Positions 1 to 46,426 of a stretch of 46,426 nucleotides of DNA are shown one piece after another. The notes under the pieces are model-generated. The model was not told the DNA's origin and did not search any database. It worked only from the letters and a program-made list of their open reading frames with translations. How positions within the stretch are numbered: position 1 is the stretch's first letter; each line of letters starts with the position of its first letter. The translations under genes and the position numbers were made by a program. The DNA comes from an uncultured Rhodobiaceae bacterium (GTDB lineage Bacteria > Pseudomonadota > Alphaproteobacteria > Parvibaculales > Parvibaculaceae). The DNA lies in NCBI GenBank assembly GCA_913057645.1, contig CAJXOU010000018.1:1-46426 (forward strand). The letters run 5' to 3'.

Positions 1-190
1 GCGCGCGGGCGGCGGGGCGGGTGGCGTGGGTGGGGGGGGATGGGGGAGGGGGGGGAGGCGGGGGTGGAGGGGGGTGTGGGAGAGGGGTGAGGTAAAGAGA
101 GGGTGGGGAATGGGAAGGCGTCGGGGGAACGGTGCCAGGAAGGGGGATTCGGGCAGATTGGGGCGGGGGGAGTTCGGATGTGTGAGCGAC
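1..190. other. G-rich low-complexity contig end
   Basis: The first ~190 bases are almost all G with scattered A and T on the plus strand, with runs of up to eight G. This is unlike the balanced high-GC codon pattern beyond ~190. Translated on the minus strand it gives a proline-rich tail that does not fit the DUF1775 protein it interrupts. It is probably sequencing or assembly noise at a contig edge. Nothing should be annotated in it. Confidence 0.75.
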
Positions 191-592
191 GGGGAAGAAG
201 AGCATCATGACTTCGGGGTCGTCCGGCAGCTTCGTCATGAAGGAGAATTCGTCGAACATGCCGGCGGCGAGGGGCCCGCCTTCCCAGGTGACTTTCACCA
301 CGCCTTCCGAGACGGGCTTGCCATGGATCTCGTAGGTCTGCGCGTAAGGGGCGGTCTCGGTGGTGACCGTCCAGCCGGGCTTCGGCTGCGGCTTCACCGA
401 GATGACACCTTCGGGAATGGCGATCGAGATGACGGTCGTCGGCGAGCCCTCGCAGCCATGCGGCACGCGGAAGGTCGCCTTGAGGTAGCTGCCCCCATCG
501 GCGCTGGTCTCGTCGAGCACGACATGGGCGGCGGCGGGGACGGTCGTGGCGAGAGCCACGGCCGCTGCGAAGGTTGCAATGAGATGTTTCAT
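1..592 (-). CDS. YcnI-like DUF1775 copper-binding protein, 3' end lost
   Basis: The ATG at 592 opens a protein with a clear signal peptide (MKHLIATFAAAVALATTVPAAA) that leaves His23 as the likely first mature residue. This is followed by VVLDETSADGGSYLKATFRV, a PHGCEG segment and a PGW segment. That is the layout of YcnI/DUF1775 periplasmic proteins, in which the N-terminal His and a conserved Trp bind Cu(II). The reading is convincing to about residue 130 (near base 190). Beyond that the frame stays open to the edge but encodes only proline-rich noise, so the true C-terminus is missing. It follows the TonB receptor by 14 bases and is probably the last gene of a DUF2946-receptor-YcnI copper operon. 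The function is inferred from family and context. Confidence 0.8.
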   Translation of the reverse strand, partial: MKHLIATFAAAVALATTVPAAAHVVLDETSADGGSYLKATFRVPHGCEGSPTTVISIAIPEGVISVKPQPKPGWTVTTETAPYAQTYEIHGKPVSEGVVKVTWEGGPLAAGMFDEFSFMTKLPDDPEVMMLFFPVAHTSELPPPQSARIPLPGTVPPTPSHSPPSLYLTPLPHPPPPPPPPPPPSPPTHATRPAARA

Positions 593-606
593 GTTCGGTG
601 TTCCTC

Positions 607-2736
607 TCAGAAGGCGATCTTGAGACCCGCGAAGACGCTGCGCCCTTCGCCCGGATAAAAGACGTTGGTGGCTGCGACCGTCGCGTCGGTGATGTTGCTG
701 TAGGTCGAAATGTAATGTTCGTCGGTGAGGTTGCGCGCATCGACGAAGAGGCGGACGCCCTCCACGAGATCGACACCGCCTTCGAGCCCAAGCGTCGCGT
801 AGCCCGGCGCTTCGAGATTGTTGGCGTAGTCGACATAGCCGCCATCAGGCACCCATTCGATTTTCGGTGCGATGTCCCAGCCGAGCCCGTTCGGCGCGGG
901 TGACTTGTAGCGCAGCGCCGCGGCGTAGACATGGGGCGGCATGCCCGCGAGCTTGTTGTCGCCATAGACGGGGTCGCCGTCGAACGCGAAGTCGCTGTAC
1001 ATGTAGGCCTGTTCGAGCAGCAACCGGCTTCCCTCAGGCAGAACCCCGCCGAGACCGTAAGCGCCGATATCGAGCGTGAGCGAGGCCTCGATGCCCTGAT
1101 GGATCGTCTCGCCGGCGTTGAAGGTGGAGGCCGGAATGCTCGGCGAGACGGTGAAGTTGATGAGTTCGCCCTTCACTTCCGCCCGATAAAGCGCGACGTC
1201 CCAGGCGACGGTCTTGCCCGTGCCGCGCGTACCGATTTCAAAGGTGACGGCGCGCTGCGGATCGAGCGGCACGAACTGGAAGACGGTCGCCTGCACGAGT
1301 TCGGAGAAGGTTGGCGGTTCGTAGCTTCGCGTGACGTTGGCGTAGGCCTGCGCGTTCTCCGCGAAATCCCAGAGCGCACCCGCCTTCGGGCTTACGGAGG
1401 TGAAATCCGTGCTGTCGTTCTGCGCGGGCGCGAAGTCGTTTTCGAACTTGCGGTGGGAGGTGATGCCCTGCAATCCCGCGACAAGTGCGACGTCGTCCAC
1501 GACGTAGAACTGGTTCTCGGCATAGAGCTTGAGATTGGTCGCGGTCTGCGTGCCGCTCGCGGCCAGCGCGCCACGCGAGCCCGAGACGTTCGCATATTGC
1601 TTCGCGTCGACCTCGCTCCAGGAAAAATCACCGCCGAGCGTGAGGATATTTCGATGGCCGCCAAGCGTGCCCTCGCTCGTGTAGCGCGTGAAGAGACCGG
1701 CGAGCGGTCCGCGATAGTCGAGCACGCGGAAGATCGGATGATAGAGCCGCTTGTAGCCGGCGTAGCCTCCGAATTCGAGCAACGCGCCGTCGCCGAGATC
1801 GAGCGCCGTCTTGTTGGCGACGCGGATGGAGCGGACATTGCGCTGCTGGTCGAGTGCAACGTTACCGGGGTTCGCCATCTCCGGATTGTTCTCGGCCTGC
1901 GCGAGCGTCAGCGTGCCCGGCAGTTCCTGGTCGACGGTGTTGGAGATCACGTAGAAGCGCGTCTCGGCATGCTCGTTGAAGCGGTGGCCGATATTGCCGG
2001 AGAAGCGGAAACTCTGTTCCTGTTCCTGCTCGCGGAACCCCTCGACGTAATTGCCGGTCATGGCGGCGAAGATGTCCGTATCGCCGTAAACGCGCGCAGT
2101 CTGGGAATGAAGGCGTGCGGTGCCGTAGCTGCCACCCTCGATGCGGACGAGGTTCTCGGCCTCGGCTGTGTAACCGGTAGGCGTGACGAAGTTGATCGCG
2201 CCGCCAAGCGTCACCGATCCGAAGCGGAGCCCGTTGCCGCCTTTGTACACCTCGATGTGCTGCGCGATCAGCGGATCGACCTCCTGGAAGTCGGCCGCGC
2301 CGTCGGCAAGATTGTAGGGAACGCCGTCCTGAAGAATTTCGAGACCGCGCATGTGAAAGGAACGCGACAGGCCCGAACCGCGAACCGAAAGGCGGACTTC
2401 CGCACCGAACCGCTTGCGCGCATAGACGCCGGGCGTGAAGTCCATCACGTCCTCGAAATTATGCGCATAGGTATCTTCGTAGTCTTCAGCGGGAACGAGG
2501 GTGACGGCCCCCGGCATGCGCGAGAGTGCTTCCTGCGCTTCGCCGACGCCGGGAACGGTGAGCGTTCCCGGGACGAAGGAAGGAGAGGCAAGACCGGAAA
2601 GCGGGTTCTCGACCCGGCCTTCGACGACAATTTCAGGGAGTTCGATGCTCTTTTCCTCTTCCGCCTGGGCGGAGAGGGACAAGATGGATGCGAGCGCAGC
2701 ATATGCCACGCCCGTCAAAAGGGAGGGAGTCCTCAT
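607..2736 (-). CDS. TonB-dependent outer-membrane receptor, probable copper uptake
   Basis: 709-residue outer-membrane receptor. It has a signal peptide (MRTPSLLTGVAYAALASILSLSAQA), then a TonB-box-like IVVEG and a plug domain with TPGVYARKRFGAEVRLSVRG and LGGAINFVTPTG. A long beta-barrel follows, ending in Phe (GLKIAF), as barrels usually do. The start at 2736 is preferred over an upstream TTG at 2775 because it begins exactly at the signal peptide. It would take a metal chelate across the outer membrane using TonB energy. The substrate is not visible in the sequence. Copper is inferred from the flanking DUF2946 protein (84 bases upstream) and YcnI-like protein (14 bases downstream), a grouping linked with copper. 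An iron-siderophore substrate is the alternative. Confidence 0.88.
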   Translation of the reverse strand: MRTPSLLTGVAYAALASILSLSAQAEEEKSIELPEIVVEGRVENPLSGLASPSFVPGTLTVPGVGEAQEALSRMPGAVTLVPAEDYEDTYAHNFEDVMDFTPGVYARKRFGAEVRLSVRGSGLSRSFHMRGLEILQDGVPYNLADGAADFQEVDPLIAQHIEVYKGGNGLRFGSVTLGGAINFVTPTGYTAEAENLVRIEGGSYGTARLHSQTARVYGDTDIFAAMTGNYVEGFREQEQEQSFRFSGNIGHRFNEHAETRFYVISNTVDQELPGTLTLAQAENNPEMANPGNVALDQQRNVRSIRVANKTALDLGDGALLEFGGYAGYKRLYHPIFRVLDYRGPLAGLFTRYTSEGTLGGHRNILTLGGDFSWSEVDAKQYANVSGSRGALAASGTQTATNLKLYAENQFYVVDDVALVAGLQGITSHRKFENDFAPAQNDSTDFTSVSPKAGALWDFAENAQAYANVTRSYEPPTFSELVQATVFQFVPLDPQRAVTFEIGTRGTGKTVAWDVALYRAEVKGELINFTVSPSIPASTFNAGETIHQGIEASLTLDIGAYGLGGVLPEGSRLLLEQAYMYSDFAFDGDPVYGDNKLAGMPPHVYAAALRYKSPAPNGLGWDIAPKIEWVPDGGYVDYANNLEAPGYATLGLEGGVDLVEGVRLFVDARNLTDEHYISTYSNITDATVAATNVFYPGEGRSVFAGLKIAF

Positions 2737-2820
2737 GTTGCCCGACCTGACGGCTCGCGCCCGCTGGCGGCGCACCGCTGCAGGCGTCGTTATCGAAAGT
2801 GATGGGGAAGGAACGTCAGG

Positions 2821-3228
2821 TCAGAGAGGCGGCGCGCGAGGATGCCCGTCGGCGGTGAAGACCGGTGCAAGGACCATGTGAGCTGCGCGGGCGGGCGCAG
2901 GCAGCGCCCAATGGAGCGCGGGGAGGGCAAAGATCGCCGTGAGCGCAGCGGCACCGCAGTGATGCAGGCAGGAGGTGCAGTCGTGACTGGAGGTGCCGGG
3001 TGCGGCCGGTTCGACGGGATTGCCCTCGGCGTCGAGATAGACCGCCTTCGCTTCGCCGCCCGAACAGATGATCGTCTGGAACAGGCCTTCCGTTGCGGGG
3101 CCTGCAAGCTGCAGGGCGAAGGGAACGGCGATGTGGAGGAATATCGCCAGAAAGGCGAGGGACTGCACGGCGCCGATGCGCGCCCGAAGCCCCTGAATAT
3201 CGCCTCTATATGTCGAGATCGTCCCCAT
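2821..3228 (-). CDS. DUF2946-family small membrane protein with Cys/His cluster
   Basis: 135-residue protein. A hydrophobic segment at about residues 21-43 is followed by Cys55 and a metal-site-like cluster DCTSCLHHCG (Cys84, Cys87, His89, His90, Cys91). A second hydrophobic stretch lies at about 94-110, and the C-terminus is RAPPL. This matches the DUF2946 family, whose members often end in R-G/A-P-P and sit beside TonB-dependent receptors. The biochemical role is unknown. The clustered Cys/His residues suggest metal binding, and the position as first gene of the operon suggests a part in copper handling. The ATG at 3228 has only a weak ribosome site, so the start is less certain than the frame. 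Confidence 0.75.
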   Translation of the reverse strand: MGTISTYRGDIQGLRARIGAVQSLAFLAIFLHIAVPFALQLAGPATEGLFQTIICSGGEAKAVYLDAEGNPVEPAAPGTSSHDCTSCLHHCGAAALTAIFALPALHWALPAPARAAHMVLAPVFTADGHPRAPPL

Positions 3229-3283
3229 AAGGCGGATACTACGCCGCCCGGGCCCGGGATGCCACGGCGGACGCGGGCGCAGT

Positions 3284-3314
3284 TTGTCGCAGCCGGGGGC
3301 TTTGCGCTTATACT
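3284..3314 (+). promoter_or_regulatory. candidate sigma70-type promoter for the enoyl-CoA hydratase gene
   Basis: TTGTCG at 3284-3289 and TATACT at 3309-3314 resemble -35 and -10 hexamers. The 19-base spacer is slightly long. The pair would start a transcript about 37 bases before the ATG at 3358. It lies in the 129-base divergent gap with the DUF2946 gene. The call rests on similarity to consensus only. Confidence 0.35.
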
Positions 3315-3357
3315 TCGGACAAAGGGAACGGCATCAAGACCGACATGGGAGGAGACA

Positions 3358-4206
3358 ATGGCTCAATACGAAGACCTGCTCTATGAGGTGAAGGACCGTG
3401 TGGCGGTGCTGACGCTCTACCGGCCGGACAAGCTCAATGCCTGGACGGCGGCGATGGAGAAGAGCGTCAAGCAGGCCATGGCGGCGGCCGTGGAAGACGA
3501 CGATGTGCGCGTCATCGTGGTGACGGGCGCGGGGCGCGGTTTCTGTGCGGGCGCCGACATGAACCTGCTGCAATCGATCAAACCGACGAAATGGGAAGAC
3601 CGGGAACTGGCGCAGGCGTCGCGCGAGGAGACCCATGACTTCGCGAGTGGGCTCGGGCCCGATGTGAGCCCGCATTATGGCGGCCGCTTCGGCTACCTGA
3701 TGCAGGTGAAGAAGCCGATCATCGCCGCGATCAACGGACCGGCGGCGGGGCTCGGCCTCGTCTTCGCGCTCTATGCCGACATGCGCTTCGCAGGCTCGGA
3801 GGCGAAGTTCACGACCGCCTTCGCGAGCCGTGGCCTCATCGCCGAGCATGGCGTGTCCTGGCTGCTGCCGCATCTCGTCGGGCCTGCGCATTCGCTCGAC
3901 CTGCTGATGTCGGCGCGCAAGGTGATGGCGGACGAGGCAGAGAAGATCGGACTCGTGAATCGCACCTTCCCGCAGGAAAACTTCATGGCGAATGTCATGG
4001 ATTATGCGCGGATGCTTTCGGAAACCGTATCGCCGCGCTCCATGGCCGTGATGAAGGCGCAGATATGGAAGGCGCTCTTCCAGAATTTCAACGATGCGCT
4101 GGAAGTGGGCGACAGCGAGATGCAGAAGAGCTTCGCCAGCGCCGACTTCAAGGAAGGCGTGGCGCATTTCGTGGAAAAGCGCGCGGCGAATTTCACCGGA
4201 CGCTGA
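3358..4206 (+). CDS. enoyl-CoA hydratase/isomerase family protein
   Basis: 282-residue crotonase-fold protein. It has RPDKLNAW at the start of the fold and the oxyanion-hole segment GAGRGFCAGADMN at residues 57-69. INGPAAGLGLV is at 126-135 and FASRGLIAEHG around the retained glutamate Glu163. The position matching the second hydratase glutamate (Glu144 of rat crotonase) is Val135. Only one catalytic acid remains, as in enoyl-CoA isomerases and some other crotonase members, so simple hydratase activity should not be assumed. The start follows a strong GGGAGGAGA ribosome site, which rules out longer upstream openings. It stands alone between the copper operon and btuB and is closed by a bidirectional terminator. 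It resembles the gene at 43572. Confidence 0.88.
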   Translation: MAQYEDLLYEVKDRVAVLTLYRPDKLNAWTAAMEKSVKQAMAAAVEDDDVRVIVVTGAGRGFCAGADMNLLQSIKPTKWEDRELAQASREETHDFASGLGPDVSPHYGGRFGYLMQVKKPIIAAINGPAAGLGLVFALYADMRFAGSEAKFTTAFASRGLIAEHGVSWLLPHLVGPAHSLDLLMSARKVMADEAEKIGLVNRTFPQENFMANVMDYARMLSETVSPRSMAVMKAQIWKALFQNFNDALEVGDSEMQKSFASADFKEGVAHFVEKRAANFTGR

Positions 4207-4226
4207 TTGCGGCACTCGGGCAAAGG

Positions 4227-4254
4227 AAAGGCGCGGGATCGCTCCCGCGCCTTT
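4227..4254. terminator. bidirectional hairpin terminator
   Basis: A perfect 12-base inverted repeat (arms AAAGGCGCGGGA and TCCCGCGCCTTT) with a four-base loop TCGC. It lies between the convergent hydratase and btuB genes, 20 bases from each stop. The arms end in A and T runs, so it can serve both strands. Confidence 0.8.
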
Positions 4255-4274
4255 GTCGTCTGGACGGGTTTCGC

Positions 4275-6254
4275 TCAGAACGTGACCTGAACGCCCGCCA
4301 GTGCCTCGATGCCCGGCGCCTCGAAGCCGTTGGCCGGTTCGTAGGTCGTGTCGAGCAGGTTGTTCACCCGGGCCGTGAGCTTCACGTTTTCCGTGAGCCG
4401 GTGCGACGCGGCGACGTTGACCAGCGTGTAGGGCGCCGGGTCGACATAGAAGCCGAAGGAATCGCGCGGGACGTCGCGATAGATGTCGACCCATTCGGCA
4501 TTCGTCGAGAGGACGGTGCCGGGCATGACTTCCCAGCTCGCCGTCAGGCCGATCTGGTGACGCGGACGGCGGACCATCGAACTCGCGAACTGGTCGGACT
4601 TGAGGATCGTCAACGTATAGTCGAGCCGGGCGGTGAACGCGTCGACGGGATTGATCTCGAAGAAGGCCTCGAGTCCCTTCGTGTCCAGCTTGTCGATGTT
4701 GACGGCCGTTGAGTTCACGCCGACGAAGACGATGGAGATGGCATCCTCGATCTCCGTGTCGAACCATGTTGCGCCGGCCATTGCCTTGCCGTCGAACAGG
4801 CCCTGCTCGATACCGATTTCCCATCCCTTGCTCTTTTCGGGCTCGAGGTTCGGATTGCCGTTGTAAACGCCGGACGGAAAGCCGCCGAACGTGTTCACGT
4901 CGAAACCGTAGCGCTGGTAGAGCGATGGCGTCTTGAAGCCGGTGCCGTAGGAGAGGGTCAGGCGCGTGTCCGTCTCCGGATGGTAATAGCCGGGCGCCAG
5001 CGTGAAGGTGAAGCGATCGTCCATGTCCTCCGGCATGTCGTGGCGCGCGCTGACGGTTGCGAAGAAACGCTCGCCAAAGGTCATGTGGTCGGCCGCATAG
5101 ACCGCGAAAGCGTCGGTTTTCGCATCGGAGTTCAGAGAGATGACGAAGCCGCCGAGATCGCGGTAGCCGCTGGACTCGAATTCGTCACGCGTGTAGCTGC
5201 CGCCGAACGTCAACAGATGCTCGCCGGAAAGGTCGAAGGCATTGTCGAAGGCTGCCTTGATCGTCCGGCCTTCGTTGCTCGCACGGTCGAGATAGACAGA
5301 GCCGCCCGGATCGGGATCGTCGGAGGAATCCGAATCCTGCAACGTGTAGCCGAGCGAGAATCGCGGCCGCCATCTTCCGTCCATGAACCGGCCTTCGAGA
5401 TCGCCGGAAAGGAACAGGCGTCTCGATTCGAAGATGCTGTCGACGTTCTGGTAGATGGAGACGAAACCGGCCGTGGAGCCGTCGGAGTCGGTATCGGCCT
5501 CGGCATCCGTGTATTGCGCGAAGATCGAACCGCTCACGTGTTCGTTGAACTTCGTGCCGATGCGGCCCGAGGCGGAAAGCGTTTCCGTGCCGTCGTCTTC
5601 GCTGCCCCGCGCATCGTGAAGGCGCGACGGGGTTATGTCGTTTCCGTCCGTGTCTTCCCGCGTCAGCGAGAAGAAGTAGTCGGAAGCGCCGAAACTCCCG
5701 CCGGTGCTTGCATAGGTGTTGAGCGTGCCGAGCGTGCCACCTTCGATGCGTGCCGTGACACTCGGGTCGCCTGCGCCCGTTTTCGTGATGAGGTTGATGA
5801 CACCGCCGATGGCCTGGCTGCCGTAAAGCGCGGATTGCGGGCCGCGCACCACTTCGATGCGTTCGACGCTGTCGAGCGGAATACCGGCGAGATTGGCGGC
5901 ACCGCCCGGCGAGGACGGATCGTTGATCGGCATGCCGTTCACGAGCACGAGCGTCTGGTTGGAATTCGCTCCGCGCGTGAAGACCGATGTGACGGAGCCG
6001 CGTGCACCGGATGGCACGACATGGACGCCCGGAACGGAACGCAGCGCGTCGGTGATGTCCTGGTACTGGAACTTCTCGATCTCTTCCGCGGTGACGATCG
6101 TGTAGGAGCTTGCGACTTCCTTGGTGGGTATGGGCTCGATGCCGCCCGATACGAGCAGTTCGGGCGTTTCAATCGCTTCCCCGGCATGCGCGGAAGCGGC
6201 GGCACACGCCGCCAGTATCAGGGCCGCGAAGGCCCCCCAGCCTGTCTTTTTCAT
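4275..6254 (-). CDS. btuB: TonB-dependent vitamin B12 receptor, BtuB type
   Basis: 659-residue outer-membrane receptor. It has a signal peptide (MKKTGWGAFAALILAACAAASAHA), a TonB-box-like ETPELLVSGG and a plug containing ALRSVPGVHVV, VFTRGANSNQTLVLVNG, ERIEVVRGPQSALYGSQAIG and GGVINLIT. These are close to the BtuB plug signatures. A barrel follows, ending LAGVQVTF. It would move cobalamin across the outer membrane with TonB. The identification is strengthened by the cobalamin riboswitch in its leader. The start at 6254 is set by the signal peptide; a longer upstream opening runs through the riboswitch and is false. No periplasmic or inner-membrane B12 transporter genes lie next to it here. 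Confidence 0.93.
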   Translation of the reverse strand: MKKTGWGAFAALILAACAAASAHAGEAIETPELLVSGGIEPIPTKEVASSYTIVTAEEIEKFQYQDITDALRSVPGVHVVPSGARGSVTSVFTRGANSNQTLVLVNGMPINDPSSPGGAANLAGIPLDSVERIEVVRGPQSALYGSQAIGGVINLITKTGAGDPSVTARIEGGTLGTLNTYASTGGSFGASDYFFSLTREDTDGNDITPSRLHDARGSEDDGTETLSASGRIGTKFNEHVSGSIFAQYTDAEADTDSDGSTAGFVSIYQNVDSIFESRRLFLSGDLEGRFMDGRWRPRFSLGYTLQDSDSSDDPDPGGSVYLDRASNEGRTIKAAFDNAFDLSGEHLLTFGGSYTRDEFESSGYRDLGGFVISLNSDAKTDAFAVYAADHMTFGERFFATVSARHDMPEDMDDRFTFTLAPGYYHPETDTRLTLSYGTGFKTPSLYQRYGFDVNTFGGFPSGVYNGNPNLEPEKSKGWEIGIEQGLFDGKAMAGATWFDTEIEDAISIVFVGVNSTAVNIDKLDTKGLEAFFEINPVDAFTARLDYTLTILKSDQFASSMVRRPRHQIGLTASWEVMPGTVLSTNAEWVDIYRDVPRDSFGFYVDPAPYTLVNVAASHRLTENVKLTARVNNLLDTTYEPANGFEAPGIEALAGVQVTF

Positions 6255-6268
6255 TGGAATCTGGAGTC

Positions 6269-6325
6269 CTGTCTCTCTGGCGCGGCCACCCCGGCCGCAT
6301 GGCGCCGCGAGCAGGGGAGAGACAG
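6269..6325 (-). promoter_or_regulatory. possible riboswitch expression-platform hairpin at the btuB start
   Basis: In the minus-strand leader a 9-base outer stem (CTGTCTCTC pairing with GAGAGACAG) encloses a 6-base inner stem (GCGGCC/GGCCGC) with a GGGGT loop. The structure ends just before AGGACTCC, the best ribosome-site candidate for the ATG at 6254. It sits between the riboswitch aptamer and the start codon. It could therefore couple B12 binding to translation initiation. This is an inference from base pairing only. Confidence 0.45.
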
Positions 6326-6408
6326 AAATGGAAACGGTTGGCCGAAGGCTGCGAGACCCCGAACAGGCCGTCCCCCTGGCACACCCCCGGCCACGGCAGA
6401 TGACGAAC

Positions 6409-6620
6409 CCGGTGGCAGGTCTCCTGGCTCGCGGGTCACAGGCCTCGTTCCGTCTTCCCGGGATGCCGGCCCTTGGAAGGACCTTGGCAGCCAGTGACAT
6501 AGGTGGAACGGAGCCTCGCCGCTTACAGTTGCGGGGGCAGCCAGGGCATTGGCCGGAAAGGCCTCACCCTGTTCCCTCTTGCCTCCGGAAGCCGCCTTTG
6601 GAGCGGCGCCCGGAACCATC
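6409..6620 (-). promoter_or_regulatory. cobalamin (B12) riboswitch
   Basis: Read on the minus strand, this leader contains the landmarks of the cobalamin riboswitch in order. GGTTCC is at the 5' edge, followed by GAGGGAACAGGGTGAGGCC. The highly conserved GCCCCCGCAACTGTAAGCGG comes next, then CACTGGCTGCC and GGGAAGACGG. The B12 box, GAGCCAGGAGACCTGCC, closes it. It lies about 155 bases before the btuB start, so adenosylcobalamin should repress btuB expression. Outer boundaries are approximate. Confidence 0.95.
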
Positions 6621-6668
6621 GAGTGGGGGCATCATAGGGACGAGGATTACGGTGTCAAATTGACCGTT

Positions 6669-7304
6669 TCAGGCTTTGGCGCTCGGCCGCGCGGAAACGG
6701 CGGCATGCCAGCGCAGCAGATCGGCATGGTCCGGCTTCGGCTCGTGCTTCACCCATTTCGCGAAATCGACGCAGACGAGCGCCGTGATGTCGGCAAACGA
6801 AAAGCGGTCGATGGCGATCCAGTCACGGCCCTTGAGACGTGCGTTCAGCATCTCGAAGAACTGGTTCAGGCGCACCGAGCCGCGCTCGGCGAGCTCCGGG
6901 ATCTGCTGCAGATCGAGCGGGCCGGGAAGGGCGCGGCCGACCATGCCCTTGGAGGTGTTGCGCAGCACTTCCGCGATCGGCATGAAGCCTTCGAATTCGA
7001 TCCGCGCGTTCCAGCTGAAGACGAGGCCCTTTTCTTCTGCCGTCGAGCCCAGAAGCGCGGGCTCCGGCTTCACGGCGTCGGCCCAGGCGGCGATGCCGAT
7101 ATTCTCCGTGATGACCGTGCCGCCATCGAGTTTCAGTGCGGGCACCGTGCAGGCCGGATTGATGGCCCGGTAGGCCTCGCCGAGCTGCTCCGCCTTCATG
7201 AGGTCGACCTGCACCGTTTCGTGTTCGATGCCCTTCTCGGCGAGAAGGATGCGCGCGCGGCGGGGGCTCGGGGCGGCGGTGAAATCGTAGAGGACGGGTG
7301 CCAT
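6669..7304 (-). CDS. glutathione S-transferase family protein
   Basis: 211-residue cytosolic GST-fold protein. The thioredoxin-like N-terminal domain starts LYDFTAAPSPRRARILLAEKG and holds the cis-proline motif CTVPAL (residues 52-57). It continues to VITEN (64-68), where most GSTs have a Glu-Ser pair that grips the gamma-glutamyl group. The C-terminal helical domain runs from about 88 to the end and includes the FSFADI N-capping motif. The AAGGAAAC ribosome site supports the start at 7304. It would conjugate or reduce small electrophiles with glutathione; the substrate cannot be told. It lies upstream of the btuB riboswitch on the same strand but is probably an independent unit. Confidence 0.85.
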   Translation of the reverse strand: MAPVLYDFTAAPSPRRARILLAEKGIEHETVQVDLMKAEQLGEAYRAINPACTVPALKLDGGTVITENIGIAAWADAVKPEPALLGSTAEEKGLVFSWNARIEFEGFMPIAEVLRNTSKGMVGRALPGPLDLQQIPELAERGSVRLNQFFEMLNARLKGRDWIAIDRFSFADITALVCVDFAKWVKHEPKPDHADLLRWHAAVSARPSAKA

Positions 7305-7453
7305 GACGTTTCCTTGTTGTGATGCGGACGGGCTGGCCCGCCTCTTGCCGTTGAGGACGGATGGTAACCAAACGCGAAGCGGTATGTCTCCTGCCTAAAC
7401 GGGCGGTATGCGAGGCCGGCTGGCAGCCGGACAATATCTTGTCCGGAAAAGAC

Positions 7454-7487
7454 AAAGGCTCCCGCGCGGAAAGCGCCGGGAGCCTTT
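7454..7487 (-). terminator. terminator after tRNA-Pro
   Basis: An 11-base perfect inverted repeat (AAAGGCTCCCG and CGGGAGCCTTT) with a 12-base loop. On the minus strand it is followed by TTTGTCTTTT. It begins 15 bases after the CCA end of tRNA-Pro. Confidence 0.7.
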
Positions 7488-7501
7488 GCTGTCTTCAGAA
7501 C

Positions 7502-7578
7502 TGGTCGGAGTGGCAGGATTTGAACCTGCGACCCCCTCGTCCCGAACGAGGTGCGCTACCAGACTGCGCCACACTCCG
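7502..7578 (-). tRNA. tRNA-Pro (anticodon CGG)
   Basis: The minus strand folds as a cloverleaf. The acceptor arm is CGGAGTG with CACTCCG. The anticodon stem is CCTCG/CGAGG around loop TTCGGGA, giving anticodon CGG, which reads CCG. The T arm is GCAGG-TTCAAAT-CCTGC. The CCA end is encoded in the DNA (discriminator A, then CCA). The gene is 77 bases long with CCA. No integrase or attachment-site duplication was seen next to it. Confidence 0.96.
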
Positions 7579-7758
7579 CCGCCAGTTCGAGGCGGCGTTA
7601 TAGCCGCCAAAGCACGGGCCCGCAAGCGCGATCCGGCACGGAATCGGCGCGTTGCGGCGGCGCGGAGGGCGCCTGCGGGGCCGGTTGCACCCCCCATCCG
7701 ATGCCGGTATGTTCCGCCGCGTTTCGCGAGGCCGGTTTCGGGCGGCCCCGAACCCTGC

Positions 7759-7833
7759 TGGGGCGTAGCCAAGCGGTAAGGCAGCGGGTTTTGATCCCGC
7801 CATGCGGAGGTTCGAATCCTCCCGCCCCAGCCA
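7759..7833 (+). tRNA. tRNA-Gln (anticodon TTG)
   Basis: The plus strand gives acceptor TGGGGCG pairing with CGCCCCA. The anticodon arm is GCGGG-TTTTGAT-CCCGC with anticodon TTG, reading CAA/CAG. The T arm is GGAGG-TTCGAAT-CCTCC. The CCA end is encoded. It is 75 bases long and divergent from tRNA-Pro with a 180-base gap that must hold both promoters. Confidence 0.96.
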
Positions 7834-7930
7834 GATTCCGATCGCATCTTCGTTCATCAGCGGCATGCATGCGAACGCCGCCGAACCTTTCTGTCCGGCG
7901 GCGGTTCAAACATCCGGGTGTGGCCGGTTC

Positions 7931-8287
7931 CTACAATTCGCAGCGATGGTGGCCCGAAGGATCGTCCACCGTCATGACGGCGCTGTAGCCGTCGCGCGCA
8001 TCGTGGCTCACCTCGGTGATCGAGACCACGGCATCGCCCGCCGGTCCGATCTCGTAGTCGCCGCCCTGGCGCACTTCGGAGGTGCCGCCGGGACCCGACT
8101 TCAGCAGGGAAAGGGAATAGCTGCCCGTCGAACCGGGAGCGCCATAGACCACGCTTTCGAGACGCATGCCCATGGAGGTTTCGATTGCCCGGATTTCGCA
8201 GGCGTCCGACATGGGCGGCGAGGCAGTGGCTGCCGCGCAGCCGAACACGAGGGGTACAAACACGAGCGATGACCATATGAGTCGCAT
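7931..8287 (-). CDS. csgH: CsgH-like curli assembly protein
   Basis: 118-residue exported protein with a signal segment (MRLIWSSLVFVPLVFGCAAATA). The compact mature domain starts at SDACEIRA. It carries the core GSTGSYSLSLLKSGPGG and TSEVRQGGDYEIGP and ends HHRCEL. The two mature cysteines near the ends could form a disulfide. This matches my recollection of CsgH, the alphaproteobacterial periplasmic protein that binds CsgA and delays amyloid formation. Context supports it: it lies 66 bases downstream of a curlin gene on the same strand. The start at 8287 has a perfect AAAGGAGC ribosome site. FGC inside the signal is a poor lipobox, so a lipoprotein is possible but less likely. Confidence 0.75.
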   Translation of the reverse strand: MRLIWSSLVFVPLVFGCAAATASPPMSDACEIRAIETSMGMRLESVVYGAPGSTGSYSLSLLKSGPGGTSEVRQGGDYEIGPAGDAVVSITEVSHDARDGYSAVMTVDDPSGHHRCEL

Positions 8288-8316
8288 TGTCTTGCTCCTT
8301 TGTGACTGCCGTCGCG

Positions 8317-8340
8317 GGAGGCGGCCCGATGGCCGCCTCC
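8317..8340 (-). promoter_or_regulatory. perfect hairpin between curlin and csgH genes
   Basis: A 10-base perfect inverted repeat (GGAGGCGGCC and GGCCGCCTCC) with a four-base loop, 13 bases after the curlin stop and before the csgH ribosome site. There is no T run, so it is more likely an attenuator or an mRNA 3'-end stabiliser than a full terminator. It could let the curlin be made in excess over CsgH. Confidence 0.6.
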
Positions 8341-8353
8341 GCACGAAAGCGTA

Positions 8354-8857
8354 TTAGTAGCCGCCCTGAATGACGACGGAGGTGTTGCCGTGACCGGTCT
8401 GGACGGTCTTCGCCTTCTGGCCGTTGCCGACCTGGATCGTGGCCGAGGTGTTGTTCGAACCGTACTGATCGGTCACCGCCTTGTGGTTGTTGCCGATCTG
8501 CGCGATGCCCGACGTGTTCGAGCGGCCGGTCTGCACCGTCGTCGCGGTGTTCCTGCGGCCTTCCTGACCCGTCACGGCATAGTTGTCGCGGCCGTACTGG
8601 TCGGTGAGGGCCGAGTTCCGGTTACCGAGCTGCTGCTGGTAGAGGTAGTTCCACTCGCCCTGCTGCACGGCCTTCGAATGGTTGCCGTTGCCATAGGTGT
8701 CGATCGTACCCTTGTTGTGGTAGCCGTTCTGCGTGAAGACGCCGGTGTTGTGCTTGCCACCCTGATAGACGGCAGCGGAGTTGCCCGCGCTGGCGCCGGT
8801 AATGCCGGCGGCAAACAAGGCTGCGATGGTGCTCGTCGTCAGTAGAAACTTTTTCAT
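8354..8857 (-). CDS. csgA: major curlin-like fibre subunit (CsgA type), 13 repeats
   Basis: 167-residue secreted protein. A signal peptide (MKKFLLTTSTIAALFAAGITGASA, first 24 residues) is followed, after one Gly, by a mature chain built wholly of thirteen 11-residue units. The last unit lacks one residue. The pattern is N-x5-Q-x-G-x2: Gly9 is kept in all 13, Gln7 in 12 (Thr in unit 3), and Asn1 in 11 (His in unit 10, Gln in unit 12). This is the half-repeat of curli subunits, which stack as beta-solenoid rungs in amyloid fibres on the cell surface. The AGGAGA ribosome site supports the start at 8857. It is transcribed ahead of csgH and divergent from a minor-curlin-like gene. No CsgG, CsgE or CsgF gene is in the window, so export must use genes elsewhere. 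Confidence 0.88.
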   Translation of the reverse strand: MKKFLLTTSTIAALFAAGITGASAGNSAAVYQGGKHNTGVFTQNGYHNKGTIDTYGNGNHSKAVQQGEWNYLYQQQLGNRNSALTDQYGRDNYAVTGQEGRRNTATTVQTGRSNTSGIAQIGNNHKAVTDQYGSNNTSATIQVGNGQKAKTVQTGHGNTSVVIQGGY

Positions 8858-8983
8858 CTCTGCATCTCCTGTTTTGGACCTGCCGACACGGCGCGTCCTG
8901 TTTGACGATGCATTTCTATCGGGATGAGCCTGAGTGCTCCCTGAAGCGCGCATTCATATTCCGTTCACCGGAGAATTTTCTTC

Positions 8984-9042
8984 TCGCCGCCGCGCGCGAA
9001 GCGAAAGCGGCGATGCTCCGGGCTTCATGAATGCCCCATGAA
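8984..9042. promoter_or_regulatory. inverted repeats in the divergent curlin promoter region
   Basis: The 273-base gap between the two curlin genes holds two symmetric elements. TCGCCGC...GCGGCGA spans 8984-9013 and TTCATG-N7-CATGAA spans 9024-9042. The second is a plausible two-fold operator for a shared regulator of both genes. The regulator is not identifiable here, and no clear sigma70 hexamer pair was recognised. Confidence 0.35.
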
Positions 9043-9130
9043 CATCCGCTTCAGATGGCGATCAGCGGAGACGGGATAGAACGCGGGAATGTTTTTCCAC
9101 GGCCTGATCCGGCAAGAACGGGAGAGAATC

Positions 9131-9619
9131 ATGAAACGGTCGATCAATGTGATTTTTGGCGGGATGCTCGCAGCGCTCGTATCTGTGTCCGCGGCCTGGG
9201 CAGGGAGCGCGGCAAGCGTCAATCAGACGGGCGACGACGGCGTTACCCTCGTGGTCCAGAGGGACGGAAAGCCCGCCCGGGTGGAAACCGCGATCAATCC
9301 GGCGCAACAATTCATGCTGAAAAAGAAGGCGCGTGCCGCCGTGAAGCAGGCATCGAGGCCGAGAAGCGCCAGGGGCGGAAAATTCGGCAGCCGGGCTGCG
9401 CGCTGCAATCCTCTCGGCGGCAGCGGGTTGGCGTTTGTCGGCCAGAACGGGGTTGGCAACAGCGCTGCGTTGACGCAGAAGGGCGCCCACAACGTGGCAG
9501 GAATCATTCAGGACGGAAACGGCAACAAGTCCCATATCGTGCAAAAGGGCAAGGGACACTTCGCCGAAACGATCCAGGCGGGGAACAACAACAGCGCCTA
9601 CGTCATTCAGCGTTGTTGA
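9131..9619 (+). CDS. minor curlin-like subunit, possible CsgB-type nucleator
   Basis: 162-residue secreted protein with a signal peptide ending AAWA (residue 24). Two curlin units follow at 26-47, then a Lys/Arg-rich linker (about 62-92, with 11 basic residues). Six more 11-residue units with the Q7/G9 pattern run from 99 to 162. Cysteines lie at 92 and at the very C-terminus (162). It shares repeat grammar with the neighbouring curlin but breaks it with a basic insert, as expected of a nucleator or surface anchor like CsgB. That role is inferred. GGGAGAG supports the start at 9131. It is divergent from the csgA-csgH pair and ends 15 bases from the converging ABC exporter gene. Confidence 0.78.
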   Translation: MKRSINVIFGGMLAALVSVSAAWAGSAASVNQTGDDGVTLVVQRDGKPARVETAINPAQQFMLKKKARAAVKQASRPRSARGGKFGSRAARCNPLGGSGLAFVGQNGVGNSAALTQKGAHNVAGIIQDGNGNKSHIVQKGKGHFAETIQAGNNNSAYVIQRC

Positions 9620-9634
9620 TGGTGCGACGGAGCG

Positions 9635-11509
9635 TCAGCTTCCCGTCAGGTCCTGCACCTGCAGTTCGTACAATGTCTTGTACAAACCGCCTTTCGCCAG
9701 AAGTTCCTTGTGCGATCCGAATTCGCGCACTTCGCCATCCGCGAGCACGACGATCCGGTCGGCCTCGCGGATGGTCTGGAGGCGGTGGGCGATGATGATC
9801 GACGTGCGGCCCTCGGTGACCTTCGACAGCGCATCCTGAATGATGAGTTCGGTTTCCGTGTCGATGCTGGCCGTCGCTTCGTCGAGAATGAGGATGTCCG
9901 GGTTCATCGCCAGCACGCGCGCAAAAGCCAGAAGCTGGCGCTGGCCGTGACTGAGGTTGCGCCCGCGCTCCGTAAGCACCGTGTCGTAGCTCTGCGGCAA
10001 CATCCGGATAAAGGGGTCTGCATGAACGAGACGCGCCGCCTCGCGCGCCGCTTCGCGCGTAATCGCCGGGTTGCCGAGCGTGATGTTGTCGTAGACCGTG
10101 CCGGAGAAGATGTGGAAATCCTGCAGCACCACGCCGACGCGCTTTCTGATTTCGGCCGGTTCGACATCCATGATGTCGACGCCGTCAATCAGGATCGAGT
10201 TCGGCGGGACGTCGTAGAAGCGGCAGAGCAGCCGGACGAGGCTGGTCTTCCCCGAGCCCGTCGGCCCGACGATGGCGATGCGTTCGCCGGGAGCGATGTC
10301 GAAGCTCACATCCTTCAGGATTGTCGTTCCGGGCGTGTAGCCGAAGGTCAGATGGTTGAAGGTGACACGGCCCTCGACATTCCCGGGCAGGGACTTCGGT
10401 GACGCCGGCACCGCCAGCGCTTCATCCCAGTCTAGCGCCTGGAAAATGCGTTCGCAGCTCGCCATGGCGCGGAAAACGACGTTCCACTGCTCGCCCATCG
10501 CCACGATCGGCCGGAACATCATGTCGGCGAACTGCGCAAAGAGGATCACACTGCCGAGCGTGGCGGCGCCGGAGAGGACATGCTGTCCGCCGAACCAGAC
10601 GATGGCGGCGATGGCGAGAAACGCCATGCTGTCCATCGAGGGGCCGTAATAGCTCTCGATCCGGACGGCGAGATTTTCCTGCTGCCGGTTCTCCTCGTTG
10701 ATCGCGTTATAGCGCTCGAAATTGATCCGCTCGCGGCCGTAGAGCTGGACGACCTCGATGCCCGACAGGTTTTCCTGCAGGTTCTCGTTGAGCCGCGACA
10801 TGGAGGACCGGATGTTGCGATAGACCTGTCGTGAGACGACACGGAATATCCATGTGGCCAAGGCGGCGACCGGCAGAAGCACAAGCAGCTCCAGCGTCAG
10901 CGTGGGATTGAGTGCCATCATCACCGAAACGGCGGCAAAGAAGGGCACGAACTCGCCGAGCAGCACGCCGAATCCGGCAAGCAGTTCGAACAGTGTTTCG
11001 ATGTCGTTGGTGAGGCGCGTCATGACCCTGCCGACGGCCACCCGGTCGTAGAAGCTTGATGGCAGCTTTTCGAGATGCGCGAACAGATCGCGCCTCAGGT
11101 CGCGCAATGCGTGGAGAACGGTTCGCGCCAGCATGGTGCGGAAACCGTGACCGAAAAGGGCCCAGAGAACCGTCCACAGTGCAAAAAGCAGGCAGGCCGA
11201 GAATATCGGATGGAGATCGAAGCTGGCGGCGAGAAAGGAGTTGAGCGCCTTTTGTCCGAAGTCCGGCGCTCCGACATCGGATGTCGGCAGCAGGATACCG
11301 TCCACCACGACGCGGCTGACGACCACGGGGGCGAGAACCGCGGCGCTTGCAGCAAGGAGGACAAAGGCGATCGCCATGAACCCTTGCCTGCGATAGGGTC
11401 GCTTCCACTTCAGGAGGCGGACGACGAGACCGAAATCGAATCCGCGCGTTTCGATGTCGTCGTCGAAGGCGGCATAGTTCCTCTTCTTTCCGGTCGCGGA
11501 TTCCGTCAT
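9635..11509 (-). CDS. ABC exporter half-transporter, second subunit
   Basis: 624-residue fused membrane/ATPase half-transporter of the MsbA/LmrA exporter type. Six transmembrane helices lie in about residues 35-350, followed by a nucleotide-binding domain. The domain has Walker A GPTGSGKTSL, an altered signature LSHGQ (normally LSGGQ; His codon at 9947-9949), Walker B LILDEATASID with the catalytic Glu kept (9878-9880), and the H-loop AHR. Its ATG overlaps the stop of the upstream half-transporter by four bases, so the two are translationally coupled and almost certainly form a heterodimer. The substrate is unknown: lipid, drug or peptide are possible. The btaAB lipid genes diverge from this operon. 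Confidence 0.9.
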   Translation of the reverse strand: MTESATGKKRNYAAFDDDIETRGFDFGLVVRLLKWKRPYRRQGFMAIAFVLLAASAAVLAPVVVSRVVVDGILLPTSDVGAPDFGQKALNSFLAASFDLHPIFSACLLFALWTVLWALFGHGFRTMLARTVLHALRDLRRDLFAHLEKLPSSFYDRVAVGRVMTRLTNDIETLFELLAGFGVLLGEFVPFFAAVSVMMALNPTLTLELLVLLPVAALATWIFRVVSRQVYRNIRSSMSRLNENLQENLSGIEVVQLYGRERINFERYNAINEENRQQENLAVRIESYYGPSMDSMAFLAIAAIVWFGGQHVLSGAATLGSVILFAQFADMMFRPIVAMGEQWNVVFRAMASCERIFQALDWDEALAVPASPKSLPGNVEGRVTFNHLTFGYTPGTTILKDVSFDIAPGERIAIVGPTGSGKTSLVRLLCRFYDVPPNSILIDGVDIMDVEPAEIRKRVGVVLQDFHIFSGTVYDNITLGNPAITREAAREAARLVHADPFIRMLPQSYDTVLTERGRNLSHGQRQLLAFARVLAMNPDILILDEATASIDTETELIIQDALSKVTEGRTSIIIAHRLQTIREADRIVVLADGEVREFGSHKELLAKGGLYKTLYELQVQDLTGS

Positions 11510-13500
11510 GCGTCGTCCCCCACATCCTTCTCAAGCGCGCGCTCGAGCTCTTCGCGCCGCCCCTGCTGGCGTTCCAGCGTCGCGTAGAGGCCGTTCCGGG
11601 CAAGCAACTCCGCATGCGTGCCGGTTTCGGCGACCCTTCCTTCGTCCAGAACGACGATGCGGTCCGCATGGCGCGCCGTGGAAACGCGATGAGACACCAT
11701 GATCGTGGTGTGCCCCTGCCGAAGCGATTTCAGGCGGGAGAGAATGAATTCCTCGGTTTCCGTATCGACGGAGGAGAAGCAGTCGTCGAGGAGCAGGACC
11801 GGCGTCTCGCGAATGAGGCCGCGCGCGAGGCTCGCCCGCTGCTTCTGTCCGCCTGAAAGCGTGACGCCGCGCTCGCCGACGATCGTTTCCAGCCGGTCGG
11901 GAAACCGCCGGATCGTCGTTTCGAGGTCGGCGCTTTCGGCGGCACGCCAGACGTCGTCCGTCGCGCGCTCCGGATTGTCGTAGGAAATGTTCTGCGCGAT
12001 ATGGGTGGCAAAGAGGAACGGATCCTGCGGCACCATCGCGATCTGTCCCCGCACTTGCGTGACGGGAAGCATGCGGATGTCGCGTCCGTCGAGATAGATG
12101 GTGCCGGGCGGGGGATCGAGCAGGCGCACGATGAGCCGCAGCAACGTCGACTTGCCCGAGCCGACGCGGCCGAGCAGCGCAATCATCTCTCCCTTTCTGA
12201 CCTCAAGCGACACGTCCTTGAGCGCGGGCCAGCCTTCACCTTTCTGCGCGGGGTGGGTGTAGGAGAGATGGTTGATCGTGAACGCGCCGCCGATACCCTT
12301 GAGCGGAGCGGCGTCCGGCGCATCGCGGATTTCGGGCTCGTGATCGAGAATCTCGAAGATGCGCGCCGCCGCGGACCCGCCGCGCTGAAACAGCGTGATC
12401 ATGATGCCACCTTCACGGATGGGGGCGAGCATCATGTTCAGATAGAAGATGAAGGCGGTGAATGTGCCGAGCGTAAGCGTGCCCTCGATGACCTGCAGGC
12501 CGCCATAGCCGACAACCATCAACGTGGTGAAGCCGGTTGCGACCAGCATCGCGGAGGTGAGGCCCGAGTTGAGGAACATCAGCTTGTAGTAGTTGCCGGC
12601 ATAGTGATCGGACGTCGCCTCGAAACGTTCGGTCTCCCGATCCTCCTGAGCATGAGTCTGGATGGTGCGGATGCCGTTCAGGTTTTCCTGTACCTGCGCA
12701 GAGAGCGAGGAAAAACCCTCCTGAACGAGCGTCGACTGGTCGAAGATCCGCCGGGCGATGATCCAGCCGATGACGGCGAAAACCGGGAGGGCTGGCAAGA
12801 GCACCAGCGTGAGGGACGGCGACTGATAGAACATGAAGAGGAAGGCGATGATGCCGGAAAAGCCGAGCACGAACAGGAGCCGCGTTCCCATGCCGATCAG
12901 TTGACGGATCAGCGTGATGTCGTTGATGGCGCGCGCCATCAGGTCACCTGTCGTGAACTTCGAGAAAAACAGCGGGCCCTGAAGCTCCAGGTGCCAGTAG
13001 AGGCGCTGGCGAAGTTCGTAGGCGGCATTGACGCCGACTTCGCGCACCAGGCGGCGGCCGATATTGAAGGAGATATAACGCAGCACCATCAGCCCGAGGA
13101 TTGCAAGGGCGGGAAGGGCGAGGCGCGTGTCGCCTGCGGCAATCCGGTCGATCCCCATCTTGAGATAGAGGGGCATGATGGCTTCTAGAAGACGGCCCGC
13201 ATTGATGAGCGACATGCCGCCCCAGAAGTGCCATTTGTGCCGCTGGACGAGCGGCACCAGCCGCCAGAGAGGGCTGGAGGCGGAATGGCCGTCCGTCCGG
13301 GGCGTGGGCGCGCGCGATTCCACGGGGGAACATCCGGTTTTGGGCGGGCCTCGGCCGCGCCGTGCTGGGCTGGCATCGCCCTGTCCCGAAGGCCGGGCGG
13401 GATGCCGGTTCCGGACGGGGAGACGGTGTTTCCTGGGGTTTTGCAGATCGTTCGCATAACTATACGCCTCTCCTCCCGATTCGGAAGCGGGCGGAACCAT
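11506..13500 (-). CDS. ABC exporter half-transporter, first subunit
   Basis: About 664-residue half-transporter with six membrane helices and an ATPase domain. It has Walker A GRVGSGKSTLL, a canonical LSGGQ signature and the H-loop SHR. Its Walker B reads LLLDDCFSSVD, where the catalytic glutamate is replaced by Asp (11782-11784). It pairs with the downstream half (LSHGQ, intact Glu), so both motif changes would fall in the same ATP site. The N-terminus is uncertain. The ATG at 13500 adds ~90 poorly ordered, Pro/Arg-rich residues and leaves only 23 bases before the divergent btaA ATG. A GTG at 13323 would give 605 residues, closer to family length. Confidence 0.85.
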   Translation of the reverse strand: MVPPASESGGEAYSYANDLQNPRKHRLPVRNRHPARPSGQGDASPARRGRGPPKTGCSPVESRAPTPRTDGHSASSPLWRLVPLVQRHKWHFWGGMSLINAGRLLEAIMPLYLKMGIDRIAAGDTRLALPALAILGLMVLRYISFNIGRRLVREVGVNAAYELRQRLYWHLELQGPLFFSKFTTGDLMARAINDITLIRQLIGMGTRLLFVLGFSGIIAFLFMFYQSPSLTLVLLPALPVFAVIGWIIARRIFDQSTLVQEGFSSLSAQVQENLNGIRTIQTHAQEDRETERFEATSDHYAGNYYKLMFLNSGLTSAMLVATGFTTLMVVGYGGLQVIEGTLTLGTFTAFIFYLNMMLAPIREGGIMITLFQRGGSAAARIFEILDHEPEIRDAPDAAPLKGIGGAFTINHLSYTHPAQKGEGWPALKDVSLEVRKGEMIALLGRVGSGKSTLLRLIVRLLDPPPGTIYLDGRDIRMLPVTQVRGQIAMVPQDPFLFATHIAQNISYDNPERATDDVWRAAESADLETTIRRFPDRLETIVGERGVTLSGGQKQRASLARGLIRETPVLLLDDCFSSVDTETEEFILSRLKSLRQGHTTIMVSHRVSTARHADRIVVLDEGRVAETGTHAELLARNGLYATLERQQGRREELERALEKDVGDDA

Positions 13501-13523
13501 TTCCGTCACACAGGCTTCACGCA

Positions 13524-14891
13524 ATGGCTGTAGCAGCAGACGAGGCGGGCGCCGCGTCGCGGACGGGACGGCCCGCGTTCAGCGAACGGAGTGTGCCCTT
13601 GTCCGAAACCGCAGCCGAAACGACCATCGCCCCCTTTGTAGAAGGCGATGTACCTGCCAAAGGGCGGCGCGATGTCAGGCGGCGGCTCAGTGCGGCAGTC
13701 CATCGGCACAAGCCGGTCTCGCGTGAAGGGCTCACCGAACGGATATTCACCTGGCTCTTCACGGGTCTCGTCTATCCGCAGATCTGGGAGGATCCGGAGG
13801 TCGATATCGAGGCGATGGCGCTCGAACCCGGCATGAAGCCAGATACGCGCATCGTCACCATCGCGTCCGGCGGCTGCAACGCGCTCTCCTATGTCACGGC
13901 GGCGCCGGTCAAGGTGACGGCGCTGGACCTCAACCCGACCCATGTAGCGCTGGTGCGCCTCAAGCTTGCGGGTGCGGCGAACCTGCCGGACTACGATCGC
14001 TTCTTCCGCTTCTTCGGCGAAGCCGACCGGCGAGAAAATCTCGAGGAGTACCGGCGCTTCCTGAGGCCGCGGCTCGACGCCACGACGCGCACCTACTGGG
14101 ACCGGCGCCCGGCGGGTTTCCGCCGCCGCATCGCCCTCTTCGCGCGCGGCTTCTACCGCCACGGGCTGCTCGGCTACTTCATCGGCGCCGCCCATCTCGC
14201 TGCGCGGGCCTATGGCGTGCGGCTTGGTGCGGTGCTTGATGCGCCGACACTCGAAAGCCAGCGCCGTTTCTTCGACGAGAAGCTTGCGCCGCTCTTCGAA
14301 AAGCGCGCAATCGCATGGATGACGGACCGGCCTTCGACGCTTTACGGTCTCGGCATTCCGCCCGCGCAATACGAGGCGCTGGCCGGAGGACGGCCGATGC
14401 GTGAGGTTCTGCGCGAAAGGCTGGAGCGGCTCACCTGCGGCTTCCCGCTCTCGGAAAACTACTTCGCCTGGCAGGCCTTTGCCCGCGCTTACGCGCCGGG
14501 CGGCAAGGGCCCGCTGCCACCGTACCTGAAGCGCGAGAACTTTGCGGTGTTGCAGGCGCGCGCAAGCGATGTCGAGGTGCTGAACGAGAGCTTCACCGAC
14601 CATTTGCGCAAGGCGGGCGAGGCGAGCCACGACCGCTACGTATTGCTCGACGCCCAGGACTGGATGACGGACACGCAGTTGAACGACCTCTGGTCACAGA
14701 TCACGCGCACGGCTCGGCCTGGAGCGCGCGTGATCTTCCGCACGGCAGCAGAGCCCACACTGCTCCCGGGCCGGGTCGACGATGCGATCCTAGCCTGTTG
14801 GGACTACCGAGCGGAGGAGTCGCTTTCCTTCACGGAACGTGACCGCTCCTCCATCTATGGCGGCTTTCACCTCTATGTGCTGAAGGATTGA
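13524..14891 (+). CDS. btaA: BtaA: S-adenosylmethionine:diacylglycerol 3-amino-3-carboxypropyltransferase
   Basis: 455-residue DUF3419 protein. BtaA moves the 3-amino-3-carboxypropyl group of S-adenosylmethionine onto diacylglycerol to make diacylglycerylhomoserine, the first step of DGTS betaine-lipid synthesis. Visible features are FTGLVYPQIWEDPEVD, the nucleotide-binding-like IASGGCNALSYV (about 114-125) and LDLNPTHVALVRLKLAG (about 134-150). The helical middle region and a C-terminal DAQDWM...FRTAAEP section follow. The Rhodobacter protein is about 416 residues; the extra ~40 here are an N-terminal extension from the chosen ATG, which has a poor ribosome site, so the true start may lie further in. 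btaB follows after five bases, which strongly supports the call. Confidence 0.88.
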   Translation: MAVAADEAGAASRTGRPAFSERSVPLSETAAETTIAPFVEGDVPAKGRRDVRRRLSAAVHRHKPVSREGLTERIFTWLFTGLVYPQIWEDPEVDIEAMALEPGMKPDTRIVTIASGGCNALSYVTAAPVKVTALDLNPTHVALVRLKLAGAANLPDYDRFFRFFGEADRRENLEEYRRFLRPRLDATTRTYWDRRPAGFRRRIALFARGFYRHGLLGYFIGAAHLAARAYGVRLGAVLDAPTLESQRRFFDEKLAPLFEKRAIAWMTDRPSTLYGLGIPPAQYEALAGGRPMREVLRERLERLTCGFPLSENYFAWQAFARAYAPGGKGPLPPYLKRENFAVLQARASDVEVLNESFTDHLRKAGEASHDRYVLLDAQDWMTDTQLNDLWSQITRTARPGARVIFRTAAEPTLLPGRVDDAILACWDYRAEESLSFTERDRSSIYGGFHLYVLKD

Positions 14892-14896
14892 GAGCC

Positions 14897-15568
14897 ATGA
14901 GCGCGGTCGGGCATGGCGAGCAGGATCATTCTCACCTGATGGACCGTGTCTACCGGCATCAGCGCCATTTCTATGACCTGACGCGCCGCTACTACCTGCT
15001 CGGCCGCGATCGACTGATCGGCGAACTGGATGCGGAGCGTGGCACGAGGGTGCTGGAAGTCGGCTGCGGGACGGGATGGAACCTCATCCGCGCGGCAAAG
15101 CTCTTCCCGGAGGCCGAATTCTACGGCATGGACATCTCGCACGAGATGCTCGCGACGGCTCGGCGCGCGGCAAGGCGCCAAGGCGCCGATCTGCACCTCG
15201 GCTACGGCGACGCGACACGCTTCAATCCCTATGCGAGTTTCGGCGTCAGCCGCTTCGAGCGCATCTACATGTCCTACACGCTGTCGATGATTCCGGACTG
15301 GCAGGCAACGCTCGCGCAAGGCATCTGCAACCTTGCGCCTGGGGGGAGCCTTCATATCGTGGATTTCGGCGAGCAGGAGCGTCTGCCACGCTGGTTCCGC
15401 TCGGCTCTCAGGGCATGGCTTGCGAAGTTCCATGTGAGCCCGCGCGGTGAACTTGAGCGAGTGCTCCGCGCGCTTGCGGCGAACCTCGGCGCCGATCTCC
15501 AGTTTCGCTCGCTCTATCGCGGCTATGCCACCTATGCGATCCTGCGATTGCCGCTTCAGGGCCGATGA
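14897..15568 (+). CDS. btaB: BtaB: diacylglycerylhomoserine N-methyltransferase
   Basis: 223-residue class I SAM-dependent methyltransferase with motif I VLEVGCGTGWN (about residues 51-61). FYGMDISHEML is at strand 2, YMSYTLSMIPDW at motif II, and GGSLHIVDFGEQ near motif III. BtaB adds three methyl groups to the homoserine nitrogen to give the betaine lipid DGTS. The N-terminal HSHLMDRVYRHQRHFYDLTRRYYLLGRD is typical of this group. The start at 14897 has AAGGA upstream, overlapping the end of btaA; an in-frame TTG at 14888 is less likely. In several bacteria these lipids replace phospholipids under phosphate limitation. No Pho-box was recognised here. Confidence 0.88.
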   Translation: MSAVGHGEQDHSHLMDRVYRHQRHFYDLTRRYYLLGRDRLIGELDAERGTRVLEVGCGTGWNLIRAAKLFPEAEFYGMDISHEMLATARRAARRQGADLHLGYGDATRFNPYASFGVSRFERIYMSYTLSMIPDWQATLAQGICNLAPGGSLHIVDFGEQERLPRWFRSALRAWLAKFHVSPRGELERVLRALAANLGADLQFRSLYRGYATYAILRLPLQGR

Positions 15569-15680
15569 CATTCGTTTTCCATTGCGGTGAGGCGCTGCTG
15601 ACGTGACACTGACCCCGGCCCCACGCGTAATCGGGACGGTCGAGGCATTGTTGGTTTCAAGCTGGTTAGAAGCGAAGGTC

Positions 15681-17210
15681 ATGTGGCGTCCCGTTTGGGG
15701 TGTCTGTCTGGTCGTTCTGCTTTTCTTCCATGCGACCGGCGCGGCCCGGGCCGATTGCGCCGTTTCGCAGGTCGAAATGTCGTCCCGAAGCGACACCGCC
15801 GAGATCGCAACATTCTACAGGCACTGGGGCGAGGACTGCATCTGGACCGATCGTACGGCGTCCGATCTCTATAAGATTGTTTCCCGGTCGGACCTTCATG
15901 GCGTCGCTCCGGAGAGTTTCGGAACGCGGGAGATCGCTGGACAGCTGAAGGCGGGCAGGGGAACCGACCTCGCGGGGCGCGATCTCCTTCTCACGCGGGC
16001 GGCCCTGCGCTACGCCCGGGCGATGCAGGCAGGACGCGTCGACCTCGCGGCCAGCGGCTACGATATTGCCATTCCGCGCTGGGAGCCGCCTGTTGCCGCG
16101 GGCCTTGCGGCGGCGTTGAAACAGGATCGCCTCTCCGAATGGTTGCGTGCCTTGCCGCCCGCGACGCCCGAATATCTGCGCCTGCAAAAGGCGCTCGCCT
16201 TTCATCGCGATCTTGCGGCAAGAGGGGACTGGCCTCCTCTCGCGCTCGAAGAAGGCAGGCGCTCGCTGAAGCCGGGAGAGACGTCGGCGGCATTGGCTAC
16301 GCTGCGCGGCCGCCTCGTGATGCTCGGAGACCTTCGCGCGCGGATCGGAGGCGACAGGCTCGACCCTCAGACGGTTCAGGCCGTTATCCGCTTCCAGTCG
16401 CGCCACGGTCTTGAACGGGACGGTATCGTCGGGCCCAAGACGCTTGCCGCGCTCAACGTGACGCCGGCGGAGCGTGTGCAGAAGATCGCCCTCAACATGG
16501 AGTGCTACCGCATCATGGCTCATGCAATGCCGCCGACGCGCGTCGAGGTCAATGCGGCGGCGGCAACGGCGGTGCTATTCGAAGACGGCGAACCGGTGTT
16601 GCGGATGAGAACGGTGGTAGGCACACGGAAGACGCCGACGCCGATCCTTTCGGGCATGATCAACACCGTGATCGTCAACCCCCCATGGGTCGTTCCGCGC
16701 TCGATCTATGTGGGTGAGATCGCGCCAGCCATCGCTCGCGATCCGGATTATCTCGAAAAGCACGACATGTTCTGGCGGGAAGGACACCTGGTGCAGCGGC
16801 CCGGTCCGAAAAATTCGCTTGGCCGATTGAAGTTCGAATTCGCTAGCCCCTTTGCCGTTTATCTCCACGACACCAATGCGCCGTCGCTCTTTGCAAGCGA
16901 CAATCGCTTCCGCAGCCACGGGTGCATCAGGCTCGAGAAACCGCTTGATCTGGCGGTTCGTATTCTCGAACCATCCGAATGGCCGCAGGAAAGGATCGAG
17001 GCGGCGATAGCGGCAGGCGAGACGGCGCGTCTTCCCATGTCGCGCTCCATGCCCGTGGTCGTCGCCTATTGGACAGTCTTCGTGGATGAGGATGGTACGG
17101 TCGAATTTCGCGACGACATCTATGGCCGCGATGCGGCGCTGGCAGTCTTGTTGCGAGACGACGCCCTGCCGCTCTCTCGCGGGGACGCCGTATTGGCTTG
17201 CGGCGCTTGA
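15681..17210 (+). CDS. murein L,D-transpeptidase with peptidoglycan-binding domain (YcbB/LdtD type)
   Basis: 509-residue exported protein. A signal peptide (MWRPVWGVCLVVLLFFHATGAARA) is followed by a helical scaffold. A PG_binding_1 domain comes next (about 207-260, ending DGIVGPKTLAALN), then a YkuD catalytic domain (about 287-436) with HDTN and SHGCIRL, catalytic Cys415. It links peptidoglycan stems by 3-3 bonds in the periplasm. The start at 15681 is chosen for the signal peptide over an upstream GTG at 15603. The next gene is a predicted MepK-type endopeptidase, the same order as E. coli ycbB-ycbK, pairing a 3-3 crosslink maker with a likely 3-3 crosslink cutter. Confidence 0.9.
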   Translation: MWRPVWGVCLVVLLFFHATGAARADCAVSQVEMSSRSDTAEIATFYRHWGEDCIWTDRTASDLYKIVSRSDLHGVAPESFGTREIAGQLKAGRGTDLAGRDLLLTRAALRYARAMQAGRVDLAASGYDIAIPRWEPPVAAGLAAALKQDRLSEWLRALPPATPEYLRLQKALAFHRDLAARGDWPPLALEEGRRSLKPGETSAALATLRGRLVMLGDLRARIGGDRLDPQTVQAVIRFQSRHGLERDGIVGPKTLAALNVTPAERVQKIALNMECYRIMAHAMPPTRVEVNAAAATAVLFEDGEPVLRMRTVVGTRKTPTPILSGMINTVIVNPPWVVPRSIYVGEIAPAIARDPDYLEKHDMFWREGHLVQRPGPKNSLGRLKFEFASPFAVYLHDTNAPSLFASDNRFRSHGCIRLEKPLDLAVRILEPSEWPQERIEAAIAAGETARLPMSRSMPVVVAYWTVFVDEDGTVEFRDDIYGRDAALAVLLRDDALPLSRGDAVLACGA

Positions 17211-17304
17211 TCCAGCTTTTCCATAATAGCGCTTTCAAATCAATGACTTGATCTTCTCCCCCGGGTGCGCACAATCCGGTTCTACAGTTCATTCGAGGGG
17301 AATT

Positions 17305-17913
17305 ATGGTGTTTCAGTTGACCCGCCGCCGCCTTCTGGGGCTCGGCGCCGCCGCCGTTTCCTGCATGGCGGTCGACAATGCTTTCGCGGCCACCCGCCTC
17401 CCGCTCCTGCGGCCCGACCGGCAGGCCGCGGCATCACAACCGCACGCCCGCATGAGCGCGCGCGAACTCGACCTCATCAATACGCATACGGATGAACGTC
17501 TGAAGATCGTCTACTGGGCGAACGGTGGTTACGAACCGGAGGCGTTGGCCGAGATCGACCGGCTGATGCGTGACCATCGTTCTGGCGACGTCCATGCAAT
17601 CGACCCGGCGCTGCTCGACACGCTCCACACCCTGACGCGGAAACTCGATACGAACGAAGCCTTCCACATCATCTCTGGATACCGCTCACCGGCGACGAAC
17701 TCGCAGATGCGCGAGAGCAATGCCGGCGTTGCAAAGAAGAGCTATCACATGCGCGGCATGGCGGTGGATATTCGCGTGCCCGGCCGCGAACTGTCATATC
17801 TTCGGAAGGCGGCGCTCGACATCGGCACTGGCGGTGTCGGCTATTATCCGCGTTCGGACTTCATTCACGTGGATGTCGGCCCCGTGCGTCAGTGGGGCAT
17901 GCGCAACGCCTGA
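17305..17913 (+). CDS. DUF882/M15-family murein endopeptidase (MepK/YcbK-like)
   Basis: 202-residue protein with a twin-arginine-like signal (LTRRRLLGLGAAAVSCMAV). The catalytic domain carries GYRSPATNS (125-133), SYHMRGMAVDI with zinc ligands His148 and Asp155, and FIHVDVG with His188. This is the LAS-type metallopeptidase site of DUF882 proteins such as E. coli MepK, which cuts 3-3 peptidoglycan crosslinks. GAGGGG supports the ATG at 17305. It follows the L,D-transpeptidase by 94 bases on the same strand, so the two likely work together in wall remodelling. Tat rather than Sec export is inferred from the RRR-LLG pattern. Confidence 0.88.
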   Translation: MVFQLTRRRLLGLGAAAVSCMAVDNAFAATRLPLLRPDRQAAASQPHARMSARELDLINTHTDERLKIVYWANGGYEPEALAEIDRLMRDHRSGDVHAIDPALLDTLHTLTRKLDTNEAFHIISGYRSPATNSQMRESNAGVAKKSYHMRGMAVDIRVPGRELSYLRKAALDIGTGGVGYYPRSDFIHVDVGPVRQWGMRNA

Positions 17914-18051
17914 AACTGTTGCGCAATACCCGAACCTTTTGCACATGAATCTGCGAATGAGTAGCGCGGCATCTGCGACAAGATGCGGGCTGGCCGCGTC
18001 TCATGCGAAGCGGCCATATTCCGGACGGGGCTCGAATATGGTTGGTTTCAA

Positions 18052-18630
18052 ATGTCGGTGTTTCACAAGATTCGGCTCTATCACGCGGCGCTCGCCATTC
18101 TCGTCATCGCGGCCTATTTCACTGGCGACGAACTCGAAGGTCTGCACAACTGGCTCGGATATGCCGTCGCTGCCGTCATCCTCATGCGAGTCCTCTGGGC
18201 GGCAGTCGGTCCACGGCAGCTCGGCATTTCGCGGCTCTTCCCCGATCTGACGGAGCTTGCGAAAGTCCGGCGGCTCAATCATCCGATGATCAGCCGGACG
18301 CTTCTTGCGGGCATCGTCATCACGCTCCTGCTGGCGACGGGAACCGGGCTCCTCATGGAGCCGCCGCCGATCGGACAGTTCGCCGCTGAAGTGACGATCG
18401 CGCCGGCTTTCGCGGATGACGACGGAGAGCGCGAGCACGAACGGGACGGCAAGGAGAACGAAGCACTCGAAGAAGTTCACGAGACGGCGGCGAACCTCCT
18501 GGTTCTCTTCGTCGTCTTGCACGTGACCTATCTTCTCGTCTTCAAACGGCCCATGGCATTGTTCATGCTCTTCCTGCGGGAGGCAGGCGCACCCGCTACC
18601 GGCCGGCCCGCTGTTCAGAAGAAAGCCTGA
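18052..18630 (+). CDS. cytochrome b561-type membrane protein
   Basis: 192-residue protein with four membrane helices. Likely haem-ligand histidines are His11 (RLYHAAL), His32 (GLHNWLGY), His143 (EVHETAANL) and His157 (VLHVTYL), the pattern of bacterial di-haem cytochrome b561. A strongly charged stretch ([20 protein letters not shown], 122-141) lies between helices 3 and 4. It would carry electrons at the inner membrane; the partner is unknown. The ATG at 18052 lacks a good ribosome site and is chosen because helix 1 begins directly after it. Its last 16 bases overlap the converging glutaryl-CoA dehydrogenase gene. Confidence 0.82.
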
Positions 18631-19844
18631 ATGCCCGTCTGTTCGCGGCCGAGGATGAGGGCATGCACATCATGCGTGCCCTCATAGGTGTTCACCGCTT
18701 CGAGGTTCATGACGTGCCGGATGACGTGATACTCGTCCGACACGCCATTGCCGCCATGCATGTCGCGCGCGACGCGGGCGATGTCGAGCGCCTTGCCGCA
18801 ATTGTTGCGCTTCATCAGCGAAATCGAGGCAGGCGCCGCCGTGCCGGCATCGAACATGCGGCCAAGCTGCAGGCAGCCCTGCAGGCCGAGCGTGATTTCG
18901 GTCTGCATGTCGGCGAGCTTCTTCTGGACAAGCTGGTTTGCGGCGAGTGGACGGCCGAACTGCGTGCGGTCGAGCGTATATTGCCGTGCGGCATGCCAGC
19001 AGAATTCGGCGGCGCCCATCGCGCCCCAGGCGATGCCGTAGCGCGCCCGGTTGAGACAGCCAAAGGGGCCGGCAAGGCCGCGCACGTTCGGCAGTAGATT
19101 TTCCTCAGGCACGAAAACGTCCTGCAATGAAATCTCGCCCGTGATCGACGCGCGAAGCGAGAACTTGCCCTCGATCTTTGGTGTCTCGAAGCCCTTGAAG
19201 CCGCGTTCCACCACGAAGCCGCGAATGATGTCGTCGTCTGTCTTCGCCCAGACGACGGCGAGGTCCGCAATCGGCGAATTGGTAATCCACATCTTCGCGC
19301 CATTCAGCACATAGCCACCATCGACTTTCTTGGCACGGGTCTTCATCGAGCCGGGATCGGAACCGTGATCGGGCTCGGTAAGGCCGAAGCAGCCGACCCA
19401 TTCGCCGGTCGCGAGCTTCGGCAGATATTTCTCGCGCTGCGCGTCCGTGCCATAGGCATGGATCGGATGCATGACAAGCGAGGATTGCACGCTCATTGCC
19501 GATCGGTAGCCGCTGTCGATGCGCTCGACTTCACGAGCCGCTAGCCCGTAGCAGACATAGGAGAGCCCTGCGCATCCATATTGCTCGGGCAGCGTCAGAC
19601 CGAGCATGCCCTGCGCACCCATCTCGTTCATGATCTCGCGATGGAAGATTTCGTTACGGTTCGCTTCCTTCACGCGGGGGAAAAGTTTTTCCTCGCAATA
19701 GGCGCGCGCGCTGTCGCGCACCATGCGCTCTTCTTCGGTGAGCTGCCCGTCGAGCAGCAGCGGGTCCTGCCAGTTGAACGAGGCGAGAGGTGGATTGGGC
19801 TTCTCGCCGGATTTCGCGGGATTGGCTTCGGCTGCTTGCGACAT
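18615..19844 (-). CDS. gcdH: glutaryl-CoA dehydrogenase
   Basis: 409-residue acyl-CoA dehydrogenase. The substrate-site segment [14 protein letters not shown] matches the Arg/Ser region of glutaryl-CoA dehydrogenases. FAD-contact segments are [15 protein letters not shown] and [27 protein letters not shown] holds the catalytic base, Glu388. It oxidises and decarboxylates glutaryl-CoA to crotonyl-CoA, passing electrons to ETF, in lysine, tryptophan and dicarboxylate breakdown. AGGAAAG supports the start. A LysR gene lies 73 bases upstream on the same strand and may control it. Crotonyl-CoA could feed the hydratase-family enzymes in the window, but that link is only inferred. Confidence 0.95.
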
Positions 19845-19917
19845 GAACTTTCCTCGAAACGTAGGGGAAGGCTTGTTTGGCGGTGATATAGCAGGCGGCG
19901 CGCAGTGGCGCGACAGC

Positions 19918-20847
19918 TTACTTGCGGCCCGGTTTTGCGGTCGAATTTTCGGCGGGGGGCCGTGTATAGGCGGCCATTTCCTTCGCCAGATGATCGAACA
20001 TGAGGCGCATCCGGCGGCTCGTCTTCAGGTCTTCGTGCATCGCGATCCAGACGTCGAGCTCGAACTCGATGGTTCCCGGCAGCACCGACACGAGATCGGG
20101 GTAGCGCCGCGCCAGCGGGTACTGGCACATACCGAAACCGACGCCGGCCCTCAGCGCCGCGAATTGCCCGATATCGCTGTCGCAGCGAAACGTAAAGAGC
20201 TCCCGGGACAGCGGAAAACCGCCGAGATTCTTGAGCCGCCGGATCGAGGATTCCCGGTCGAAGCCGATGATCGGGCATTGCGTGAGGTCTTCGACTGAGA
20301 GGGGCATTCCGAAGCGCTGGATCAGGTTCTTGTGGGCATGGAGGCCGAGAGCGATCGTGCCGACCTTCCGCGCGACAAGGGAAGATTGCGTCGGCCGGAT
20401 CATCCGGATCGCAATGTCGGCGTCGCGGCGGATAAGGTCGTCGGTCCGGTTCGACAGGACGAGTTCGACGGCGATGCGCGGATGGTCGTCGCGGAAGCGG
20501 GCGAGGATCGGCGGCAGGACTTCCGTCCCGATCATCTCACTTGCCGTAATGCGGACGGTGCCTCGGTCCTCCTCCGCTTCGCCAGATGCCGCGCGCTGCA
20601 ATGCCTCGGCCGCCATCGACATGGCCTCGGCATGGGGGACGAGAGCAAGCGCCAGCTCCGTGGGCGCGAGCCCGCCCTGCGAGCGGGTGAAAAGGGCGGT
20701 GCCGAGCGTCTGTTCCAGCGCGTCCACATGGCGGCCCACAGTCGGCTGCGTGAGGCCGAGCTGCCGCGCTGCGCCCGAAAGGCTCCCCTCCCGGACGACC
20801 GCGAGAAAGGACCGGTAGAGTTCCCAGCCGGGGGCGGTATCAGTCAT
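19918..20847 (-). CDS. LysR-family transcriptional regulator
   Basis: 309-residue LysR protein. The winged HTH lies at about residues 9-67 ([20 protein letters not shown] then [20 protein letters not shown]). The effector-binding domain runs from about 95 to 295. It sits upstream of gcdH (73-base gap, same strand) and divergent from a reductase-like gene, so it could act on either or both. Its ATG at 20847 has no clear Shine-Dalgarno. The region directly upstream is AT-rich with two palindromes, as expected for LysR autoregulation and a divergent target. The inducer is unknown. Confidence 0.92.
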
Positions 20848-20850
20848 ACA

Positions 20851-20901
20851 TATACGTATACATATTCGACAATTTTAGCCAATTCATATTCGCATATGAA
20901 T
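20851..20901. promoter_or_regulatory. paired palindromes in the LysR divergent promoter
   Basis: The 97-base gap contains a perfect 10-base palindrome TATACGTATA (20851-20860). It also contains a 20-base inverted repeat with arms ATTCATAT and ATATGAAT around TCGC (20882-20901). The second has the T-N11-A-like symmetry of LysR sites. The gap is markedly AT-rich against its surroundings. Both elements are candidate operators for the adjacent LysR protein. Confidence 0.55.
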
Positions 20902-20944
20902 ATCCCATTCTCCGGTCACTGAAACGGCAAACCGGAGAAAGACG

Positions 20945-21967
20945 ATGACTTCCACGGCCCTCATCCTCGGCGCGACCGGCGGCTTCGGCAGCGAGACGGC
21001 GCAGGCGCTTCACCGCCACGGCTGGCAGATCCGCGCCCTTCACAGGAACCCGAAGCGGGCTGCGAAGCAGACTGCGGACATGCCTTTCATCGACTGGGTG
21101 AAAGGCGATGCCATGAACGCGGAGGACGTCCGCGCCGCCGCAGTAAGCGCCGATATCATCGTTCATGCCGTAAACCCGCCCGGCTACCGGAACTGGGCCG
21201 GGACAGTCGTGCCGATGATCGACAACTCCATCGCGGCGGCGAGGGAAACGGGGGCCCGCATCGTCTTCCCCGGCACCGTCTACAATTACGGTCCGGACGC
21301 CTTCCCGCTTCTTGCCGAAACCTCGCCGCAAAACCCGAAGACGCGGAAGGGCAAGCTTCGCGCCGAGATGGAGCGGCGCCTGCACGCGGCCTCGGGAGAG
21401 GGGGTACCGGTTCTGATCCTGCGCGCGGGCGATTTCTTCGGTGGCCGCAACGCGGGCAACAACTGGTTCGCTCAAGGGCTGGTGAAACCGGGCAAGGCGC
21501 TCCGTGCGGTCAGCTATCCGGGTCCGCACCATGTCGGGCACAACTGGGCCTACCTGCCTGATATGGCCGAGACGGTCGCGCGGCTCCTGATGCGCGCGGA
21601 TGAACTCTCAAACTTCGAAAGTTTTCATTTCAGCGGGCACTGGCTGGAACAGGGTATCGAAATGGCGGATGCGATCCGCTACGCCGCGCGCAAACCGGAT
21701 ATTCCCGTCAAACGTCTGCCCTGGTTCGCGCTGACGCTGCTCTCGCCCTTTGTCGAGACCTTCAGGGAGATGCGCGAGATGCGTTATCTCTGGAAGAAGC
21801 CGGTAAAGCTCGACAATTCGAAGCTTGCAGCCTTTCTCGGCGCTGAGCCTCACACGCCTCTCGACATCGCCGTCCGGGCGACGCTCTCCGAACTCGGCTG
21901 CATCGACGCGAATGTTCGCGTCTCCCGCTCCGCAAACGTCACACTGACAGAAGGAACGATCTCATGA
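20945..21967 (+). CDS. NAD(P)-dependent epimerase/reductase-like SDR
   Basis: 340-residue extended short-chain dehydrogenase fold. The dinucleotide-binding motif LILGATGGFGSETAQAL is at residues 6-22, with DIIVHAVNPPGYRNW, IVFPGTVYNYGP (the usual Tyr region) and a substrate domain containing RAGDFFGGRNAGNNWF. The catalytic YxxxK is not in canonical form, so the exact reaction is unclear. GGAGAAAG precedes the ATG at 20945. It diverges from a LysR gene and its stop overlaps the ATG of a 36-residue peptide. Regulation by the neighbouring LysR is likely. Confidence 0.82.
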   Translation: MTSTALILGATGGFGSETAQALHRHGWQIRALHRNPKRAAKQTADMPFIDWVKGDAMNAEDVRAAAVSADIIVHAVNPPGYRNWAGTVVPMIDNSIAAARETGARIVFPGTVYNYGPDAFPLLAETSPQNPKTRKGKLRAEMERRLHAASGEGVPVLILRAGDFFGGRNAGNNWFAQGLVKPGKALRAVSYPGPHHVGHNWAYLPDMAETVARLLMRADELSNFESFHFSGHWLEQGIEMADAIRYAARKPDIPVKRLPWFALTLLSPFVETFREMREMRYLWKKPVKLDNSKLAAFLGAEPHTPLDIAVRATLSELGCIDANVRVSRSANVTLTEGTIS

Positions 21968-22074
21968 CCCGCACGAACCGCATCGAATGCCTGTTCAACA
22001 CCTTCGCCGTCACCATGCTGACCCTTTATCTCTTGGGTTTTCTGCACGAGACGGTCGAGCAATATCTCATCTGA
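21964..22074 (+). CDS. 36-residue single-span membrane peptide, coupled to the SDR gene
   Basis: The ATG overlaps the SDR stop in an ATGA arrangement. The product starts MTRTNRIECLF, has a hydrophobic stretch (NTFAVTMLTLYLLGFL, about residues 12-27) and ends HETVEQYLI. It has one likely membrane helix with a basic N-terminus and acidic C-terminus. A strong hairpin follows nine bases later. I recognise no family. The tight coupling and membrane character argue for a real gene, but with 36 codons the evidence is limited. Confidence 0.5.
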   Translation: MTRTNRIECLFNTFAVTMLTLYLLGFLHETVEQYLI

Positions 22075-22080
22075 AAACAA

Positions 22081-22113
22081 AAAACGGCGGCGGACACCAA
22101 ATCCGCCGCCGTT
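22081..22113 (-). terminator. terminator of the nitronate monooxygenase gene
   Basis: A perfect 12-base inverted repeat (AACGGCGGCGGA and TCCGCCGCCGTT) with a seven-base loop. On the minus strand it runs into TTTTTTGTTTTC, a strong intrinsic terminator for the gene ending at 22134. It may also stop plus-strand transcription from the SDR and small membrane peptide genes. Confidence 0.85.
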
Positions 22114-22133
22114 GCATACAGAAAGAACCGATC

Positions 22134-23141
22134 TTATTCCGCCGCGACCTTCGATGCGGCGAGCGCCTCCGCCGGCATCCGCTCCGCGAACTCGCGGCAG
22201 GCCTGCACATATTCGTGCTTCAGCCGGTCCACGAGGTCGGCGACGGGCGGCGCGTCGGTGATCTGGCCGATACCCTGGCCGGAACCCCAGATATCTTTCC
22301 ACGCCTTCTGCTTCATGTTGCCGCCGGAGCCGAAATTCATTTTCGACTTGTCGGCTTCCGGCAGGTTGTTGGGATCGAGACCCGCCGCCGCGACGGACGG
22401 CGCGAGGTAGTTGCCGTGCACACCGGTAAAGAGGTTCGTGTAGACGATATCGTCGGCGGCGTATTTGACGAGATGGTCCTTGTAGGACTGATCCGCGTTT
22501 GCCTCCTGCGTCGCGACAAAGCGCGTGCCCATATAGGCGAGGTCCGCACCCATCGCGAGTGCACCCGCTATGCCCCAACCATCCGAAAGCGCGCCCGACA
22601 GGATCACCGTGCCCTTGAACCACTGCTTTACCTCACGTACCAGCGCAAAGGGTGAGAGCGTGCCAGCATGGCCGCCTGCACCGGCGCAGACGAGGATCAG
22701 GCCATCGACGCCCTGTTCGGCGGCCTTCTTCGCATGCTTCACATTGATGACATCGTGGAAGACCTTGCCGCCATAGGAGTGCGCGGCGTCGATCACTTCG
22801 GCGGGCGGGCGGAGCGAGGTGATGATGATCGGTACTTCGAGTTTCGTGCAGACGTCGATGTCGTGCGAGAGCCGATCATTGGAAGCATGGCAGATCTGGT
22901 TGACGGCGAAGGGCGCCACCTTTTTCTCCGGATGCTTCGCCTGGTATTCGCCAAGCTCTCCCTTGATCCGCTTGATCCACTCTTCCAGAACATGCGCGGG
23001 GCGCGCATTGAGGGCGGGGAAGGAGCCGACGATGCCCGCCTTGCATTGGGCGATCACGAGCTCGGGCCCGGAAACGATGAAGAGCGGCGATCCGATGACC
23101 GGAATCTCGAGCTTGTCTTTCAGGATGTCTGGCAGAGCCAT
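22134..23141 (-). CDS. nitronate monooxygenase family flavoprotein (copy 1)
   Basis: 335-residue TIM-barrel flavoprotein of the NMO / 2-nitropropane dioxygenase family. It starts IPVIGSPLFIVSGPELVIAQ. The FMN-binding segments include VCAGAGGHAG with conserved His158 (the catalytic base position in class NMOs), SGALSDGWGI and GADLAYMGTRFVATQEA. It would oxidise alkyl nitronates, though many relatives have other oxidase or enoyl reductase roles. The start at 23141 follows GGAGGACA; a TTG at 23156 is less likely. It lies 91 bases downstream of a LysR gene, with a second, divergent family member on that gene's other side. Confidence 0.85.
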   Translation of the reverse strand: MALPDILKDKLEIPVIGSPLFIVSGPELVIAQCKAGIVGSFPALNARPAHVLEEWIKRIKGELGEYQAKHPEKKVAPFAVNQICHASNDRLSHDIDVCTKLEVPIIITSLRPPAEVIDAAHSYGGKVFHDVINVKHAKKAAEQGVDGLILVCAGAGGHAGTLSPFALVREVKQWFKGTVILSGALSDGWGIAGALAMGADLAYMGTRFVATQEANADQSYKDHLVKYAADDIVYTNLFTGVHGNYLAPSVAAAGLDPNNLPEADKSKMNFGSGGNMKQKAWKDIWGSGQGIGQITDAPPVADLVDRLKHEYVQACREFAERMPAEALAASKVAAE

Positions 23142-23232
23142 GTTTGTGTCCTCCAAATGCGTTCGAGCGACTATGGCCCGGATCGGCGTTTCATGCTTGT
23201 TCAGCGATGCGGATTGGAATGTTCGCGCCTGT

Positions 23233-24147
23233 TCAGGCGGTGGGTGCGCGGCCTGAGAGTCTGTCCCTATCGGTCTTTGCCTTCTCGCCGATGAAGTCGA
23301 TTACCGCTCGGACCGGCGCCGTATCGCGCAGGTCCGGATGGGCGAGGAGCCACATTTCCGTCCCGTTCGCCAGCTTCTGCGGCGCGATGCGAATGAGGTC
23401 GTCGTAGTGATCGCCGGTGAGGCAGACGAGTGTCGAGATGCCGACGCCCGCGCGCACGGCCTGCACGAGATCGGCGTCGGAGAAGCAGCGCAGCGCCACG
23501 CGCGCGCCCTGAGTCACATGGGCAAGCCAGTCGGCGAGCTCGACTTCCGCGGCGCGGCCGCCGAAACCAACGATCCGGTGTTCCTTCCATTCCTCGCGCC
23601 GCGAGGGAAGGCCGTATTGCTGGGCATAGCCCTGCGAGGCGTAGAAGCCGACGCCGATACGCCCGATCTTGCGGCCGACGACGTTCTCTCGCCCGGGACC
23701 GTAGGGCCGGATGACGATGTCGGCGTCGCGGCGCTTCACCGAGACCTGCGTCACCTCATTGACGATCTCGATCTCGATGCCTGGGTGGCGCTTTTCGAAT
23801 TCTCCGAGATAAGGCATGAACCAGTAGGAGGCGAGGCTGTGCGGAATGGCGACTCGGACGAGCCCCTGCGCCTCGCCGTCGGCGCTGAGCGCGGCGTGAA
23901 GCGCGCGTTCTGCCGCCAGCGACATCGGCTCGACTTCGGCGCGCAACCGCTCGCCTGCGCCCGTGAGCGCATAGCCGGTCGGCTCGCGCACGAAGAGCTT
24001 CGCCCCGAGACGCTTCTCCAGCGTGGCAATATGACGGCCGACCGTGGCGTGGCTGAGCTTCAGCCGCCGTCCCGCGCCGGAGAGGCTTTGCGTATCGACC
24101 ACCGCGAGAAAGATGCGGTAGGCGTCCCAATTGGCATCGTTGTTCAT
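23233..24147 (-). CDS. LysR-family transcriptional regulator between two NMO genes
   Basis: 304-residue LysR protein with HTH at about residues 9-66 (FLAVVDTQSLSGAGRRLKLS then HATVGRHIATLEKRLGAKLF) and an effector domain from about 95. It is followed on the same strand by one nitronate-monooxygenase-like gene and diverges from another, so it is the obvious candidate to control both. An inverted repeat lies a few bases before its start. The inducer may be a nitro compound or nitronate, but this is only inferred from the neighbours. Confidence 0.9.
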   Translation of the reverse strand: MNNDANWDAYRIFLAVVDTQSLSGAGRRLKLSHATVGRHIATLEKRLGAKLFVREPTGYALTGAGERLRAEVEPMSLAAERALHAALSADGEAQGLVRVAIPHSLASYWFMPYLGEFEKRHPGIEIEIVNEVTQVSVKRRDADIVIRPYGPGRENVVGRKIGRIGVGFYASQGYAQQYGLPSRREEWKEHRIVGFGGRAAEVELADWLAHVTQGARVALRCFSDADLVQAVRAGVGISTLVCLTGDHYDDLIRIAPQKLANGTEMWLLAHPDLRDTAPVRAVIDFIGEKAKTDRDRLSGRAPTA

Positions 24148-24152
24148 GGCTG

Positions 24153-24166
24153 AACAAACCGTTGTT
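24153..24166. promoter_or_regulatory. inverted repeat upstream of the LysR start
   Basis: AACAA-ACCG-TTGTT, a short two-fold symmetric site beginning six bases upstream of the LysR ATG in the 237-base divergent gap with the second NMO gene. It is a candidate autoregulatory site. The arms are only five bases, so chance is possible. Confidence 0.35.
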
Positions 24167-24315
24167 TGACTTTGGATTGGCAGACTGCGCCGGTTTTTCC
24201 ATCATTTCAAGAACTTGGCCAGAACCAGGGAAGCCTTGGAGGACGTTGCGGCAAGGCGTTTTTGGCGGCTTCGGAAAGGAATCCCGGCGTGCAAAGGGTC
24301 CGATGCTTCTGCTAG

Positions 24316-25383
<1,068 letters not shown>

Positions 25384-25406
25384 GGCTCGAAGAACGCATC
25401 GGAAAG

Positions 25407-25435
25407 GCCCGCGCCGGGAACGGCGCGGGCTTTTT
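25407..25435 (+). terminator. terminator after the second NMO gene
   Basis: A 10-base perfect stem (GCCCGCGCCG and CGGCGCGGGC) with loop GGAA followed by TTTTT. It ends at the stop codon of the converging Crp/Fnr-family gene. Confidence 0.88.
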
Positions 25436-26139
25436 CATCGCTCCTCTTCCATCGCGATCCGGTGAAGCGCGCGCGGATTGCGGATCAGGATGCTGCGGTA
25501 GCCCGTCTCGACGAGTTCTTCCGTCTCGAAATCCCGAAGAATGCGGTTCACGGTCTTGCGCGACAGGCCCATCAGTTCCGCTAGCTCCTCCTGCAGGATA
25601 GGCAGAGTGACGGGGGAACGCCCGTCGCCCCAGGCGAGGGCATAGATCTGCAACCGCGAGGCAAGCTGCGCCCGGGGCGCAAGCAGCGTTCGCTCCGCAA
25701 TGACGCGCGTGGCGAAGACGAGCTGCTCCGTCGCGAGTTCGGCAAAGTGAAGCCACAGCGAGGGCAGGTCGTGCGCGATAGCGGCGAGCGCATGTTGCGG
25801 CACGAAGATGATTTCGGAAGGTTCCCTCGTGACCGTCGTGGTAACACGCCGTCCGCCCAGCACCTGCGCTGCATAGCCGAAGATCGTGCCGGGGCCGGAA
25901 ATGTTAACCGGCGCACTTGCGCCATTCTCGAGCACGACATGCGTCGTGACGGAGCCTGTCAGCACACCGTAGAGGCCGACGGCCTCGTCGCCCGTGTCGT
26001 AGAGCCAGTGTCCGCCTTCGACGGCTGAAAGCTGCGCCCGGCGGATCAGCGCTCGCTGCAACTCCACAGGCCGCCGCATGAACCATGGGTTCCGTGTAAG
26101 AGCTCCGGCGATGCGTTCCTGAGCGGAGGATGCGGACAT
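25435..26139 (-). CDS. Crp/Fnr-family transcriptional regulator
   Basis: 234-residue regulator with an N-terminal cyclic-nucleotide-binding-like beta roll (about 20-125) and a C-terminal winged HTH (LQEELAELMGLSRKTVNRILRDFE, about 182-205). It contains no cysteine, so it is not an iron-sulfur FNR sensor. It lacks the usual Gly-Glu cAMP pocket pair (FGYAAQ is found where FGELAL is typical), so its signal is probably neither oxygen nor cAMP. It diverges from the first of two TauD-family dioxygenase genes, with a perfect palindrome between them. It likely controls itself and that pair. Confidence 0.88.
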   Translation of the reverse strand: MSASSAQERIAGALTRNPWFMRRPVELQRALIRRAQLSAVEGGHWLYDTGDEAVGLYGVLTGSVTTHVVLENGASAPVNISGPGTIFGYAAQVLGGRRVTTTVTREPSEIIFVPQHALAAIAHDLPSLWLHFAELATEQLVFATRVIAERTLLAPRAQLASRLQIYALAWGDGRSPVTLPILQEELAELMGLSRKTVNRILRDFETEELVETGYRSILIRNPRALHRIAMEEER

Positions 26140-26150
26140 GAGTTTCTCGA

Positions 26151-26170
26151 ATTGTTACTTTGGTAACAAT
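26151..26170. promoter_or_regulatory. perfect 20-base palindrome, probable Crp/Fnr-type operator
   Basis: ATTGTTAC-TTTG-GTAACAAT, with 8-base arms and a 4-base centre. The TTGT...ACAA outer bases fit the half-sites of Crp/Fnr regulators. It lies 11 bases upstream of the regulator's ATG and 53 bases upstream of the dioxygenase ATG, so one bound dimer could repress the regulator and act on the dioxygenase operon. Confidence 0.75.
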
Positions 26171-26223
26171 CTAGCGTTCGCGTACGCCTATCCTCAAGGG
26201 CAATTCTGCCACGGGAGGAAATC

Positions 26224-27063
26224 ATGGCGTATGGAACGGCGACTGTCAGAAAGCTGACACCGGGCTGCGGCGCGGAAGTGCTGGGCGTCGATCTGAGGGA
26301 TCCGAGCAACAGCGACATGGAGACGATCCGCGCCGCCTATCGCGACTATGGCGTGATCTTCTTCCGCGATCAGGAATTGACGCCGGAGGAGCACATTTCC
26401 TTTGCGAGGCGCTGGGGCGAAATCGATATCAACAAGTTCTTTCCCGCGAACGTGCGGTACCCGGAAATCGCCGAAGTCCGGAAGGAGAAGGAACAGAAGG
26501 TCAATATCGGCGGCGGCTGGCACACCGACCATTCCTACGACGCGGAACCGGCGATGGGCTCGATCCTCGTGGCGCGGGAACTTCCCGAAACCGGCGGCGA
26601 TACGCTCTTCGCCGACATGTACAAGGCTTACGACGCACTTTCCGACGGTCTCAAGGAGACGTTGTCGGCGATGAAGGCCGTGCATTCGAACGAGGCGGCT
26701 TTCGGCGCAGGCGGATTCTACAAGTCGAGCGACCAGAGCGGCGGCTTCAAGGGCGAGAGCCTCGTCGGCCAGGCGGTCCACCCGGTCGTCATCACGCATC
26801 CCTTGAGCGGCCGGAAGGCGCTCTACGTGAATCCCGGTTTCACAACGCATTTCGTCGGCTGGGGCACGGAAGACAGCCAGGCTTTGCTCGACTATCTCTA
26901 TGCCCATGCCACCCAGCCGCAGTTCACCTGCCGCTTCGAATGGCGCGATGGATCGATTGCCTTCTGGGACAACCGCGCGACCTGGCATTTCGCCGTGAAC
27001 GATTATCACGGTCACAAGCGGCTGATGCACCGCATTACCATAGGCGGCGGACCGCTCCAGTAG
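26224..27063 (+). CDS. TauD/TfdA-family Fe(II)/2-oxoglutarate dioxygenase (copy 1)
   Basis: 279-residue dioxygenase. The iron facial triad is visible as His100-x-Asp102 (GGWHTDHSY) and His255 (ATWHFAVND), with Arg270 as the 2-oxoglutarate anchor. GDTLFADMYKAYDAL and HPLSGRKALYVN are family hallmarks. Such enzymes hydroxylate small acids, for example taurine, alkyl sulfates, 2,4-D or carnitine precursors, with succinate and CO2 as by-products. The substrate here is unknown. A strong AGGAGG-like site (GGGAGGAAATC) precedes the ATG. A second, non-identical copy follows 63 bases later, probably in the same operon, divergent from the Crp/Fnr gene. Confidence 0.9.
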   Translation: MAYGTATVRKLTPGCGAEVLGVDLRDPSNSDMETIRAAYRDYGVIFFRDQELTPEEHISFARRWGEIDINKFFPANVRYPEIAEVRKEKEQKVNIGGGWHTDHSYDAEPAMGSILVARELPETGGDTLFADMYKAYDALSDGLKETLSAMKAVHSNEAAFGAGGFYKSSDQSGGFKGESLVGQAVHPVVITHPLSGRKALYVNPGFTTHFVGWGTEDSQALLDYLYAHATQPQFTCRFEWRDGSIAFWDNRATWHFAVNDYHGHKRLMHRITIGGGPLQ

Positions 27064-27126
27064 AGCCGAAGCCGGCGATATGGCACTCTCTCCCCAAGGC
27101 TCGGAAACGGGGCAGGGGAGGGAGAC

Positions 27127-27996
27127 ATGTCGCAGACAGCCGTAAAATCGAACAGCATTCGGGTAACGCCCAACGAAAGCGGCTTCGGCGCCGAGATCAC
27201 CGGCCTCGACCTGTCGAAGCCGCTGCCGCCGGACTCGCTCGACGCGGTGAACCGGGCATGGGCGGATCATGCCGTCGTCTGGTTCCCCGATCAGCCGCTT
27301 ACCCATGATGAACTCGAGGCTTTCACGCTCCAGATCGGCCCCTTCGGCCATGACCCCTTCATCGCGCCGATGGAAGGCCGCCCGCACATTCTCGAACTCC
27401 GCCGCGAGCCGGACGAAAAGGCGCGAAACTTCGGTGCGGGCTGGCATTCGGACTGGAGTTTCCAGGACAAGCCGCCAGCCGCGACGCTCCTCCATTCGAA
27501 GGTGGTACCGCCCGTCGGCGGCGACACGCTCTATGCGGACTGTACGCGCGCATATGAGGCGCTCTCCGGCACCATGAAACGATTGCTGGAAGGTCTGACC
27601 GCGATTCATAGCGCTGCGCTGCCCTATGGCACCAAGGGTGTTTTCGCGCAGGAACAGGAAGCCCGGACGATGAAGATCATCGTCAGCGAAGAGGCGGAGA
27701 AGACCTGCCCGCATCCTCTCGTCCGCACGCATCCCGTTACGGGACGCAAGGCGCTATACGTGAGCCCGGTCTACACCGTCGGTATCGAGGGCATGACACG
27801 GGAAGAATCGGCGGCACTGCTTGGCTTTCTTTACAGCCACATGACGAAGGATGAGTTCATCTATCGCCACAAGTGGAGGCCGAACATGCTCACCATGTGG
27901 GACAACCGCTGCACGCTGCATTTCGCTGACGGCGGTTACGACGGGCATCTGCGCGTCATGCACCGGACGACGGTGGCGGGTGATGTTCCTCATTAA
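27127..27996 (+). CDS. TauD/TfdA-family Fe(II)/2-oxoglutarate dioxygenase (copy 2)
   Basis: 289-residue dioxygenase with His107-x-Asp109 (AGWHSDWSF), His265 (CTLHFADGG) and Arg280. The family segment GDTLYADCTRAYEAL is present. It differs throughout from the copy upstream (different N-terminus and substrate-side residues such as HSDWSF against HTDHSY), so the two likely act on different substrates or successive intermediates. GGGGAGGGAGAC precedes the ATG. It is second in the presumed Crp/Fnr-controlled operon. No terminator was found after it. Confidence 0.9.
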   Translation: MSQTAVKSNSIRVTPNESGFGAEITGLDLSKPLPPDSLDAVNRAWADHAVVWFPDQPLTHDELEAFTLQIGPFGHDPFIAPMEGRPHILELRREPDEKARNFGAGWHSDWSFQDKPPAATLLHSKVVPPVGGDTLYADCTRAYEALSGTMKRLLEGLTAIHSAALPYGTKGVFAQEQEARTMKIIVSEEAEKTCPHPLVRTHPVTGRKALYVSPVYTVGIEGMTREESAALLGFLYSHMTKDEFIYRHKWRPNMLTMWDNRCTLHFADGGYDGHLRVMHRTTVAGDVPH

Positions 27997-28402
27997 AAGG
28001 GTGAAATCTCGTCGGCAGCGCCATTTTGTCCCGAGGTGGGACGCGGGTAGAATCGTGCGTCTACGGACGAATCTTCTTTCATGTGTCGCACGCCTGAACT
28101 ATCCTCTTCCTTGTCGGCGTCCTCCGGAACCACAGCCCCCCAACCCCGTCCGGGAGATCCCGATAGCTGTTCCAGGCTGAAGATGACCGGTGCTTCCTGC
28201 CGGAGAGACGCGGCGGTTTCCGCTTCGTGCTTCGGGAGGGATATCCGGTACGCGACCCGCTGGCGCACCTGGAGTGTGTCGGTGCGGCGGACGCGGAAGA
28301 GTTGCCGGCGACCCCTTGCCCCCCCAACGCCGCGGCAGCCCGGAGTTTCGCGATCCGCCAACCCCGGGGCCGGCCCAAGCCGCGCCCCGGGGAAGCGGGC
28401 TT
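27997..28402. other. 406-base gap without a convincing gene
   Basis: Nothing between the dioxygenase stop and the transporter stop has clear protein-family features. A sigma70-like promoter is possible on the plus strand (TTGTCC at 28026, 16-base spacer, TAGAAT at 28048). A minus-strand frame ending at 27993 stays open across the gap and reads rather protein-like (for example HEAETAASLRQEAPVIFSLE), but has no good start or ribosome site. Two self-complementary CCCCGGGG blocks (28362-28369 and 28385-28392) lie just after the transporter stop. This may be a decayed gene or an untranslated region. Confidence 0.4.
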
Positions 28403-29308
28403 CTAGCGATACAGGATCAGCAGCAGAATTCCGCCGACCACGAGCGCAATGCCCGCAACTTCGAGTGCGCTGGTCTTTTCCCTGAACAGGAACCGCGAAG
28501 ACGCGAAAGCGAAAACGAGCTCGATCTGACCGAGCGCGCGGACATAGGCCGCGTTCTGGATCGTCATGGCTGTGAACCACCCAACGGAGGCCAGCGCGCC
28601 TGCGAGCCCGACCAGCGAACTCACTCTCCAGGCGCGGAACGATGCTGCGAGGTCCTGAGGATGGCGGAGGCCGAGCCATGCCGTCATTGTGGCCGTCTGG
28701 ATCAGCAGCACGACGACCAGCGTGTAGCTGGCGGAAACGAGAAAATCCGGATGGTCCAGCGAGAGCGAGGCGGCGCGATAGCAGACCGCCGCAACACCGT
28801 AACAGGCTCCTGACCCGATGCCCATCAGGGTGGGGCGTTCCCCGAGAGACCGCCAGAAGGTGAGAAGCGTGAGGTGCGATTGCGCGATGGAGATCGCGAC
28901 GACACCTGAGAGCGAGATCAGGATCGCCGCGAAAGCCCCGACGCTGAGATGATCGCCGAGTACGACGATGCCGAAGACGGCTGTCTGGATCGTTTCGGTC
29001 TTGGAGTAGGTCGTGCCGACGGCGAAGTTGCGATAGGCGAAGAGACCGACCAGCAATACGGTGCCCCAGATTTGCGCGAACCCGCCGACCGCTGCGTAAA
29101 CGAGAAACTCGGGAGCCATATCCGGGACTGCGGCACCCGTCAGCGCAAGGAGCACCCCAAGGTAAATGACCGCGACCGGCACGCCATAGGCGAACCGGAC
29201 ATAGGTGGCGCCGAGCGCCGACATCTCGCCGGTCAGCTTTTTCTGCAGGGAGGAACGTACGTTCTGCAGAAAGGCGGCCGCGATGGTGAGCGGAATCCAG
29301 AGTGGCAT
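28403..29308 (-). CDS. EamA/DMT-superfamily transporter
   Basis: 301-residue inner-membrane protein with about ten hydrophobic helices arranged as two five-helix repeats. It has the usual helix-1 start (PLTIAAAFLQNVRSSLQKKLTG) and a C-terminal repeat ending FLFREKTSALEVAGIALVVGGILLLILYR. The FREK(T/L)S...GIALVVGGI end is a DMT hallmark. Transport direction and substrate are unknown; many relatives export amino acids or other metabolites. It lies 21 bases downstream of a serine hydrolase gene on the same strand, so the two are probably co-transcribed. Confidence 0.85.
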   Translation of the reverse strand: MPLWIPLTIAAAFLQNVRSSLQKKLTGEMSALGATYVRFAYGVPVAVIYLGVLLALTGAAVPDMAPEFLVYAAVGGFAQIWGTVLLVGLFAYRNFAVGTTYSKTETIQTAVFGIVVLGDHLSVGAFAAILISLSGVVAISIAQSHLTLLTFWRSLGERPTLMGIGSGACYGVAAVCYRAASLSLDHPDFLVSASYTLVVVLLIQTATMTAWLGLRHPQDLAASFRAWRVSSLVGLAGALASVGWFTAMTIQNAAYVRALGQIELVFAFASSRFLFREKTSALEVAGIALVVGGILLLILYR

Positions 29309-29329
29309 GGCGGGCGCGGGCCCGGCTTT

Positions 29330-30571
29330 CTATTCGGTGATCGCTCCGTAGACGAGCTGTTGAAGCTGGGGCCGGAACGGGTAGGTGGAGGAGGGATAGA
29401 GCTGCGTCATGAAGATCGTGATGAGGTCTTCTTCCGGATCGATCCAGAAATAGGTCGAGGCCGCGCCGCCCCAGGAGAAGTTGCCGGGCGAGCCGATGGC
29501 CTGTGCCTCCGCCGGATCGATCAGCACCTGGAAGCCGAGGCCGAAGCCCGCGCCTTCCGCGGCAAGCTCGCTGAAGGCCGAACGGGACATCTTCTTCATG
29601 GTCTGCCCGCCGGGCAGGTGGTTCAGCGTCATGAACTCGATGGTTTTCGGCGAGCAAAGGCGCACGCCTTCGAGCTCTCCGCCGTTGAGCAGCATCTGGC
29701 AGAAGCGCCAGTAGTCCATCATGGTCGAGGTGAGGCCGCCACCGCCGGAGAGGAAGCGCGGCGGTTGCGCATAGCTGCTCGTCTCGTCGCCGATATCCAT
29801 GATACCGGACTTCTTCGTCTGCGGATTGCGGAAGTAGTTGGTCGCGAACCGGTCGAGTTTGTCCTTCGGCACGAAGAACGAAGTGTCGTTCATGCCGAGC
29901 GGTGCGAAAATGCGCGAGGCAAGAAACTCGTCGAGCGGACGGCCTGAGAGAATCTCGACCAGATGGCCGCAGACATCGGTCGCCACCGAATAGCTCCAGT
30001 GTTGTCCCGGTGAGAACAGCAGAGGAATGTCGGCCAGGGCCTCGACCGTTTCCTTGAGCGTCAACTCGACCGTATTCGCGCCTTCGATCCCCGCCTTGCG
30101 GTAGAGCGCGTCGACGGGATGCTCCTGCATGAAGCCGTAGGTAAGGCCGGAGGTATGCGTCAGGAGATCGCGGATCGTCATTTCCCGCTCGCAAGGCTTC
30201 GTCTCGTATTTCTCAGCCGTGCCTCCCGCCCAGACCTGCAGCTTCTTGAAGGAGGGGATGTAGCGGGAAACGGGGTGGTTCAGCTGAAAGTGCCCCTCCT
30301 CGTAGAGCATCATGAGTGCAAGGCTCGTGATCGGCTTCGTCATCGAATAGATGCGGAAGATCGTATCCTTCTCCATCGGCAGGCCGCGCTCGCGGTCGCG
30401 CTGGCCGGCGACCTCGAAATGCGCGATCTCGCCGTGGCGGGAGACGAGCGTCGAGAACCCCGCGATCTTGCCGCGGTCGACATATGAGCGGAAATAGTCG
30501 GGGATGTAGGAGAGGCGCGCAGGGTCGAGACCGACATCCTCGGGTTTGGCGATGCGTGACATGATGTTCAT
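29330..30571 (-). CDS. beta-lactamase-fold serine hydrolase/esterase (class C type)
   Basis: 413-residue penicillin-binding-like hydrolase. The nucleophile motif is SMTK (Ser76, Lys79, in FRIYSMTKPITSLAL), the Tyr motif is YSV (Tyr194, in HWSYSVATD), and WGGAAST replaces the third K-T-G box. This fits EstB-like carboxylesterases rather than true beta-lactamases. No signal peptide is seen, so it is probably cytoplasmic. GGGAGGAAAC precedes the ATG. The downstream transporter (21 bases) suggests a shared role, for example hydrolysis of an ester and export or import of a product, but the substrate is unknown. Confidence 0.85.
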   Translation of the reverse strand: MNIMSRIAKPEDVGLDPARLSYIPDYFRSYVDRGKIAGFSTLVSRHGEIAHFEVAGQRDRERGLPMEKDTIFRIYSMTKPITSLALMMLYEEGHFQLNHPVSRYIPSFKKLQVWAGGTAEKYETKPCEREMTIRDLLTHTSGLTYGFMQEHPVDALYRKAGIEGANTVELTLKETVEALADIPLLFSPGQHWSYSVATDVCGHLVEILSGRPLDEFLASRIFAPLGMNDTSFFVPKDKLDRFATNYFRNPQTKKSGIMDIGDETSSYAQPPRFLSGGGGLTSTMMDYWRFCQMLLNGGELEGVRLCSPKTIEFMTLNHLPGGQTMKKMSRSAFSELAAEGAGFGLGFQVLIDPAEAQAIGSPGNFSWGGAASTYFWIDPEEDLITIFMTQLYPSSTYPFRPQLQQLVYGAITE

Positions 30572-30606
30572 GTGGTTTCCTCCCTGCCTTCGTTGTTTTT
30601 CATTTT

Positions 30607-30978
30607 TCAGTTTCGTTCCGCCGGCGCCGCCAGCGTACGGAAAAGCTCGTCAGCGTTGCGGGCCCGCGCTGCGACGGCACTCGGCCCATCATTCCCCAGT
30701 GCAATCGCTTCCCATCCTTCGACCGTCTTCCGTAACCGGTAGCTCGGGCGCAGATGCCCGCAGCGCGTGAGATAGGGCGCGAGGATGTCTTGTCCGTTCT
30801 TCCGGAACTCGAGGTCGAAAGGTGAACCTCCGGCTGCGGCGGTGAGCCGCCGCCGGTCATGTTCGGTGATGAGATCGCCCGGAAACCGGACAACGCTACC
30901 CAACGTTCCGCCCCTGTGTCTGTTCGCCAGGCGCAGTCTACACGACCGGAACAGGAAATTGGCTCCGGTAAATCGCAT
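30607..30978 (-). CDS. small hypothetical protein
   Basis: About 123 residues. The later part (SVVRFPGDLITEHDRRRL to the end AAPAERN) looks like a compact soluble domain, with repeated Arg and an EGWEAIALG segment; no family is recognised. The ATG at 30978 has no ribosome site. A TTG at 30903 preceded by GGGGCGGAACG would give a 98-residue protein that starts at the ordered part and may be the real start. It ends 35 bases before the serine hydrolase gene on the same strand. Confidence 0.5.
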   Translation of the reverse strand: MRFTGANFLFRSCRLRLANRHRGGTLGSVVRFPGDLITEHDRRRLTAAAGGSPFDLEFRKNGQDILAPYLTRCGHLRPSYRLRKTVEGWEAIALGNDGPSAVAARARNADELFRTLAAPAERN

Positions 30979-31024
30979 CGGGTGGTGCTGTTTGCAGGGC
31001 CGGCAGCACCCTAGGCTCCGGCGT

Positions 31025-31426
31025 ATGGAACTGGCGGCTTTTCGAGGAGTTTGCGGGCTTTTAGCGGCGTTTGCGTTGCTGAACGGCGGCCGCATGGTGC
31101 TGGATCCGATCGGTTGGTTCACGTCGATCCCGGATCTGGCGGTGACCGGCGCGGCGAACGGCCACCTGATCCGCGATGTCGGCACCGCCTATCTCGCTTC
31201 CGCTGCGGGGCTCGCTTGCGCCATCTGGCGGCCGGCGCAGGGGGCGGGCGTGCTCGCCGTTGCCGCCACCTTTATGGCGGGGCACGGGATCGGCCATCTC
31301 GTCGATATCGCGGAGGGATGTGCCGACGCACCGGGCGGTACGGTGACCGACTGGCTGGGCGTGATCTTCCCCGGCGTGGTTACGGCGGCGCTTTGCGGCT
31401 GGAGCCTTCGCTTCAGGCAGACCTGA
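31025..31426 (+). CDS. small four-helix membrane protein of unknown function
   Basis: 133 residues with about four hydrophobic spans: GVCGLLAAFALLNG, DVGTAYLASAAGLACAIW, GVLAVAATFMAGHGIGHLV and WLGVIFPGVVTAALCGWSL. DPIGWFTSIPDLAVTGAANG lies between the first two. A conserved-looking HGIGHLVDIAEGC segment could bind a ligand or metal, but I recognise no family with certainty. The ATG at 31025 has a weak ribosome site. It diverges from the small hypothetical gene at 30607-30978, and its end overlaps the converging hydrolase gene by 14 bases. Confidence 0.7.
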   Translation: MELAAFRGVCGLLAAFALLNGGRMVLDPIGWFTSIPDLAVTGAANGHLIRDVGTAYLASAAGLACAIWRPAQGAGVLAVAATFMAGHGIGHLVDIAEGCADAPGGTVTDWLGVIFPGVVTAALCGWSLRFRQT

Positions 31427-32489
31427 AGCAGTCCACGATCTCCGCGATCCATGCCTTCGGATTGAGCTTCGCCTCGAGAGGTGTCTTCCCGTGCCGGACG
31501 ACGACCATGTCGAGTTCGGGCACGGCTACGGTGTATTGCCCTTCATAGCCGTTCGCGGAAAAGCTGCCGGGCCCGGCAATGCCGAGCCACCAATGCGCGC
31601 CGTAGAGGTCTTCCGCGTCCGGCTGCTGCCATGTCGGCGTGCGCGCATAGTCGACCCAGCCTTCCGGCAGGATGCGCTTGCCGTTCCAGACGCCGTCGCG
31701 CAGATAAAGAAGTCCGAAACGCGCGAAGTCGCGCGGCGTGCAGAAGCAGAAGGACGAGCCGATAAAGGTGCCGGCGGCATCGAATTTCGGCGTGGCACTC
31801 GTCATGCCGATGGGATCGAAAAGGCGTTCGCGCATGAAAGCTTCGAAATCGGGTCCAAAGGCATTTGCTGCGCGTGCAGCCGTGCGGCTCACGATGTTGG
31901 TCGTTCCACTCGCATAGGACCAGTAGCTTCCGGGCTCGTGTTCGAGCGGAAACGAAGCGGCGAAATGCGCCGTATCGTCTTTTCCTTCGCCCCACAGCAT
32001 CTCGATCACGTCGGAAGGATGTTCCGGCACGTAGTCCTCGCGGAAAGCGAGGCCGCTCGACATGCGCAGCAGGAGATCGAGCGTGATGGCATGGCGTGGA
32101 TCGCTCGCATCCGCCCATTCGGGCACGTCGGCGGGCGCATGAATGTCGATATTGCCGTCGCCGGCCAGAATGCCGACCAGCGCATGCGTTATGCTCTTCC
32201 CCTTCGACCAGGACGGGCAGGTGACGTCCGGGCCGAAGCCCGTCCAGTATTGTTCGTGAACGAGCTTGCCGTCCTTGATGACGACGACCGCGTGCGTCTC
32301 GCCGAGATCGGCGGGAGCTTCGGCGGCAAAGGCATGATCCATCAGCTTCGTAAAGCGCACCTTGTCGACACTGGTCGGCAGGTCGCCGCGCGGCCATTCC
32401 TCTGTCGGCCAGGCTACGCCTGCCGGCTGGGCGGGCAGGGGAGGAAGGTTGTCTCTCGTCGGTGCGTTCACGGCTCTTTGCTCCCTCAT
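31413..32489 (-). CDS. serine hydrolase, NylB/beta-lactamase-like
   Basis: 358-residue penicillin-binding-fold hydrolase. The catalytic Ser-x-x-Lys is SKGK (Ser95, Lys98, in CPSWSKGKSITHALVG) and the second motif is YAS (Tyr192, in SYWSYASGTTN). This resembles 6-aminohexanoate-dimer hydrolase (NylB) and related esterases. The C-terminal GYEGQYTVAVPELDMVVVRHG is also typical. The ATG at 32489 has no strong ribosome site; a TTG at 32531 lies further up. There is no signal peptide, so cytoplasmic. It diverges from the GH5 glycosidase gene. Its substrate, amide or ester, cannot be told. Confidence 0.82.
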   Translation of the reverse strand: MREQRAVNAPTRDNLPPLPAQPAGVAWPTEEWPRGDLPTSVDKVRFTKLMDHAFAAEAPADLGETHAVVVIKDGKLVHEQYWTGFGPDVTCPSWSKGKSITHALVGILAGDGNIDIHAPADVPEWADASDPRHAITLDLLLRMSSGLAFREDYVPEHPSDVIEMLWGEGKDDTAHFAASFPLEHEPGSYWSYASGTTNIVSRTAARAANAFGPDFEAFMRERLFDPIGMTSATPKFDAAGTFIGSSFCFCTPRDFARFGLLYLRDGVWNGKRILPEGWVDYARTPTWQQPDAEDLYGAHWWLGIAGPGSFSANGYEGQYTVAVPELDMVVVRHGKTPLEAKLNPKAWIAEIVDCFRSA

Positions 32490-32607
32490 TCCGGGTTCGC
32501 GGATCGTGCCCGCTCCCTCGGGGAGATGCAAATAATGCGCTTCGCGGCTGTTGCGTGCACGGCAGGACCGCTATCCTCGACGGTAACAAGAACGAGGGGA
32601 GGACAAT

Positions 32608-34578
32608 ATGGCGTTGCCGCGGCTCGAGATCGACGGGGAATGGTTCAGGGATACCGATGGCCGCAGGCACATCCTGCGTGGCGTCAATCTCGGTGGCGAC
32701 TGCAAGGTGCCCTACACCCCGAACGGGCATACCAACATTCCGACGGATTTCTCGGACCACCGCACGGTCTCCTTTGTCGGGCGGCCCTTTCCGCTTGCCG
32801 AAGCGGAAGAACATTTCCGCAGACTTGAGGCCTGGGGCTTCAACTGCTTGAGGCTGCTGACGACATGGGAAGCGGTCGAGCATGAGGGCCCCTACCGCTA
32901 CGACGAGGCTTATCTCGACTACTTCGCAGAACTCTGCCGCATGGCGGACGGCTACGGCATGTATGTCTTCATCGACTTCCATCAGGACGTCTGGAGCCGG
33001 ATGACCGGCGGCGACGGCGCGCCGGGCTGGCTCTTCGATGCGGTCGGCCTCGATTTCACGAAGTTCCATGCGGCGGGCGCGACGCATGTCATGCAGTACA
33101 AGTACGACTTCGCGCGCGGTGGCAGGCAGGAAGACAACTACCCGACCATGACCTGGTCGCAGAACTACAAATATCCCGCGAATGCGATCATGTGGACGCT
33201 CTTCTTTGCGGGCAACACATTCTGCCCGGATTTTCTCGTGCAGGGCAGGCCCGCACAGGACTTCCTGCAGGAACACTACCTCGGTGCGATGGAGGCGATC
33301 GCGACCCGGGTGAAGGACCTGCCGAACGTCATAGGCTTCGACTCACTGAACGAGCCGGGCTCCGGCTATGTCGGCCTGCCGATGAGCTACCGGCACACGG
33401 GTCCGAGCGAGCAGAATCCGTTTCCGGCGCGGCCCGGCCTCGCCTGGTCGGTGCTCGACGGTTTTGCTGCGGCGCAGGGCCTTGCGCGCGAAATTCCGGA
33501 AATGGGGATCGACTGGGATCAGCGTGCCGTCGTGAAGAAGCGGGATGTGCTCGTCAATGCGGAGGGCGTGTCGATCTGGAAGGACGGCGCCAAGTGCCCC
33601 TTTGAGCGCGCGGGCGCTTACCGGCTTGCCGGAGGCGAGATCAAGGCGCTGGACGAGAAGTTCTTCTTGGAGCGGAACGGACGACGCCTCGAAATGGAGA
33701 AGGACTTCATGGGTCCATTCTTCGCCCGCGTTGCCGAGCGCATGCGCGCGATCAACAAGGACTGGCTCCTCTTCGCGGAGCTGGATCCAGGCGCGGGCCT
33801 CGGTCACGGCTTCCCGCCGGACACACCGGAGCGCACGGTGAACGCAAGCCACTGGTACGACATCGTCACGCTGTCGACTAAGCGCTTCGATTTCCCCGTG
33901 AAGGTCAATCCCTATACGGGCCGCAGCATCGAAGGCGCCGAAGCCATCGAGGCCTCCTACACGCGCCAGCTCGGCCGCCTGAAGGATGCGTCGAAGACGC
34001 TGAACAGCGGCACCGGCGCTCCGGCACTGCTCGGCGAGTTCGGCATTCCCTATGACCTCGACGAGGCAGCCGCCTACAAGGCGTGGGACGCGGGCGACCG
34101 TTCGGAAGGCCCATGGGAAAAGCACGTCATCGCGCTCGATCTCATGTACAACGCGCTCGACCAGTTGCTGATGAATTCGACGCAGTGGAACTACACGGCG
34201 TCCAACCGCAACGATCAGGCCGTGGGCGATGGCTGGAACCAGGAAGATCTGTCGATCTACAGTATCGATCAGCGCACCGATCCGTCGGACATCAACAGTG
34301 GCGGACGCGGACTGAAGGGCTTTGTGCGGCCCTATGCGCGGATCGTCGCGGGCCGTCCGCTGAAGATGAAGTTCAAGCGCGAGACCGGCACTTTCCGTTT
34401 CGTTTACGAAGCGGACGGCGCTGGCGAGACGGAAATCTTCATTCCGAACCTGCAATACCCGAACGGCTTTGATGTCGAGGTCGAAGGCGGAGAGGCGTCG
34501 CGTGACGAGCAGAACCAGAGCCTCCGCGTCCACGCCGTCGGTTCGGAGAAAGTCGCCGTGATGGTTACGCGGCGCTGA
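32608..34578 (+). CDS. GH5 glycosidase, endoglycoceramidase-related / steryl-glucosidase-like
   Basis: 656-residue glycoside hydrolase. The opening ILRGVNLGGDCKVPYTPNGH and the VFIDFHQDVWSRMTGGDGAPGW segment are typical of the GH5 branch with endoglycoceramidase-related proteins and ergosteryl/flavonoid beta-glucosidases, best known from fungi. The acid/base is Glu249 (DSLNEP) and the nucleophile Glu477 (LLGEFG). A C-terminal beta domain (about 540-656) follows the barrel. There is no signal peptide, so it should act in the cytoplasm on an imported or internal glycolipid or glucoside. GAGGGGAGGACA precedes the ATG. Its end overlaps the converging IclR gene by 14 bases. Precise substrate is unknown. 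Confidence 0.85.
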   Translation: MALPRLEIDGEWFRDTDGRRHILRGVNLGGDCKVPYTPNGHTNIPTDFSDHRTVSFVGRPFPLAEAEEHFRRLEAWGFNCLRLLTTWEAVEHEGPYRYDEAYLDYFAELCRMADGYGMYVFIDFHQDVWSRMTGGDGAPGWLFDAVGLDFTKFHAAGATHVMQYKYDFARGGRQEDNYPTMTWSQNYKYPANAIMWTLFFAGNTFCPDFLVQGRPAQDFLQEHYLGAMEAIATRVKDLPNVIGFDSLNEPGSGYVGLPMSYRHTGPSEQNPFPARPGLAWSVLDGFAAAQGLAREIPEMGIDWDQRAVVKKRDVLVNAEGVSIWKDGAKCPFERAGAYRLAGGEIKALDEKFFLERNGRRLEMEKDFMGPFFARVAERMRAINKDWLLFAELDPGAGLGHGFPPDTPERTVNASHWYDIVTLSTKRFDFPVKVNPYTGRSIEGAEAIEASYTRQLGRLKDASKTLNSGTGAPALLGEFGIPYDLDEAAAYKAWDAGDRSEGPWEKHVIALDLMYNALDQLLMNSTQWNYTASNRNDQAVGDGWNQEDLSIYSIDQRTDPSDINSGGRGLKGFVRPYARIVAGRPLKMKFKRETGTFRFVYEADGAGETEIFIPNLQYPNGFDVEVEGGEASRDEQNQSLRVHAVGSEKVAVMVTRR

Positions 34579-35356
34579 CGAGGCGGGCATGCGCGGCTGC
34601 AATGCTGCTCGCCGCGCGCTGCATGGGTATGAGGTATCGCTCCGCCGCCTGCGCTTCGTTCATGGTCGAACCGAGGTAGCGCATGGTGATGCATGCGGTG
34701 ACCTTCTCACCTTCCACAACAGGGACCGCGAGCCCCATCGCCGGGTCGCCGCGCATGGGCGCGGTCGTCGCGTAACCGCGTTTCCGTATGGCGGCGAGCA
34801 TCGAGGATACATATTTCTCGTCGCGGGCCTGCGCGTTCATCGCCGCTTTCGAGTTTCGAAGAACCGCAAGAATGAGTCGCCGTTCTTCTTCGGGACAGAA
34901 GGCGAGATAGGCACGTCCAAGCGCCGATACCAGCATCGCGAGGCGACGGTTCAACCAGTCGGGATCGGTGCTGAAAGGGCTTTCGTGCCGTGTCGAGATG
35001 CGCACCAGCATTGCTTCGTGATCGAGTGTCGCCAGCGCCACCGGCCATTTGTGTTCGGCCGTCAGTCCGGAAAGGAAGGGACGGGAAGCCTCCACGACGA
35101 GATCGGTATGCCGGAGGCCGCTTGAGAGGCGAAGCACGCGTTCCGTGAGGCTGTAGCCGGTGGTTCGCGACAGCCGCCGCACATAGCCTGCCGAAATCAT
35201 CGTATCGAGAAGGCGGACGAGCGTCGGCTTCGGCAGACCCGTTTCCGCGTGCAAGCGCGCCAATGTAGCCGTTCCGGCGGCGTTCAGCGCCTCGAGCAGC
35301 TTCAGACTTCTGAGAACCGGCTGAACGCCTTCGATTTCCTTGTGTGAACGCGGCAT
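34565..35356 (-). CDS. IclR-family transcriptional regulator
   Basis: 263-residue IclR protein with an N-terminal winged HTH (about residues 12-70: SLKLLEALNAAGTATLARLHAETG, then LPKPTLVRLLDTMISAGYV). The effector domain contains MLVSALGRAYLAF and the C-terminal MRGDPAMGLAVPV segment. A perfect AGGAGGT ribosome site precedes the ATG at 35356. It diverges from a TauD-family dioxygenase gene with a palindrome between the two, so that gene is the likely target. Control of the converging GH5 gene is also possible. Confidence 0.92.
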   Translation of the reverse strand: MPRSHKEIEGVQPVLRSLKLLEALNAAGTATLARLHAETGLPKPTLVRLLDTMISAGYVRRLSRTTGYSLTERVLRLSSGLRHTDLVVEASRPFLSGLTAEHKWPVALATLDHEAMLVRISTRHESPFSTDPDWLNRRLAMLVSALGRAYLAFCPEEERRLILAVLRNSKAAMNAQARDEKYVSSMLAAIRKRGYATTAPMRGDPAMGLAVPVVEGEKVTACITMRYLGSTMNEAQAAERYLIPMQRAASSIAAAHARLVSAA

Positions 35357-35387
35357 GGGACCTCCTGCGCTCCGCAGCGGCCAGCCT

Positions 35388-35406
35388 AATTCCGTAGAGC
35401 GGAATT
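35388..35406. promoter_or_regulatory. perfect inverted repeat between IclR and dioxygenase genes
   Basis: AATTCCG-TAGAG-CGGAATT, 7-base arms with a 5-base spacer, in the 134-base divergent gap. It lies 32 bases upstream of the IclR start and 85 upstream of the dioxygenase start. The TTCCG/CGGAA symmetry suits an IclR-type dimer site. Confidence 0.65.
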
Positions 35407-35490
35407 GCCAAATTTGACGGGAGCGGTGACGCCGTAGGAGGCCGTAGACTTCACGTCATTGGAGCGGAGGAACCCGGAGGAGGAGAACTC

Positions 35491-36348
35491 ATGAGCCAGG
35501 CTGCAGCTGCGCCACAAACGGCGCCGTTTTCGGTGTCGCCCCTGACCCCGACGATCGGTGCCGAAATCGGCGGCATCGACCTGTCTAAGCCAGTGGACGG
35601 CGCCATGCTGGCTTCGCTTCGCGAAGCGCTGCTCGAATGGAAGGTGATCTTCTTCCGCGATCAGGAGATCACGACGGAGGAACACCTCGCTTTTGCCCGT
35701 CAGTTCGGCGAACTCGAAGTGCATCCCTTCGCCCCCCACAAGGAAGGCTACCCGGAAGTCCTCGCCATCACACACAACCGCGAGCGGCCGGGCAAGGAAA
35801 ACAAGTGGCACAGCGACGTGACGTGGCGGGAATGCCCGTCGCTCGGCTCCGTGCTCCGCGCGGTCGAGGTTCCGGATGTCGGCGGCGACACGCTCTTCTC
35901 CGATATGTATGCCGCTTATGACGGTCTTTCCGACGAGGTGAAAGAGAGGATCGACGGCGCCATCGCGATCCACGACTTCGCGCATTTCCGCAAGATGATG
36001 CAGAAGCTCGGAAAGACACCGGAAGAAATCGAGGAGATGAATCGGAAATATCCGATGGTCGAGCATCCCGTGGTACGCACTCATCCGGAAACCGGCCGGA
36101 AAGGCATCTATGTGAACATTGCCTTCACCCAGCATATCGCCGGCATGGACAAGGCGGAGTCCGACGCACTGCTCGCGCATCTCTACGCGCAGGCCGCTGT
36201 TCCCGAATATCAGTGCCGCTTCCGCTGGCGGAAGAACTCGATAGCCTTCTGGGACAATCGCGCTTGCCAGCACTATGCGGCATCCGATTACTGGCCGGCG
36301 GTGCGCAAGATGGAGCGCGTAACGATCATCGGCGACCGGCCTCACTGA
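35491..36348 (+). CDS. TauD/TfdA-family Fe(II)/2-oxoglutarate dioxygenase (copy 3)
   Basis: 285-residue dioxygenase with His107-x-Asp109 (NKWHSDVTW), His261 (ACQHYAASDY) and Arg276 or Arg272 for 2-oxoglutarate. NKWHSDVTWRECPSLGS and GDTLFSDMYAAYDGLS place it near TfdA and alpha-ketoglutarate-dependent taurine or aryloxyacid enzymes. The substrate is unknown. GGAGGAGGAGAAC precedes the ATG. It stands alone, divergent from the IclR gene, and unlike the other two dioxygenases is not in the Crp/Fnr operon, so the three copies are probably under separate control. Confidence 0.9.
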   Translation: MSQAAAAPQTAPFSVSPLTPTIGAEIGGIDLSKPVDGAMLASLREALLEWKVIFFRDQEITTEEHLAFARQFGELEVHPFAPHKEGYPEVLAITHNRERPGKENKWHSDVTWRECPSLGSVLRAVEVPDVGGDTLFSDMYAAYDGLSDEVKERIDGAIAIHDFAHFRKMMQKLGKTPEEIEEMNRKYPMVEHPVVRTHPETGRKGIYVNIAFTQHIAGMDKAESDALLAHLYAQAAVPEYQCRFRWRKNSIAFWDNRACQHYAASDYWPAVRKMERVTIIGDRPH

Positions 36349-36412
36349 CAGAAGGACGGTTCGGGGCGCCAGCGGGCCGCGTTCGGGAGGGAGCGCGGCC
36401 CGTGCCGTTTCG

Positions 36413-37954
36413 TCAGCCGAGAAAACGGTCGAGCACGTTCCGCGTGATCTTCTCCACGAACGGATTGCCGGCCTGAAGCCCATAGGCCCACTCGGTCGTG
36501 CCGGCGTTGAAGACCTCGCCCTTGCCCCGCCTGAAAGCCGCCATGACCGCATGACCGCGCATCAGGCGGGCGCGGTTCGCAGGCGAGTCGAAGCCCGCAT
36601 AGGCGCGCGTGAGCGGCCCCCAGGCTTCCGGCGGCACGAAACCGCCGAATTCCGATTCCGGTTCGCCGAGCGTTGCAGGCGCGGTGGCGATGATCTCGAG
36701 ATTCTCCGGTATGCCGAGACGCGGGACCGGCTTCGGCAGACCGTCCTCGCAGAAGGTAAGCGGACAGCCATCGTTTTCGTAGCCGACCAGGCGGCAATCG
36801 TCGCCGAAAACATCGCCCCAATAGAGATCCGCGCCTTCGAGCGCCCAGTGATCTTCCCGCCAGACGGTATAGCCGCCGACGCCGCGCGCGGTGCAGAGGC
36901 CGAAGCGGTGATAGCCGCCGAACAGAAAGGAAAGGCCGGTGAGTTGCGCTTCGGGTTTGCCGGTCCACGGAGACGACCAGAGGCCGGACGTGAGATGGCG
37001 CCTGGCCGGGTCCGCCATGAAGGGGTCTTCTTCCTCCGCACGAGCCTTGTGGGCGACATAGGTGCGGCCATCGTCTTCCCAGCGGCATTGCCAGTAGCAT
37101 GTATTGCCCGACAGAATGACGATGTTGCCGCCCGCATCAACGAAGCGCTCGGCTTCCTCGCGCTGTCCCCGGCTCCAGTATTCGCTGTGCCCGACGAAGA
37201 GCGCCGCCTTGTAGCCGTCGAGCGCGTGAGGTTCCCTTTCAAGGTCGTAGTCGGTGAGATAGTCGAGTTCGATCCCGTTCGCCTCCGCCCATGCGACGAA
37301 GGCATGCTCCCACTTGTCGGTGAAACCGGCCGGGCAATCCCATCCATTGCCTCCGGCCTTGATCTCATGCGTTATTTCGCCGGCCGTTGAACGTTGGCGG
37401 AAGCCACGCCGGTCTTCGTTCACGATCCGGTGCTTCGGCGATGCTGGCTTCATGATGCCGGCGGAGAAGGGCCGGTTCGCGGAGAGCCTTGCCGCGGGAG
37501 TATGCAGAGCCTCGTCCTTGGTCGGGCTCGCCGGCTCCACCTCGCCCGTCCAGGCATAGGTATTGGCGCCGCCCCAGGAGTTGTAGGCGTGATAGGTGTT
37601 GGTTGCGAGAACGATGACGGCTTTTGCTTTCGGCCGGGCTGCCTTCACGACGAGCATGTGCCGTCCGGTAGCACCGTCTGCACCCGTCAGCAGGATTTCA
37701 TAATAGCCGCTCCGCCATTCGCCGACGGTGAGGCGGAACGCTTCGGGCCAGTTGCAGCCATGAATGTGAGCGGCAGGCTCTGTTCCGTGCCGCCCGATCT
37801 CGACGCCCGTCTCGCTGAAAACGACATCGCGACCGACGGAGAGGCGCGCCACCTCGATTTCGCACGTGCCGCCAGTTGCGGAGATATGCAGGGCGACAGT
37901 CTCGCCGGGCCGCGCGCTCAGGCTGTCAGAATAAGCCCAGATCCAGTTGCTCAT
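36413..37954 (-). CDS. N,N-dimethylformamidase large-subunit-like protein
   Basis: 513-residue protein resembling the C-terminal part of the dimethylformamidase large subunit. Relevant segments are NTYHAYNSWGG (Tyr121, Tyr124) and VGHSEYW (His256, Glu258), which match the Tyr/Glu iron-site region and adjacent catalytic His I recall for that enzyme. GGNIVILSGNTCYWQCRW and SFLFGGYHRFG also fit. The N-terminal ~100 residues form a beta domain. The Pseudomonas/Paracoccus large subunit is about 760 residues, so this is a shorter relative, and no small-subunit gene is next to it. It may hydrolyse another amide. The ATG at 37954 has a weak ribosome site with an inverted repeat just upstream. Confidence 0.75.
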   Translation of the reverse strand: MSNWIWAYSDSLSARPGETVALHISATGGTCEIEVARLSVGRDVVFSETGVEIGRHGTEPAAHIHGCNWPEAFRLTVGEWRSGYYEILLTGADGATGRHMLVVKAARPKAKAVIVLATNTYHAYNSWGGANTYAWTGEVEPASPTKDEALHTPAARLSANRPFSAGIMKPASPKHRIVNEDRRGFRQRSTAGEITHEIKAGGNGWDCPAGFTDKWEHAFVAWAEANGIELDYLTDYDLEREPHALDGYKAALFVGHSEYWSRGQREEAERFVDAGGNIVILSGNTCYWQCRWEDDGRTYVAHKARAEEEDPFMADPARRHLTSGLWSSPWTGKPEAQLTGLSFLFGGYHRFGLCTARGVGGYTVWREDHWALEGADLYWGDVFGDDCRLVGYENDGCPLTFCEDGLPKPVPRLGIPENLEIIATAPATLGEPESEFGGFVPPEAWGPLTRAYAGFDSPANRARLMRGHAVMAAFRRGKGEVFNAGTTEWAYGLQAGNPFVEKITRNVLDRFLG

Positions 37955-37968
37955 CGCTCGCTCTTCAA

Positions 37969-37989
37969 AATATGAATGTTCCTCATATT
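37969..37989. promoter_or_regulatory. inverted repeat just upstream of the amidase-like gene
   Basis: AATATGA-ATGTTCC-TCATATT, 7-base perfect arms with a 7-base spacer, 15 to 35 bases before the ATG at 37954. The position suits a repressor site over the promoter. No regulator gene is adjacent, so the binding protein is unknown. Confidence 0.5.
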
Positions 37990-38021
37990 AGAGCGAGCCG
38001 AGCCTGACGGTGCAACAGATT

Positions 38022-40121
38022 TCAGGCCCTGTCAGTCACGGCGAGTGCGAAAGCATAGACGCGAGCGATTTCCTTCAGCCGCTCGAAGCGGCCCGACGCG
38101 CCGCCATGCCCGGCATCCATGTTGATGTGGAGGAGCGTGATACCATCATTCGTGCGGGCCTCGCGCAGCTTCGCCACCCACTTCGCTGGCTCCCAGTAAG
38201 TCACGCGCGGATCGGTGAGCCCGCCCAGCGCAAAGATATGCGGATAGGCCTGCGCCGTCACATTGTCGTAAGGCGAGTAGGAAGCCATGTACTCATAGGC
38301 CTCCCGGCTTTCGATGGGATTGCCCCATTCGTTCCATTCTGGCGGTGTGAGCGGAAGAGACGCATCGAGGATCGTCGCCAGCACGTCGACAAACGGCACT
38401 TCCGCAACGATACCCTTGAAGAGATCGGGCGCCATGTTCGAGACCGCGCCCATCAGCATGCCGCCCGCGCTTCCCCCATGCGCGACGATGTTGCCGCGGG
38501 TGGTGAAGCCTTCCTTCGCGAGGTGTTCGCCCGCGGCGATGAAATCGGTGAAGGTGTTGCGCTTCGTCAGGCGCTTCCCGTCCGTGTACCAGCCATATCC
38601 TTTCTCCTTGCCGCCTCGGATATGCGCGATGGCGTAGACGAAGCCGCGATCGACGAGCGACAGGCATGTGGTGGAGAAGGACGCCGGAATGCTGATGCCA
38701 TAAGAGCCGTAGCCATAGAGAAGACAGGGCGCGCTGCCATCGAGCGCGAAATCGCGCCGATGGACCAGCGATACCGGCACCTGCGCGCCATCCGTGGCGG
38801 TGGCGAAGACACGCCTGGTGACATAGTCGGCGGGATTGTGTCCCGAGGGTACTTCCTGGCGCTTGCGAAGTGTGCGCTTCCGTGTTTCGAGGTCGTAATC
38901 ATAGACTTCGGCGGGCGTCGTCATCGAGCTGTAGGAAAAGCGCATCCGCGTCGTGTCATATTCGAAGCCCGCACCCATGTTGAGATCGTAGGCCTCCTCG
39001 TCGAAGGCAATCTCGTGCTCCGCTCCGTCAGACAGGCGCCGCACCACGATGCGCGGCAGGCCGCCTTGCCGTTCGAGACGCACATGGTGATCGCGGTAGC
39101 CGACATGGTTGAGGATAAGCGTCCCGGGACGATGAGGAATGAGGTCTCGCCAGTTCTCCCGGCCCGGCTTGTCTTCCGGCGCTTCGGCTACCTTGAAGTC
39201 CTCTGCGCCATCCGCATTGGTGAGGATCAGAAAGCGGTTGCGGGGCGCATCATGTTCGAGATCATACTCGACGCCATCTTGGCGGGGCGCGACGAGTTTC
39301 GGCGGTGTGTCCGGTGCGTCGGCGGGAACGAGATAGACCTCGCTTGTCTGGTGATCGTGGCTCGAAATGACGAGCCACTTGCCGCTCTGCGTCTTGCCGA
39401 CGCCGACAAAAAAGCCTTCGTCCTGTTCGGCATAGACGAGCGCGTCTTCTGCCGTCGGCGTTCCCACGACATGCCGGAAAACCTTGAGCGGACGATGCTC
39501 GTCATCGACCTGTGTGTAGAGGAAACTCTTGCCCTCCGCGTCCCATGCGATCCCGGGTGAGGTATCAGGCACCTCGTCCGCGAGGTCGGTGCCCGTTTCG
39601 AGATCGCGCAGACGGACGGTGAAATATTCCGAGCCTTTTCGGTCCGCTGACCATGCGGCGAGCTTGTGCGTCGGTGCGTGATCGACATCGCCGATCCGGA
39701 AATAGGCCTCGCCTTCCGCTTCCTTGTTGGCGTCGAGAACGATTTGCTCGCCGTCTTCGGCCTTCCGTGCGCGCCGGCAGAAGAGGGGGTGCTGTGCGCC
39801 TTCGACAAACCGCGTGTAGTAGGCGAAGGGGCCGTCCGGAGAGGGTACGGAACTGTCGTCCTCCTTGATGCGGCCCTTCATTTCCTTGAAGAGCGTTTCG
39901 CGAAGTTCGGCGAGCGGTTTGAGCGCTTCTTCCGTATAGGTGTTCTCGGCTTCGAGATAGGCGCGGATATCGCCGTTGAGCGCGTCCGGATTGCGCATCA
40001 CCTCGCGCCAGTTCTCGTCGCGAAGCCAGGCGTAGTTGTCGATCCGGACAATGCCGTGGTGTTCGTCGGGCTGCGGCCGTTTTTCGGCGCGCGGCGCCGC
40101 CGCGGGAGGTGTCAGTTTCAT
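38022..40121 (-). CDS. ptrB: oligopeptidase B (S9A serine peptidase)
   Basis: 699-residue prolyl-oligopeptidase-family enzyme. An N-terminal seven-bladed propeller (about 70-430) filters substrates. The C-terminal alpha/beta hydrolase domain has GYGSYGISIPASFS, IAHIRGGKEKGYGWYTDGK, nucleophile Ser551 in HGGSAGG, Asp in GLTDPRVTYWEPAKW and His in DAGHGGASGR. It cuts peptides after Lys or Arg in the cytoplasm. No signal peptide is present. It starts 10 bases after msrB on the same strand, so the two are probably one transcript. Its own ribosome site is weak, and coupling is likely. Confidence 0.93.
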   Translation of the reverse strand: MKLTPPAAAPRAEKRPQPDEHHGIVRIDNYAWLRDENWREVMRNPDALNGDIRAYLEAENTYTEEALKPLAELRETLFKEMKGRIKEDDSSVPSPDGPFAYYTRFVEGAQHPLFCRRARKAEDGEQIVLDANKEAEGEAYFRIGDVDHAPTHKLAAWSADRKGSEYFTVRLRDLETGTDLADEVPDTSPGIAWDAEGKSFLYTQVDDEHRPLKVFRHVVGTPTAEDALVYAEQDEGFFVGVGKTQSGKWLVISSHDHQTSEVYLVPADAPDTPPKLVAPRQDGVEYDLEHDAPRNRFLILTNADGAEDFKVAEAPEDKPGRENWRDLIPHRPGTLILNHVGYRDHHVRLERQGGLPRIVVRRLSDGAEHEIAFDEEAYDLNMGAGFEYDTTRMRFSYSSMTTPAEVYDYDLETRKRTLRKRQEVPSGHNPADYVTRRVFATATDGAQVPVSLVHRRDFALDGSAPCLLYGYGSYGISIPASFSTTCLSLVDRGFVYAIAHIRGGKEKGYGWYTDGKRLTKRNTFTDFIAAGEHLAKEGFTTRGNIVAHGGSAGGMLMGAVSNMAPDLFKGIVAEVPFVDVLATILDASLPLTPPEWNEWGNPIESREAYEYMASYSPYDNVTAQAYPHIFALGGLTDPRVTYWEPAKWVAKLREARTNDGITLLHINMDAGHGGASGRFERLKEIARVYAFALAVTDRA

Positions 40122-40131
40122 GTTTGTGCGT

Positions 40132-40554
40132 TCAATCGCCGGAGGCGTCGTCGGGCTTGAAGTCGAGCGCCGTGCCGTTCATGCAATAGCGAAGTCCCGT
40201 CGGGCGCGGTCCGTCCGGAAATACGTGGCCGAGATGTGCATCGCACGTCGCGCAAACGACTTCCGTTCGCCGCATGTTGTGGCTGTCGTCGGCATGTTCC
40301 TCGACCGCACCCTTGTCGATCGGCTCGTAAAAGCTCGGCCAGCCCGATCCGCTTTCATATTTGGTTTCGGAGCGAAACAACGGCGCGCCGCAGCAGACGC
40401 ACTTGTAGGTGCCGTCCCGATGCTCGTTTACCCACGGCCCCGTAAACGCACGTTCAGTGCCTGCCTCGCGCGTGACCGCGTATTGCTCGGGCGTGAGTTT
40501 CTCGCGCCATTCGGAATCGTTTTTCTCGATCTTCCGGGACTTGTCGTCGGCCAT
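40132..40554 (-). CDS. msrB: peptide-methionine (R)-S-oxide reductase
   Basis: 140-residue MsrB with the catalytic Cys124 in [11 protein letters not shown]. Zinc ligands are Cys52/Cys55 (KCVCCG) and Cys101/Cys104 (CATC). The substrate segments [11 protein letters not shown] and [13 protein letters not shown] are present. It reduces the R-form of methionine sulfoxide in proteins. No second resolving Cys at the usual position is evident, so recycling may be direct by thioredoxin. GGAAGAAA precedes the ATG. It lies 10 bases upstream of ptrB and 84 bases downstream of the MaoC-type hydratase gene on the same strand. Confidence 0.95.
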
Positions 40555-40638
40555 CTGTTTCTTCCGGGTCAGGGACTTCCTGAAGAAGATATGGGGCGCG
40601 GGCGCCTTCCGGGCAAGCCGGGGGCGCCCGCCTTCCGC

Positions 40639-41091
40639 TTATTCGAAGATCAGGCTGATGGTCTCGGCGACCATCGCCGGGCGCTCCTGGCCCTCGATTT
40701 CCATCGTCACTTCGTTGATGACCTGCGTGCCGCCTGCCTTGGGCGAGGCGTCTTTGAGCGTCACGCGACAGCGCACGCGCGAACCGACGGGCACCATATT
40801 GGTGAAGCGCACCTGGTTCGAACCGTAGTTGATGCCGCGCGTCGCGCTCTTCACGCCGCTGATCTGGCCCATGAGATGGGGCAGGAGCGACAGCGTCAGA
40901 TAGCCATGGGCGATGGTGCCCATGCCGAGTTCCTTCTTGGTGCGTTCGGGATCGATATGGATCCACTGGTGATCGCCTGTCGCGTCGGCGAAGAGGTTCA
41001 CCCGCTCCTGGTCGATCGTGACCCACTCGCTGACGCCGATTTCCTTGCCCTTCTCGGCGACATAGTCGGCAACCGTATCGAATACGCGCAT
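40639..41091 (-). CDS. MaoC-family (hot-dog fold) enoyl-CoA hydratase
   Basis: 150-residue protein with the hydratase motif ATGDHQWIHIDPER holding Asp40 and His45, the catalytic pair of R-specific enoyl-CoA hydratases. IAHGYLTLSLLPHLM and INYGSNQVRFTNMVPVGSRVR follow. It would hydrate enoyl-CoA to R-3-hydroxyacyl-CoA. The start at 41091 follows GGGAGAG; a longer opening to 41178 lacks one. Probably its own unit upstream of msrB. It fits the acyl-CoA genes around it, but no specific pathway is shown. Confidence 0.88.
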   Translation of the reverse strand: MRVFDTVADYVAEKGKEIGVSEWVTIDQERVNLFADATGDHQWIHIDPERTKKELGMGTIAHGYLTLSLLPHLMGQISGVKSATRGINYGSNQVRFTNMVPVGSRVRCRVTLKDASPKAGGTQVINEVTMEIEGQERPAMVAETISLIFE

Positions 41092-41191
41092 TTGGCTCTC
41101 CCGTTGGGTGTTGTCGTGTGTTCGGCCCCTTGGGAGCCATTCGGGGGGCAAGTTAGCGGTCCGGCGGGCCTGCGCCAAGCCGGAAGCTCGG

Positions 41192-41671
41192 TTATCGCGA
41201 CAGACGGATGCGGACCCGGCGGTCTTCCTCTGAGTCCCAGGTCAGTGTTTCCTCGAGCCAGCCCCAGGCTTCTCCCTCGGAGCTGATTGCGATCTTGGAC
41301 GCGGGCCAGCCGAGCGCCGTGAAGGCATCAGCCACGTTCCGGGCACGCTTGCGCGACAGTTCCGCATTGGCGGCCGGGTTGCCCGTCTTGCTGGACTTGC
41401 CGAACAGGCAGATCTGCTGAGCGTTCTGACCCTTGGCGAGTTCGTGGATGCGCTCGAAATCTTCCTGATACTTCGGGTCGATCCGGCTCGAATTGGTTTC
41501 GAAGTAGACGTAGTAGTTCCTGTCGAAAAGCTTGTTCGACTTGCCGAGATTCCGGCACTGGTGACCCTGGGTGTGCATTTCGGAGGTCTGGGCGAGAACC
41601 GCGCCGCCCGTCGCGAGCATGCCTGCGAGCACCACCCCGGCCCAGACGAGCCCCCGATTTCCCTTGGCCAT
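41192..41671 (-). CDS. OmpA-family C-terminal domain protein
   Basis: 159-residue exported protein. An N-terminal signal (MAKGNRGLVWAGVVLAGMLATGGAVLAQ) is followed by a short linker with Cys39. The OmpA/MotB peptidoglycan-binding fold (about 50-159) has VYFETNSSRIDPKY and the helix ELSRKRARNVADAFTALGW. It ends DRRVRIRLSR, the typical D-R-V-I pattern. It probably anchors to the cell wall in the periplasm. There is no lipobox. GGAGGC precedes the ATG. It sits alone between the MaoC-type gene and the acyl-CoA synthetase gene. Confidence 0.85.
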   Translation of the reverse strand: MAKGNRGLVWAGVVLAGMLATGGAVLAQTSEMHTQGHQCRNLGKSNKLFDRNYYVYFETNSSRIDPKYQEDFERIHELAKGQNAQQICLFGKSSKTGNPAANAELSRKRARNVADAFTALGWPASKIAISSEGEAWGWLEETLTWDSEEDRRVRIRLSR

Positions 41672-41741
41672 TGATGCCTCCGTTGTGTGAATCGCCTGAA
41701 CTTATCACATAACGCACGGGCCGGTGACGGGCTCATGTGAA

Positions 41742-41766
41742 AAACGGGCGCCCGAGGCGCCCGTTT
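41742..41766 (-). terminator. terminator of the acyl-CoA synthetase gene
   Basis: A perfect 11-base stem (AAACGGGCGCC and GGCGCCCGTTT) with loop CGA, ending five bases from the synthetase stop. On the minus strand it runs into TTTTCA. Confidence 0.8.
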
Positions 41767-41771
41767 GAGAG

Positions 41772-43328
41772 TTACACGATCTTGCTGTCCCGGTTGCCCC
41801 AGTAGCGGTCCCGGATAAGCCGCTTGTAGAGCTTGCCCGTCGGATGCCGCGGCAACTCTTCTTCGAAATCGATCGAGCGGGGGCATTTGATGGCGGAAAG
41901 CTGGTTCTTGCAGAACTCCATCAACTCGGCCTCGAGGGCGGGGCCTGCATCCGACCAGTCGACCGGCTGCACCACCGCCTTCACCTCCTCGCCGAAATCC
42001 TCGTTCGGTACGCCGATCACGGCGACGTCCGCAACGCTTGGATGCATGACGAGGATGTTCTCGGCCTCCTGCGGATAGATGTTCACGCCACCCGAGATGA
42101 TCATGAAGGCCTTGCGGTCGGTGAGGTAGAGGTAGCCGTCCTCGTCCACGCGGCCGATATCGCCCAGCGTCGACCATGTCGGATGGTTCGGATGGCGGGC
42201 TTCCTTCGTCTTCTTCGGGTCGTTGTGATACTCGAACTCGCTCTCGCTCTCGAAATAGATCGTGCCAGCTTCGCCGACGGGAAGTTCGTTGCCCTCATCG
42301 TCGCAGATATGCGCGATGGCGTTGAGCGGCTTGCCGACGGAGCCCTTGTGTGCGAGCCATTCTTCGGAATTGAGCGCCGTGAAGCCGTTGCCTTCGGAAC
42401 CGGCGTAATATTCGTAGATCACCGGGCCCCACCATTCGATCATCTGTTCCTTGACAGGAATGGGGCAGGGCGCGGCGGCGTGGATCGCCACTTTCAGGGA
42501 AGAAACGTCGTATTTCGCACGCACCTCTTCCGGCATCTTGAGCATGCGCACGAACATGGTCGGTACCCACTGGCTGTGGGTCACCTTGTACTTCTCGATC
42601 AGACGCAGCGCCTCTTCGGCGTCGAAATGCTCCATCACGATGACGGTGCCGCCAAGCCGCTGCACGGTCATCGACCAGCGCAGCGGTGCTGCGTGATAGA
42701 GCGGCGCGGGCGAGAGATAGATTGTGTTCGCGTCCATGCTGTAGAGCAGCATGGCGAGCCCTTCGAGCGCGGTGTCCTCGTCGAACGCACCGCCGGTCAG
42801 CGGGTGCTTCACGCCCTTCGGCCGTCCCGTGGTGCCGGAAGAATAAAGCATGTCGGTGCCGGCAGTCTGATCGGCGATAGGCGTTGCCGGAAACGTCGCC
42901 CGCACTTCCTCGAAATTCTCGTAGCCGGGAATCGTGCCGCCGACCGCGAACTTTCTCTCGATCCGCGCAGGGAGATGATCGTCGGTCAGCAACTCCTCTG
43001 CGACCTTGGACACTGCCGGCGATGTGAAGAAGATGCGCGCATTGCAGTCGTCGGCGATATAGGCGACTTCGCTCGCCGTAAGACGCGAGGAAATGCAGGT
43101 GTAGTAGAGCCCTGCCCGCTGCGCCGCCCAGCAGATCTCGTAGAAGCGCGCATTGTTGTCCATGAAGATGGCGATGGCATCGCCCGGCTTCAGGCCCGCA
43201 TCGCGGAAGAAATGCGCCAGCTGGTTCGATCTCTCCTCGAGTTCCCCGTAAGTCACGCTCTCGCCCGTCCCCGCCATGATGTAGGCGGGTTTGTCGGGGT
43301 TGGTTTTCGCATGGGCAGAAGGATGCAT
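41772..43328 (-). CDS. acyl-CoA synthetase (ANL superfamily)
   Basis: 518-residue adenylate-forming ligase. The P-loop-like motif YSSGTTGRPKG is at 162-172, YEYYAGSEG is the A5 motif, and DIGRVDEDGYLYLTDRKAFMIISGG carries the A7/A8 adenylation and hinge segments. The catalytic Lys499 is in HPTGKLYKR. It activates a carboxylic acid, probably a fatty or aromatic/steroid side-chain acid, to its CoA thioester. GGGAGACG precedes the ATG at 43328. It diverges from a hydratase-family gene 243 bases away, suggesting one catabolic unit with two promoters. Confidence 0.92.
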   Translation of the reverse strand: MHPSAHAKTNPDKPAYIMAGTGESVTYGELEERSNQLAHFFRDAGLKPGDAIAIFMDNNARFYEICWAAQRAGLYYTCISSRLTASEVAYIADDCNARIFFTSPAVSKVAEELLTDDHLPARIERKFAVGGTIPGYENFEEVRATFPATPIADQTAGTDMLYSSGTTGRPKGVKHPLTGGAFDEDTALEGLAMLLYSMDANTIYLSPAPLYHAAPLRWSMTVQRLGGTVIVMEHFDAEEALRLIEKYKVTHSQWVPTMFVRMLKMPEEVRAKYDVSSLKVAIHAAAPCPIPVKEQMIEWWGPVIYEYYAGSEGNGFTALNSEEWLAHKGSVGKPLNAIAHICDDEGNELPVGEAGTIYFESESEFEYHNDPKKTKEARHPNHPTWSTLGDIGRVDEDGYLYLTDRKAFMIISGGVNIYPQEAENILVMHPSVADVAVIGVPNEDFGEEVKAVVQPVDWSDAGPALEAELMEFCKNQLSAIKCPRSIDFEEELPRHPTGKLYKRLIRDRYWGNRDSKIV

Positions 43329-43571
43329 TGCTGGTCGTCTCCCGGCATGAAACTGAGAGGCGGAGCCTGAGCCCCGCCCGGATTTCGCTTTTCTGCGAGT
43401 CCATTGTTATATCTGGGCCCATGAAATTTCGGCCCTTTGAGGCGCAAAGACACAGCAAGATGACGTGCTCGTCAACTTTCTTCGGGCAGTGCCCGGTTGA
43501 CGTAACGGCATGGCGCAAGGGGCCGCGAGAGAACCGGAAAATCGGTAAAGCCATAAGCAGGGAGCGAATAA

Positions 43572-44477
43572 ATGGCCTACGAGACAATCAAATACGACGT
43601 GGCGGACAACATCCTCACATTGACGCTGCACCGCCCGGACAAGCTCAACGCCTTCACCGGCCAGATGATGTTCGAGATGATCGATGCCTTCGACAAGGCG
43701 GATGCGGATGACGATGTGCGCGCCATCATCGTGACGGGCGAGGGCCGCGCCTTCTGCGCCGGCGCCGACCTGTCGGCGGGCGCGAAGACATTCGACTATG
43801 CCGAGCGCGAGGATCGGCCCGAAAAGCAGGGTACGCCTGTGAAACCGAACGGCGAGATCGACTGGAGCCATGAAAGCGTGCGCGATGGCGGTGGGCGTCT
43901 GACGCTCCGCATTTTCGAAAGCCTGAAGCCGGTCATCGGCGCGATCAACGGCCCGGCGGTCGGCGTGGGCGTCACGATGCAGTTGCCGATGGACATCCGC
44001 CTCGCTTCCGAGAACGCGAAGTTCGGTTTTGTCTTTGCGCGCCGCGGCATCGTGCCGGAGGCCTGTTCCAGCTATTTTCTGCCGCGCGTCGTCGGCATCA
44101 GCCAGGCGCTCGAATGGACTTATTCGGGCCGTGTCTTCGGTGCGGAGGAAGCGCTGAAGGGCGGCCTCGTCCGCTCGCTTCACAAGCCGGATGATCTTCT
44201 CCCCGCCGCGCGCGAACTGGCGAGGGAGATCGTCGACAATACCGCGCAGGTATCCGTTGCGCTGACGCGGCAGATGCTCTGGCGGATGCTCGGCGCCGAT
44301 CATCCGATGGAAGCGCACAAGGTGGACAGCCGTGCGATTTATGCCCGCGGTGCGTCGGCCGATGCGAAGGAAGGCGTCATGTCCTTCCTCGAAAAGCGTC
44401 CGGCGGTATACCCCTGCACGGTCTCGAAGGATATGCCGTCCTTCTACCCCTGGTGGGACGAGCGCAAATACAGCTAA
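43572..44477 (+). CDS. enoyl-CoA hydratase/isomerase family protein (second copy)
   Basis: 301-residue crotonase-fold protein with RPDKLNAFTG, the oxyanion segment GEGRAFCAGADLS (57-69) and INGPAVGVGVT (125-135). ARRGIVPEACSS holds Glu163. As in the copy at 3358, the position of the second hydratase glutamate is changed (Thr135), leaving one acid. A 20-25-residue insert follows the oxyanion loop (DYAEREDRPEKQGTPVKPNG). The C-terminus ends PWWDERKYS, a tail seen in some isomerase-like members. GGGAG precedes the ATG. It diverges from the acyl-CoA synthetase gene and probably acts on its product or a later intermediate. Confidence 0.9.
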   Translation: MAYETIKYDVADNILTLTLHRPDKLNAFTGQMMFEMIDAFDKADADDDVRAIIVTGEGRAFCAGADLSAGAKTFDYAEREDRPEKQGTPVKPNGEIDWSHESVRDGGGRLTLRIFESLKPVIGAINGPAVGVGVTMQLPMDIRLASENAKFGFVFARRGIVPEACSSYFLPRVVGISQALEWTYSGRVFGAEEALKGGLVRSLHKPDDLLPAARELAREIVDNTAQVSVALTRQMLWRMLGADHPMEAHKVDSRAIYARGASADAKEGVMSFLEKRPAVYPCTVSKDMPSFYPWWDERKYS

Positions 44478-44488
44478 GCGGACGACGG

Positions 44489-44516
44489 AAGGCGGGGATA
44501 ACCTCCCCGCCTTTTT
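44489..44516 (+). terminator. terminator after the hydratase-family gene
   Basis: A 10-base stem (AAGGCGGGGA and TCCCCGCCTT) with loop TAACC, followed by TTTTTCTTA. It lies 11 bases after the plus-strand stop and two bases before the converging antiporter stop. Confidence 0.85.
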
Positions 44517-44517
44517 C

Positions 44518-46368
44518 TTAGTCAGGCAGTTTCGGCGGCGTCTCTTTCTGGAGATGCGATTTCGCCCGCTCGGCGGCGGTCGCTTCGGGTGTCGCGGCGT
44601 CGTCCGCCGGCTTCACGAGGTTCGCGACTTGCCAACCGGGACCCGCCTTGAACGTGCGGTCCTCGGCGAAGGGGTAGACGATGTTGTCGCGTGAGATTGC
44701 GTAGAGCGGAATGCCTTCGCCGCCCTGCTGCTCAAGCATCTTCTGGAAGCCATACTCTTCGGTCAGTTTTGTCATCTTGATCTGCCAGCCGTCCGCGAGC
44801 CGGTCTTCGAGAGCCTCCAGCGTCGTATCTTCCTTGAAGAGCAGGCGTCCTTCGATGGCAGCGACGTTTTCCGCCTGGTCGGCGAGCCGGATACGAAACA
44901 CCGAGCCGGAGCCGAATTCCCGTGCATAACGCAGACAGGCAAGCGTATTGAGCGGCGCGCGTCTCGACAGCGCCAGCAATTGTCCGATGCCGACAAGGTC
45001 GAGCCGCCGGTCGGCATCGTCCGAAACGATATTGCCGAAATAGGTCCTGAGGCCTCCCATCCGGGCCTTGCGCGTTTCGTCCCATGATGTGTCTGAAAGG
45101 ATCACGTCGAAGTCGAGCTTCTTGAGACTGTTCGCGATGGCATGGGCGACCGGGTTGCCGCCGACGATCAGGAGGCCGCGCGGTTCGGGGTCTGCGACGC
45201 CGAGGAGCCGCGCCAGCGGCCGCGCCGTCAGGCTCTGCAGGAGAACCGTCGTGACGATAACGGTGAAGGTGAGCGCGACGAGCGTTTGAGCGCCGTCGAC
45301 GCCCGCCCGGTTGAGCTGGATCGCGAAGAGGCCGGAGACGGCGGCGGCGACGATACCGCGCGGCGCAATCCAGGAGAGGATCGCGCGTTCGCGCCACGGC
45401 ATGGACGTCCCCACCGTCGAGACGAGAACGGAAAGCGGCCGCGCGATGAAGAGGATAATCCCCATCAGGGCAGCAACCATCGTCCAGTTCGCGGTAAAGG
45501 CGTCGGTGGGAAGACGCGCCGCCAGAACGACGAAAAGAATCGAGGTGAGGAGGATCGTCAGGCTTTCCTTGAAGTCGAGGATATCCTCAACATCCACGTC
45601 GCGCATGTTGGCCAGGAAGATGCCCATGATGGTAACGGCGAGCAGCCCGGACTCATGCGCGATTTCGTTTGCGCCGACGAAAACCGCAAGTACCAGCGCA
45701 AGCGCGATGACGTTATGGAGATAGTCGGGCATCACATGCCGCCGCAACAGCCAGCCGAAGGCGTAGCCCGCGCCCGCGCCGAGGGCGACACCCGCTGCGA
45801 AGATTTCCGCGATCAGGATGAAGTTGCCCGGATCCGCGGTGTCGACCGCGACGAATTGGAAGATCACGACGGCCGCAAGCGCGCCGAGCGGGTCGATGAT
45901 GACGCCTTCCCAGCGCAGTACGTTGGCGGCGTTGCGGGTAAGGCCCACGGACCGGAGGATCGGGATGATGACGGTGGGGCCGGTAACGGAGACGAGCGCG
46001 CCGAAAAGAAACGCGACCTCGAAGCTCAACAGGCCGAGCGCCCATGCGCCGAGCGCGGCGACGATGATGGTAACGCCGGCGCCGAGCGTGACGAGCCGTG
46101 TGACGATCTGTCCGTGTCCGCGAATTTCGCTGAACCGGAGCGTAAGGCTCCCTTCGAACAGGATGACGGCAACACCGAGGGAGACGAAGGGGAAGAGCAG
46201 GTCGCCGAACATCTCGTCCGGGCTGAACAGATGGAGCCCCGGCCCGATGGCGAGGCCCGCCACCAGCAGAAGCAGGATCGCCGGCAGCTTCAGCCACCAG
46301 GAAAACCATTGTGCTGTTGCACCGATAAACACGATCAGCGCGGCGGCAAGCGCCGGATTGTCATTCAT
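44518..46368 (-). CDS. cation:proton antiporter with TrkA-N domain (CPA family)
   Basis: 616-residue protein. About twelve N-terminal membrane helices (residues 5-395) of the Na+/H+ exchanger fold are followed by a cytoplasmic Rossmann domain (about 400-530, starting LLIVGGNPVAHAIANSLKKL). A short acidic/basic tail ends KLPD. VILFEGSLTLRF and EGVIIDPLGALAAVV (with Glu and Asp inside a helix) are at the usual ion-path positions. It should exchange Na+ or K+ for H+ at the inner membrane; the ion is not certain. The TrkA-N part suggests gating by a nucleotide. Its ATG at 46368 is 58 bases from the right edge. Confidence 0.88.
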   Translation of the reverse strand: MNDNPALAAALIVFIGATAQWFSWWLKLPAILLLLVAGLAIGPGLHLFSPDEMFGDLLFPFVSLGVAVILFEGSLTLRFSEIRGHGQIVTRLVTLGAGVTIIVAALGAWALGLLSFEVAFLFGALVSVTGPTVIIPILRSVGLTRNAANVLRWEGVIIDPLGALAAVVIFQFVAVDTADPGNFILIAEIFAAGVALGAGAGYAFGWLLRRHVMPDYLHNVIALALVLAVFVGANEIAHESGLLAVTIMGIFLANMRDVDVEDILDFKESLTILLTSILFVVLAARLPTDAFTANWTMVAALMGIILFIARPLSVLVSTVGTSMPWRERAILSWIAPRGIVAAAVSGLFAIQLNRAGVDGAQTLVALTFTVIVTTVLLQSLTARPLARLLGVADPEPRGLLIVGGNPVAHAIANSLKKLDFDVILSDTSWDETRKARMGGLRTYFGNIVSDDADRRLDLVGIGQLLALSRRAPLNTLACLRYAREFGSGSVFRIRLADQAENVAAIEGRLLFKEDTTLEALEDRLADGWQIKMTKLTEEYGFQKMLEQQGGEGIPLYAISRDNIVYPFAEDRTFKAGPGWQVANLVKPADDAATPEATAAERAKSHLQKETPPKLPD

Positions 46369-46426
46369 GAACTGGCCTCGACGGTCGCGAATGCGTTGCC
46401 CCGACGGGAAGCATACACGTTACGGG

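Follow-up and report, generated by a model that had tools for sequence, protein, structure and literature searches.

How are curlin genes controlled, and by what route do their products leave the cell, in bacteria without CsgD, CsgE and CsgF? Dueholm (2012; PMC3521004) left this question open for the Alphaproteobacteria; extracts of that survey describe the class as lacking csgC, csgD and csgE, with csgF also missing from about half of the genera, and many of its members as carrying only curlin subunits and csgH, the latter always adjoining csgA/B. Among the 43279 genomes with CsgA in a 2023 survey, likewise consulted in extract (PMC10192328), 1839 encode CsgH and 1033 lack CsgG. Here we analyze a locus of this already known type in a genome of 3.75 Mb (193 contigs, 99.99% complete), within a stretch of 46,426 nucleotides from contig CAJXOU010000018.1 that we refer to as the window. 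What we add is a 38-bp promoter element, a cysteine pair in the second curlin, the typing of the only CsgG-family channel as HfaB, and a charge pattern between chaperone and curlin. These findings make the question directly testable.

Organization and distribution of the locus

The locus comprises three genes. On the minus strand the gene for the major curlin, curlin A (8354..8857), is followed after a gap of 66 nt by csgH (7931..8287); the gene for a second curlin, curlin B (9131..9619), lies 273 nt away on the plus strand and is read divergently. This is the compact curli-like arrangement described in the first-pass annotation, which had placed all three genes correctly and whose repeat counts for curlin A (13 units of 11 residues, with Gly in 13/13, Gln in 12/13 and Asn in 11/13) we confirm. 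The neighbors on one side are genes for a glutathione transferase, tRNA-Pro and tRNA-Gln, and on the other, just past curlin B, a pair of ABC exporter genes that each encode membrane and ATPase domains (9635-13524, minus strand). Elsewhere in the window, the plus strand carries a DUF3419 gene (364 bits) and, after it, a methyltransferase gene (13656-15568), a pair that presumably resembles BtaA-BtaB of betaine-lipid synthesis, and three genes for TauD/TfdA-type dioxygenases within 46 kb (PF02668, 229-252 bits; 26224-27996 and 35491-36348).

The genus of the host genome is probably Parvibaculum; ten CsgH relatives were found on named contigs, all from MAGs, six of which bear the name Parvibaculum, one Parvibaculaceae, one Rhodobiaceae and two only Alphaproteobacteria. 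In the 27 genomes of the genus csgH is present in 13 and curlin repeats in 16, a remnant in genome G017 being included in both counts; neither was found in the remaining 13 of the 40 family genomes compared. Three genomes (G025, G026 and G034) have a curlin but no csgH; their second curlin lies near a contig end and the place of csgH is missing. Their curlin B is likewise flanked by two large frames of the ABC exporter type. The remnant in G017 is the product of a deletion, in which the end of curlin B overlaps a start-less csgH on the opposite strand (L060:4588-5090). The three genes are conserved as a unit, and the locus is patchy in the genus, decayed in one genome and intact in the window.

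Properties of the encoded proteins

Curlin A has a signal peptide ahead of its repeat units and is basic, with a pI of about 9.6. It scores 56.4 bits against PF07012, and curlin B 38.9 bits (cut-off 20.7). When the mature curlin A is compared with itself at a lag of 11, 43/132 residues are identical, whereas 10,000 shuffles averaged 11.3 and never exceeded 25. Its 10 relatives are 77-93% identical at constant length, and its profile matches the curlin-repeat protein of PDB entry 8c50 (E 8e-22). With the equivalog models of E. coli CsgA and CsgB (NF007470 and NF007506; cut-offs 160 and 165 bits) curlin A scores at best 61.2 bits and curlin B 46.4 bits. As judged by these sequence models, both proteins are curlins but not equivalogs of the enterobacterial CsgA and CsgB.

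In curlin B a signal peptide is followed by one N-terminal repeat, a basic linker, Cys92, six 11-residue units and the C-terminal Cys162. Its 10 relatives are 31-83% identical, and the linker varies in length among them. The cysteine pair is conserved: the C-terminal residue is Cys in 14/14 intact copies from the genus, with a partner Cys 70 or 71 residues upstream in 12/14 and 73 and 87 residues upstream in the others. In a structure model of curlin B (pLDDT 75.9) the repeats contain strands, and the best PDB match, though a weak one, is 8enq, the CsgA fibril of E. coli (probability 0.92, E 0.048, TM 0.25/0.36). In our reading curlin B would be a minor subunit, for nucleation or anchoring, and its cysteine pair may be functional, bonding within or between subunits. 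The two-cysteine trait is not general to second curlins, as that of G043, a genome from another family, has no Cys. Two cysteines near the C-terminus also occur in curlin A of rhizobial plasmid loci (L135-L141, L143 and L144), most of which have a second curlin-like gene after csgH that is annotated as hypothetical in R. etli CFN 42.

The product of csgH is, by homology, a CsgC-like periplasmic chaperone with a signal peptide and a two-cysteine core. Its assignment had been made to depend on a match to the CsgH profile, and the 118-residue protein scores above the cut-offs of both PF21112 (37 bits; cut-off 27) and NF041112 (67.3 bits; cut-off 35), while a profile of 12 sequences matches the CsgH structure 2n59 in the PDB (E 6e-8). 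Extracts of two papers define CsgH by two cysteines that are distant in the sequence and not in a CxC motif (PMC4838910, PMC5135000), and here C30 and C116 are far apart and invariant in 12/12 sequences. The conserved positive patch of R. palustris CsgH (K32, R45 and K47) is not matched: the window's CsgH aligns S, E and R with these residues, and a basic residue is found in the genus at position 45 in 0/11, at 47 in 4/11 and at 32 in 1/11 sequences. Because the patch is a trend in many homologues and not a defining cut-off, we did not use this mismatch against membership in the family.

In 11/11 genomes of the genus the mature curlin A is basic (pI 9.4-9.8) and the core of CsgH acidic (pI 4.2-5.5). 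This is the reverse of the published relation, in which, according to extracts of PMC4838910, CsgH and CsgC exceed CsgA in pI by more than 2 units and need positive charge to act against E. coli CsgA. In a wider comparison the pI of the CsgH core was below that of curlin A in 22/23 pairs, which are not independent of one another, 11 of the 23 coming from one genus and 7 from another; the exception is G346, for whose CsgH the plasmid search returned no relative. A general co-variation of charge between CsgH and curlin was rejected on a rank correlation of 0.07 across 7 lineages. The charge pattern is a warning that the electrostatic model of CsgH action, for which E. coli CsgA was the substrate, may not fit cognate pairs.

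A promoter element shared by both curlin genes

Alignment of the intergenic region from 11 genomes of the genus revealed an element before each curlin gene, TGAAYG-N5-TGAAY-N6-TTCAG-N7-TCAG, made up of four half-sites about 11 bp apart. The window contains exactly two exact copies, one per promoter, at 8930..8967 on the minus strand (72 nt upstream of the start codon of curlin A) and at 9028..9065 on the plus strand (65 nt upstream of that of curlin B), where 0.00 are expected from 100 shuffles at up to 3 mismatches. Across the 11 genomes 22 sites fit at 0 to 2 mismatches, 16/22 of them exactly, the pattern having been drawn from these same sites. Each copy in the window is followed after 11 nt by a -10-like TAGAA (8914..8918, minus strand, for curlin A; 9077..9081, plus strand, for curlin B), and a TARAA box stands exactly 11 nt after the element across the 22 promoters, with A at position 13 in 22/22, T at position 12 in 20/22 and A at positions 15 and 16 in 19/22 each. 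As this spacing is fixed, the last half-site sits at the position expected of a -35 box.

The element extends beyond the genus. Each of the two divergent curlins of G043 has a copy with 1 mismatch, 70 nt from its start codon. The Rhizobium plasmid loci, eight close relatives of one another, carry it ahead of curlin A in 8/8 (2 to 4 mismatches); a second curlin was identified in seven of them, and the element precedes it in 7/7 (1 to 2 mismatches). The TARAA box recurs in the two G043 promoters and ahead of the rhizobial curlin A genes displayed, and is weaker before the rhizobial second curlin. Sinorhizobium sojae has the element before curlin A (2 mismatches) and not before the second curlin; in G177 and G042 the copies, at 67-68 nt, are inverted and weak (3 and 4 mismatches); G275 has a 3-mismatch copy tied to no gene; and Bosea and G346 have none at up to 4 mismatches. 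At this same threshold no copy was found in 88 other loci around CsgG-family and HfaA genes that served as a control (313,343 bases, about 268,000 of them non-redundant, both strands). Control loci L087-L089 hold curlin-like frames, and the element is therefore not a mark of every curlin gene. Within the loci that carry it, the element looks like the putative site of one regulator for both curlin promoters. We found no report of it among the titles and abstract openings of the open-licence papers listed, which leaves its absence from the literature unproven.

A single CsgG-family protein in the genome

The first-pass annotation had described the locus as being without secretion genes. This holds for its surroundings, but not for the genome, which encodes exactly one CsgG-family protein (PF03783), on a contig other than that of csgH and the curlins; a complete lack of CsgG, which had been named, together with a lack of surface fibers, as an outcome that would speak against the curli reading, is thus not what we find, at least in the sense of the Pfam family. 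The protein types as HfaB, with 390.8 bits against NF037935 (cut-off 300) compared with 35.7 bits against the E. coli CsgG model (cut-off 505). In the genome-wide search that had been suggested for CsgG, CsgE and CsgF, the best matches to the latter two were below cut-off, at 11.6 bits for CsgE (cut-off 25) and 13.4 bits for CsgF (cut-off 25.8), and these weak matches, one each (E 0.9 and 0.17, respectively), were judged to be due to chance. The canonical curli (type VIII) secretion set of CsgG, CsgE and CsgF was not found in this genome. Between the two options offered earlier, distant export genes or another route, our data point to a mixture: there is a distant CsgG-family gene, yet it is hfaB and not a csgEFG set.

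HfaB is also found here on its own. In Caulobacter, according to extracts of PMC6707917, HfaA is curlin-like, and both HfaA and HfaD depend on HfaB to be targeted to the outer membrane. HfaA was found in 0/27 genomes of the genus at E 0.01 and in 2/40 across the family, and HfaD in 0/27 at E 0.001 and, over its cut-off, in 0/40 of the family, with two weak matches in a sister genus; of HfaABD only HfaB was found in the genus. No hfaA adjoins hfaB in the five neighborhoods of the genus that were read (that of the window's own genome and those of G013, G015, G024 and G033). In a sister genus within the family, hfaA immediately precedes hfaB (L056:4104-5610).

The distribution of HfaB was compared with that of the curlins within the genus and with that of CsgH across the class. 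A PF03783 match is present in 25/27 genomes of the genus, comprising 16/16 curlin-bearing and 9/11 curlin-free genomes (Fisher p 0.16). By a local profile 15/16 of the curlin-bearing genomes type as HfaB, the sixteenth, G020, being a partial match that was left untyped; the proteins of the 9/11 curlin-free genomes also type as HfaB, which must therefore do something else too. The 38-bp element was found at hfaB in 0/39 stretches from 33 genomes (up to 4 mismatches). A role for HfaB as a dedicated partner of the locus is supported neither by its distribution in the genus nor by the promoter element. In 385 genomes of the class CsgH is over cut-off in 6, PF03783 is present in 67 and HfaB in at least 20 (NF037935 at E 1e-89 or below, a value close to its cut-off), this last count being a lower bound because typing covered most PF03783 matches above about 40 bits and excluded weaker and some second matches. 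HfaB is present in 4/6 CsgH-positive genomes compared with 16/379 others (Fisher p 7.5e-5, uncorrected for relatedness); two of these four belong to one genus, so that they represent three lineages. Two csgH-bearing genomes, G177 (91% complete) and G346 (96% complete), lack any PF03783 match, and on a Bosea plasmid csgH lies near a CsgG-like protein (167.3 bits against the CsgG model, cut-off 505, compared with 27.8 bits for HfaB); the exporter is therefore not the same everywhere.

A structure model of HfaB is of low confidence (pLDDT 53.9), with PDB matches led by CsgG (E 1.6e-11), and a sequence profile (5 sequences) matches only CsgG chains in the PDB; both add little beyond homology. We propose HfaB as the exporter because one genome combines a channel that has lost its customary partners with curlins that have no customary channel. 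The titles and abstract openings of the same open-licence papers contain no report of curlins exported by HfaB, a result that does not prove the absence of such a report.

Discussion

Taken together, we consider it slightly more likely than not that the window carries a functional curli locus of the CsgH type, in which only subunits and chaperone are left, with export through HfaB and shared control of its promoters. Curlin A and curlin B, whose signal peptides were read by eye, would cross the inner membrane by Sec, and in the periplasm the acidic CsgH would prevent the basic curlin A from folding. Both curlins would then exit via HfaB, the sole member of the CsgG family that the genome search found, with no CsgE or CsgF involved. 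Curlin B may be the minor subunit that starts or anchors the fiber, and its two cysteines may serve to close or link the short block of repeats. A single DNA-binding protein could switch both divergent promoters together through the 38-bp element, and this control would stand in for CsgD, which is reported to be missing in Alphaproteobacteria.

Export may instead proceed through a channel outside the CsgG family, with HfaB a leftover or serving another substrate, such as a holdfast-like polysaccharide anchor, and we give this reading a substantial chance, if one short of even. It would fit the presence of a PF03783 protein in 25/27 genomes of the genus irrespective of curlins, the lack of hfaA beside hfaB in the five neighborhoods and of HfaA and HfaD elsewhere in the genus, the lack of the shared promoter element at hfaB, and the CsgH-positive genomes G346 and G177 that have no PF03783 match. 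The scanned neighbors of the locus (a TonB-dependent receptor, the glutathione transferase, two tRNAs and the two ABC exporter genes) include no known curlin channel, however, and HfaB is commoner in CsgH-positive genomes of the class, by the counts uncorrected for relatedness given above. HfaB is our best candidate for the exporter.

For the promoter element, the possibility that it is a LexA (SOS) operator arises from its first half, which can read GAAC-N7-GAAC. Extracts of PMC3091678 give GTTCN7GTTC and GAACN7GAAC as LexA boxes of Alphaproteobacteria, the latter matching this half, and an exact GAACN7GAAC lies within 8/11 curlin B elements. As the box is found in only 1/11 curlin A elements, we rate LexA as the weaker rival; moreover, TTCAG and TCAG, the half-sites of the second pair, would be superfluous in a LexA box, yet each of their positions is conserved in 19 to 22 of the 22 sites. 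We think it unlikely that LexA is the regulator, and quite improbable that the locus is being lost and no longer functions in much of the genus. Loss would explain why 11/27 genomes, some of them incomplete, have no curlin repeat at E 0.001, and why G017 retains only a deletion scar near a truncated ABC gene; against it stand the three intact frames in the window, the constant length and high identity of curlin A among its relatives, and the conservation of both promoters. The reading of a functional locus under shared control can be taken one step further, to a joint proposal that we hold tentatively and regard as rather doubtful in its entirety: that one regulator, bound to a 38-bp array over the -35 region, runs CsgD-less curli from Parvibaculum to Rhizobium, and that in Parvibaculum the fibers exit by HfaB and are started by a cysteine-tied curlin. 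If the element is a true operator, it offers a handle on the missing regulator in rhizobia too, as the plasmid curlin-csgH loci share it.

Comparison with known systems places the locus with the CsgH-type loci of Alphaproteobacteria, which, in extracts of PMC3521004 and of the paper on 2N59 (PMC4838910), have csgH beside curlins, no csgC, csgD or csgE, and often no csgF. It is also like four annotated Rhizobium plasmid stretches in which a curlin, csgH and a second curlin are consecutive and the PLSDB tables, which are incomplete, annotate no csgEFG within about 3-5 kb. Unlike the CsgH-type loci, it has two divergent curlin transcription units, a cysteine-paired second curlin, and an acidic CsgH with a basic curlin. 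With HfaABD of Caulobacter, where HfaA is described in extract as curlin-like, it has in common that the sole CsgG-family protein found is HfaB (NF037935); the differences are that neither HfaA nor HfaD was found in the 27 genomes of the genus, that hfaB is on another contig than csgH and the curlins, and that the curlins here carry full PF07012 repeats. As in csgBAC/csgDEFG of E. coli, there are two curlins and a small periplasmic inhibitor, the latter by homology. In contrast to E. coli, CsgE and CsgF are not found over cut-off, CsgH replaces CsgC, and curlin A is basic (pI 9.6), whereas CsgA is acidic (pI 4.5). Curlin B is basic, like CsgB (pI 9.3 in K-12), and the curlin genes are divergent here, while those of E. 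coli form one operon.
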